A stretch of DNA of 38,535 bases from Nitrospirota bacterium (GTDB taxonomy: Bacteria > Nitrospirota > Nitrospiria > Nitrospirales > UBA8639). The stretch spans positions 1 through 38,535 of the forward strand of contig RFGT01000034.1 of assembly GCA_003696975.1 (NCBI GenBank), read 5' to 3'. Shown here piece after piece: positions 1-38,535 of this stretch (positions are counted from its first letter, which is position 1; every line of letters starts with the position of its first letter). A model generated the notes under the pieces. The model saw only the letters and a program-made list of their open reading frames with translations. It was not told the origin of the DNA and did no database searches. A program made the translations under genes and the position numbers.

Positions 1-742
1 CGAACCACCCAAACCAGAGCAACCCTGTTCCCAGGATGGTCATGGGTAAATTGTGAGGAGGCATAGGTTCAACCCCGTACCCTTTCCTAGCTCCCAACAC
101 CAGCGCGCAGACTAATGCCGCAAACCCAGAACTAATGTGAACCACGGCACCACCTGCAAAATCTAAAGCCCCTAACCCGCCCAACCAACCTCCTCCCCAG
201 ACCCAATGGGCCAAAGGCGCATAAATACATGTAAGCCAGAGTACGCCAAAGAGCAGTAAAGCAGTAAATTTCATGCGTTCGGCAAAACTTCCCGTAATGA
301 GCGCAACGGTGATTGCGGCAAACATCAACTGAAATACCATGAAGACTTGATGCGGGAGGTTGTCGGCATAGGGACCAGGTTCTACCCCGACATTTTGCAG
401 CCCAATCCAGGCCAGCCCACCAATCACCCCACCAAGATCCGGACCAAACGCCAGACTGTACCCCCACAAGATCCAAATCATGCTCATGGTACAGACCAGG
501 ATGGCCGTATGCATAATGGTCCCTAGCACGTTTTTGCTCCGGACTAGCCCGCCATAAAACAAAGCAAGTCCCGGAAGCATCATGCAGAGAACCAGGGCGG
601 AAGCCATAAGAATCCATGCCGTATCTCCGCTATCCACTGATGCTGGATTCCCTTGGGCCCACACGGGGGAAATGCCCATCACCATCAATAGAGCAGCCGT
701 GGTGGTGAGTATTCCCGCTGAGAGATGGATTCGAGAGTCCAT
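1..742 (-). CDS. amt: Ammonium transporter Amt (second copy, 3' end outside window)
   Basis: An ATG at 742 opens a frame that runs without a stop to the window edge, about 247 codons. It starts with a signal-like segment ending near PVWAQ and then shows Amt hallmarks: GDTAWILMASALVL, GLALFYGGLVRSKNVLG, FAERMKFTALLLF, the first channel histidine in APLAHWVWGGGWLG, and GAVVHISSG. It is closely similar along its length to the complete Amt at 1292-2623. AAAGGAG lies nine bases before the ATG, which supports this start. The family forms trimeric inner-membrane channels for ammonium/ammonia. It is the last visible gene of a porin-amt-glnK-amt series. The second channel histidine and the C-terminal GlnK contact region lie outside the window, so an intact gene is assumed. 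Confidence 0.95.
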   Translation of the reverse strand, partial: MDSRIHLSAGILTTTAALLMVMGISPVWAQGNPASVDSGDTAWILMASALVLCMMLPGLALFYGGLVRSKNVLGTIMHTAILVCTMSMIWILWGYSLAFGPDLGGVIGGLAWIGLQNVGVEPGPYADNLPHQVFMVFQLMFAAITVALITGSFAERMKFTALLLFGVLWLTCIYAPLAHWVWGGGWLGGLGALDFAGGAVVHISSGFAALVCALVLGARKGYGVEPMPPHNLPMTILGTGLLWFGWF

Positions 743-837
743 GAAACGATACTCCTTTTGCAGAAGTTCCTGAAGAACCGTACTTCCGTGTGCTTTATAA
801 AGGATAGGGGCCCTGGCTCTTGACTGTCAGAGAGCAC

Positions 838-1188
<351 letters not shown>

Positions 1189-1291
1189 TTAACAAGCGTG
1201 AAAGCTGCGGTGATGTCCCATGGTGCTCTACTCCTCTACACTCCCAGTAGTCGGAGAATTTTTCTTTCACTCCCACGAGTTTTCTCATGCA

Positions 1292-2623
1292 TCACAATAA
1301 CGTATACGCCCGTTCATTATGCTGGCTCAAATCCAATCCCAAAATCTCTTCATCTTTCTGAACACGCAGCCCGATGATTCCATCGACCACTTTGAGAAGA
1401 ATAAATGTCCCCACCAGGGCGAACACCCACGTTGCGGCAACCGCTACGAGTTGAATCCCGACCTGAGCAGGGTTTCCAAAAAATAACCCAGTGCCTCCTC
1501 CCACGCTGGCAAACAGTCCCGTGGCAATCGCCCCCCAGGTGCCGCCGATGCCATGAATGCCCAGCACATCAAGCGAATCATCATACCCGAATTTATTCTT
1601 CCAGAGAACAGCCGCATAGCAAAGTGCACCAGCCCCAATGCCAATCCACAGGGACGAAAGGGGACCAACGAACCCCGCAGCAGGAGTAATGGCCACTAAA
1701 CCGGCTACAGCGCCACTAGCCGCGCCAAGGATCGTGGGCTTTCCGCGATACACCCATTCCACCACTAACCAGCTCAACGCCGCTGCCGCCGTGGCTGTAT
1801 TGGTGGTGACAAAGGCGCTCGCGGCAATGCCATTGGCAGCCAAGGCGCTTCCCGCATTGAAACCAAACCAGCCAAACCACAAGAGACAGGCTCCAATGAC
1901 GGTGAAAGGTAGATTATGGGGCGCCATGGCCTCCTTGCCATACCCATGCCGTTGTCCGAGCACCAGCGCACAGGCGAGGGCGGAAACCCCAGAGCTAATA
2001 TGAACGACGGTCCCCCCGGCAAAATCCAGCGCTCCTAATTCTCCGAGCCAACCACCTCCCCAGACCCAATGGGCCAAGGGAGAATAGATGAACGTAGCCC
2101 ACAGCACGGCAAACAGCAAGAAGGCGCTGAATTTCATTCGTTCGGCAAAGGATCCTGTAATAAGCGCCACGGTGATTACCGCAAACATGAGCTGAAACAC
2201 CATGAAGGCAAAATGAGGGATCGTGGAGCCCTCGGTTGGCTCGGGCCCCACACCCATGAGCCCGAACCATTCCAAGCTCCCAATGATTCCCCCGATATCC
2301 GGGGCAAACGCCAGACTGTACCCCCAGAGCACCCAGACTACGCTGACGACACAGAGTGAAATGAAGCTGTGCATCATGGTTCCCAAGACATTCTTGCTCC
2401 GGACCATTCCCCCATAGAACAATGCCAGCCCCGGGGCTGTCATGGCTAAGACAAGGGCCGAAGAAGTCAGAATCCACGCTGTGTCTCCGGCACTGATCGA
2501 CGATCCGGATTCCGTGGCTCCAGCGATCGCAGGCGAACCCACGCCACCAACAACAAGCCATCCTAATAGACAGGAGAGATATACCAATAGACGAGTGTTT
2601 TGGACGATTACGCGTGTCATCAT
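1292..2623 (-). CDS. amt: Ammonium transporter Amt (complete copy)
   Basis: A complete Amt of about 443 residues. A signal-like N-terminus ending near SPAIA is followed by about eleven membrane segments. Visible family motifs are GLALFYGGMVRSKNVLG, FAERMKFSAFLLF, the twin histidines in SPLAHWVWGGG and DVLGIHGIGGTWG, and the cytosolic tail GLRVQKDEEILGLDLSQHNE that contacts GlnK. A GTG six bases further upstream is in frame, but the AGGAGG ribosome-binding site overlaps it. That leaves ATG 2623 (five-base spacing) or ATG 2620 (eight-base spacing) as the true start. The porin gene lies immediately upstream, with only 16 bases between them, so the two are probably co-transcribed. Confidence 0.97.
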   Translation of the reverse strand: MMTRVIVQNTRLLVYLSCLLGWLVVGGVGSPAIAGATESGSSISAGDTAWILTSSALVLAMTAPGLALFYGGMVRSKNVLGTMMHSFISLCVVSVVWVLWGYSLAFAPDIGGIIGSLEWFGLMGVGPEPTEGSTIPHFAFMVFQLMFAVITVALITGSFAERMKFSAFLLFAVLWATFIYSPLAHWVWGGGWLGELGALDFAGGTVVHISSGVSALACALVLGQRHGYGKEAMAPHNLPFTVIGACLLWFGWFGFNAGSALAANGIAASAFVTTNTATAAAALSWLVVEWVYRGKPTILGAASGAVAGLVAITPAAGFVGPLSSLWIGIGAGALCYAAVLWKNKFGYDDSLDVLGIHGIGGTWGAIATGLFASVGGGTGLFFGNPAQVGIQLVAVAATWVFALVGTFILLKVVDGIIGLRVQKDEEILGLDLSQHNERAYTLL

Positions 2624-2639
2624 GCTCACCTCCTCGACA

Positions 2640-3854
2640 TTAGAAGAGGTAGACTACTTCGGCGGCCAAGGTTTCTTGATGATTCGCTGCCCTGGTGCCG
2701 AATTGAAACGTATTTTTATCGGACTTATCGTACCGGAACTCGAAGCGCGTCATGAGAGAAGGAACGGGCATATATTGAAGTGTAAATGTCGTTTCCCATA
2801 GCGTCTGAGGCGTTCTCGGCGCTGAAGTTGTTCCTGTTGCACCAACGCAGGCCCCTGCTTTCGGTTTACCGGTAAAACCAAAGCAAGACATTGTGCCGGC
2901 AGCATCCTCCCAGATTTCTCCACGGATTCGCACACCCCATTGTTCCGTAAAGTCGTAGATCACATACCCTGCCACCCCATTCCACCGGGCATTGGCGGTT
3001 CCAGTTCCACTAGCATTGGCTTGGTTGGCGTAGTAGGCTTCCACGACCAATTCCAAAGCATCCGTGGCCTGAACATCCACAATGCCTCCTCCCAAAACCC
3101 GATCAGCATTGTTCACGCCCACTGCTCCTTCAGGCCCCCAAAATCCATAAAGAGTGATATTCAGTCCATCCATCGGTGTGAGATAGAGAGCAGATTCGAC
3201 CGACTTGCTATTATTAAAATCAGAAGTGACTCCGTTGAAGGCATTAATTGCTCCTACCGCAAAAGATACACTATCCGTCAACGCATATGCGGCCCGAATG
3301 CCTGTGGTCGTGAAGGGTTGCCCGAACCCGAACAACCAGGAACGGGAAAAATTCGGGTTGTAGGGGCTTTCAATCACCTCATACCCGATGAGAGAATTCA
3401 TTCGACCCAGGCGAAGATCAATCCCCTTCCCAATGGGGAGAATGTATTGCGCGTAGACTTCTTGAAAGTCGAACTCATCCGTTGCGTCAGTTCCCCCGGT
3501 AAATTCTGTGTCTTCTCCTGCATCTAGTTTAATCCGGAACCCTACGCGATCTATTAGTGATCCACCGGTTTTACCCTCTTTTTCTAACACAAGTTGAGCC
3601 AAATGTGGACGAAATGAATTGGAATCGACATCAAAGACCCGGTTCATATTGACCTTGCTGGCCGGATTATTAAAGTTTTGCACATACGAGGCCTCGACAT
3701 AACCATATAAGGAAAGCCCTAACTTCTTGCCAAGAGTCTGGTCGTCATCTGCTGCAAAGGCGGGAGTACTCACTCCACTCCAAACCATGCCGCTCATTAG
3801 ACCGCATGCAAGCACGAGGTAGAATAGACGAGCTATCATCGAGATCGCCAACAT
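2640..3854 (-). CDS. Outer-membrane beta-barrel porin (BBP2-like)
   Basis: A 404-residue protein with a signal peptide (hydrophobic residues 9-33, likely cleaved after STPAFA). Many alternating short beta-strand segments follow, and the C-terminus is aromatic (VVYLF), the usual signal for outer-membrane insertion. Features such as LSLYGYVEASYV, RLGRMNSLIGYEVIESPYN and FGFGQPFTTTGIRAAYA resemble the putative beta-barrel porin-2 family. A loop near residues 320-335 contains two cysteines that could form a disulfide. AAAGGAG nine bases before the ATG supports the start. Its position directly before amt-glnK-amt suggests it passes a small nitrogen solute, such as ammonium or urea, across the outer membrane. 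That substrate is inferred from context only. Confidence 0.85.
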   Translation of the reverse strand: MLAISMIARLFYLVLACGLMSGMVWSGVSTPAFAADDDQTLGKKLGLSLYGYVEASYVQNFNNPASKVNMNRVFDVDSNSFRPHLAQLVLEKEGKTGGSLIDRVGFRIKLDAGEDTEFTGGTDATDEFDFQEVYAQYILPIGKGIDLRLGRMNSLIGYEVIESPYNPNFSRSWLFGFGQPFTTTGIRAAYALTDSVSFAVGAINAFNGVTSDFNNSKSVESALYLTPMDGLNITLYGFWGPEGAVGVNNADRVLGGGIVDVQATDALELVVEAYYANQANASGTGTANARWNGVAGYVIYDFTEQWGVRIRGEIWEDAAGTMSCFGFTGKPKAGACVGATGTTSAPRTPQTLWETTFTLQYMPVPSLMTRFEFRYDKSDKNTFQFGTRAANHQETLAAEVVYLF

Positions 3855-4023
3855 GGGATCATACTCCTTTCTCCTACTAACCTACTGAGAAAACTTAGCG
3901 AACTTCATGTAACAACTTATCCCACTCTGTGATGTCTGTGACCACCTCGTCTGTCTACACCTCATTGTGCTGCTCTCTTTTCGTTTTCGAAAGAAGTGTA
4001 AAAAAGATGGTGAGGAAAACTGC

Positions 4024-4059
4024 ATAAAAAAATCCTCACCCCTCAATGAAGGATGAGGA
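4024..4059 (-). terminator. Rho-independent terminator
   Basis: On the minus strand the bases from 4059 to 4033 form a near-palindrome with 13-base arms and two mismatches, with outer pairs TCCTCA/TGAGGA, followed directly by seven T residues. This is a good intrinsic terminator. It could end the candidate small RNA, the rrf2-DUF2061-DUF423 operon about 260 bases upstream, or both. It lies 170 bases before the porin start, so it could also act as an attenuator of the porin-amt operon. Confidence 0.75.
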
Positions 4060-4117
4060 CTTCATTGTCCCATTGGTAAATGGTTTATCTTGGAGACGCC
4101 ATCGGCTCCGAAAAAAC
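4025..4117 (-). ncRNA. Candidate structured small RNA or 5' leader
   Basis: About 90 bases on the minus strand between a promoter-like sequence and the terminator can fold into a chain of hairpins. The first pairs 4092-4095 with 4106-4109 (GGAG/CTCC, extended by CG/CG inside). The second pairs 4070-4074 with 4079-4083 (CCATT/AATGG, four-base loop). The third pairs 4057-4060 with 4067-4070 (GGAC/GTCC). The terminator stem comes last. The third hairpin shares bases 4057-4059 with the terminator, so the two cannot both form completely, as in attenuators. I do not recognise a known RNA family. It may be a free small RNA or the leader of the porin-amt-glnK-amt operon. Confidence 0.4.
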
Positions 4118-4123
4118 GGCAAT

Positions 4124-4153
4124 CTTGTATCAGTATTACGCAAGAGGTGTCAA
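4124..4153 (-). promoter_or_regulatory. Candidate sigma-70 promoter for the small RNA/leader
   Basis: On the minus strand a perfect TTGACA (4153-4148) is followed after 18 bases by TACAAG (4129-4124), which matches four of six -10 positions. Transcription would start near 4117, just before the hairpin chain. The -10 match is modest. Confidence 0.4.
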
Positions 4154-4316
4154 GACTTATTTGCCACTGAAACGAAATGCCTGCCCTGTGAAGACACTTT
4201 CTTGAGCAAACCAAGTCTGGACTTTTCACAATAGACGAGTGAAGAAGCCTTCAAAGAATCTCTTTTAGCATTGTGGCAAGTTGGCATGATACGCTCGCAC
4301 CCAACTAGCAAGAACT

Positions 4317-4709
4317 TCAGAAAGGCACCTCCTTAGACCGATGCAGACACCCGAGAACTACACATAGCCATCCTCCCAAGAAGAGCAGGCCACCGACCGG
4401 CGTCACCATACCAGCCCATGGTGCATCAGTCAGAACAAGGAGATACAGGCTTCCGCAAAACAACAGGATGCCCGCAACAAACGACCAGACCGCATAGTGA
4501 AAAAGTTTGTTTGAACAATCACGAAGCAGCAACCCATTTGCCAGAAGAGCCAAGGCATGAACCATTTGGTAATGCACAGCAGTTTTAAAGAGTTCCAGCA
4601 TATCTTGAGAGACCACGGATTTGAGCGAATGGGCACCAAACGCCCCAGCGGCAACCGCAAGAAACCCAAACCCGGCCCCCAAAGCTACAACAACACGCGC
4701 GCGTTTCAC
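4317..4709 (-). CDS. DUF423 family membrane protein (YgdD-like)
   Basis: A 130-residue protein with four hydrophobic membrane segments and the DUF423 signature GAFGAHSLK near residues 23-31, then HYQMVHALALL and a glycine-rich third and fourth helix (TPVGGLLFLGGWLCVVLG). Length and layout match this family of small inner-membrane proteins of unknown function. The start is a GTG at 4709 without a strong ribosome-binding site. It lies only ten bases after the DUF2061 gene, so translational coupling is plausible. It is the last gene of a three-gene operon headed by an Rrf2 regulator. No biochemical role can be assigned. Confidence 0.85.
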   Translation of the reverse strand: MKRARVVVALGAGFGFLAVAAGAFGAHSLKSVVSQDMLELFKTAVHYQMVHALALLANGLLLRDCSNKLFHYAVWSFVAGILLFCGSLYLLVLTDAPWAGMVTPVGGLLFLGGWLCVVLGCLHRSKEVPF

Positions 4710-4719
4710 AGGATTATTT

Positions 4720-4941
4720 TCATGGCGAACTTACGGAGGGAATAATACGTCCCCAGCGAATACGCTGCCAGATACGTTCATGTACCCAATATAACAGAAT
4801 TTTGGTCAGCGCATCGGCTCCACCCAACAGAGCAGCGACAGTCAGCTCTCCGGTATACACAAAGACCACCGTCGTGGTGACAATTGTCGCCACAATTCGC
4901 CAACTGACTCCCTTCACCACACTCCGGAGATGTGAATCCAT
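4720..4941 (-). CDS. DUF2061 family small membrane protein
   Basis: A 73-residue protein with the typical DUF2061 pattern: RSVVKGVSWRIVATIVTTTV (first membrane segment), FVYTGELTVAALLGGADALT, and KILLYWVHERIWQRIRWG near the end. Length matches the family. The frame is open for 49 more codons upstream, but AGGAG lies eight bases before the ATG at 4941 and the conserved region begins there. The gene follows the Rrf2 regulator by 16 bases. Homologues are often found beside sulfur-assimilation genes in other bacteria, but nothing here tests that link. Confidence 0.88.
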   Translation of the reverse strand: MDSHLRSVVKGVSWRIVATIVTTTVVFVYTGELTVAALLGGADALTKILLYWVHERIWQRIRWGRIIPSVSSP

Positions 4942-4957
4942 AAGGATTTCTCCTATC

Positions 4958-5455
4958 TTATCTGGTCGTTGTGCGATGATGATACTTGGTGGCTTTCCTG
5001 ACACGAACAGGTGATGACACGGCGTGGTGAGATGCCTGTTTGGCAAGGTCGCGTAGGGTATAGTGGTCCAAGATCTCCGTAATCGCATGCCGGATTTCAG
5101 ACATCAAGTTTTTGACAGGACAGCTCGTTGTCTGCGCATAGGGGCAGTCATCGCAAGTTTGGTAGGCCAGTTGACTCACACAAGGAATCGGGGCAAGCGG
5201 ACCATCCAATATCCGTATTACCTGCCCAAGCGTAATGTCCTCAGGTTTCTTGATCAGCCGAAATCCCCCGTCGACTCCAGAGCGACTAGCCAATATACCG
5301 GCATGTTTGAGCGTGAGCAGAATCGATTCTAAAAATCCCGAGGGAATATGTTGGGCTTTTGCGATTTCTGATCGGCGGATTGGTCGCTGGCCATAAGCGT
5401 CGGTCAATTCTAGTAAGGCTCTCAGAGCGTATTGACTCTTCTTGGAAAGGCGCAT
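4958..5455 (-). CDS. Rrf2 family transcriptional regulator, probably Fe-S sensing
   Basis: A 165-residue protein beginning MRLSKKSQYALRALLEL, the classic Rrf2 winged helix-turn-helix start, with HIPSGFLESILLTLKHAG (recognition region) and GGFRLIKKPEDITLGQVIRI (wing). Cysteines at 92, 101, 104 and 112 (PC...CDDC...SC) are placed like the cluster ligands of IscR/NsrR-type members, so an Fe-S cofactor is likely. AGAGGA nine bases before the ATG supports the start. It heads an operon with DUF2061 and DUF423. A palindrome overlaps its own -10 element, suggesting autoregulation. The basic C-terminal tail after residue 145 is an extension of unknown use. Confidence 0.92.
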   Translation of the reverse strand: MRLSKKSQYALRALLELTDAYGQRPIRRSEIAKAQHIPSGFLESILLTLKHAGILASRSGVDGGFRLIKKPEDITLGQVIRILDGPLAPIPCVSQLAYQTCDDCPYAQTTSCPVKNLMSEIRHAITEILDHYTLRDLAKQASHHAVSSPVRVRKATKYHHRTTTR

Positions 5456-5470
5456 TATGCAACATCCTCT

Positions 5471-5552
5471 CTTAAGTCTATTTTAGTTAGGACTATAACT
5501 AAATTACTTAACATTCTGCAAATTTGGGAAACTTCAGTCCCTTTTAGTTAAG
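5471..5552 (-). promoter_or_regulatory. rrf2 promoter with palindromic operator and repeated box
   Basis: On the minus strand TTGCAG (5521-5516) and TATAGT (5497-5492) are separated by 18 bases, a plausible promoter. The perfect inverted repeat TTTAGTTA-N6-TAACTAAA (5482-5503) covers the -10. A related box occurs twice in the same orientation, at 5471-5491 and 5532-5552, with the shared pattern CTTNAGTCNNTTTTAGTTANG. These are probable binding sites for the encoded regulator. Confidence 0.55.
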
Positions 5553-5768
5553 GGGAGAGGGAACTAGACGAGAGCAACCGACTCACAGGGTAATTCCCAT
5601 TACCTCAAGACATTCTTTCTCATGTCCCTCCAAAGATCTGGAAAAACCCGGGATTTTTTTGACTTCCCTGTCAAACCAGCGGGAGAGCGCAATGATTACC
5701 ACGCTCAGATCCACGGAGGTCTTGTTTGTAATGTGCTACGTGAGGAAGGAAGAACAGGGCTGTGATTC
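5553..5768. other. Intergenic region with no identified gene
   Basis: With the rrf2 promoter region this makes a gene-free gap of 313 bases. I see only a short perfect hairpin, TTTGAC/GTCAAA, near 5658-5675 and flanking A/T runs with CCCGGG. It could be part of the 3' end of the purN-tRNA-Ala transcript, but no proper terminator is convincing. Confidence 0.5.
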
Positions 5769-5844
5769 TGGTGGAGGGCAGGGGACTTGAACCCCCGACC
5801 CCAACGTTGCGAACGTTGTGCTCTCCCAACTGAGCTAGCCCCCC
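5769..5844 (-). tRNA. tRNA-Ala (anticodon CGC)
   Basis: A complete cloverleaf on the minus strand, including an encoded CCA. The acceptor stem is GGGGGGC/GCCCTCC with one G-U pair, the D-arm is GCTC/GAGC, and the anticodon stem is CAACG/CGTTG with loop TTCGCAA, giving anticodon CGC. The T-arm contains GGTTCAAGTCC, and the discriminator base is A. It lies 73 bases downstream of purN and may be processed from that transcript. Confidence 0.95.
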
Positions 5845-5917
5845 ACCGTATTCAAAAGGGAGAGACAGGCGTCACTCACTTACACTGTAGCAAATAGAGG
5901 AAATGCCTGCAAACCCC

Positions 5918-6547
5918 TCAGGGTTTTTGAGTAATTCTCACGCACCTTCCCTCAATGCGCAAGCGTCCCTCGACGTACCATTGTACCGCCAGTGGATAGA
6001 TTTGATGTTCATGTGCAAGAATCCGTTCAGAGAGAGTCTCTACCGTATCACCTTCGACAACCGGGACAGCCGCTTGAACAATGATCGGTCCCTCATCTAC
6101 CCCTTCAGTTACAAAATGGACTGTACACCCTGTGATCTTCACGCCCCAGTCTAATGCTTGCTTTTGCGCCTGCAATCCAGGAAACGCCGGAAGCAGCGAG
6201 GGATGGATATTCATGATTCGCCACGGATAGGCCTGGATAAGAATTGGCGTAACGATCCGCATGTATCCAGCCAACAAGACCAACTCTACCTGATAGGACT
6301 TCAAGACTTCGAAAATCTTGCGATCATATGCTTCCCGAGGATTGGGCTGATCGGCAACAGAGGCGGGATCGAGAAAGATGTCGGCAATACCATGACGCCG
6401 GGCCCGTTCAAGGGCATACGCATTGACCTTATTGCTGATGACAACGGCCAATTGTGCGGTGATCGTCCCCGCGTTGATAGCGTCGATGATGGCTTGAAGG
6501 TTGGAGCCGCGACCAGATGCTAAGACTCCGATCCGCACCTTATCCAT
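5918..6547 (-). CDS. purN: Phosphoribosylglycinamide formyltransferase
   Basis: A 209-residue protein of the usual PurN length. It transfers a formyl group from 10-formyltetrahydrofolate to glycinamide ribonucleotide, the third step of purine synthesis, in the cytosol. The N-terminal phosphate-binding loop is VLASGRGSNLQAI. Catalytic Asn113 and His115 sit in MNIHPSLLPAFPG, and Asp151 in TEGVDEGPII. It follows purM by 19 bases, the common bacterial arrangement. All key residues are present. Confidence 0.97.
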   Translation of the reverse strand: MDKVRIGVLASGRGSNLQAIIDAINAGTITAQLAVVISNKVNAYALERARRHGIADIFLDPASVADQPNPREAYDRKIFEVLKSYQVELVLLAGYMRIVTPILIQAYPWRIMNIHPSLLPAFPGLQAQKQALDWGVKITGCTVHFVTEGVDEGPIIVQAAVPVVEGDTVETLSERILAHEHQIYPLAVQWYVEGRLRIEGRCVRITQKP

Positions 6548-6566
6548 ACCGTCCAGTCATTCCGGT

Positions 6567-7652
6567 TCAATTGGTATAGGCCAATGGCGCTTGATCGGAG
6601 ACACGCGTCTCGATCCAACCAATTTGAAAAGCCGATTCTTGTAAACTCCTCGCCCGGTCGATCACGGCATCCACTTGTTCTGGCGGAACAACCAGCACCA
6701 TGCCCACTCCCATATTAAAAACTCGGTACATTTCCTCATCAGGAATACGACCAAGCCGTTGAAGTAGCGAAAATAGAGGAGGAATTTTCCATGCTGATCG
6801 ATCAATGATGGCTCGACATGTAGCGGGAAGAATTCGTGGGATATTGCCGGTTAACCCTCCCCCAGTGATATGGGCCAATCCAGAAAGTGAATAGTCGCGA
6901 AGAAGAGCCAATACCGACTTGACGTAAATCCGCGTGGGAGTCAGCAAGATTTCTCCCAGCACACCTCCTACCTCAGCCAGATACCTGGTCATGGGTAATC
7001 GGGTCTGCTCGAATAGGACCTTGCGGGCAAGAGCGTAGCCATTGCTATGAAGCCCTGAGGACGCCAAGCCGATCAGGATATGACCCGGTCGAATAGCTTG
7101 CCCAGTCACTAGTTGTGAGCGCTCGACTATCCCAACGGCAAACCCTGCGAGGTCGTATTCTCCAGCATGATAGAACGTGGGCATTTCCGCTGTTTCTCCC
7201 CCCAACAGCGTGCAGCCGGCCTGCCGGCAACCCTCCACGATCCCCTGTATAATCGCTTCAGCTTGGGAGACCACCAATTGCCCCACCGCAAGATAGTCTA
7301 GAAAGAACAATGGCTCTGCACCGCTCACCAGGATATCGTTCACACACATGGCCACCAGATCGATTCCCACGGTATCGTGACGATCCAAGGCGAAAGCTAG
7401 CTTCAGCTTTGTCCCTACCCCATCGGTACTCGAGACAAGAACAGGATCCTGAAATCGCTCGATGGGGACACGAAAGAACCCTCCAAATCCGCCAAGTTCG
7501 CTCAGCACCTCTTGACGATCTGTCTGGCGCACTAACGGCCGAATACGGCGAACCAGCTCTTCACCTGCTGTGATGTTCACCCCAGCCTGTCGATAGTGAG
7601 ATATCATTTCATTTCGAGATGGGACAAAAGAGTCTGCCTTGTCTTCAGTCAC
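6567..7652 (-). CDS. purM: Phosphoribosylformylglycinamidine cyclo-ligase (AIR synthetase)
   Basis: A 361-residue PurM, which closes the imidazole ring in an ATP-dependent step of purine synthesis. Typical segments are YRQAGVNITAGEELVRRIRP, ELGGFGGFFRVP, VSSTDGVGTKLKLA, the substrate region GGETAEMPTFY, and SGLHSNGYALARKV. The start is a GTG at 7652 with GGAGC just upstream. It overlaps the last eight bases of the rlmD gene, so the two are probably translationally coupled. The next methionine (residue 16) has no ribosome-binding site. purN follows directly. Confidence 0.97.
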   Translation of the reverse strand: MTEDKADSFVPSRNEMISHYRQAGVNITAGEELVRRIRPLVRQTDRQEVLSELGGFGGFFRVPIERFQDPVLVSSTDGVGTKLKLAFALDRHDTVGIDLVAMCVNDILVSGAEPLFFLDYLAVGQLVVSQAEAIIQGIVEGCRQAGCTLLGGETAEMPTFYHAGEYDLAGFAVGIVERSQLVTGQAIRPGHILIGLASSGLHSNGYALARKVLFEQTRLPMTRYLAEVGGVLGEILLTPTRIYVKSVLALLRDYSLSGLAHITGGGLTGNIPRILPATCRAIIDRSAWKIPPLFSLLQRLGRIPDEEMYRVFNMGVGMVLVVPPEQVDAVIDRARSLQESAFQIGWIETRVSDQAPLAYTN

Positions 7653-8955
7653 GTCTCAGCTCCACCAATGTTTCGAGATGGGCGGTCTGGGGAAACATAT
7701 CAAAACTCTGCAGTCGAGTTAGCCGATAACCCGACCGACACAACCACGCAACATCACGCGCAAGCGCCGGAGCATCACAAGAAAGATACAGCACATGAGG
7801 ACAGTCACAGCGCGAAAGCGCTTGTAGGCCGTCACGGGTTAAGCCCCCGCGTGGTGGATTAAGGAGGAGAAGATCATACTCCTCGTTTCGGACTTGGGCG
7901 AAGACCCGTTCTGCCCGCGCATGACGGAACCGTACGTTTCGAATATGATTCAACGCCGCTGATTGTCGGGCATCACGGAGAGCGACGGGATTTTCTTCGA
8001 CCACCGTCACCCACGCCCCCTCACGGGCAAGCGACAGGCCAAGACAGCCTACCCCCGCAAACGCCTCCAATACTCGTCGTTGGGAGCAGACTCCAAGCCA
8101 TGCACGGATGGTATGGAAAATCATTTCATAGATAGGCCAATTCGCCTGCATAAATGAGCGATCACTGATGCGAAAGACACTTCCCGCAAATTGCTCATAG
8201 AGGCATTCCTCTCCCTCTCGCCAGCGCAATCGTCGAGAAGATGGGCCTTCTTTGGCCCCCACACACACAATACCCGTAACCGTGGGAATATCACGCAAAA
8301 GCGTAAACAGGGACTGGGCCTGATAATCGTGCTCGATGGCTCCCCGTACCTGAATGAGATGATTCCCAAACGCAAGCGAGGAACGGACCTCCACGGTTTC
8401 CACCCGACACGGTAGAGCCGGAACGTGATTCAATCGAGTTTGCAGAGCGTGCACCACCATTCGAAGCGATTCGGCAATCAAAAGACAATTGGCCGCAGGA
8501 ACCACTTGGTGGGTCCGTGCCTGGTGAAACCCCAATTGCGCACCCTTTCCCTTCTGAGGATCGGCCGGAAGTACAGCAAATCGGACCCACCGTCGATAGT
8601 TAAACGGAAACGGTGATGGGATGGGAGGCGAGAGAGAGGGGACCTCCACCTTTCCAATGCGCGTAAAGGCCTCATAGAGCAGGGCCTGCTTGTAACGCAA
8701 TTGGGCCTCATATTTGATATGCTGAAACTGGCATCCACCGCACCACCCATATTGCGGACAGGGGGCTTCAATTCGATCGGGCGAAGTCTCAAGGAGTTTC
8801 GCGATGGTACCCATTTGGTACCCTCGGTGCATCGAGCCTGAAGCAATGGTCAGAACTTCGCCAGGAATACTCCCGGGCACGAACGTCACCAAAGACCCTA
8901 CATGGGTCATACCCCACCCGCCGGAAATCAGCCGCTCAATCTGGACCGTCGTCAT
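7645..8955 (-). CDS. rlmD: 23S rRNA uracil-5 methyltransferase (RlmD/RumA family)
   Basis: A 436-residue SAM-dependent enzyme of the TrmA/RlmD group, which makes 5-methyluridine in RNA. It has an N-terminal TRAM domain (residues 1-55) and Fe-S ligands in APCPQYGWCGGCQF (Cys66, 72, 75), with Cys157 probably the fourth. The SAM-binding motif is EAFAGVGCLGLSLA. LLNPPRGG and the catalytic cysteine in LYLSCDAPALARD complete the active site. Cluster cysteines and the TRAM domain point to RlmD rather than TrmA, but the exact target uridine (1939 or 747) cannot be read from sequence. It lies between ntrX and purM; the ribosome-binding site is weak. Confidence 0.9.
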   Translation of the reverse strand: MTTVQIERLISGGWGMTHVGSLVTFVPGSIPGEVLTIASGSMHRGYQMGTIAKLLETSPDRIEAPCPQYGWCGGCQFQHIKYEAQLRYKQALLYEAFTRIGKVEVPSLSPPIPSPFPFNYRRWVRFAVLPADPQKGKGAQLGFHQARTHQVVPAANCLLIAESLRMVVHALQTRLNHVPALPCRVETVEVRSSLAFGNHLIQVRGAIEHDYQAQSLFTLLRDIPTVTGIVCVGAKEGPSSRRLRWREGEECLYEQFAGSVFRISDRSFMQANWPIYEMIFHTIRAWLGVCSQRRVLEAFAGVGCLGLSLAREGAWVTVVEENPVALRDARQSAALNHIRNVRFRHARAERVFAQVRNEEYDLLLLNPPRGGLTRDGLQALSRCDCPHVLYLSCDAPALARDVAWLCRSGYRLTRLQSFDMFPQTAHLETLVELRRD

Positions 8956-8997
8956 GGTGCCCTGCGGACAGGCGCCCGTGATAGATCCGAGGATGTG

Positions 8998-10371
8998 TTA
9001 GGGTTCTGGACGTAATTCGACATTGAGGAGTTTGATCTTTCGATGAAGGTGGCTGCGTTCGATCTTGAGATCGTCGGCTGTTTTGGACACATTCCAGTTA
9101 TTTTCTCGTAGTCGATGGGTGATGTATTCCCGCTCAAATGCGTTGCGTGCCTCGCGAAGAGACTCAAATGCTTCCGTAGGTGTCACCCGGTTGAAGAATG
9201 GGGTCGCCGAGCCCGGCAACAGCGACACCACATCCGCTGTGTCAATGCAAGGCTTGGGCACCATAATCACCAAGCGTTCGACAAAATTTTTGAGCTCCCG
9301 AACGTTCCCCGGCCAGTCATGACATTGCAGAACTTTGAGCGCCTCGTCAGAAATAGTTTTCTGTCGGATTCCTTGTTCCTCGGCATGGACCCTCAGGAAA
9401 TACCGTGTAAGCGCGGGGATATCTTCGCGGCGGTCACGAAGAGGAGGAACTTCAATGGGAAGCACATTCAATCGATAAAACAGATCCTCTCGAAACGCCC
9501 CCTTTTCAATCTCTTGCGGAAGGTTTTTGTTGGAAGCCGCAATGATGCGGACATTGACCTTGACGAGTTTCACACCACCGACCCGAGTAAATTGCTGCTC
9601 TTGCAAGACCCGCAGAATTTTGGCTTGAGTGGGCAGGCTCATATCGCCAATCTCGTCGAGAAACAAAGTTCCCCCATCAGCCAAATCAAACTTTCCCTTT
9701 TTTTGGGAAACGGCTCCGGTAAAGGCGCCTCGTTCATGTCCGAAGAGTTCGACTTCAATCAACGTTTCGGGAATGGCTGCACAGTTTACTTCAACAAATG
9801 GCCGGTGCCGACGAGGACTTTGCCAATGGATCGCTCGTGCTACAAGCTCTTTTCCTGTTCCATTTTCCCCGGAAATCAAGACCCGACTGTGTGTTGGGGC
9901 AATCGCGGCAATTTGCTGCCGGAGTTTTTGCATGGGTGGCGAAGAGCCCACAAGTTCCCAGTGGCGTTCGACTTGCGTCCGCAGATTCAGATTTTCCTCT
10001 TCGAGCTTCTGCTGGTGGAGAGCATTGCGCACAAGAATGATGACCTTCTCCATATCGAGAGGCTTTTCCAGATAATCAAAGGCTCCTAGTTTTGTCGCTT
10101 TGACCGCAGTTTCCACGGATCCATGACCAGACATCATAATGACCATAATGCGGGGAAACTCTTGGCGAACGTGCTGCAAGGTTTCCAACCCATCCATTTC
10201 TGGCATCCAGATATCCAAAAGCACCAAATCGGGCGGATCAGCACGGATCACCTGAAGCGCTTCAGCCCCGTTTTTGGCGAGCAAAACCTCATAACCTTCG
10301 TCTTCCAGAATGCTGCTCAAGGTATTCAAAATCGACGGCTCATCATCCACGATGCAAATGGTACCCGACAC
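8998..10371 (-). CDS. ntrX: Sigma-54-dependent response regulator NtrX
   Basis: A 457-residue regulator with three domains. The receiver spans residues 1-120, with phospho-acceptor Asp53 in LVLLDIWMPEMDG. The AAA+ domain spans about 140-375, with Walker A GENGTGKE (168-175), the sigma-54 contact GAFTGA (215-220) and LFLDE (236-240). A Fis-type helix-turn-helix ends the protein (NWNVSKTADDLKIERSHLHR). The tail and the neighbouring NtrY kinase identify NtrX rather than NtrC. The start is a GTG with GGAGG five bases upstream. In other bacteria NtrYX responds to nitrogen or redox state and the envelope. The targets here are unknown, and no sigma-54 promoter was recognised near amt. Confidence 0.93.
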   Translation of the reverse strand: MSGTICIVDDEPSILNTLSSILEDEGYEVLLAKNGAEALQVIRADPPDLVLLDIWMPEMDGLETLQHVRQEFPRIMVIMMSGHGSVETAVKATKLGAFDYLEKPLDMEKVIILVRNALHQQKLEEENLNLRTQVERHWELVGSSPPMQKLRQQIAAIAPTHSRVLISGENGTGKELVARAIHWQSPRRHRPFVEVNCAAIPETLIEVELFGHERGAFTGAVSQKKGKFDLADGGTLFLDEIGDMSLPTQAKILRVLQEQQFTRVGGVKLVKVNVRIIAASNKNLPQEIEKGAFREDLFYRLNVLPIEVPPLRDRREDIPALTRYFLRVHAEEQGIRQKTISDEALKVLQCHDWPGNVRELKNFVERLVIMVPKPCIDTADVVSLLPGSATPFFNRVTPTEAFESLREARNAFEREYITHRLRENNWNVSKTADDLKIERSHLHRKIKLLNVELRPEP

Positions 10372-10411
10372 AGCCCCCTCCTTGGTTCTCGACTTCTCTG
10401 CGGCAATCGCG

Positions 10412-10440
10412 AAGTAAACAGGGAAACGCTTTGTTTACTT
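10412..10440. repeat. Perfect 9-base inverted repeat between ntrY and ntrX
   Basis: AAGTAAACA (10412-10420) and TGTTTACTT (10432-10440) pair perfectly around an 11-base spacer, in the 172-base gap between the ntrY stop and the ntrX start. It has no T-run on either side, so it is not an intrinsic terminator. It could be a protein-binding site or an mRNA hairpin that sets the NtrX/NtrY ratio. Confidence 0.6.
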
Positions 10441-10543
10441 ACTCTGATGAGCCTATTCCGTCAAGGTGGAACAACGTATACCCATAGACTATCTCTCTAT
10501 TAGGTAACCGTTCGGATAGGGCTTATGCCACCCTCAGCCTTCC

Positions 10544-12829
10544 TCAAGCCAACGGAAGTTCAAGGGTAAAAGTTGCTCCTGTTGGCTGATTATTGGTCAC
10601 ATAGATACTGCCATTGTGATCGGTGACAATACGGTGCACGATGGCCAATCCCAAGCCAGTCCCTGCCCGTTTCTTGGAGAAATAGGGTGTAAAGAGCTTT
10701 TTGTAGTCTTCTGCCCGAATCCCCGGCCCCTCATCCGCCACCTTAATCACGGCCTTGTGATGTTTCCACTCGGCTATCGTGGTCACCCACACGTGTCCTT
10801 TTTGTTCCATCGCTTGAATGGCATTGTCAAAAAGATTCACAAACACGCGACGCATTTGTTCTCGGTCCACATTGATGGGGGGCATAGACGGGTCAAACGT
10901 CAAGACAAATTGAATATCCCGATGGGCTCCTGTGTACAAGGCGACCACCTTTTCGATAATCTCATGGAGCGATTCCCGAGACATGTGAGGCGCGGGCAAC
11001 CGGGCGAACTTGGAGAATTCGTCAATGAGATGTTTCAAGCTTCCCACTTCATTGATGATAACACTTGTCGATTGCTCAAAAATCTCATTGAAGTCGGAAG
11101 CGTGTTCGAAATATTTCTTGCGCAGCCGTTGAGCAGCTAACTGGATTGGGGTCAGGGGATTTTTGATTTCATGAGCGATCCGCTGCGCCACCTCCTGCCA
11201 GGCCGCTACCTTTTGCGCCTTGAGCAATTCCGTCCGGTCTTCAAACACGAACACAAACCCCAGATCCTTGCCAGTCTCATTTTTCATGCGGGAGACGTTT
11301 AAGCCAATCGTCAACACTCTCCCCTGCACCTCCATCTGCCCATCCAGAGAGAAACTATCATAGCCATCCACAAGAATCCGGTCGTACGCTTCGAGAAACA
11401 GATTCCACTCATGCGCCTTGCAGACATCAAACACGGGACGCCCACGCACATCCTCGGCTTGCACTCCGAGAATTCGTTCGGCTGAGTGGTTGAATGTCGT
11501 AATGCACGAACCCGTATCAACGGAGAGCACTCCCGAAGCAATAGTTTCAACGACAGCCTCCGTATAGGCCCGGCGTCGTTCAGCTTCAAGATTTGATTGG
11601 ACCAGTGATTGATTGGCTTCTTCAAGCTTGGTCTTACTTGTGAGAAGATCAGCCGTCATTCGATTAAACGATTCGACCAGTGTGCCAATTTCGTCGGCAG
11701 CTTTCACATCAATTCGCACGGTGAGATCGCCTCTCGCCACAGCCTCCGTCCCTTCGGCCAACTTCTGGATAGGGACTGTAATCCCTCGTGCGACATAGAA
11801 ACCGAACCAGGTGGCACTAAACAACAGCAGCACGGTTATCAAGGCAACAAATAAATAGGCCCCGGCGCGAATGGGATTTTCCATGGCCTTAATTTGACGA
11901 AAATCCATATACTGATGAGCAATACCTTCCATCTTGGCGAGTAAGGATTCAGGGACATAGGCGTCGACGACAACAACGCCATCGATTCCCTGACCAGTGG
12001 CATTCGAAAGAATGGGCACGGCTGCCCGAATTAATCGGCCAATTGGCGCCTCTTGAACGGAAGTCAGTTCTTGTTGAGAGTCCAGTACCTCAAGTACGAT
12101 TTGCCCAACAGGGAGGTTAAGAGCAGATTGTGGGACCTCAGGGTCGACGGCTCGGGCCAGGGTTTCCAGTTTGTGTGAAAAGACCTCTATCCCAGCGAGG
12201 TTGAACTCCGCCCGTTTTCGTGCCATCGCCGCCAACAGGAGTTCTCGATGTTCAGGAAGCAGCAGGTCTTCACGAAAAATCTCTTTACTGATCGATCGAG
12301 CACTCTTAACGGCCAGAGCCGTGTGTCCTTCATGATACATCCGGGCAATCTCTTCGGAATCTTTCAGGACTCGTTCGATTTGATCGTTAAACCAAATCCG
12401 CATAACCTCTCCGATGACCCCACTGGCGACAAAGGCGAGCAACACCGTAGGGATCAACGAAAATCCGATGAAGGCAGCAATAAGCTTGGTGCGAAATCCA
12501 GACCCCAGCAACCGATGACGTCGTTCAAAATACGCTTTGATCAGGTTGCGAGAGAGGAGAAGGGTGAGGACCACTACCCCTACCACATCGAGGTACACCA
12601 GAAACAGCACCATCGCATAACTTGCACTTGGTAAAATCGAATTGGGTTTGACGTTGACCCCATATCGAGCGTAGTACAGTGTAAATGCCAGGCAAGGAAC
12701 GAGGAGCAGAAGAACGACCCATACGGGTCGCAGGTGAAGGCTACCAGGTTTGGGTATCAAGGCTGCTTTATCGTGTAGGTAGTTGCCGTCACGTCTTAAG
12801 CGGAAAAGCCACCGCGACAGAATTGACAT
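10544..12829 (-). CDS. ntrY: Sensor histidine kinase NtrY
   Basis: A 761-residue membrane kinase. Three membrane helices lie near residues 36-56, 71-93 and 117-140, then an extracytoplasmic region to about 322 and a fourth helix at 323-347. HAMP follows (about 348-400), then PAS (about 420-525), HisKA with His553 in RIAHEIKNPLTPIQLAAQRL, and HATPase with NLFDNAIQAM, ADEGPGI and GTGLGLAIV. This multi-helix plus HAMP-PAS layout is that of NtrY. It phosphorylates NtrX, encoded 172 bases downstream. All catalytic motifs are intact. Confidence 0.94.
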   Translation of the reverse strand: MSILSRWLFRLRRDGNYLHDKAALIPKPGSLHLRPVWVVLLLLVPCLAFTLYYARYGVNVKPNSILPSASYAMVLFLVYLDVVGVVVLTLLLSRNLIKAYFERRHRLLGSGFRTKLIAAFIGFSLIPTVLLAFVASGVIGEVMRIWFNDQIERVLKDSEEIARMYHEGHTALAVKSARSISKEIFREDLLLPEHRELLLAAMARKRAEFNLAGIEVFSHKLETLARAVDPEVPQSALNLPVGQIVLEVLDSQQELTSVQEAPIGRLIRAAVPILSNATGQGIDGVVVVDAYVPESLLAKMEGIAHQYMDFRQIKAMENPIRAGAYLFVALITVLLLFSATWFGFYVARGITVPIQKLAEGTEAVARGDLTVRIDVKAADEIGTLVESFNRMTADLLTSKTKLEEANQSLVQSNLEAERRRAYTEAVVETIASGVLSVDTGSCITTFNHSAERILGVQAEDVRGRPVFDVCKAHEWNLFLEAYDRILVDGYDSFSLDGQMEVQGRVLTIGLNVSRMKNETGKDLGFVFVFEDRTELLKAQKVAAWQEVAQRIAHEIKNPLTPIQLAAQRLRKKYFEHASDFNEIFEQSTSVIINEVGSLKHLIDEFSKFARLPAPHMSRESLHEIIEKVVALYTGAHRDIQFVLTFDPSMPPINVDREQMRRVFVNLFDNAIQAMEQKGHVWVTTIAEWKHHKAVIKVADEGPGIRAEDYKKLFTPYFSKKRAGTGLGLAIVHRIVTDHNGSIYVTNNQPTGATFTLELPLA

Positions 12830-13131
12830 GGTTCACTTCCCACGGCTTATGCAGGCGAATGCAGTCAGGCAACCTAGCTAGAGTGGGAGCCCGTTTCTTC
12901 TGTTGGGCCAAACAGTCTAATGCCCTCCAACTCGTTTAGGGGCAATTCAAAACCACGTCCTTCGATCCCTCTCACCAGTCCCGCTATTGTAAGCAGAACC
13001 GTTGCAGATTGAAATGGGAATGTGTTCTTGGTACTCGATGGAAATAGAGAACAACTGTCTCCAACAGTGAAAACGGTGGCTTAAGGAGGAGGGATACGAA
13101 GAGCAAACACGTGAAGGGAGTGCACACCAGA
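12830..13131. other. Gene-free region between DUF1844 and ntrY
   Basis: About 300 bases with no credible coding frame. On the minus strand it should contain the ntrY promoter, but I found no convincing hexamers. A small perfect hairpin ACTGT/ACAGT lies at 13054-13068. Confidence 0.5.
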
Positions 13132-13533
13132 CTATTTCGACGTTAATTCGACATATTTCATCCGTAATGTATACAGTAAGTCCTCAAGGACAGTTTTTTC
13201 TTCAGATGTCAAATTGCCATGAGTCTTCGTTTCCAAGATCGACAAAATATCGATGATTTCTTTGGCTTGTGGCAGGTTCACAGGCGTATCCGGCTGATCA
13301 GGAGTCAACTTTTCACCCATGAACATCAATGCGGAGGTTCCTAAAGAAAACACAAAGGAGGAAAAAGTGACCGGGAGTTTCTCTGTATGTCTGTCGTCCG
13401 AAGATGGAGTACCTGCTGCTTGTGGTCCGCGGGTGGTCGTCGCGGATTGATCCGATGAGGAGGTATCGTGATCTCTTTTGACAGCCCCTCGCCGATCGCG
13501 AATAACGAAACCTCTTTCCTCGGACTCTGTCAT
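13132..13533 (-). CDS. DUF1844 family protein
   Basis: A 133-residue protein. The N-terminal 50 residues are charged and low in complexity. The C-terminal 80 match the DUF1844 pattern: FSSFVFSLGTSALMFMGE, NLPQAKEIIDILSILETKTH, GNLTSEEKTVLEDLLYTLRM, then KYVEL. The family is widespread in Nitrospirota, delta-proteobacteria and Planctomycetes and has no known function. The long N-terminal tail is unlike the usual shorter members. AGGAG lies 12 bases before the ATG. The gene diverges from mazG. Confidence 0.85.
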   Translation of the reverse strand: MTESEERGFVIRDRRGAVKRDHDTSSSDQSATTTRGPQAAGTPSSDDRHTEKLPVTFSSFVFSLGTSALMFMGEKLTPDQPDTPVNLPQAKEIIDILSILETKTHGNLTSEEKTVLEDLLYTLRMKYVELTSK

Positions 13534-13657
13534 TGGTTTTTTATTCTCCTTGTCCTATATTTCCTCTATTCTTCCTTCTGTCGGTTACGACATTTACGGT
13601 ATCACACACATATTTTTCTTCGCAACATGGTAGCGCATCCCTTGGTGTTTGCTGGAA

Positions 13658-13685
13658 TTGCAGCGCCGCCCAAAACTCGTATAAT
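13658..13685 (+). promoter_or_regulatory. Candidate mazG promoter
   Basis: TTGCAG (13658-13663) and a perfect TATAAT (13680-13685) are 16 bases apart, about 30 bases before the mazG start and its AAGGAG ribosome-binding site. The leader would be short, about 24 bases. Confidence 0.55.
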
Positions 13686-13715
13686 AAGAGTCTACCTACT
13701 CAATAGAAGGAGAGT

Positions 13716-14600
13716 ATGTCTCAATCGTTTGACGCCTTGGTTGAAGTAATCGCTCAACTTCGGGGTCCCAATGGATGCCCATGGGATGCCAAACAGACTC
13801 ATGCCTCGCTGCAATCGTATCTCCTGGAGGAAGCTTACGAGGTACTCGATGCGCTCGAAGCCCCCGACTCTCCAGCCCTGAAAGAGGAATTGGGAGATCT
13901 CCTCTTGCAGATTCTCTTACACGCCCAGATTGCTGCAGAAGGCGGTCGATTTACTATTGAAGACGTAATCCGTATCCTTATCGAGAAATTGATTCGGCGT
14001 CATCCTCATGTCTTCAAGCCCGACCCACAACAGTCAAATCCATTGCTCCCCGAGCAGATCAGCCAACAGTGGGAAGCCATTAAACAACATGAACGGCAGC
14101 ACCAGGAAGGCGAGAAATCATTGCTGGACGGAGTGCCTCAAACGCTTCCAGCCTTGCTTCGTGCCTATCAGATTCAAAGGCGTGTCTCTCGAGTAGGATT
14201 CGACTGGCAGGCGCCTCGCCAAGTCGTGGACAAATTGCATGAAGAACTTGAGGAACTCCGAAAGATTGTGGAAGCACTGCCTGGAGATTCCTCAAAAGAT
14301 TTAGAAAATGACCACACCCATCAAGCTATCGAGCGAGAGTTTGGCGATGTCCTGTTTACGATCGCCAACCTCGCCAGGTTCCTCCATGTGAATCCTGAAG
14401 CGGCTCTTCGAAAGGCTACCAAACGATTTACTACTCGTTTTCAGTATATGGAGCAACACGTGCGAAAAGCCGGCAAATCTCTGAACACCCTCCAGCCAGA
14501 AGAGTGGGAGGCCTTGTGGCAAGAAGCCAAGCAGCAGGAGGCACAGGAACATCCCAGGCAAGTGTTCACCCAGAAAGAAAGGAACACAACCCGCTTATGA
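13716..14600 (+). CDS. mazG: Nucleoside triphosphate pyrophosphohydrolase MazG
   Basis: A 294-residue protein with the two MazG repeats. The first has LRGPNGCPWDAKQTHASL and metal ligands in LLEEAYEVLDAL and EELGDLLLQ (Glu38, 39, 42, 58, Asp61). The second has HEELEELRK and EREFGDVLF (Glu176, 177, 180, 208, Asp211). MazG hydrolyses non-canonical and canonical NTPs to NMP and pyrophosphate, cleaning the nucleotide pool. The protein is about 30 residues longer than E. coli MazG, with a charged C-terminal tail. AAGGAG lies three bases before the ATG. The stop overlaps the next start as ATGA. Confidence 0.95.
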   Translation: MSQSFDALVEVIAQLRGPNGCPWDAKQTHASLQSYLLEEAYEVLDALEAPDSPALKEELGDLLLQILLHAQIAAEGGRFTIEDVIRILIEKLIRRHPHVFKPDPQQSNPLLPEQISQQWEAIKQHERQHQEGEKSLLDGVPQTLPALLRAYQIQRRVSRVGFDWQAPRQVVDKLHEELEELRKIVEALPGDSSKDLENDHTHQAIEREFGDVLFTIANLARFLHVNPEAALRKATKRFTTRFQYMEQHVRKAGKSLNTLQPEEWEALWQEAKQQEAQEHPRQVFTQKERNTTRL

Positions 14601-15232
14601 ATTCCCCAGAATCCCGGCAGCAGGGCGAAACCCGCAAAGGGTTGCATCCCGCCATTGTCATTTTTGGGATTATCATTGGCCTTTGGATCTTCATTCAAGC
14701 TATTATCCCTAAATCCAAAGATATACAACCACCACAAGGCGGAGCTCCGGCTTCCGCCAAAGCCAAGACGCTGCTCAAGGAAGCTAGTACAGCCCATGTC
14801 CCACCGTTTAAGGTCACCGCCCGCATTCCGGAGATGAATGCGGTAAGTCTGCTAGTTCCCGCACAAACGACAAACACCCAAATTGTAGCCCTGTTAATGT
14901 ACCTTCGCGCAGCCCGTCTTGACGGGACACTTTCATCAAAGATCCCACCAACCACACCTGGAAATGAGCTGGATGACTTTGCCATCGCAGATATTTACAT
15001 TTTCTCCGATCCCCAGTACGCAGTGAAGGAAGCCATCGAAATCCTCGCCATGGGCGCGCATACACCCGGGGAGTTCTATTCCAGCACGATCCCCTATGAA
15101 GTCGCCATGGAACAGGTCCGGGGCCACTACATTGTGGACGTGAACAACAAAACTCGACCTGAGCAGGCCACATTAGGATTTGGTGAGGAAACGACGGGCG
15201 TGTATTCCAAACACTATTTACCCTTGTTTTAA
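14597..15232 (+). CDS. Unknown protein with one N-terminal membrane anchor
   Basis: A 211-residue protein whose ATG overlaps the mazG stop (ATGA), a strong sign of coupled translation; the open frame upstream lies inside mazG. Residues 19-38 (HPAIVIFGIIIGLWIFIQAI) form a single membrane segment, followed by a proline/alanine-rich linker and a soluble domain. I do not recognise the domain. Notable stretches are VSLLVPAQTTNTQIVALLMY, DDFAIADIYIFSDPQYAVKE and ATLGFGEETTGVYSKHYLPLF. The anchor would place the C-terminal domain outside the inner membrane if the N-terminus stays in the cytosol. Function unknown. Confidence 0.8.
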   Translation: MNSPESRQQGETRKGLHPAIVIFGIIIGLWIFIQAIIPKSKDIQPPQGGAPASAKAKTLLKEASTAHVPPFKVTARIPEMNAVSLLVPAQTTNTQIVALLMYLRAARLDGTLSSKIPPTTPGNELDDFAIADIYIFSDPQYAVKEAIEILAMGAHTPGEFYSSTIPYEVAMEQVRGHYIVDVNNKTRPEQATLGFGEETTGVYSKHYLPLF

Positions 15233-15287
15233 CTGCCCTCCCTGTATGGCCCTTTCCTGATATTAAGGAAGGCGCCAAAAGCCGAGG

Positions 15288-15695
15288 CTAAAGCTTGACT
15301 TTCTCTTTGATCTCTTGACGAAGCCGGGCTGCTTCCTGCCGCATCCAGGCTTCAAGCCTGGGAGCAAGATACGCCAACGGTCCATTAAACGGGTCGATCA
15401 TTACGTCTCGCCGTTCGTCGAACATTCCTTCCTCGTTGGCGATTTGGAGTTTCTGATGGGCAAGAGCGCTGGACAGAATTTGATTCACACGGAGCTGCTG
15501 CCCGGGCGAACCAGGAGGCAGTTGCAAGATCTTGTCCTTAAACACGCCCAATTCTTCCTCCAGACTAATTTTTACACGAACACCCTGCGGAGTTGGCCAC
15601 GAAGGACGTTGGACGGAAAAGTCATAGGACAGGCAGGGCTCTCGTGGTTCCCGATAAGGGCCAAGGACATTCAAAATCGTAAATGGATTAGCCAT
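15288..15695 (-). CDS. Conserved-looking hypothetical protein
   Basis: A 135-residue soluble protein starting MANPFTILNVLGPYREPREP. The frame is open upstream into the rhodanese gene, but GGGAG lies four bases before the ATG at 15695, so that start fits best. The middle contains VRVKISLEEELGVFKDKILQ and NQILSSALAHQKLQIANEEG, and the C-terminus is charged and probably helical (MRQEAARLRQEIKEKVKL). No known domain is recognised. It follows the rhodanese gene by 37 bases on the same strand. Confidence 0.7.
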   Translation of the reverse strand: MANPFTILNVLGPYREPREPCLSYDFSVQRPSWPTPQGVRVKISLEEELGVFKDKILQLPPGSPGQQLRVNQILSSALAHQKLQIANEEGMFDERRDVMIDPFNGPLAYLAPRLEAWMRQEAARLRQEIKEKVKL

Positions 15696-15732
15696 GCAAC
15701 TCCCACTCCACAAAGGCAAGACTGACCGGATT

Positions 15733-16359
15733 CTACCGCCGTGAAGCTTTGCGCGACTCAATCTGGACAAGGCTCGCTGGTCCCTCCTGCTCAAGAGGGC
15801 CGCGCCACTGTTGTAGACCACCCTTCATGACAGATAGATTGACATATCCCTGCCGACTCAAGAATTCGCAAGCGAGACGGCTCCGGTCGCCAGTTGAACA
15901 ATACATTACTACCTGTTTGCCCTGTCGAGGTATCTCGGCTCGATACCGCTGTTCGAGCTCCTCTACCGGAAGGAGAAGGGCACCGGGCAGATGTGCGTGC
16001 GAGAATTCTTTCAGGGTTCGCACATCCACCAATACAATCTCCTGACGAGACGGTGCCGAAAGCAAGCTGCGGACTTCCTCAACGGACAGTTCGCGATACA
16101 ACCGTCCAGAGCGAATTAAGTCAGCATCCAGTGTTTCTCCAGAGGCGACGGCAGCCACAAGGATTCGAAGTTGTTCCACTGCTTCGGTCAGCCGTCTCGT
16201 TACCTCTCGAACCTTGCTTTCCGTTTCATAGTCATGTTGCTTGAGGCGCTGAACTTCGCTGCCCAGTTTGAGAGTGCGCCACAAGGACATGGTTGCTACT
16301 ACACTGCTCACAGCCGCCAACCCGAGCCCCAATTTATCCATTTTAGTAAAAAGCTTCAC
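15733..16359 (-). CDS. Membrane-anchored rhodanese-domain protein
   Basis: A 208-residue protein with an N-terminal hydrophobic helix (residues 9-27), a predicted coiled coil (about 34-70) and a single rhodanese domain (about 90-190). The active-site loop is CSTGDRS with the catalytic Cys154, and the substrate-side motif VDVRTLKEFSHAHLPGALLL is intact. Rhodanese domains carry persulfide sulfur or act in redox sensing. The start is uncertain: a GTG at 16359 or ATG 16341, neither with a strong ribosome-binding site. It lies downstream of tRNA-Pro and ald on the same strand. Confidence 0.88.
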   Translation of the reverse strand: MKLFTKMDKLGLGLAAVSSVVATMSLWRTLKLGSEVQRLKQHDYETESKVREVTRRLTEAVEQLRILVAAVASGETLDADLIRSGRLYRELSVEEVRSLLSAPSRQEIVLVDVRTLKEFSHAHLPGALLLPVEELEQRYRAEIPRQGKQVVMYCSTGDRSRLACEFLSRQGYVNLSVMKGGLQQWRGPLEQEGPASLVQIESRKASRR

Positions 16360-16468
16360 TCACTATCTATCGCGGAGGTACGGTTTCTCCCCCTCCGGAG
16401 GATCTCACCACTCTAGCCTGCGGACTTTCGACCACTAGCGGCCAAGGGAATGGCCATGGAAAGGGAGA

Positions 16469-16545
<77 letters not shown>

Positions 16546-16562
16546 GCCGTACTTGCTGTTAC

Positions 16563-17666
16563 TTACACAGGGGGAACATACGCAAAGCCATGGGTTTCGG
16601 CCACAGCTCGACACGTTACGTTTCCCTGTCGCACATTGACGCCGCGAGCAAGACCAGCATTCAACCGAATGGCTTGATCAACTCCGGCCTCAGCCAATTG
16701 GACTATAAAAGGAAGCGTAGCGTTGGTCAAGGCATAAGTCGCCGTGCGAGGCACTACGCCCGGGATATTCGTCACCCCATAGTGCAGGACCTCATAGAGT
16801 CGATACACCGGGGCAGAATGGGTTGTGGGATGAATGGTTTCCACGCACCCTCCTTGGTCGACGGCTACATCGACGATCACGGACCCTGGCTTCATACGAG
16901 AGACGAGGGCACGAGAAACCAACGTTGGAGTCCGCCCTCCACGGACCATTACCGCGCCGATGAGAAGATCGGCTTGTTCAACGGCAGCGGCAATCCACTG
17001 CTGGTGCGCCATAAGTGTGCGGATCCGATTCTGATATTGCTCCTCCAGCGAACGGAGTTGGTCGAGATCGATACTTAGAACAGTCACTTGGGCTCCCATC
17101 CCAACTGCGATATGGGTAGCCGCAGATCCTACATTTCCTGCTCCCAAGATGACCACATGTCCAGCCTCCACCCCGGGAACCCCGCCCAGAAGAACGCCAC
17201 GTCCTCCTTGGGCTTGTTCAAGAAAATGTGCCCCGATCTGAACCGCCATGCGCCCTGCGATTGTGCTCATGGGATACAGAATGGGCAACCGGCCTTGAGC
17301 ATCCTCCGTTGTTTCGTACGCCAGCGCAGTTAGCCCACGTGCGAGTAGCGCCTCAGTCAACGTCTTAGACGCTGCCAAGTGCAAAAATGTAAAGAGTGTA
17401 TGGCGTGCTTGCAATAATGCGCATTCCTCCAGCAAGGGCTCTTTGACCTTGATAATGAGTTCCGCTTGATCAAAGACCTGAGCTTTCGACTCTGTAACGT
17501 GAGCACCAGCTTGCCGGTATTCCTCATCAGAAAATCCGCTTTTCTGCCCTGCCGCGGCTTCGATCCATACCTCATGCCCACGGCTGGTTAGCTCAGCCAC
17601 CCCCATGGGGGTAAGCGCGACGCGAAATTCGTGGTCCTTGATTTCCTTAGGAATTCCAATCACCAT
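16563..17666 (-). CDS. ald: Alanine dehydrogenase
   Basis: A 367-residue enzyme of normal family length that interconverts L-alanine and pyruvate plus ammonia with NAD(H). Active-site residues are visible: Arg15 in EFRVALTP, Lys75 in KVKEP and His96 in LHLA. The NAD fold has [20 protein letters not shown], and the conserved [20 protein letters not shown] is present. It can assimilate ammonium or use alanine, in line with the nitrogen theme of the window. The start [10 protein letters not shown] is canonical, though no strong ribosome-binding site precedes it. It diverges from the ferredoxin gene across a 121-base gap containing a palindrome. Confidence 0.96.
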
Positions 17667-17695
17667 AGTGAGTCTTGTACCGAATTCTGGTCAAA

Positions 17696-17712
17696 AAATC
17701 CATCATGGATTT
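17696..17712. promoter_or_regulatory. Palindrome in the ald/ferredoxin divergent region
   Basis: AAATCCAT-C-ATGGATTT is a perfect 8-base inverted repeat with a one-base centre, 30 bases upstream of ald and about 75 bases upstream of the ferredoxin gene. It is a good candidate operator for a dimeric regulator acting on one or both genes. The regulator is not known. Confidence 0.45.
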
Positions 17713-17787
17713 ACCACTCTAGACACACATGCGCCCGTGGGGTAAGATTTCTCCTGTTCCCAACACCTTAGGAGAAAAGAGAAGCAC

Positions 17788-18162
17788 ATGCCTACCGGCG
17801 GGTTTAAACATCATATCTTCGTGTGTGTCAATCAGCGTCCCAAAGGGGACCCGCGGGGGTGCTGTGCTGACAGCGGATCAGAGAAACTCCATGCCTTTTT
17901 CAAAAAAGAGGTAGAACGTTTGGGATTGCGGGGGATTGTTCGAGCCAACAAAGCTGGTTGTCTGGACCATTGCGAATATGGACCTAGTGTCGTCATCTAT
18001 CCCGAAGGCGTGTGGTATTGGATAGGCACGGAAGCCGATGTCACAGAAATTATGGAGCGCCATGTGGTGAAGGGTGAACTTGTTGAACGACTTTTGATGC
18101 CTGGCCATCCAAGGCCACCTCTGTATTCTCGCGAACGTGCAACCCCTCCCCCTAACTCATAG
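17788..18162 (+). CDS. Thioredoxin-like [2Fe-2S] ferredoxin
   Basis: A 124-residue protein of the thioredoxin-fold [2Fe-2S] ferredoxin group. It begins with FKHHIFVCVNQRP and carries cysteines at 13, 25, 26, 58 and 62 (VCVNQR, RGCCADSG, AGCLDHCEYGPS), matching the C-x11/12-C...C-x3-C ligand pattern. SVVIYPEGVWY follows, as in homologues. The tail after residue 105 is proline-rich and not conserved-looking. Such ferredoxins are cytosolic one-electron carriers, and the partner is unknown. AGGAG lies 12 bases before the ATG. It heads a plus-strand group with an unknown protein and a second ferredoxin. Confidence 0.93.
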   Translation: MPTGGFKHHIFVCVNQRPKGDPRGCCADSGSEKLHAFFKKEVERLGLRGIVRANKAGCLDHCEYGPSVVIYPEGVWYWIGTEADVTEIMERHVVKGELVERLLMPGHPRPPLYSRERATPPPNS

Positions 18163-18258
18163 GTCTCCAATATAGGTCCGTAATGGAACATGGCAGCCCT
18201 TCCATTCCACTGAACGTTGTAGCTCATCATTACTGAATGCTGACTATGAGGGTCTCTT

Positions 18259-18678
18259 ATGTCCGCCCATGAACTCAAATGGAAAATGAACCAAGAAAAG
18301 GTCGCCGTGGCTAAGGCATTTCCCGGCCTAAACAAAAGCTGGACAGACACCGTGGGGAAATGCATCCAAACGATCGTTCCTCTTCAGCGAACGCCAGGTG
18401 GCGCGGTGCTCCTCTTTACCGACGGGACCTTTGCCGTTGCCCACCCTTTGTTCTTGGAACCACGGCTCTTGACGGACGCCATTTCCGTCGCCCGTCCTTT
18501 TTTGGAACCACTCTATCCAGAGGCCTACGCTCGGTACGATATCTGCGTCCATCAGGACCAGGAAGCTACGAAACAGGCCAGGCTGGAGAATATTCTGGGG
18601 GCCATTCACAACAATCTCGAGTGGATTCCCGAGCTCAAGGAGCGTCTTCGCGCACTGGTTAAAGAATGGGGACCTTGA
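18259..18678 (+). CDS. Hypothetical protein between two ferredoxins
   Basis: A 139-residue soluble protein with no recognised domain. It contains GGAVLLFTDGTFAVAHPLFL, DAISVARPFLEPLYPEAYAR and a helical C-terminus rich in Leu/Glu/Arg. It lies between the [2Fe-2S] ferredoxin and the Fe-S ferredoxin on the same strand, with the following gene starting three bases after its stop. That suggests a shared job or shared control. A role as a partner of these carriers is a guess from position. Confidence 0.75.
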   Translation: MSAHELKWKMNQEKVAVAKAFPGLNKSWTDTVGKCIQTIVPLQRTPGGAVLLFTDGTFAVAHPLFLEPRLLTDAISVARPFLEPLYPEAYARYDICVHQDQEATKQARLENILGAIHNNLEWIPELKERLRALVKEWGP

Positions 18679-18680
18679 CT

Positions 18681-18974
18681 ATGCGACGCCCAGCCAACAT
18701 GTTGGATCTCTTTTCAGGAGGCCTTTTTGAAGGAGTCACGCCCATGATGTTGACGCGAGATCATTTAGTTCGACACCCCGATCGATGCACGCATCAGGCA
18801 ATCTGTATCCCTGTTTGTCCCACAGGGGCCTGGCTCTCTACCCCTCCGTATAAATTCGATGCCTCTCGATGCATAGAAACCTGTCGTCTCTGCTTGGACG
18901 CTTGTCCATCCCATGCCATCTATGCCGTATATCGAAAGGGCGACAAACTCTTAAGTCCTCAACAATCCTCCTAG
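18681..18974 (+). CDS. 4Fe-4S-type ferredoxin with irregular cysteine motifs
   Basis: A 97-residue protein with two ferredoxin-like motifs. From the ATG at 18681 the cysteines are 36, 42, 46 and 64, 68, 71, 75. The first motif, RCTHQAICIPVCPTGAW, fits CxxCxxCxxxCP except that the second cysteine is Gln39, as in ferredoxins that hold a [3Fe-4S] cluster. The second, RCIETCRLCLDACPSHAI, has the first cysteine moved one residue back. GGGGA lies eight bases before this ATG; another ATG at 18666 overlaps the previous gene. It converges with the squalene-synthase gene, with one base between the stop codons. Confidence 0.85.
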   Translation: MRRPANMLDLFSGGLFEGVTPMMLTRDHLVRHPDRCTHQAICIPVCPTGAWLSTPPYKFDASRCIETCRLCLDACPSHAIYAVYRKGDKLLSPQQSS

Positions 18975-18975
18975 G

Positions 18976-20016
18976 TTACCCAATTGCCTTGCGGAAGTGC
19001 CCCCAGTAGGCTGTCCCCACGGAGCCACATCCACCAGTGAGAGTCGTGATGACCAGAATGCGATAGACTTCTAGCCGAGAAATCTTCAGTGACACCGCAG
19101 GGTCGAGGAGATTGTGAGAGGTTGTCAGCAGATGGAGGGTTCGCAGAGCAATCAAGATCGGCCACATGCACGCAAGCCGAAGCCGGATTTCTCGTCGTGG
19201 AATAGAGAGGGTGTAGAACCATCCTTGGTCGAGATGGGCGAGGGTTATGCCAACTAACTTTTGTAAGATCGGCCGCACGCGGGGAAGGGTGTTTGGATCC
19301 AACAAGTCTCGTGGCTGTACCCCTACTTCCTCCAACGCCGCGAAAGGAATATAACAACGCCCGCGACGTAAGTCTCTAGGTAAGTCTCTGAGGATGTTCG
19401 TTAATTGCAGCCCCTTTCCAAATCGAATCCCCAGACGTCGCTTCGCTTCTAGATCCCATTGCCGCCGGATCCTGGGGATGTGTCTGCAGAGAAGATTGGT
19501 CCAAAACACGCCCACACATCCAGCTACTGCATAGGTATAGTGATCGAGCTCTGCCATTGAGCTGAGCGCTGTGAGATGTTCGGGTGTCTCGCCGGGAAAG
19601 GCTTTGAGATCCATCTCCATGCCCTCAATCAGTTGAGGAAGGAGTTCGCGAATTTCACGCTGATCCGCCTCTTCAAAAGCTTGAAACATGTGGAAGCAGA
19701 CATCCAACTGCTCGAGCAGGGCCCGTTCTCCTTGATGAGGCTGCAGCGGCGCCATCATAGTCTGAACAGCCTGGATTTCATGCCAATTAAGCGACTCACG
19801 CAAAAACTGCGCCTTCAGTTGCTGCAAACACAGCACTCTTGCCTCACGGTCGATGTGCCCGGTGTCCGCAATGGTATCTGCAGCGCGAGCGAACAAATAC
19901 GCTAAGCCTATCTGCTTGGAAATGCGGGACGGAAGGACAGCAAGGGTTAAATAAAAGGAGCGCGAGACGCGGGGAAGGATGGCTTTCAAGAGAAAGCGTT
20001 CGTTACGAGAAGTCAT
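18976..20016 (-). CDS. Squalene/phytoene synthase family protein
   Basis: A 346-residue trans-isoprenyl diphosphate synthase of the head-to-head type. It has PRVSRSFYLTLAVLP near the N-terminus, the first aspartate-rich motif in ARAADTIADT, YAVAGCVGVFW, and the second motif in QLTNILRDLPRDLRRGRCYIP. These are the substrate-Mg2+ sites that join two farnesyl or geranylgeranyl diphosphates. The likely product is squalene (for hopanoids) or phytoene; the SRSFYLTLAVLP start leans toward squalene synthase. No hpn gene is visible nearby. Its ATG overlaps the stop of the cupredoxin gene (ATGA). A C-terminal hydrophobic segment is possible. Confidence 0.88.
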   Translation of the reverse strand: MTSRNERFLLKAILPRVSRSFYLTLAVLPSRISKQIGLAYLFARAADTIADTGHIDREARVLCLQQLKAQFLRESLNWHEIQAVQTMMAPLQPHQGERALLEQLDVCFHMFQAFEEADQREIRELLPQLIEGMEMDLKAFPGETPEHLTALSSMAELDHYTYAVAGCVGVFWTNLLCRHIPRIRRQWDLEAKRRLGIRFGKGLQLTNILRDLPRDLRRGRCYIPFAALEEVGVQPRDLLDPNTLPRVRPILQKLVGITLAHLDQGWFYTLSIPRREIRLRLACMWPILIALRTLHLLTTSHNLLDPAVSLKISRLEVYRILVITTLTGGCGSVGTAYWGHFRKAIG

Positions 20017-20465
20017 GAGTCAGCCTGTGTGCGGACGTCAAGCTGGCCTTCCATGCCCTCTTCGCGATGACTCGGAAAGAACAGTAGTTGCTTGTCGCAG
20101 AAAAAGACATACGTGCCCGCTTGGCGCGGCGTAAAGCGAACAACAGCGGTTTCTCCAGCACCGACTGACTGATTGATATCAAGACCAGCCTCTGGAGCGT
20201 GAAGCACAAAATTGTGGGGGACAAGAAACGACTCGTTTACGAGAACCAATTCCACGGGATACCCAACTTGTACACTGAGATGATTAGGCTGAAATTTATA
20301 ACTGGTCAATCTGATTGTGGCACGCTGGACACCATCGCTGTCAGGGCGAAGCATCACCACAGAAGAGAGCTGCTCGCTGGCGTGACTCTCTCCCCCCATT
20401 TCGTCAATCAATCCGAGTGGCAGGCCGAGAAACACAACCACCAGAAGGTGTATGAGAAGATGCAT
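20013..20465 (-). CDS. Exported cupredoxin (type-1 copper protein)
   Basis: A 150-residue protein with a signal peptide (hydrophobic residues 2-20) and a plastocyanin/cupredoxin domain. The type-1 copper ligands are probably His84 (VPHNFVLHAPEAG), Cys123 (YVFFCDK), His133 (FPSHREEG) and Met138. The Cys-x9-His-x4-Met spacing is longer than in plastocyanin (Cys-x2-His-x4-Met). The frame could begin at a TTG 18 bases upstream, but AGGA seven bases before ATG 20465 favours that start. It acts in the periplasm, likely as an electron carrier or copper-binding protein. Translation of the squalene/phytoene synthase is coupled to it. Confidence 0.87.
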   Translation of the reverse strand: MHLLIHLLVVVFLGLPLGLIDEMGGESHASEQLSSVVMLRPDSDGVQRATIRLTSYKFQPNHLSVQVGYPVELVLVNESFLVPHNFVLHAPEAGLDINQSVGAGETAVVRFTPRQAGTYVFFCDKQLLFFPSHREEGMEGQLDVRTQADS

Positions 20466-20581
20466 TATGAGATCCTGCACCAACCATGGGCCAATTTATG
20501 CCACAAGTCTCAGCTCAGGCTGGAGGCCCAACTCACATGATATAATTTCCCCCTATTCTTCGCAAAAAAGGCCGTCTCACC

Positions 20582-20619
20582 TTGACTCCTGAAAAAGAGG
20601 TATTATATATCCCACCTCT
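20582..20619 (+). promoter_or_regulatory. Candidate htpX promoter with flanking inverted repeat
   Basis: TTGACT (20582-20587) and TATATA (20604-20609) are 16 bases apart, about 80 bases before htpX. The inverted repeat AGAGGT (20596-20601) / ACCTCT (20614-20619) brackets the -10, so a repressor binding there would block transcription. The short hairpin AGTCC-TTTT-GGACT follows at about 20647-20660. Confidence 0.45.
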
Positions 20620-20688
20620 GAAAAGAAATAGGTATTTGCATACGGTAGTCCTTTTGGACTCGGATAGAAGATAGAAGGGAGTAAGACC

Positions 20689-21579
20689 ATGATCAAGAAA
20701 TTGAAGGGCATTGGGTTATTAATATTGGCTAATTTCTTAATATTTATCACGTTGTCGATTACCTTTACCTTGCTTTCCGAGTTGATCCTTCCTGCGTTTG
20801 GGATCGACATTCGCGGGATGGTCACCTATTCAGATTTGTTATGGGCCCTTGTCCTAGGGTTTGGCGGAGCGTTCTTAAGCCTAGCCTTTTCCAAACAGTT
20901 GGCTCGAGCAATGGTGGGGGAGTGTTCCCAAATTACTACCCCTCGAACCCCTAAGGAAGCGGTGGTTTACGAGACGGTCCATAAGCTCGCCAACAAACTG
21001 GATATCGCAATGCCCGAGGTCTGGGTCTATGATTCGCCCGATCCTAATGCGTTTGCCACAGGTCCTTCGAAAAACAATTCTATGGTGGCTGTCTCCAGGG
21101 GGCTTCTTGACAATCTGAACGAGGGGGAAATCAGAGCCGTGTTGGCCCACGAAATGGGGCATGTCTACAACGGCGACATGTTCACGACCACGATCCTGCA
21201 AGGGTTAATGAACACCTTTGTGTATTTTATCAGCAGATTGATCTATCGCCAATTGGCTGAACGAAACGAATTGCTCGCTTTTGGCGTGTACATGGCCTTA
21301 CATGTCGGACTTTCCTTGTTAGCCACGATCCCCATTTCCTGGTTCTCACGCCATCGGGAGTTTGCCGCGGACCGATTCGCAGCCTTTTCAGTGGGTAAAG
21401 AATACATGATTTCTGCGCTCCGGGCTATTGATCGGTGGATCCAACAAACGCAATTCCAATACGCTACGGACGATGCCTTGGCAGCCATGAAAATTTCCGG
21501 CCCGACTTGGAATTTTTCTAAGTTGTTCGCGACCCATCCTCCCATTGAAGAACGTATTGCAGCTCTCGAACGGCTGTAA
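20689..21579 (+). CDS. htpX: Membrane zinc protease HtpX
   Basis: A 296-residue M48-family protease. Two N-terminal membrane helices (residues 7-30 and 42-63) are followed by the cytosolic catalytic domain with the zinc motif LAHEMGHVYNGD, the substrate segment DSPDPNAFATGPSKNNSMVA and the third zinc ligand in HREFAADRFAA. Two further hydrophobic segments lie around residues 165-215. The C-terminus has FATHPPIEERIAALE. HtpX degrades misfolded membrane proteins together with FtsH. Length and motifs match the family. It has its own promoter-like sequence. Confidence 0.97.
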   Translation: MIKKLKGIGLLILANFLIFITLSITFTLLSELILPAFGIDIRGMVTYSDLLWALVLGFGGAFLSLAFSKQLARAMVGECSQITTPRTPKEAVVYETVHKLANKLDIAMPEVWVYDSPDPNAFATGPSKNNSMVAVSRGLLDNLNEGEIRAVLAHEMGHVYNGDMFTTTILQGLMNTFVYFISRLIYRQLAERNELLAFGVYMALHVGLSLLATIPISWFSRHREFAADRFAAFSVGKEYMISALRAIDRWIQQTQFQYATDDALAAMKISGPTWNFSKLFATHPPIEERIAALERL

Positions 21580-21664
21580 CTTCTCTACTATTCCACACAT
21601 TTGTCCAAGGTGCCTCTCTCTGTCGAAACTGTCCCCAACAAGGCGGGAGAAAGCTTCAAGCGTT

Positions 21665-21698
21665 CCCATACACTCCCCTTCCCCATACACTCCCCTTC
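21665..21698. repeat. Two perfect tandem copies of a 17-base repeat
   Basis: CCCATACACTCCCCTTC occurs twice head to tail (21665-21681 and 21682-21698) in the gap between htpX and the aldo/keto reductase gene. It is probably a slippage duplication. Confidence 0.9.
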
Positions 21699-21770
21699 TA
21701 TGAAGGTTCTTCTTGATCTCCACCCTTCTCTTGTGTAAAAGAGGGCTCCACCAAAAGGAGTTACTGGGCC

Positions 21771-22778
21771 ATGGAGTACCGGTCTCTTGGACGAACAGGA
21801 GTCCAGGTCAGCGCGTTGTGTCTTGGCTGTATGATGTTCGGCCAGCAGAGTTCCGAGCAAGAGGCGTTCTTCATGATCGACCGGGCCTTGGATGAAGGGA
21901 TCAACTTTCTCGACACCGCCAATGTTTACAACCGTGGCCGTAGTGAAGAAACCGTGGGGCAAGCGCTCACGCGCAACGGCAAACGACATCGGGTTATTAT
22001 CGCAACCAAAGTCCATGGGACCATGGACCACACCGACCCCAACGCCAGAGGGAACAGCCGGCGTCACATCATCGAGCAATGCGAGGCCTCGCTGAAACGC
22101 TTGCAAACCGACTACATCGATCTGTACCAAATCCACCGGCCCAGCGCCGAGATCCCCATGGACGAAACCCTTCGAGCGCTAGACGATCTCGTTCGATCAG
22201 GAAAGATTCGCTACCTTGGGACGAGCACCTACGCTGCCTGGCAAGTGGTTGAAGCTTTATGGATCTCCAAAGAGTTAGGGTTGCATCGCGTGATTTCCGA
22301 GCAACCTCCATACAATCTTCTAGACCGTCGGATTGAGCGGGAGTTGCTCCCTATGGCCCAAACCTACGGGCTGGCGATCCTTCCCTGGTCGCCTCTGGCT
22401 GAAGGGTTTCTGACCGGAAAATACCGGCCGAAAACCGCTCCGCCCGCTGACAGCCGATTGGCTAAAGATCTTACATGGTTCACGACGCAGTTCACCGACT
22501 CCGCCTTTCAGGTACTCCAGCGAGTCGAGACACTCGCCCGTGAAAAAGCCTGTACCCCCAGTCAAGTAGCCTTGGCTTGGTGCATGCAGCAACCCGGGAT
22601 TACAAGTCCAATTATTGGTCCCCGAACCCTAGCCCAATTGGAGGACAACCTGGGAGCACTTTCAATTCAGATCACAGATGACGACCGGAAACAACTGGAT
22701 GAAGTGGCTCCACCTGGTCGAGTGATCGTCCCGTATTATGAGGCCAATTTTGGACCCCATATCTACCACTGGACATGA
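21771..22778 (+). CDS. Aldo/keto reductase
   Basis: A 335-residue TIM-barrel NADPH-dependent oxidoreductase. The catalytic tetrad is visible: Asp48 and Tyr53 in FLDTANVYNRG, Lys80 in IIATKVHG and His122 in LYQIHRPS. The C-terminal cofactor region is GITSPIIGPRTLAQLEDNLG. Length and MEYRSLGRTGVQVSALCLG fit the YghZ/Kvbeta-like branch. The substrate is not predictable. AGGAG lies ten bases before the ATG. The stop overlaps the start of the following methyltransferase gene (ATGA), so the two are coupled. Confidence 0.93.
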   Translation: MEYRSLGRTGVQVSALCLGCMMFGQQSSEQEAFFMIDRALDEGINFLDTANVYNRGRSEETVGQALTRNGKRHRVIIATKVHGTMDHTDPNARGNSRRHIIEQCEASLKRLQTDYIDLYQIHRPSAEIPMDETLRALDDLVRSGKIRYLGTSTYAAWQVVEALWISKELGLHRVISEQPPYNLLDRRIERELLPMAQTYGLAILPWSPLAEGFLTGKYRPKTAPPADSRLAKDLTWFTTQFTDSAFQVLQRVETLAREKACTPSQVALAWCMQQPGITSPIIGPRTLAQLEDNLGALSIQITDDDRKQLDEVAPPGRVIVPYYEANFGPHIYHWT

Positions 22779-23812
22779 CAGGCGAAACGATGAGCGAGCT
22801 ACCTGACACACCGGCCAAAGAGTCCCAGCCCCTTACATCAGAGCCCATTCTCCGGATTGCCAGTGGATTTCTAGCAGCCAAACAGTTGTTTGTGGCCAAC
22901 GAGGTAGGATTGTTCGACGCGCTTTCCCGCGGACCGGCGACCTTGAATGAATTAGCAACCCAATTGCATCTCCCCGCCCGAACCCTTCGGATTGTCGCTG
23001 ATGCGCTGGTAGCGTTAGGGATTATCGAACGGCGGGACAAGACCTACGCCCATAGCGCTGTGTCTTACGCCTTTCTTTCGGGCAGCGGATCCGACGATCT
23101 CCGTCCCTTTCTCAGGTTCTGGAATCGGCTCAGCTATCCCAACTGGATGCACTACGAACAAGCCATCCGCGGTGAGACCCCTCGCATCCGCACGCCTCAG
23201 GAGTGGACGGACGAGGAAAGCCGAATTTTTTCTGAAGGAGTAGAAGCTATCACCGCAAGCACCGCCCGGGCCCTGGCGGAATCTTATGATTTTCACCCCC
23301 ACGTTCGTTTGATCGACGTCGGAGGAGGAACAGGATCGTTTCTTGTGACCATTCTCGAACGCTATTCTCAGTTGGAATGTACCTTATTTGAACTTCCCTC
23401 GGTTCTGGCTGTGGCCCAACAAAAACTAAGCCGCACACCTTTCACACACAAGATCACCTTAATGCCCGGAGATTTCTTGCAAGTCCCGCTTCCCCCTGGA
23501 CACGACGTAATCTTAATGGCCAATGTGATTCACCTGCTCGCTCCTGACAATATCCGCCATCTTCTACGACGTGCACGGCAAGCTGTCCCCATGGGAGCGC
23601 GGTTGCTCCTGGTTGATTTCTGGACGGACGCCACACACACATCCCCAACATTTGCCGCATTAATGGCCGGAGAATTCCTGCTAGTTTCGCGGGAAGGCGA
23701 CGTGTACAGCGTTGAAGAGATTACCCAATGGCTTCAGGAAACGGGCTGGAAACTAAACGAACATCGACCCCTTGCAGGTCCTGCCAGCCTTGTTGTGGCT
23801 GAAGCCTGCTGA
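22775..23812 (+). CDS. O-methyltransferase-like SAM-dependent enzyme
   Basis: A 345-residue two-domain protein. An N-terminal winged-helix dimerisation domain (about residues 25-105, VANEVGLFDALSRGPATLNE) is followed by a Rossmann SAM domain with LIDVGGGTGSFLVTILERY, the acidic loop TLFELPSV and MANVIHLL. This is the layout of PF00891-type small-molecule O-methyltransferases, which act on phenols, polyketides or similar. The catalytic histidine of plant enzymes is not obvious. The first ATG overlaps the aldo/keto reductase stop; a second ATG at 22790 is possible. The acceptor is unknown. Confidence 0.85.
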   Translation: MTGETMSELPDTPAKESQPLTSEPILRIASGFLAAKQLFVANEVGLFDALSRGPATLNELATQLHLPARTLRIVADALVALGIIERRDKTYAHSAVSYAFLSGSGSDDLRPFLRFWNRLSYPNWMHYEQAIRGETPRIRTPQEWTDEESRIFSEGVEAITASTARALAESYDFHPHVRLIDVGGGTGSFLVTILERYSQLECTLFELPSVLAVAQQKLSRTPFTHKITLMPGDFLQVPLPPGHDVILMANVIHLLAPDNIRHLLRRARQAVPMGARLLLVDFWTDATHTSPTFAALMAGEFLLVSREGDVYSVEEITQWLQETGWKLNEHRPLAGPASLVVAEAC

Positions 23813-23823
23813 GAATTCCCGGC

Positions 23824-24522
23824 ATGAAGCGTTTTACGACCCCAGCAGCACGATTACCCGCTCAGCGGAGTGCCACTCCTGCCCGATTCGCGAGCAAACT
23901 TGTGTGTTTGCTCATTCTTGTAGGCTGCCACGCTCACCAAGCTGGTAACATCGAGGAATATATCCAGAGCCTCGAGCGGCCAAGCCGGGATACCTATCAA
24001 CAACCCGACCGCGTCCTCCAAGCGCTAAACCTTCAACCTGGCATGGCGATCGCAGATCTAGGAGCAGGGTCGGGCTACTTTACTCGGCGATTTGCCCACG
24101 CCCTTGACCCTGCCGGTCTGGTTATCGCCGTGGATGTGGACCCTCGCATGTTGGAATACAACCAAGCCCACTTGGCTAACTCCAATGCCTCAGCACCCGT
24201 CAAATTCATTCTTGCGCTTCCCGATGACCCTTCATTACCAGCCCAGAGCGTGGATCTGATCTTTTTGTGCAATGTCTACCATCACTTGACCAATCACGCA
24301 GCTTATATGGCCAAAGCTAAAGCCGCCCTCAAACCTAATGGTCGCGTGGCCATTATCGATTTCTATCACGATGCGCGCTCAGGAGTCTTGGGATTTCCCA
24401 AACACCATCTCGTACCGCGCGAACGCGTGATACACGATATGGAACAAGCTGGGTTCCAATTACTCAAAGAACACACCTTTTTGCCTCGGCAATATTTCTT
24501 GGAATTCGCACCGCAGTCTTGA
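23824..24522 (+). CDS. Class I SAM methyltransferase with a lipobox signal
   Basis: A 232-residue protein. Residues 1-34 are basic then hydrophobic, ending in LLILVGC, with Cys35 in lipobox position, which suggests a lipoprotein. After a short linker comes a complete Rossmann methyltransferase: IADLGAGSGYFTRRFAHAL (SAM motif I), IAVDVDPRMLEYNQ, DLIFLCNVYHHL and GRVAIIDFYHD. Exported SAM enzymes are unexpected because SAM is cytosolic, so the N-terminus may not be processed as predicted. Similar signal-bearing methyltransferases do appear in many genomes. It lies 11 bases after the O-methyltransferase-like gene. Confidence 0.85.
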   Translation: MKRFTTPAARLPAQRSATPARFASKLVCLLILVGCHAHQAGNIEEYIQSLERPSRDTYQQPDRVLQALNLQPGMAIADLGAGSGYFTRRFAHALDPAGLVIAVDVDPRMLEYNQAHLANSNASAPVKFILALPDDPSLPAQSVDLIFLCNVYHHLTNHAAYMAKAKAALKPNGRVAIIDFYHDARSGVLGFPKHHLVPRERVIHDMEQAGFQLLKEHTFLPRQYFLEFAPQS

Positions 24523-24656
24523 GTCATCTTGGTCCAATAATCACTCCTACCCCTGCTTAGTAACCTGTGTGGTAGCGAAGCGTGGTGTCGTTCCTTAAGC
24601 CGCTTTCGCCGCCTCAACACACAGCTTACCGCCCTGTAGCCGATATAGTCTGTGAA

Positions 24657-24674
24657 GGAAAGTACACACTTTCC
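24657..24674. repeat. Perfect 7-base stem hairpin
   Basis: GGAAAGT-ACAC-ACTTTCC forms a perfect short hairpin in the 274-base gap before the gene at 24797. The rest of that gap, from about 24690 on, is AT-rich, with promoter-like but ambiguous sequences. No T-run follows, so it is not a standard terminator. Confidence 0.5.
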
Positions 24675-24796
24675 GTTTGAGAAAACAATCATCATAATTT
24701 TGCGTCACATGAAATTTACATAATATTAATTTACGACACCTTATGACATAATAAAGAAAAGCTCAACCGAACTTAAAGCAATATTCGGGAAACCAT

Positions 24797-25357
24797 ATGG
24801 GAAATTTAAGGTTGCGCATTCGAATTGCGGGACAAGAATTTGAGGGAGAGGGGCCGGAAGAAGTCGTCGGGCAGTACTTTAACTGCTTTTGCTCACTTGT
24901 CACAAGCTTGACACAACAGGATTTTACAGCTTCTAAATGCGCACAAGCATCTTATCAATTCACCTCCTCTCCCTCCCTCCCAGCAGAGCACTCTTTAGAC
25001 CAGGTCAGGGCTCGACTCCCTACTCTCTTATACGACGACCCTAAAACGCCGGCTTTGATCTGCCGCACACTTCCAGCAGGTCCAGCGAAAGAGGCTGATA
25101 CCACTCTTATCCTCCTATTAGGATATCACCTGCTTCGGCACTATACAGAGGTACCAGCAATTCTCTTGATCCAAAGTCTCAAGCGGGTAGGATTACCGGT
25201 CAAGCGGCTCGATCGAATGCTCGCCAGATATTTACGAGAGCACATCGTATTAAAAACGGGAAAAGGAAAGGGTGGGAAATATCGATTGAGTAAGCGGGGG
25301 ATTGAGCTGGCACAACAACGCGCATTTGAACTTGAGACTCTTCTTCCAAGTGTCTGA
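24797..25357 (+). CDS. Hypothetical protein with winged-helix-like C-terminus
   Basis: A 186-residue protein I do not recognise. The first 30 residues (MGNLRLRIRIAGQEFEGEGP) look like a small beta-strand module. The C-terminal 80 residues resemble a winged helix: ILLLGYHLLRHYTEVPAILL, IQSLKRVGLPVKRLDRMLAR, then a basic wing GKGKGGKYRLSKRGIELAQQ. That part may bind nucleic acid. The ribosome-binding site is weak (CGGGAAACC), and the upstream region is noticeably AT-rich. Its stop codon lies inside a hairpin. Confidence 0.7.
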   Translation: MGNLRLRIRIAGQEFEGEGPEEVVGQYFNCFCSLVTSLTQQDFTASKCAQASYQFTSSPSLPAEHSLDQVRARLPTLLYDDPKTPALICRTLPAGPAKEADTTLILLLGYHLLRHYTEVPAILLIQSLKRVGLPVKRLDRMLARYLREHIVLKTGKGKGGKYRLSKRGIELAQQRAFELETLLPSV

Positions 25358-25380
25358 TTTTCCTATCAGACTCTTCTGAT
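25352..25380 (+). other. Overlapping alternative hairpins at the stop codon
   Basis: GTCTGAT (25352-25358, containing the TGA stop of the upstream gene) pairs perfectly with ATCAGAC (25365-25371). ATCAGA (25365-25370) can instead pair with TCTGAT (25375-25380). The two stems exclude each other. There is no trailing T-run, but this may still mark the 3' end of the transcript in this convergent gap. Confidence 0.4.
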
Positions 25381-25465
25381 CCGCCAAGTTCACCGCTTCA
25401 CCAGCCGACCTCCGCTCGCGTTAGGGGGAAACGTTCTCCCCCATGCTATCAGTCATTGGATAGCC

Positions 25466-26392
25466 TTACGCGCGAGTGGAACATGTAGCGTGCAATAGCT
25501 CATGAATCCCTTCGGCTAGAGAAGTTGTCCTGCTAACCGCCAACCACGAGCGAAGGCGCTCTACTTTTGCTTCTGAGTGCCGAATATCTCCGGTTCGGGC
25601 TGGTTCATACCGGACGGTCACCTCTTCTCCGGCACAGGTGCAAAGGGTTTCAATCAGTTGCAGTAACGTCCAACTTTGCCCTGTTGCCACATTGCAAACA
25701 CCAACCTGTTCACTGGTCAACGCTGCATAGTTGGCACGAGCGATGTCTTTCACAAAGATAAAGTCTCGCGTTTGAGCCCCATCTCCAAACACCGTGAGTG
25801 GTTCTCCCTGTCTCAAACAATCAAGAAACTTACTGATAACCCCGGCATAGGGTGAACGTGCATCCTGCCGGGGGCCATAGACATTGAAATACCGAAGTCC
25901 CAAGGATGAGAGACCATAAATGGTACGGAATAAGGCCGCATATTGCTCATTGACGTATTTTTCCAATCCATAAGGAGAGATGGGCTGAATAGGGTCCTCT
26001 TCGGCAATGGGCACCCGTTCTGGCGTCCCATAGACCGCCGCACTCGACGCATAGACAAATCGGCGGACTTGGTGGGTCACCGCTGCATGGAGAACCGTCA
26101 CGAACCCTAAGATGTTCTGAGCACATGACGTCGACGGATCCTCCACGGAGGCCTGAACAGAGACTTGGGCTGCTAAATGCAGTACATGGGTGATGCCATC
26201 CATGGCTCTAGCGACGTCACGTGCCTCCCGAATGTCTCCCACGAGGATCTCTAAATTGGAATGGGCAGGCAAATAGTGCTGCTTGCCCGATGAGAAATTG
26301 TCCAAAACTCGAACAAAAAGCCCCGCCTCAAGCAAGGTTTCAACCGTATGCGATCCTATAAATCCCGCCCCACCGGTGACCAATACATGCAT
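25466..26392 (-). CDS. NAD-dependent sugar-nucleotide epimerase/dehydratase
   Basis: A 308-residue extended short-chain dehydrogenase. The N-terminal NAD site is MHVLVTGGAGFIGSHTVETL, followed by LDNFSSG, LHLAAQVSV, SSAAVYG and the catalytic YGLEK (Tyr-x3-Lys) in SPYGLEKYVNEQ. LRYFNVYGPRQ and GDGAQTRDFIFVKDIARA are typical of UDP-glucose 4-epimerase-like enzymes (GalE/WbpP group). It probably makes a nucleotide-sugar for cell-surface polysaccharide; the exact sugar is not decidable. AAGGAGG precedes the start. No glycosyltransferase lies next to it. Confidence 0.92.
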   Translation of the reverse strand: MHVLVTGGAGFIGSHTVETLLEAGLFVRVLDNFSSGKQHYLPAHSNLEILVGDIREARDVARAMDGITHVLHLAAQVSVQASVEDPSTSCAQNILGFVTVLHAAVTHQVRRFVYASSAAVYGTPERVPIAEEDPIQPISPYGLEKYVNEQYAALFRTIYGLSSLGLRYFNVYGPRQDARSPYAGVISKFLDCLRQGEPLTVFGDGAQTRDFIFVKDIARANYAALTSEQVGVCNVATGQSWTLLQLIETLCTCAGEEVTVRYEPARTGDIRHSEAKVERLRSWLAVSRTTSLAEGIHELLHATCSTRA

Positions 26393-26468
26393 GCGACCAT
26401 TCCTCCTTGAGTTATCACTCAGTCTCCTTTATAACAGGCCAGCGCTCTGAGAACTGACTTGTATTACA

Positions 26469-26498
26469 TTGCCAATGTTCACGGCATTTCACTAAAAT
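26469..26498 (+). promoter_or_regulatory. Candidate promoter for the DUF3386-DUF5069 pair
   Basis: TTGCCA (26469-26474) and TAAAAT (26493-26498) are 18 bases apart, about 50 bases before the DUF3386 start. Confidence 0.35.
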
Positions 26499-26547
26499 TA
26501 ACTTTATTGCAAGTTACACAGACTTCTTTTGCCAAAGGAGTGTCTCG

Positions 26548-27222
26548 ATGGAAATGTATACCCGGACGCAGCAGCAGGTTGATGTTCATGATAGTCCTGA
26601 AGCCCGCGCATTACTTCAACAGGCCTTTGAAAAAACGGCTCGCTGGCCCGCTGACTTCCATGGGTTCGAGGCAGAGATCGAGGTGAATATCAATGGCACG
26701 GAAACAAGAGGCTCGGTCCTGGTCAAGGGACCACAAGCTGTGACCGTCCATCTGCCTGACCCCGAAGTCCAAAAATGGGTAGAAACCCAACTGGCCATGA
26801 TTGCTGTACATCGGAGTCCGCGAAGCTTTGATGAGGCTGATGGGAAATACATTTTGACCCTCGATCCTGATGACCACCATCCTCTCGGCCGGAAACTTCT
26901 CATCCACGGCGACGGCATGGACTCCTGCTACCGCATCCTCCACGACCGCATTACCCAAATTAATCGGAAGATGCCCCATGTCGCCTTTACCATCAATGTT
27001 GAAGACAGCTTACTGACTCCTGAGGAAAAATATCTCACCACCCGGTACACGGTCTATTATTTTTCCCCACAACAGGGAACATTACAGAACGTCGAAAGTT
27101 TCTCGGATACTCACAAGCGAGTGGATGGGGCCGACCTACCTGCGGTACGGCGCGTCATTACATATGAGCATGGGAGTGTCACCGTGAAACTGATGACGTT
27201 GCGCCACCACCGGCTGTTGTAA
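26548..27222 (+). CDS. DUF3386 family protein
   Basis: A 224-residue protein matching the DUF3386 family, known mainly from cyanobacteria. Signs are ARALLQQAFEKTARWPADFH, GFEAEIEVNINGTETRGSVL, VHRSPRSFDEADGKYILTLD, the central GDGMDSCYRI, and the C-terminal ESFSDTHKRVDGADLPAVRR. No signal peptide is seen, so it should be cytosolic. The family has no established function. AAAGGAG seven bases before the ATG supports the start. The next gene begins three bases after its stop. Confidence 0.88.
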   Translation: MEMYTRTQQQVDVHDSPEARALLQQAFEKTARWPADFHGFEAEIEVNINGTETRGSVLVKGPQAVTVHLPDPEVQKWVETQLAMIAVHRSPRSFDEADGKYILTLDPDDHHPLGRKLLIHGDGMDSCYRILHDRITQINRKMPHVAFTINVEDSLLTPEEKYLTTRYTVYYFSPQQGTLQNVESFSDTHKRVDGADLPAVRRVITYEHGSVTVKLMTLRHHRLL

Positions 27223-27225
27223 ATC

Positions 27226-27675
27226 ATGGATTTACGGCGGCAGTTTCCAAGAAGTGTTCGCGAGATGCTTGGAGGATATGTCCATCTCGCACGGATGATC
27301 GACAAATGTCGAGCTGCTCGCGATGGAACGCTGGGAGAATATATCTATCCGTGCCCACTGGATCAGCGATTGCTTGACTTCCTTGGGTTATCTGCGGACC
27401 AGTTCCTCGAAGCCGTCGATGCCCGTTCCGACGAAGAGATTGTATCCTGGGTGCACCAGCATGCCAGATTCCATACCCACGAAGAACGAGAACATTGGAA
27501 CGCAATGATGCTCGCATTAGGTCCCGATACCTCAGAAAAATGGGCCTTTTTCACCGCCATTCGCGATCGCCTTGATGCACGTCGGACCGATATCATCACG
27601 TGGGCCGATTTACTCGACCTCGAAGAGCAACGACCAGTCCCTCCCCGTCATCAACCTCAATCCGACTTTTCATGA
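27226..27675 (+). CDS. DUF5069 family protein
   Basis: A 149-residue protein with the DUF5069 signature: DLRRQFPRSVREMLGGYVHL, ARMIDKCRAARDGTLGEYIY, then PCPLDQRLLDFLGLSADQFL. The C-terminal half (EEREHWNAMM...) is helical. The function is unknown. It starts three bases after the DUF3386 stop without its own clear ribosome-binding site, so it is probably translated by coupling with that gene. Confidence 0.86.
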   Translation: MDLRRQFPRSVREMLGGYVHLARMIDKCRAARDGTLGEYIYPCPLDQRLLDFLGLSADQFLEAVDARSDEEIVSWVHQHARFHTHEEREHWNAMMLALGPDTSEKWAFFTAIRDRLDARRTDIITWADLLDLEEQRPVPPRHQPQSDFS

Positions 27676-27740
27676 CAAGAAGTAAATCACCAGAACTGAA
27701 CGCGTAGTGTCTCGCCAGCTAGAAGCAGGAGACTGGTTGG

Positions 27741-28496
27741 TCAACTCAGACTGTTGCCTCCCATACCCCCTCCCAATCCCCCAAAATTCCCTCCAAATCC
27801 TCCCTGCCCTGTTCCCCAATATTCCCCGCGACGCCAGCGTTGAAAAGGATGTTTTCGCTCGGGACGTGTAAACCGCCACAGGACAAAGAGCATCAGGAGT
27901 ACGACTCCCACATTCATCCAGAATCCGGTTTGGGAGGGAGATCGCCTGTCTGCAGATGCGGTGTTTTCTCCAGCTTCCGCAGCCAACATCACAACGGCTT
28001 GATACAGCTCTTTCCCAAACTGTGCGGTCTGGAACATAGGCCGCAAGTGGCGTTCGGACAGCCGATCGAGAGTCGACTGCGGTATCGCGGACAAGAGATT
28101 TCGCCCTAAGACGACGACGGCTTGTTGCTCTTGAAGAGCGGTGAGGAGCAAAATACCTCGCTCTTGCTGCGCAGTACCTATTCGCCAGGCCTCATATAGG
28201 CGAATCCCATACTCCTGAGCATGAGCAAAGGGATGAACGGAGGAGATCGTCACGACAAGCATTTCCACGCCTGTTCGATCTTCTAATTCATGGCAAACGG
28301 ACCGAATCCGTTCATGCCACTCCAGCGAGAGAACGTTTGCATAATCACTGACATACCCCCGTGGCGTGGGAAGACCGCCTTGCGAATGAACAGAAGAAAA
28401 AGCCACTCCCCCCCAAAGGCACCAAATGCAGGCGGTTAGACTCACCCGCCATACATGGGCACGAATTGCATACCATACGGTCCCCCAAGATTTCAC
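27741..28496 (-). CDS. TPM-domain membrane protein
   Basis: A 251-residue protein. A hydrophobic segment near residues 14-36 looks like a signal peptide. A TPM domain (about 43-170) contains PRGYVSDYANVLSLEWHERI, LEDRTGVEMLVVTISSVHPF and ERGILLLTALQEQQAVVVLG. A membrane helix (about 192-210, NVGVVLLMLFVLWRF) and a glycine-rich tail ending in GGFGGNFGGLGGGMGG follow. This matches YgcG/TPM-type proteins, whose domain sits in the periplasm or lumen and is linked to photosystem II repair in plants, but whose bacterial role is unclear. The GTG start overlaps the preceding stop (GTGA). Confidence 0.87.
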   Translation of the reverse strand: MKSWGTVWYAIRAHVWRVSLTACIWCLWGGVAFSSVHSQGGLPTPRGYVSDYANVLSLEWHERIRSVCHELEDRTGVEMLVVTISSVHPFAHAQEYGIRLYEAWRIGTAQQERGILLLTALQEQQAVVVLGRNLLSAIPQSTLDRLSERHLRPMFQTAQFGKELYQAVVMLAAEAGENTASADRRSPSQTGFWMNVGVVLLMLFVLWRFTRPERKHPFQRWRRGEYWGTGQGGFGGNFGGLGGGMGGNSLS

Positions 28497-29242
28497 AACC
28501 GTCCCTGCTGCTTGAGTTCACTAAATCGCGCCACGATTATCTCAAGTGCTTCGAGATACCGTGAGAATAGACGGGGCAGTTCAAGCGCGCCCGGGGACGA
28601 CTGTCCGCATTTCATACGCCACACCTCATGAAAAGCGGTTGATGGCACGTGAAGGCACGAATCAAGCTGATCCAGAATCATCGCTGTTGATCCACTTGTC
28701 GGTTGTCCAAGCAATCGGTATATGCTCCGCACGCAAGGAATCAGTGCCGTCAGCGACAGAGACAGCAAGACCTGTATGGCTTCAGGCCTGGCTCCACCTT
28801 CGACAAATCGCTGTCGAAGGCGTAGGAGGTTCCCCCATAATTCTTGTTCGCATTGCATCCGCAATCGTTCTCCATTCACGTCGAGATTGATAAAGGGATC
28901 TCGCCCTTTAAGCAGACGATAATGCTCCTTGAACTCCCAATATTCCATGGGAAATACGTCTGCGATCGCAAGAAGTTCCTGCGTGGTAAGAATCAGCGGA
29001 GCCACGACTCCTTCTGGTTCCCATCGTCGCGCCACTTGTGCGCTCAGGGTTAATTCTTCTCGGGTAATCGTGGGCATGAGGATCAAAAGGTTGATATTTG
29101 AGTGTCCATGGATGTATTCCTGGCGAGCTACGCTTCCATATAGCACAATGGCTTCGATGGCTGACCCCAGAGCTTTCTCATAATCAGTGAGAACCCCACG
29201 AAGAATAGCCTGTACTTCCGGTGGCGCGGTGTTCACTCTCAT
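28493..29242 (-). CDS. Nucleotidyltransferase-fold protein lacking the metal-binding aspartates
   Basis: A 249-residue protein. Its first third resembles the MNT/KNTase nucleotidyltransferase fold: AIVLYGSVARQEYIHGHSNI then NLLILMP. In active members the GS motif is followed by S-D-x-D; here both aspartates are asparagines (Asn49, Asn51), so catalysis by the usual two-metal mechanism looks impossible. The remainder is mostly helical (LRLRQRFVEGGARPEAIQVL). I start it at ATG 29242, with AGGTGA eight bases upstream; the open frame extends much further up but overlaps the FAD enzyme gene. It is coupled to the TPM gene. Confidence 0.78.
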   Translation of the reverse strand: MRVNTAPPEVQAILRGVLTDYEKALGSAIEAIVLYGSVARQEYIHGHSNINLLILMPTITREELTLSAQVARRWEPEGVVAPLILTTQELLAIADVFPMEYWEFKEHYRLLKGRDPFINLDVNGERLRMQCEQELWGNLLRLRQRFVEGGARPEAIQVLLSLSLTALIPCVRSIYRLLGQPTSGSTAMILDQLDSCLHVPSTAFHEVWRMKCGQSSPGALELPRLFSRYLEALEIIVARFSELKQQGRL

Positions 29243-29282
29243 TGTAACCGTCACCTGCGAGATGAAGGCATAGGACCACCGT

Positions 29283-30557
29283 CTAGCGAGATAGACCTTC
29301 CACAGGCAGATGATCCGCTCGTGGATCAGGAAGAAACCCGGCTGCCTGAAGACGATCAAGCCAGTTGAACGGCGGCGTCGTTCGGAATCCCGCTGTCGTG
29401 GACAAGACCTGATAGCGCAGCCGGCGATTTCGATCCAACGTTCGAAATACTCGGTCCCGCAGCCAACCAATCAAGGGGTTTCCCGTGTTCCAGAAAAATA
29501 CTTCCTCATCGGCCAATCGCTGAAGCATTTCCACATGCGGCCGGCGTTGCACTTCAAAGGCTCCCAAGGCTGACGCTGAATATTCCTTCCGTTCGAGACA
29601 CGAGGCAATCACATCAGCTAACACCACGGCATCGACCATGGCTTGCATGCGACCTTGTGAGGCATGAGGATTCATCCCATGCGCGGCATCCCCAATCAGA
29701 ACAGCCCCATCGCGTACCCACGTCTGTGCTCGCACGCGGCCTGTCGCAAGGTAGGTTGTTTGCTCCCAACCGGTTAACTGATTAAATGTGGAACGTAAGT
29801 CTGGAAAGATGGCGCTCCATTTTTCTCGCAAGGCGTGAATCCCTTGCGCTTGAAGCGTTGGAAAGGAATCGGCTGGAATCATGTAAAAGATATAGACTCG
29901 ATCTCCTGCTGCCGGAAAGATTCCAAGAATTTCTTTGCGTCCGAGAAAATAGTGGGCCTCTTCCAGACGGTCGGGACACGGCAACAAGGCCACGACATAA
30001 CCTTCGGCATACCGGTAAACCTTGGCAGGAATGCGTAAGGCCTGACGCACCGATGACCACGGGCCATCGGCCCCCACAACGATGTTGGCGGCAATCCTTT
30101 CAACCTTGCCCTTTTTTTCCACAGAGACCCCCCGGATTTTGCCTTGCTCCTCGATCAACCCAGTGAATCTAGTCTCAAACCAGAGTCCCCCAGGGTTTTG
30201 CGCTTTCAAGGCCTCAAGCACGACATGCTGGACCGCGTGGGGTAACGCCACCAATGCTCTGTTGTACGGTCCGAACAATTCCCCGTAGTCGATAGTACAG
30301 AGGCGAGGTCCGCGGCACTGACGAAAATGGAAATATCGCACCGGTCGTACCGAGGTGGGAGGGAGCTGAGACAGTAAGCCGAGGCGATGGAGAATCTGTT
30401 GCCCATTCGGTTGCAAGATCTCACCGCGGAGTCCCTGAGGAAGTCCTCCCCCTCGATCGATAACCAGCGTGCGAATCCCCCTCCGAGCCAACACTAATCC
30501 TAAGAGAGCTCCTCCTCCTCCCGCTCCAACAATAACAACATCAACGGCGTGATCCAT
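29283..30557 (-). CDS. FAD-dependent monooxygenase (PHBH/UbiH-like)
   Basis: A 424-residue flavoprotein of the p-hydroxybenzoate hydroxylase fold. It has the N-terminal dinucleotide motif VVIVGAGGGGALLGLVLARR, the middle VVGADGPWSSVRQALRIPA (DG motif), and the FAD ribityl motif VLIGDAAHGMNPHASQGRMQ. Family members hydroxylate aromatic or polyprenyl substrates or epoxidise them using NAD(P)H and O2; the substrate here is unknown. GAAGGAG is about 15 bases before the ATG, so the spacing is loose. It heads a three-gene minus-strand group with the nucleotidyltransferase-like and TPM proteins. Confidence 0.9.
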   Translation of the reverse strand: MDHAVDVVIVGAGGGGALLGLVLARRGIRTLVIDRGGGLPQGLRGEILQPNGQQILHRLGLLSQLPPTSVRPVRYFHFRQCRGPRLCTIDYGELFGPYNRALVALPHAVQHVVLEALKAQNPGGLWFETRFTGLIEEQGKIRGVSVEKKGKVERIAANIVVGADGPWSSVRQALRIPAKVYRYAEGYVVALLPCPDRLEEAHYFLGRKEILGIFPAAGDRVYIFYMIPADSFPTLQAQGIHALREKWSAIFPDLRSTFNQLTGWEQTTYLATGRVRAQTWVRDGAVLIGDAAHGMNPHASQGRMQAMVDAVVLADVIASCLERKEYSASALGAFEVQRRPHVEMLQRLADEEVFFWNTGNPLIGWLRDRVFRTLDRNRRLRYQVLSTTAGFRTTPPFNWLDRLQAAGFLPDPRADHLPVEGLSR

Positions 30558-30779
30558 TCGCTTTTCCGTCAGCTCCTTCTATTACGGGATGTCACAGGCG
30601 CTCACTTCGAGAAATCTATGCTTCTCCCTATCGTAAAAGGGATGGAGAGACCCCCAAGAACAAGAAATAACTCATCTATGGTGAGCGATCTTTTTCGCTG
30701 TATTCGCCAGCATATTGCCGGAAGGATAGGGGACTCCTAATTTCTAAAGCAGAAACCAGATAACGCAACCGCCATCTAG

Positions 30780-31157
30780 CTAGTCTGATTCAAAAATGGC
30801 TTGAAAGTGTTCATCCGCTTCTTCCCAGGCTGTAGGACTGGTCTGGATCAACCAGTTTTTGAGAAAAGCTTTTTGCTCAGGCGAGAGCAGAGTTTTAATG
30901 TGATGAGGTCGGCCTTGTAAGGGCTGGAGGAACCCTGTCCGTTTCTCAGGATCTAAGGTTGCCGTCCGTACATAAATATTGGTATAAGCAGTCGGTCGGT
31001 CCCCCTCTCCTTCTCCTTGTAACCAAACGGAAATATATTTCTCCATTGTCAACCCTGCACTATCAGTGGCTTGATCGGTTTCATGAAACAGCTCATTTTC
31101 CGTTTCGTGAAGGGGAATTGCCTCATGTGTGCGAAATAAGAAATTTTTCTTCCACAT
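30780..31157 (-). CDS. Hypothetical acidic small protein
   Basis: A frame of 125 residues with no recognised domain. The C-terminal part has RTGFLQPLQGRPHHIKTLLS and KAFLKNWLIQTSPTAWEEAD. The start is unclear: ATG 31157 has no ribosome-binding site, while ATG 31046 (88 residues) has AGGG six bases upstream. No promoter was recognised. The 222 bases between it and the FAD enzyme gene contain nothing identifiable. I think it is real but am not certain. Confidence 0.5.
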   Translation of the reverse strand: MWKKNFLFRTHEAIPLHETENELFHETDQATDSAGLTMEKYISVWLQGEGEGDRPTAYTNIYVRTATLDPEKRTGFLQPLQGRPHHIKTLLSPEQKAFLKNWLIQTSPTAWEEADEHFQAIFESD

Positions 31158-31351
31158 CGGTACAATGATGTTTCCGGTACAACTCAGTTAATTAAGGTTG
31201 ACGGTCGTGACCTTACGAGAACACGCGAATGTCATACTTGCAAGGAACACAAGAAAATGTCAACTGGAGTCCAAGTGAACACGATATGCACGGCGCGAGA
31301 CTTTGTGATAGCATTTACCACCGCCCATCTGATGAACGAAAGGAGCCTCTC

Positions 31352-31987
31352 ATGATGAGAACACGTACGATCTTGATTAGCCTTCTTGCGATGATTCTAT
31401 TTTCACCTGGATGTCAAGGCACTGGGCAAGTGGTTAACCTGGACGTGCACAAGCCACCTCTCGCCTCTAAGAACATCGGTCAGGGGCTGCGCATTCTAGT
31501 ACGGCCATTTGAGGACCATCGTCCGACAAAAGAGGAAATTGGGGTTCGCACTCATCTTGGGGGCGGCTTGACCTATTTTACGATATGGGATGGCAAGCTC
31601 GGGAAAGGTATGGCAGAGATATTCGTCACATTACTCAACAACCGTGGATTTCGCGCCAAACTCCTCTCTGAGACGGACTCGACACCCGCTACAACCTCTG
31701 AAACAGATGTAATCCTCTCCGGACGTATCCGAGAGTTATCGGCAAACGCTCATAGTCGTGTCGGCTCTACCCAACTTGCGGTCAATATACTCCTGGAGCT
31801 TGAAGCGCACAATCTCTCTGATGGAAGTGTGGTGCGTGTGACTGTCGGTGCAGGTGGTTCGGACACAGTGGTCTGGTTCGAGACCAAGGATCTTGAAGAG
31901 TTGGTTAATGAGGTCCTGCGCGAGGTGTTTCGCCAATTCTTACAGGAAGTCCGGGTTCAGGAAAATACCTTGCGAAGCAGGACGTAA
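31352..31987 (+). CDS. Putative lipoprotein (YajG-like)
   Basis: A 211-residue protein starting MMRTRTILISLLAMILFSPG with a lipobox cysteine directly after, so it is probably a lipoprotein. The mature part has LRILVRPFEDHRPTKEEIGV, GKGMAEIFVTLLNNRGFRA, TDVILSGRIRELS and a helical C-terminus. The pattern of a periplasmic lipoprotein with a repeated VxPFxDxR-type strand recalls the YajG family, but the similarity is only visual. AAAGGAG lies six bases before ATG 31352. An open frame further upstream has no such site. Confidence 0.8.
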   Translation: MMRTRTILISLLAMILFSPGCQGTGQVVNLDVHKPPLASKNIGQGLRILVRPFEDHRPTKEEIGVRTHLGGGLTYFTIWDGKLGKGMAEIFVTLLNNRGFRAKLLSETDSTPATTSETDVILSGRIRELSANAHSRVGSTQLAVNILLELEAHNLSDGSVVRVTVGAGGSDTVVWFETKDLEELVNEVLREVFRQFLQEVRVQENTLRSRT

Positions 31988-32005
31988 GGCGAGTATCCTA
32001 AGGCA

Positions 32006-32416
32006 TTACGGAATTTCTTGTTTGGTCTCCGTGCTAGGCAACGCGCCGAACCACCGGTATCGATGAGCGGCCACCCAACGATACAACGCTCGAATAAGCG
32101 ATCGTACGATTCCAACCTTGTTCCATATCAGCAACCATATCCTTCCTCCAGGACAAGCCTGAACGCAAGGGAGGAATGCCTCCACCCCCTGGCGGATCGT
32201 TCCGTTAGGTTCCACGAGATAAGCCTCTTGTGGACGACCCGGCTGATAGCTCGCGCCAAGGAGCGTAGACGCAACTTCACTCTGATAGGAGACGAACTGA
32301 AATGGGAACCGATGGGGATGCCGTTCCAGCTCCTCCTTAACTAGTACGCACAAGCGGCACTCTCCATCGTAGAGCAAAATGGAGGGCGGCTGACCGTATG
32401 GCGCAGGATCAATCAC
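32006..32416 (-). CDS. DCC-type thiol-disulfide oxidoreductase
   Basis: A 136-residue protein of the DUF393 / DCC1-like family. Its signature LLYDGECRLCVLVKEEL (CxxC at Cys20-Cys23) and the later QFVSYQSEV and REAYLVEPNG-like strand fit the thioredoxin-like fold. The start is a GTG at 32416, with AGGAGG seven bases upstream. The longer upstream frame would run into the divergently placed response regulator gene. It is probably a cytosolic redox or electron-transfer protein of unknown partner. Confidence 0.87.
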   Translation of the reverse strand: MIDPAPYGQPPSILLYDGECRLCVLVKEELERHPHRFPFQFVSYQSEVASTLLGASYQPGRPQEAYLVEPNGTIRQGVEAFLPCVQACPGGRIWLLIWNKVGIVRSLIRALYRWVAAHRYRWFGALPSTETKQEIP

Positions 32417-32477
32417 GGAACATCCTCCTAAGTTTTTAGCGTAGCACTTCCGCCTTTGTTCAACAAGGGGTCTCTGA

Positions 32478-33470
32478 ATGGACTCACTAACCACTACCTC
32501 ACCAGCAACTATTCTCATCGTCGAAGACGAAGAGGGCCCACGCGAATCCCTTAAAATGGTGCTGAGTCCCTACTACAATCTATATGCCGTGAATACGGCG
32601 GAAATGGCTCATCAGCTGCTCAGCGAGCATCATATTGATCTTATCACGTTGGACCTCAAGCTTCCGGGCAAGCAGGGATTGGCTTTTCTCCATGAACTCC
32701 GCCAGTCTGATAAAGATGTTGACGTGGTTATTATCACCGGAACCGCCACATTAGAGTCCGCCATTGAGGCTATTCACCACGGCGTAGCTGGATACATTCA
32801 AAAACCATTCGAAGTGTGTGATCTCTTGGCCGTGATCCAAAAAGCCATTGAACGCCGTCGTTATCTCGCCGTCCTTCGTCACTCATTGACAGCTTTCGGC
32901 TCCTTATGGTCAACTGAGAGCGATCGAGAGGCAACCATACACAAGCTAGCTACGGTTTTGGAAGCCCAAAACCCGCAGTTAGCGCAACATGCCAAACGGG
33001 TGGAAGAGTATGCGGCCATTCTGGTCGAACATCTTCACCTTGCTCGATCGCTCCGCGAAGCGATTACACTTGGAGCCTTTCTCCACGATGTGGGAAAAAT
33101 CGGGCTCCAAGAGCGCGTGGCGCTTGGTTCTTCCAACCCGCCAAATCAGGATGAGCTGGTGAAATGTCACCCTGTTATTGGAGAACGGATGCTCCAGACC
33201 TTACCATTCCCACCTGAGACCCTTATGGTCATCCGGCATCACCATGAGCGATACGATGGCACCGGATTTCCAGACGGGCTCGCCGGGGAAACTATCCCTT
33301 ACCCGGCTCGAATCGTCAGCGTGGCGAATATTTTTGACAATCTCGTCACAGGTCAGCACTCTTCTCAACCGCCTTTGTCGGTTCCCGATGCGAGAGAACG
33401 CATCCGTCGCGACGCTGGTCGCGCGCTTGACCCAACATTGGCTGAACTCTTTGCCCGTGTAATTGGGTAA
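32478..33470 (+). CDS. Response regulator with HD-GYP output domain
   Basis: A 330-residue protein. The N-terminal receiver (residues 10-125) has phospho-acceptor Asp59 in LITLDLKLPG. After a helical linker an HD-GYP domain follows (about 155-330) with HDVGKIG, HPVIGERML, and HHERYDGTGFPDGLAGETIP. HD-GYP domains hydrolyse cyclic di-GMP; metal ligands HD, H, HH and D are visible. The GYP triplet reads GFP here, a common conservative change. The region after NIFDNLVTG lacks the usual DALTSxRPYR. It probably pairs with the hybrid kinase that follows 166 bases downstream. Confidence 0.92.
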   Translation: MDSLTTTSPATILIVEDEEGPRESLKMVLSPYYNLYAVNTAEMAHQLLSEHHIDLITLDLKLPGKQGLAFLHELRQSDKDVDVVIITGTATLESAIEAIHHGVAGYIQKPFEVCDLLAVIQKAIERRRYLAVLRHSLTAFGSLWSTESDREATIHKLATVLEAQNPQLAQHAKRVEEYAAILVEHLHLARSLREAITLGAFLHDVGKIGLQERVALGSSNPPNQDELVKCHPVIGERMLQTLPFPPETLMVIRHHHERYDGTGFPDGLAGETIPYPARIVSVANIFDNLVTGQHSSQPPLSVPDARERIRRDAGRALDPTLAELFARVIG

Positions 33471-33636
33471 ATTGCATTGATGGCCGCTTTGGGGGGCAAA
33501 GGTTCAAGTATAGAGATGTTGTTCCATGAAGGTGAAAGCCCAACATGTTTAACAAGTCTTCACAGGTAGGGAGACTAGGCTGTCATTTCCAGCATAACCG
33601 CATTGTATGGAGAATCCTGCTAAGAAGGGAAGGGGA

Positions 33637-36135
33637 ATGGACTATCTGGTAGCCACACCCCAACAGTTACGTGAAGAGATCTATCGTCTGCAAGCTCGAA
33701 TTGCCCAACTTGAGGCTTCAGAGGCGAGAAGGAAGCAGGCAGAAATCACGCTGCGGGCAGCCGCAGAAGAGTGGGAACAATCGTTCAACGCGCTAAGCGA
33801 CGATGTGTTTATTCTTGACAAGACAGGAATTATTCTTTGGGCCAACAAGGCCGTCCGAGAGCGATTTGGTACCTTGCACGGGAACTTGATTGGGCTAGAC
33901 TATCGCATCTTATACTATGGAACGCCCCATCTTGAGACTTCCACTCCATGGGAATCGGTCCTCGCCGGTGCTGTCTCGGCAGTAGTCGAAATCTGGCTCC
34001 CCAAGTTGAAGGGATGGTTTTTGGTATCCTGCTATCCTTTATATGACATGGAGGGAAAACAGTGGGGGGCTATTTCTGTAGTCAAAGATATCACCGATCG
34101 ACGCCGGGTTGAGGAAGCTCTTCGGGACATTGCCCAAGGCGCTCCCGCTGCCGGTGGGGCTGCCTTCTTTCGATCGCTGGTGAAAGATTTGGCCAAGGCC
34201 CTTGATGTGAGTTACGCCTTTCTCGCGGAATTTGTTGACCCTGCACAGACGAGAATCCACACCATCGCCGTGTGGACGCACGGCGAATATGGAGAACCCT
34301 TTACCTGGACCCTTCCCGAAGCACTTGCCTCCCAAATTCGTGGGGCCCGCCTTCCTTTTTGGGGCAATGACATGCGGCAGCACATTCTTCATCACGAGCA
34401 GCTCGCTGCGTGGGGAGTGAATAGTTATGTCGGTAGCCCCCTCGTCAATTCAGTGGGCCAAATCATTGGGGTCATCATGGCCCTAGATCATCGTCCCTTA
34501 CGTAACCTCCAACTCGCGCAATCCATTCTTGGGGTCTTCGCCGTTCGGGCCGCAAGTGAATTGGAACGCAAGCGAGCGGAAGAAGCCCTCCGGGACAATG
34601 AAGAGCGCTATCGGGCCATCGCTGAAAACGCCTACGACCTCATCTTTGAGACCACTCCGAATGGCGTGATGCTCTATCTCAGTCCAAGCTGCCGCGAGGT
34701 TTTGGGGTATTCCCTGGAGGAATTACAACAACGGAACTTCCTGCATCTTATTCATCCCGACGATCGTTCCTTGATCGCTGATGAATTTGAACGCAAAGTG
34801 AACGCCCTGGAAGATTGGCAGATGGTCTGCCGTCTTGAACATCAGACGGAAGAGTGGCGGTGGTTCGAGAGTCACATTAAACCATTCCGAACCACGATGG
34901 GGGACAAAGTTGCCGTGATTGTCTCCCGAGACATCACCGAACGCCGCAGGCTCGACGAAGAGCGAGCTCGTGCCACAAAGTTGGAATCGATTGGCATCCT
35001 GGCTGGCGGGATCGCCCATGACTTCAACAACATTCTAACAGCCGTCTTCGCCAATATCGGCTTGGCCAAGATGCTGATCAGCAAAACGCTGAATACGACT
35101 CAACACATGATCATCGACCGACTCAATGCAGCAGAAAAAGCCTGCATGCGGGCACGTGATCTCACCAAACAATTGTTGACCTTTGCCAAAGGCGGAACAC
35201 CCGTCAAGAATCCAGCTTCGGTTGCTCGCCTGATCACCGAAACGGCAGAATTCGCCCTCCGGGGATCGAATGTCCGATGTGAACTCGATTTGCCGGAAAC
35301 ACTCTGGCCCGTGGAAGTCGATGAGGGACAAATGAGTCAAGTCATTCAAAATTTGATTATCAACGCTGACCATGCCATGCCCAATGGAGGGATCATTCGC
35401 ATCACGGCGAGCAACGTGACGCTCGACACGACCATTAGCTTGCCGCTCAAACCAGGACGGTACGTGAAAGTTTCCATTGAGGATCAAGGTACGGGTATTC
35501 ATCCCGAGCACCTGCCGAAAATCTTCGATCCCTATTTCACGACCAAGCAAAAAGGAAGTGGATTGGGGCTTGCTACCACCTATTCCATTCTCAAGCGACA
35601 TGAGGGCCATATTACAGTGAATTCCGAGTTGGGGGTGGGAACGACGTTTACGTTTTACTTGCCTGCTTCTGAACGGAACTTTCAAATTGCTCCGCTTGAG
35701 GAAGCTCCCGTTTCGCTCGGAACGGGGCGAATCCTGGTCATGGAAGATGAAGAGGAAATTCGGGAGGTGCTGGGGAAGATGCTCGTGGAGTTAGGTTATG
35801 AGGTCGATTTTGCCCACGACGGTACGGAGATACTTGCCAAGTATCAGCAGGCCATGAACTCCGGAAAACCCTATATTGCAACAATCATGGATCTCACAAT
35901 TCCTGGTGGAGTGGGTGGCAAGGAATCCATTCGCCAACTCAAAGCCCTTGACCCATCGGTTGTGGCCCTAGTCTCCAGCGGATATTCCAATGATCCCGTC
36001 ATGGCCAATCCCGAAGATTATGGGTTCTCGGGCATCGTGGCCAAGCCTTATAATCTGGTGGACTTGAGCAAGGCGCTGAGCAAAGCCTTAGGCAGCGCCA
36101 CCTATTCACGTCTCCCTACGAACTCTCCTTCGTGA
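33637..36135 (+). CDS. Hybrid sensor histidine kinase (PAS-GAF-PAS-HK-REC)
   Basis: About 832 residues, cytosolic with no membrane helix. Domains in order are a coiled coil (5-45), PAS (about 45-160), GAF (about 175-310), PAS with PAC (about 320-440) and HisKA. The phospho-accepting His461 is in [15 protein letters not shown]. HATPase follows with [17 protein letters not shown] and GSGLGLATT, then a C-terminal receiver with Asp752 in IMDLTIPGG. The ATG at 33637 has GAAGGGAAGGGG upstream, better than the in-frame ATG at 33607. Its 3' end overlaps mtnA by 34 bases on opposite strands. Signal unknown. Confidence 0.92.
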
Positions 36136-37166
36136 GCTGAGCACATTACTTTATCAATCTGTTCAGGCCGAAAGATCCCCCGTTCTGTGATAATTCCCGT
36201 GATATAGTCGGCCGGCGTCACATCAAAAGCAAGGTTTAAGACCTCGACTCCCTCGGGCGCAATGCGTGTTCCGCTATACAGACTCGTTACCTCATGCGGC
36301 GGACGTGTTTCGATGGGAATCGCCTCACCAGAAGCTATGGCGCAGTCAATAGTGGAAGACGGCGCAGCCACATAAAATGGAACCCCATGAGCTTTTGCCA
36401 ACACCGCGAGAGAGTAGGTCCCGATTTTATTGGCCACATCACCGTTCGCTGCAATGCGATCTGCGCCCACCAGGCATAGATCGATACGCCGCTGTTTCAT
36501 CAGGACACCAGCCGTGTTATCAGTGATCACAGTCACGGGAATCCCCTCCTGGCGTAATTCCCATGCCGTTAACCGTGCTCCCTGGAGAACCGGCCGCGTT
36601 TCATCCGCGAAAACATGAATTCGTTTCCCCTGTTCCCAAGCAGCTCTAACCACGCCAAGTGCGGTGCCATAACCAGCCGTCGCTAATGCTCCTGCATTGC
36701 AATGAGTCAAAATTTGATGGCCATCCGCCACTACTGTAGACCCATGACGGCCAATCGCCCGATTCATGGCAAGGTCTTCTTCTTGAATGCGAAGGGCTTC
36801 TTTCAGAAGTAGCCGCTTGAGCGTGTCTACGGAAGCCTGAGCCCATGTGTGGAGGACTCGTCGCATTCGATCAAGGGCCCAGAACAAATTCACAGCCGTC
36901 GGACGAGTGCTAGAGAACTCGGCGCAGACCGTTTCCATTTCTTGGGCAAACGCCAAAGGGCTGGTCGCACGAGTTGTATGCGCGGCAAGGGCCACTCCCA
37001 GAGCAGCCGCCACCCCAATGGCCGGAGCCCCGCGAACCTTCAGGTCTCGAATGGCTGAAGCTACCATATGGTGGTCATAACAGTTAAGGATTCGGACTTC
37101 TCCTGGAAGACAGCTCTGGTCCAAAAGGCACACGGTTCCATCACGCCATTCAACAGTTGGAATCAT
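36102..37166 (-). CDS. mtnA: Methylthioribose-1-phosphate isomerase
   Basis: A 354-residue enzyme of the methionine salvage pathway that turns methylthioribose-1-phosphate into the ribulose form. Visible family motifs are [45 protein letters not shown] (active-site Cys), ITDNTAG and [19 protein letters not shown] (active-site Asp). The size and intact active site fit MtnA rather than the related eIF2B-like proteins. GGAGG seven bases before the ATG supports the start. The gene follows rtcB by 99 bases, and no other mtn gene is visible here. Confidence 0.95.
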
Positions 37167-37265
37167 TAATGTTCCTCCGATCGATTAACCTGCGGTTGGC
37201 TCCTCTTGAAGGAGCACACCCGTCAACAAAGGCACCCTTTTTTTTCCAATATCGAGAAGAGAGAG

Positions 37266-38535
37266 TTAGCCCTTGATGTTGCCAATAGGGATGAATTTGG
37301 CGACTTTCTTGGTGATTCCTGCCGCATCTACTGCCTCAACCACATCAGAGATATTTTTATAGGCGATACCCGCCTCTTCCGCGAGTCCCGAAAGCGACAC
37401 GGCTTTCACCAGAATGCCACGGCGAGCCATTTCCTGTTGCAGTTGCGCCCCCCGGACAGTCCGCTTCGCCTGTGCACGCGACATGGTTCGACCAGACCCG
37501 TGCATGGTCGAACCAAAAGCCTCCTCCATCGCCTGCGTGGTGCCCACCAACAAATAGGATCCCGTCTCCATTGATCCTCCACAGATCACTGGCTGGCCGA
37601 TTTGCCGGTAGGTCTCCGCAAGCTCTTGCGCCCCGGGGCCAAAGGCTCGAGTCGCACCTTTTCGGTGGACCACAAGATCACCCTCTCGATAGCGCTCAAC
37701 CTTGGCAATATTATGGGCGACATCGTACACAAGGTGCATTCCCAAGGCTTCAGGTGATTGTCCAAAGACCCGACTAAACGCTTCCCGGACTTGATGTGTG
37801 ATCACTTGGCGGTTGGCGAAGGCTGTATTAGCGGCACAATTCATCGCGGCAAAGTAGTCCTGCCCCTCGGGCGACTGAAACGGGGCACAGGCTAATTGCT
37901 GATCCTTCACCACAATCCCGTAGCGTTTCATGGCCTTCTCGAAAACCTTGAGATAGTCACTCGCCACTTGGTGGCCAAACCCCCGGGATCCACAATGGAT
38001 CATGACAACGATCTGCTCGTGGCCATGAATTCCTAAAGCTTCTGCGACATGGCGATCGAAAATATTTTCGTTGTGCACCACCTGGACTTCCAGATAGTGA
38101 TTGCCAGACCCCAGGGTCCCAAGCTGGTGAATTCCTCGTTCAGAAGCGTGCTCTGAGATCTTTGAGGGATCTGCCCCAGGAAGACACCCTCCTTCTTCGC
38201 AATGAGCCAAATCCTCCGGCCATCCATAGCCGTGTTCCACACTCCAGCGGGCCCCCTGTCTCATCACCTCTTGAAACTCGGGACGCGTCAGCTTGACAAA
38301 GCCCTTCGATCCAACCCCTGCCGGGACTAAACGAAACAACTCGGTCATCAGCGTCTCCAAGCGAGGCTGGACATCCGCCAGTGTCAAGTCCGTCCGAATC
38401 AATCGCATTCCGCAGTTGATGTCATATCCTACCCCCCCGGGGGAGATGACCCCGCGATGCAGGTCAAATGCCGCCACGCCGCCAATGGGAAATCCATAGC
38501 CCCAGTGTCCATCAGGCATACACAGCGCATACCGC
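37266..38535 (-). CDS. rtcB: RtcB family RNA ligase (5' end outside window)
   Basis: The frame continues past the right edge: the codons before ATG 38519 read RYALC in frame with MPDGHWGYGFPIGGVAAFD, so this is the RtcB body lacking about 60 N-terminal residues. Motifs for the Mn2+/GTP-dependent 3'-phosphate RNA ligase are present: YDINCGMRLI, LGSGNHYLEVQ, HCGSRGFGHQ, GGSMETGSYLLVGT and the guanylylated-histidine region MHGSGRTMSRAQAK. The C-terminal part matches bacterial RtcB. It repairs or ligates RNA with 2',3'-cyclic phosphate ends. The usual partner genes (rtcA, rtcR or archease) are not visible in this window. Confidence 0.95.
   Translation of the reverse strand, partial: RYALCMPDGHWGYGFPIGGVAAFDLHRGVISPGGVGYDINCGMRLIRTDLTLADVQPRLETLMTELFRLVPAGVGSKGFVKLTRPEFQEVMRQGARWSVEHGYGWPEDLAHCEEGGCLPGADPSKISEHASERGIHQLGTLGSGNHYLEVQVVHNENIFDRHVAEALGIHGHEQIVVMIHCGSRGFGHQVASDYLKVFEKAMKRYGIVVKDQQLACAPFQSPEGQDYFAAMNCAANTAFANRQVITHQVREAFSRVFGQSPEALGMHLVYDVAHNIAKVERYREGDLVVHRKGATRAFGPGAQELAETYRQIGQPVICGGSMETGSYLLVGTTQAMEEAFGSTMHGSGRTMSRAQAKRTVRGAQLQQEMARRGILVKAVSLSGLAEEAGIAYKNISDVVEAVDAAGITKKVAKFIPIGNIKG

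Follow-up and report, generated by a model that had tools for sequence, protein, structure and literature searches.

A probable ANTAR-target attenuation leader before the porin-amt-glnK-amt operon of a Nitrospirales bacterium

Our analysis of a 38,535-nucleotide stretch of DNA from a Nitrospirota bacterium (below, the window, meaning this whole stretch) indicates that positions 4153 to 4026 of its minus strand are very probably a transcription-attenuation leader of the ANTAR-target kind, antiterminated by the single ANTAR protein of the cell. The sequence there reads as a promoter, two diagnostic hairpins and an intrinsic terminator, ending some 170 bases before a porin-amt-glnK-amt operon. 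This explanation is favoured by the anatomy and conservation of the element and by its compensatory changes, by its co-occurrence with the ANTAR gene across genomes, and by the nitrogen theme shared by the genes it would control. Against it are the imperfect first hairpin (P1) of the window, a long linker, a G at loop position 1 of the second hairpin (P2) in 28 of 42 leaders, and two ANTAR-negative genomes that carry good elements. The contact between protein and RNA, the antitermination and the signal are what we infer from this. Judged by its sequence, the leader is a known kind of RNA; an earlier note on this DNA had recognised no known family, which proved mistaken, since the leader is built like ANTAR target RNAs, a kind that Rfam does not report here. 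The note had left a choice between a free small RNA and a leader deciding on read-through into the nitrogen-uptake genes. The second reading is well supported by synteny in 42 leaders, by covariation, by the overlap of P2 with the terminator and by the way the element tracks the ANTAR gene, and the stretch is probably not a free small RNA.

Table 1. Predicted features of the leader and of the operon that it precedes.
Feature	Position in the window	Strand	Description
Sigma-70-type promoter	4124..4153	-	TTGACA 4153-4148, 18-base spacer, extended -10 TGATACAAG = TGA-TACAAG
Hairpin P1 (hairpin 1)	4092..4109	-	GGAGCC-GATGGC-GTCTCC, one C.U mismatch, loop G1 and G4
Linker hairpin (hairpin 2)	4070..4083	-	CCATT-TACC-AATGG; predicted -3.5 kcal/mol; not conserved in alignment
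Hairpin P2 (hairpin 3), putative antiterminator	4056..4071	-	GGGAC-AATGAA-GTCCT, hexaloop A1 and G4
Intrinsic terminator	4026..4060	-	stem core GTCCTCATCC/GGGTGAGGAT at 4060-4032, seven T at 4032-4026; 5' arm contains P2 3' arm
Whole element	4024..4119	-	region covered by the R1 and R2 covariance model matches
Gene 1, outer-membrane porin, BBP2 family	2640..3854	-	PF07642, E = 2.1e-66
Gene 2, ammonium transporter Amt	1292..2629	-	PF00909, E = 1.3e-132
Gene 3, P-II protein (GlnK/GlnB type)	838..1182	-	PF00543, E = 1e-32
Gene 4, second ammonium transporter	2..742	-	247-aa open frame, Amt-like by eye, runs off contig end

The promoter can be read much as the earlier note had it, with a perfect TTGACA and a fair -10: TACAAG, at 4129-4124, matches 4 of 6 consensus bases, and the predicted start lies near 4117. 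Like the earlier note, a consensus scan found no further minus-strand sigma-70 site between the terminator and the porin, the two being separated by about 170 bases, with the porin start codon at 3854. We also sought a sigma-54 promoter; the nearest match, at 4528-4543 and with one mismatch, falls within the DUF423 gene upstream, and matches in the window do not exceed chance.

ANTAR target RNAs are defined by two hexaloop hairpins with A at loop position 1 (A1) and G at position 4 (G4), the second of which overlaps an intrinsic terminator (PMC3369931). Three hairpins and a terminator had been claimed for the window, and all are present, but relatives conserve hairpins 1 and 3 together with the terminator, and not hairpin 2. 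Hairpin 1 (P1) reads GGAG-C-CGATGGCG-T-CTCC, with four outer pairs, then the C.U mismatch, one pair below the loop, and a single closing C-G pair around GAUGGC. Hairpin 2 lies in the P1-P2 linker, 21 nt long in the window, and has one G in common with hairpin 3 (P2); we rejected it as a functional part because relatives do not keep it, and its presence is probably incidental and specific to the window. P2, with 5 bp around the loop AAUGAA, is the sole exact match to the family pattern within the window. G4 is present in both loops; position 1 is A in P2 and G, not A, in P1. The overlap of hairpin 3 with the terminator is also real, although it is not the three bases first reported: it takes in the whole 3' arm of P2, four to five bases.

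P2 is predicted to fold at -6.1 kcal/mol and the terminator region, which has GUCC in common with it, at -20.7 kcal/mol, so that the terminator would win without protein and a stop would be the default in the mechanism we propose. Stepwise folding has P2 forming before the terminator, which displaces it as soon as its own 3' arm has emerged. For the 100-nt strand as a whole the predicted folding energy is -32.8 kcal/mol, compared with -22.5 +/- 3.2 in shuffled sequences (z = -3.19). The leader scores 64.0 bits with covariance model R1, whose training set includes it, and 50.7 bits (E = 2.4e-5) with R2, built from 83 other elements without the window leader. In an Rfam search, as the earlier note had proposed, neither the window leader nor related elements reached the gathering score of any family; PyrR, the best sub-threshold match (E = 1), was dismissed as chance level, like other matches at relaxed threshold.

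Searching relatives at the DNA level gave weak matches, to the terminator only, yet led to syntenic leaders. Via the porin gene we fetched the corresponding place in relatives; 44 same-family loci had 400 or more bases upstream of it, and 43 of these have a leader of common plan: TTGAC(A/T), about 17 bases, a TGn-TA-rich -10, P1, linker, P2 (GGAC-RAYGRA-GUCC) and terminator. When the 43 leaders are cut at the TTGAC box 50-140 nt upstream of P2, the best-fit -10 follows a spacer of 17 in 33 and of 18 in 10, and TGn stands before it in 29. Two stems of at least 3 bp with six-nucleotide loops are present in nearly all relatives, while exact A1/G4 dual hairpins occur in 13/43 leaders and in 0.4 on average after first-order Markov shuffling. 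For the alignment we used 42 leaders, the window and 41 other loci, leaving out L025, which has lost P1.

The earlier note had tied its idea to compensatory changes in relatives that keep the flanking synteny. Such changes were looked for and found in P1 and in the terminator, and the idea survived. Across the 42 aligned leaders, both sides are changed at 4 of 6 pairs in P1 and at 6 pairs of the 12-pair terminator stem. P1 and P2 together show double changes in 6 of 11 pairs, with 34 double-change cells against 13.5 in shuffles, and true partners are paired in 89.6% of cases against 35-43% for slid controls; with the terminator included, slid partners are paired in 35-53% against about 90%, and double-change cells exceed every shuffle control. 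P2 itself is nearly invariant, with both-side changes only in L024 and L052, as would be expected of a strand that must pair in both P2 and the terminator: the P2 3' arm is the terminator 5' arm in every leader. G4 is found in 42/42 of both the P1 and the P2 loops. Position 1 of the P1 loop is A in 40/42; the P2 loop has G there in 28 leaders and A in the other 14, followed by A at position 2 in all 42.

In a wider family of 83 elements, double changes reach all 6 pairs of P1, and P1 and P2 together have 100 double-change cells against 21.7. G4 is present in every row having a base there (81 for P1, 82 for P2), A1 in 70/83 of the P1 loops and 75/83 of the P2 loops, and G1 in 13/83 of the P1 loops. 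The P1-P2 linker is about 22-25 nt at median and 19-36 nt in most copies. A regular hexaloop variant with an extra base in the P2 loop/stem (GGAC-AAUGAAC-GUCC) occurs in L127, L128 and L133-L138, before FNT/nirA and activator genes.

Model R2 finds three elements in the window genome: the one before porin-amt, a second that separates the ANTAR gene from nadE, and a third upstream of nirC-nirA, a pair made up of a gene for a formate/nitrite-type transporter and a NirA-like reading frame behind it. An R1 match on contig 229 (22.9 bits) was rejected as an ordinary terminator. We compared P1 of the window element (4026-4153) with L119 and L241. The nadE copy has an irregular P1 and the nirC-nirA copy a perfect one (GGAAAAC-AAAGTG-GTTTTCC), and both keep P2 and the terminator. 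Since P1 is thus irregular before amt and nadE and perfect before nirC-nirA, the three operons may differ in response strength.

Elements in relatives stand before nadE, porin-amt, FNT-nirA and an NMT1-type binding protein with an NtrB-type permease, and further ones before a porin with UrtA and before a NifA-like sigma-54 activator adjoining FNT; the transporters that follow include urea and nitrate-type ABC transporters. The list of nadE, FNT/nirC, nirA, amt, urtA and NtrB-type permease genes fits the ANTAR regulon prediction of Ramesh 2012 (PMC3369931). The window leader belongs to a set that stands before nitrogen-scavenging genes throughout the Nitrospira-related nitrite oxidisers. Some operons, mostly those of an NrtA-type ABC transporter, are preceded by a tandem pair of elements (L125 7090-7280, L131 11814-12027, L129 1508-1720, L126 1913-2120). 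In several same-family genomes (L133 1765-3239, L128, L134, L138) the element precedes a NifA-like sigma-54 activator that has no sensor domain and lies beside the formate/nitrite transporter gene; antitermination may there feed a cascade leading to sigma-54 control.

Could the window copy be a decayed member of a family that works elsewhere? In that case the damaged P1 would leave control weak or absent, and the operon would be mainly attenuated at a fixed level. The combination of P1 mismatch and G1 in the window is unique among the 42 aligned leaders, the 43rd leader (L025) has lost P1 altogether, and the two other elements of the window genome keep P2 and the terminator, all of which favours decay. 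On the other hand the window keeps P2, terminator, promoter, the G4 of P1 and its four outer pairs, and G1 in P1 is shared with the 13 members of the wider family mentioned above. On balance we think decay unlikely.

We took the match to the definition of ANTAR target RNAs as a lead, and the test was whether the element follows the ANTAR gene. Exactly one ANTAR protein is encoded in each of 49/49 same-family genomes. Among 147 genomes of the order Nitrospirales, the element is present in 108/110 with an ANTAR gene, a conservative count that excludes a doubtful match, and in 2/37 without one; the order-wide Fisher 2x2 table used 109, which is marginally optimistic compared with 108. The doubtful case is an R2 match in G113, which resembles a plain terminator and was not counted. 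In family f3, model R1 gives 50 genomes with both, 3 with ANTAR only, 2 with the element only and 31 with neither (Fisher 1e-17, ignoring relatedness). R2 finds one element in 8/8 f2 genomes, close behind the ANTAR gene and in the same orientation, with E from 0.001 to 0.23 in whole-genome searches, against 2/27 ANTAR-negative genomes at the same threshold. In a phylum sample of 246 genomes, an ANTAR gene is present in 54/55 element-bearing genomes, and at 80 named ANTAR loci 60/60 element matches lie on the ANTAR strand. These genomes are related, so that genome counts are of non-independent events. Nitrospira defluvii is among the named hosts of the element; in Nitrospira moscoviensis the ANTAR protein is present and no element match was found within the 3 kb searched. 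Six porin upstream regions of family f3 gave no element, three of them in genomes without ANTAR, and in other f3 genomes the element precedes a different porin-amt pair. Many genomes of genus g12 in this family are without both ANTAR gene and element, a natural loss. Good elements with no ANTAR gene detected occur at L121 3079-3180 (G098) and at L251 (G146), one of them just downstream of urease genes; they are either relics of a lost regulator or cases where the ANTAR gene is missing from the assembly.

This distribution bears directly on the idea of a plain attenuator or riboswitch, in which a metabolite or folding alone would set the terminator with no ANTAR protein involved. P2 and terminator can switch on their own in stepwise folding, and ammonium uptake genes preceded by a conserved leader are a typical setting for a riboswitch. 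However, presence of the element follows the ANTAR gene, there is no pocket-like conserved core, conservation being confined to two small hexaloops and stems, and no Rfam riboswitch matches; we consider this explanation very improbable. More improbable still is a free small RNA of about 90 nt that ends at the terminator and acts in trans: premature termination would release one, and ANTAR-titrating RNAs are known (EutX/Rli55, PMC8934654), but the element always lies in sense just upstream of nitrogen genes, before operons as different as nadE, nirC-nirA, urtA and nrtA-type genes, nothing beyond hairpins and terminator is conserved, and the small-RNA reading of the earlier note finds no support of its own.

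We therefore return to antitermination by an ANTAR protein. The window genome (G000) encodes one, on contig 25 (PF03861, E = 2.8e-20), a GAF-GAF-ANTAR protein of 421 aa with its ANTAR domain C-terminal. Its gene lies between an aroB-like gene (by eye) and the NAD synthase gene nadE, assigned through a family match of the orthologue in L131. The RNA-contact residues of EutV have been named (PMC8934654), and compared with the EutV chain of 6WSH/6WW6 the protein keeps R142, K143, K149, E160, M172, N173 and R175, while Y164 is replaced by F, K147 by R, R168 by Q and R177 by S. The first GAF domain is nearest to those of PtsP and NifA-type regulators. GAF domains of the PtsP/NifA kind respond to glutamine or 2-oxoglutarate in other bacteria. 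By analogy our guess is that the signal is nitrogen limitation, sensed by the GAF domains as glutamine or 2-oxoglutarate.

How would such a leader work? RNA polymerase would start near 4117, at a promoter that looks constitutive. By default the terminator at 4060-4026 would fold and transcription would stop after about 90 nt. When active, the GAF-GAF-ANTAR protein would bind the nascent RNA, at the P1 loop first and at the P2 loop next, holding the GUCC strand in P2; the terminator would thereby be blocked and porin-amt-glnK-amt transcribed. Presumably the same protein would act on the elements before nadE and nirC-nirA.

Nitrospira-lineage nitrite oxidisers are main players of the nitrogen cycle, and the control of their own nitrogen supply is little studied. 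If our model is true, one protein and one RNA motif would predict most of the nitrogen-supply regulon, and the long linker together with G1-type P2 loops would test models of ANTAR dimers reading two hairpins. The loss of both ANTAR and element in g12 could help in learning what takes the place of this control. More generally, and here our confidence is about evenly divided, one GAF-GAF-ANTAR protein in most Nitrospirales including Nitrospira defluvii may be a general nitrogen-scarcity switch that works through antitermination rather than promoter control, reads its signal with a PtsP/NifA-like GAF domain, tolerates longer linkers than known systems do, and gates ammonium, nitrite, urea and nitrate/cyanate-type uptake together with NAD synthesis. 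Its reach in some genera would extend to a NifA-like sigma-54 activator beside nirC-nirA, adding a promoter-level cascade.

The closest comparison is with the eutP, eutG, eutS and eutA leaders of Enterococcus faecalis and their regulator EutV (PMC3369931, PMC8934654), which likewise have two A1/G4 hexaloop hairpins, the second overlapping a terminator; the ANTAR domain here has matching RNA-contact residues, and for EutV an ANTAR dimer has been proposed to read P1 and then P2, with EutX and Rli55 as RNAs of ANTAR-target type able to titrate ANTAR proteins (PMC8934654). The eut linker is 5-12 nt, unlike the longer linkers here, and one of 14 nt already cut induction; an A-to-U change at P1 loop position 1 of eutP also lowered it (PMC3369931). 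The actinobacterial definition allows single-point variation and accepts linkers of 2-25 nt, so that the window linker lies outside the eut range and inside this one (PMC8164766). The window P1, unlike those of the eut leaders, is imperfect; with its C.U mismatch and G1 the strict P1 A1 rule does not hold, and on sequence grounds we have filed the window copy as an ortholog of strict members that would work like them, not as a strict member itself. EutV carries a phospho-receiver on its ANTAR domain where this protein has two GAF domains, and the genes controlled here, unlike those of the eut leaders, serve inorganic nitrogen uptake.

NasR senses nitrate with a NIT domain, whereas the sensor here is GAF-GAF. 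The nasF leader with NasR in Klebsiella oxytoca is otherwise alike in the attenuation of nitrogen assimilation and in its one-component sensor-ANTAR protein (PMC7496416, PMC3369931). Our literature search, which covered the main text of Ramesh 2012 (PMC3369931), found no published link between ANTAR and Nitrospira, and that text does not name Nitrospirales. The regulons predicted there in Desulfotomaculum and others nonetheless resemble ours, with several leaders per genome, tandem copies, and positions before P-II, amt, urea and nitrite genes. Since ANTAR control of amt and P-II genes was thus already predicted in general (PMC3369931), our finding is ordinary in kind and useful in scope.
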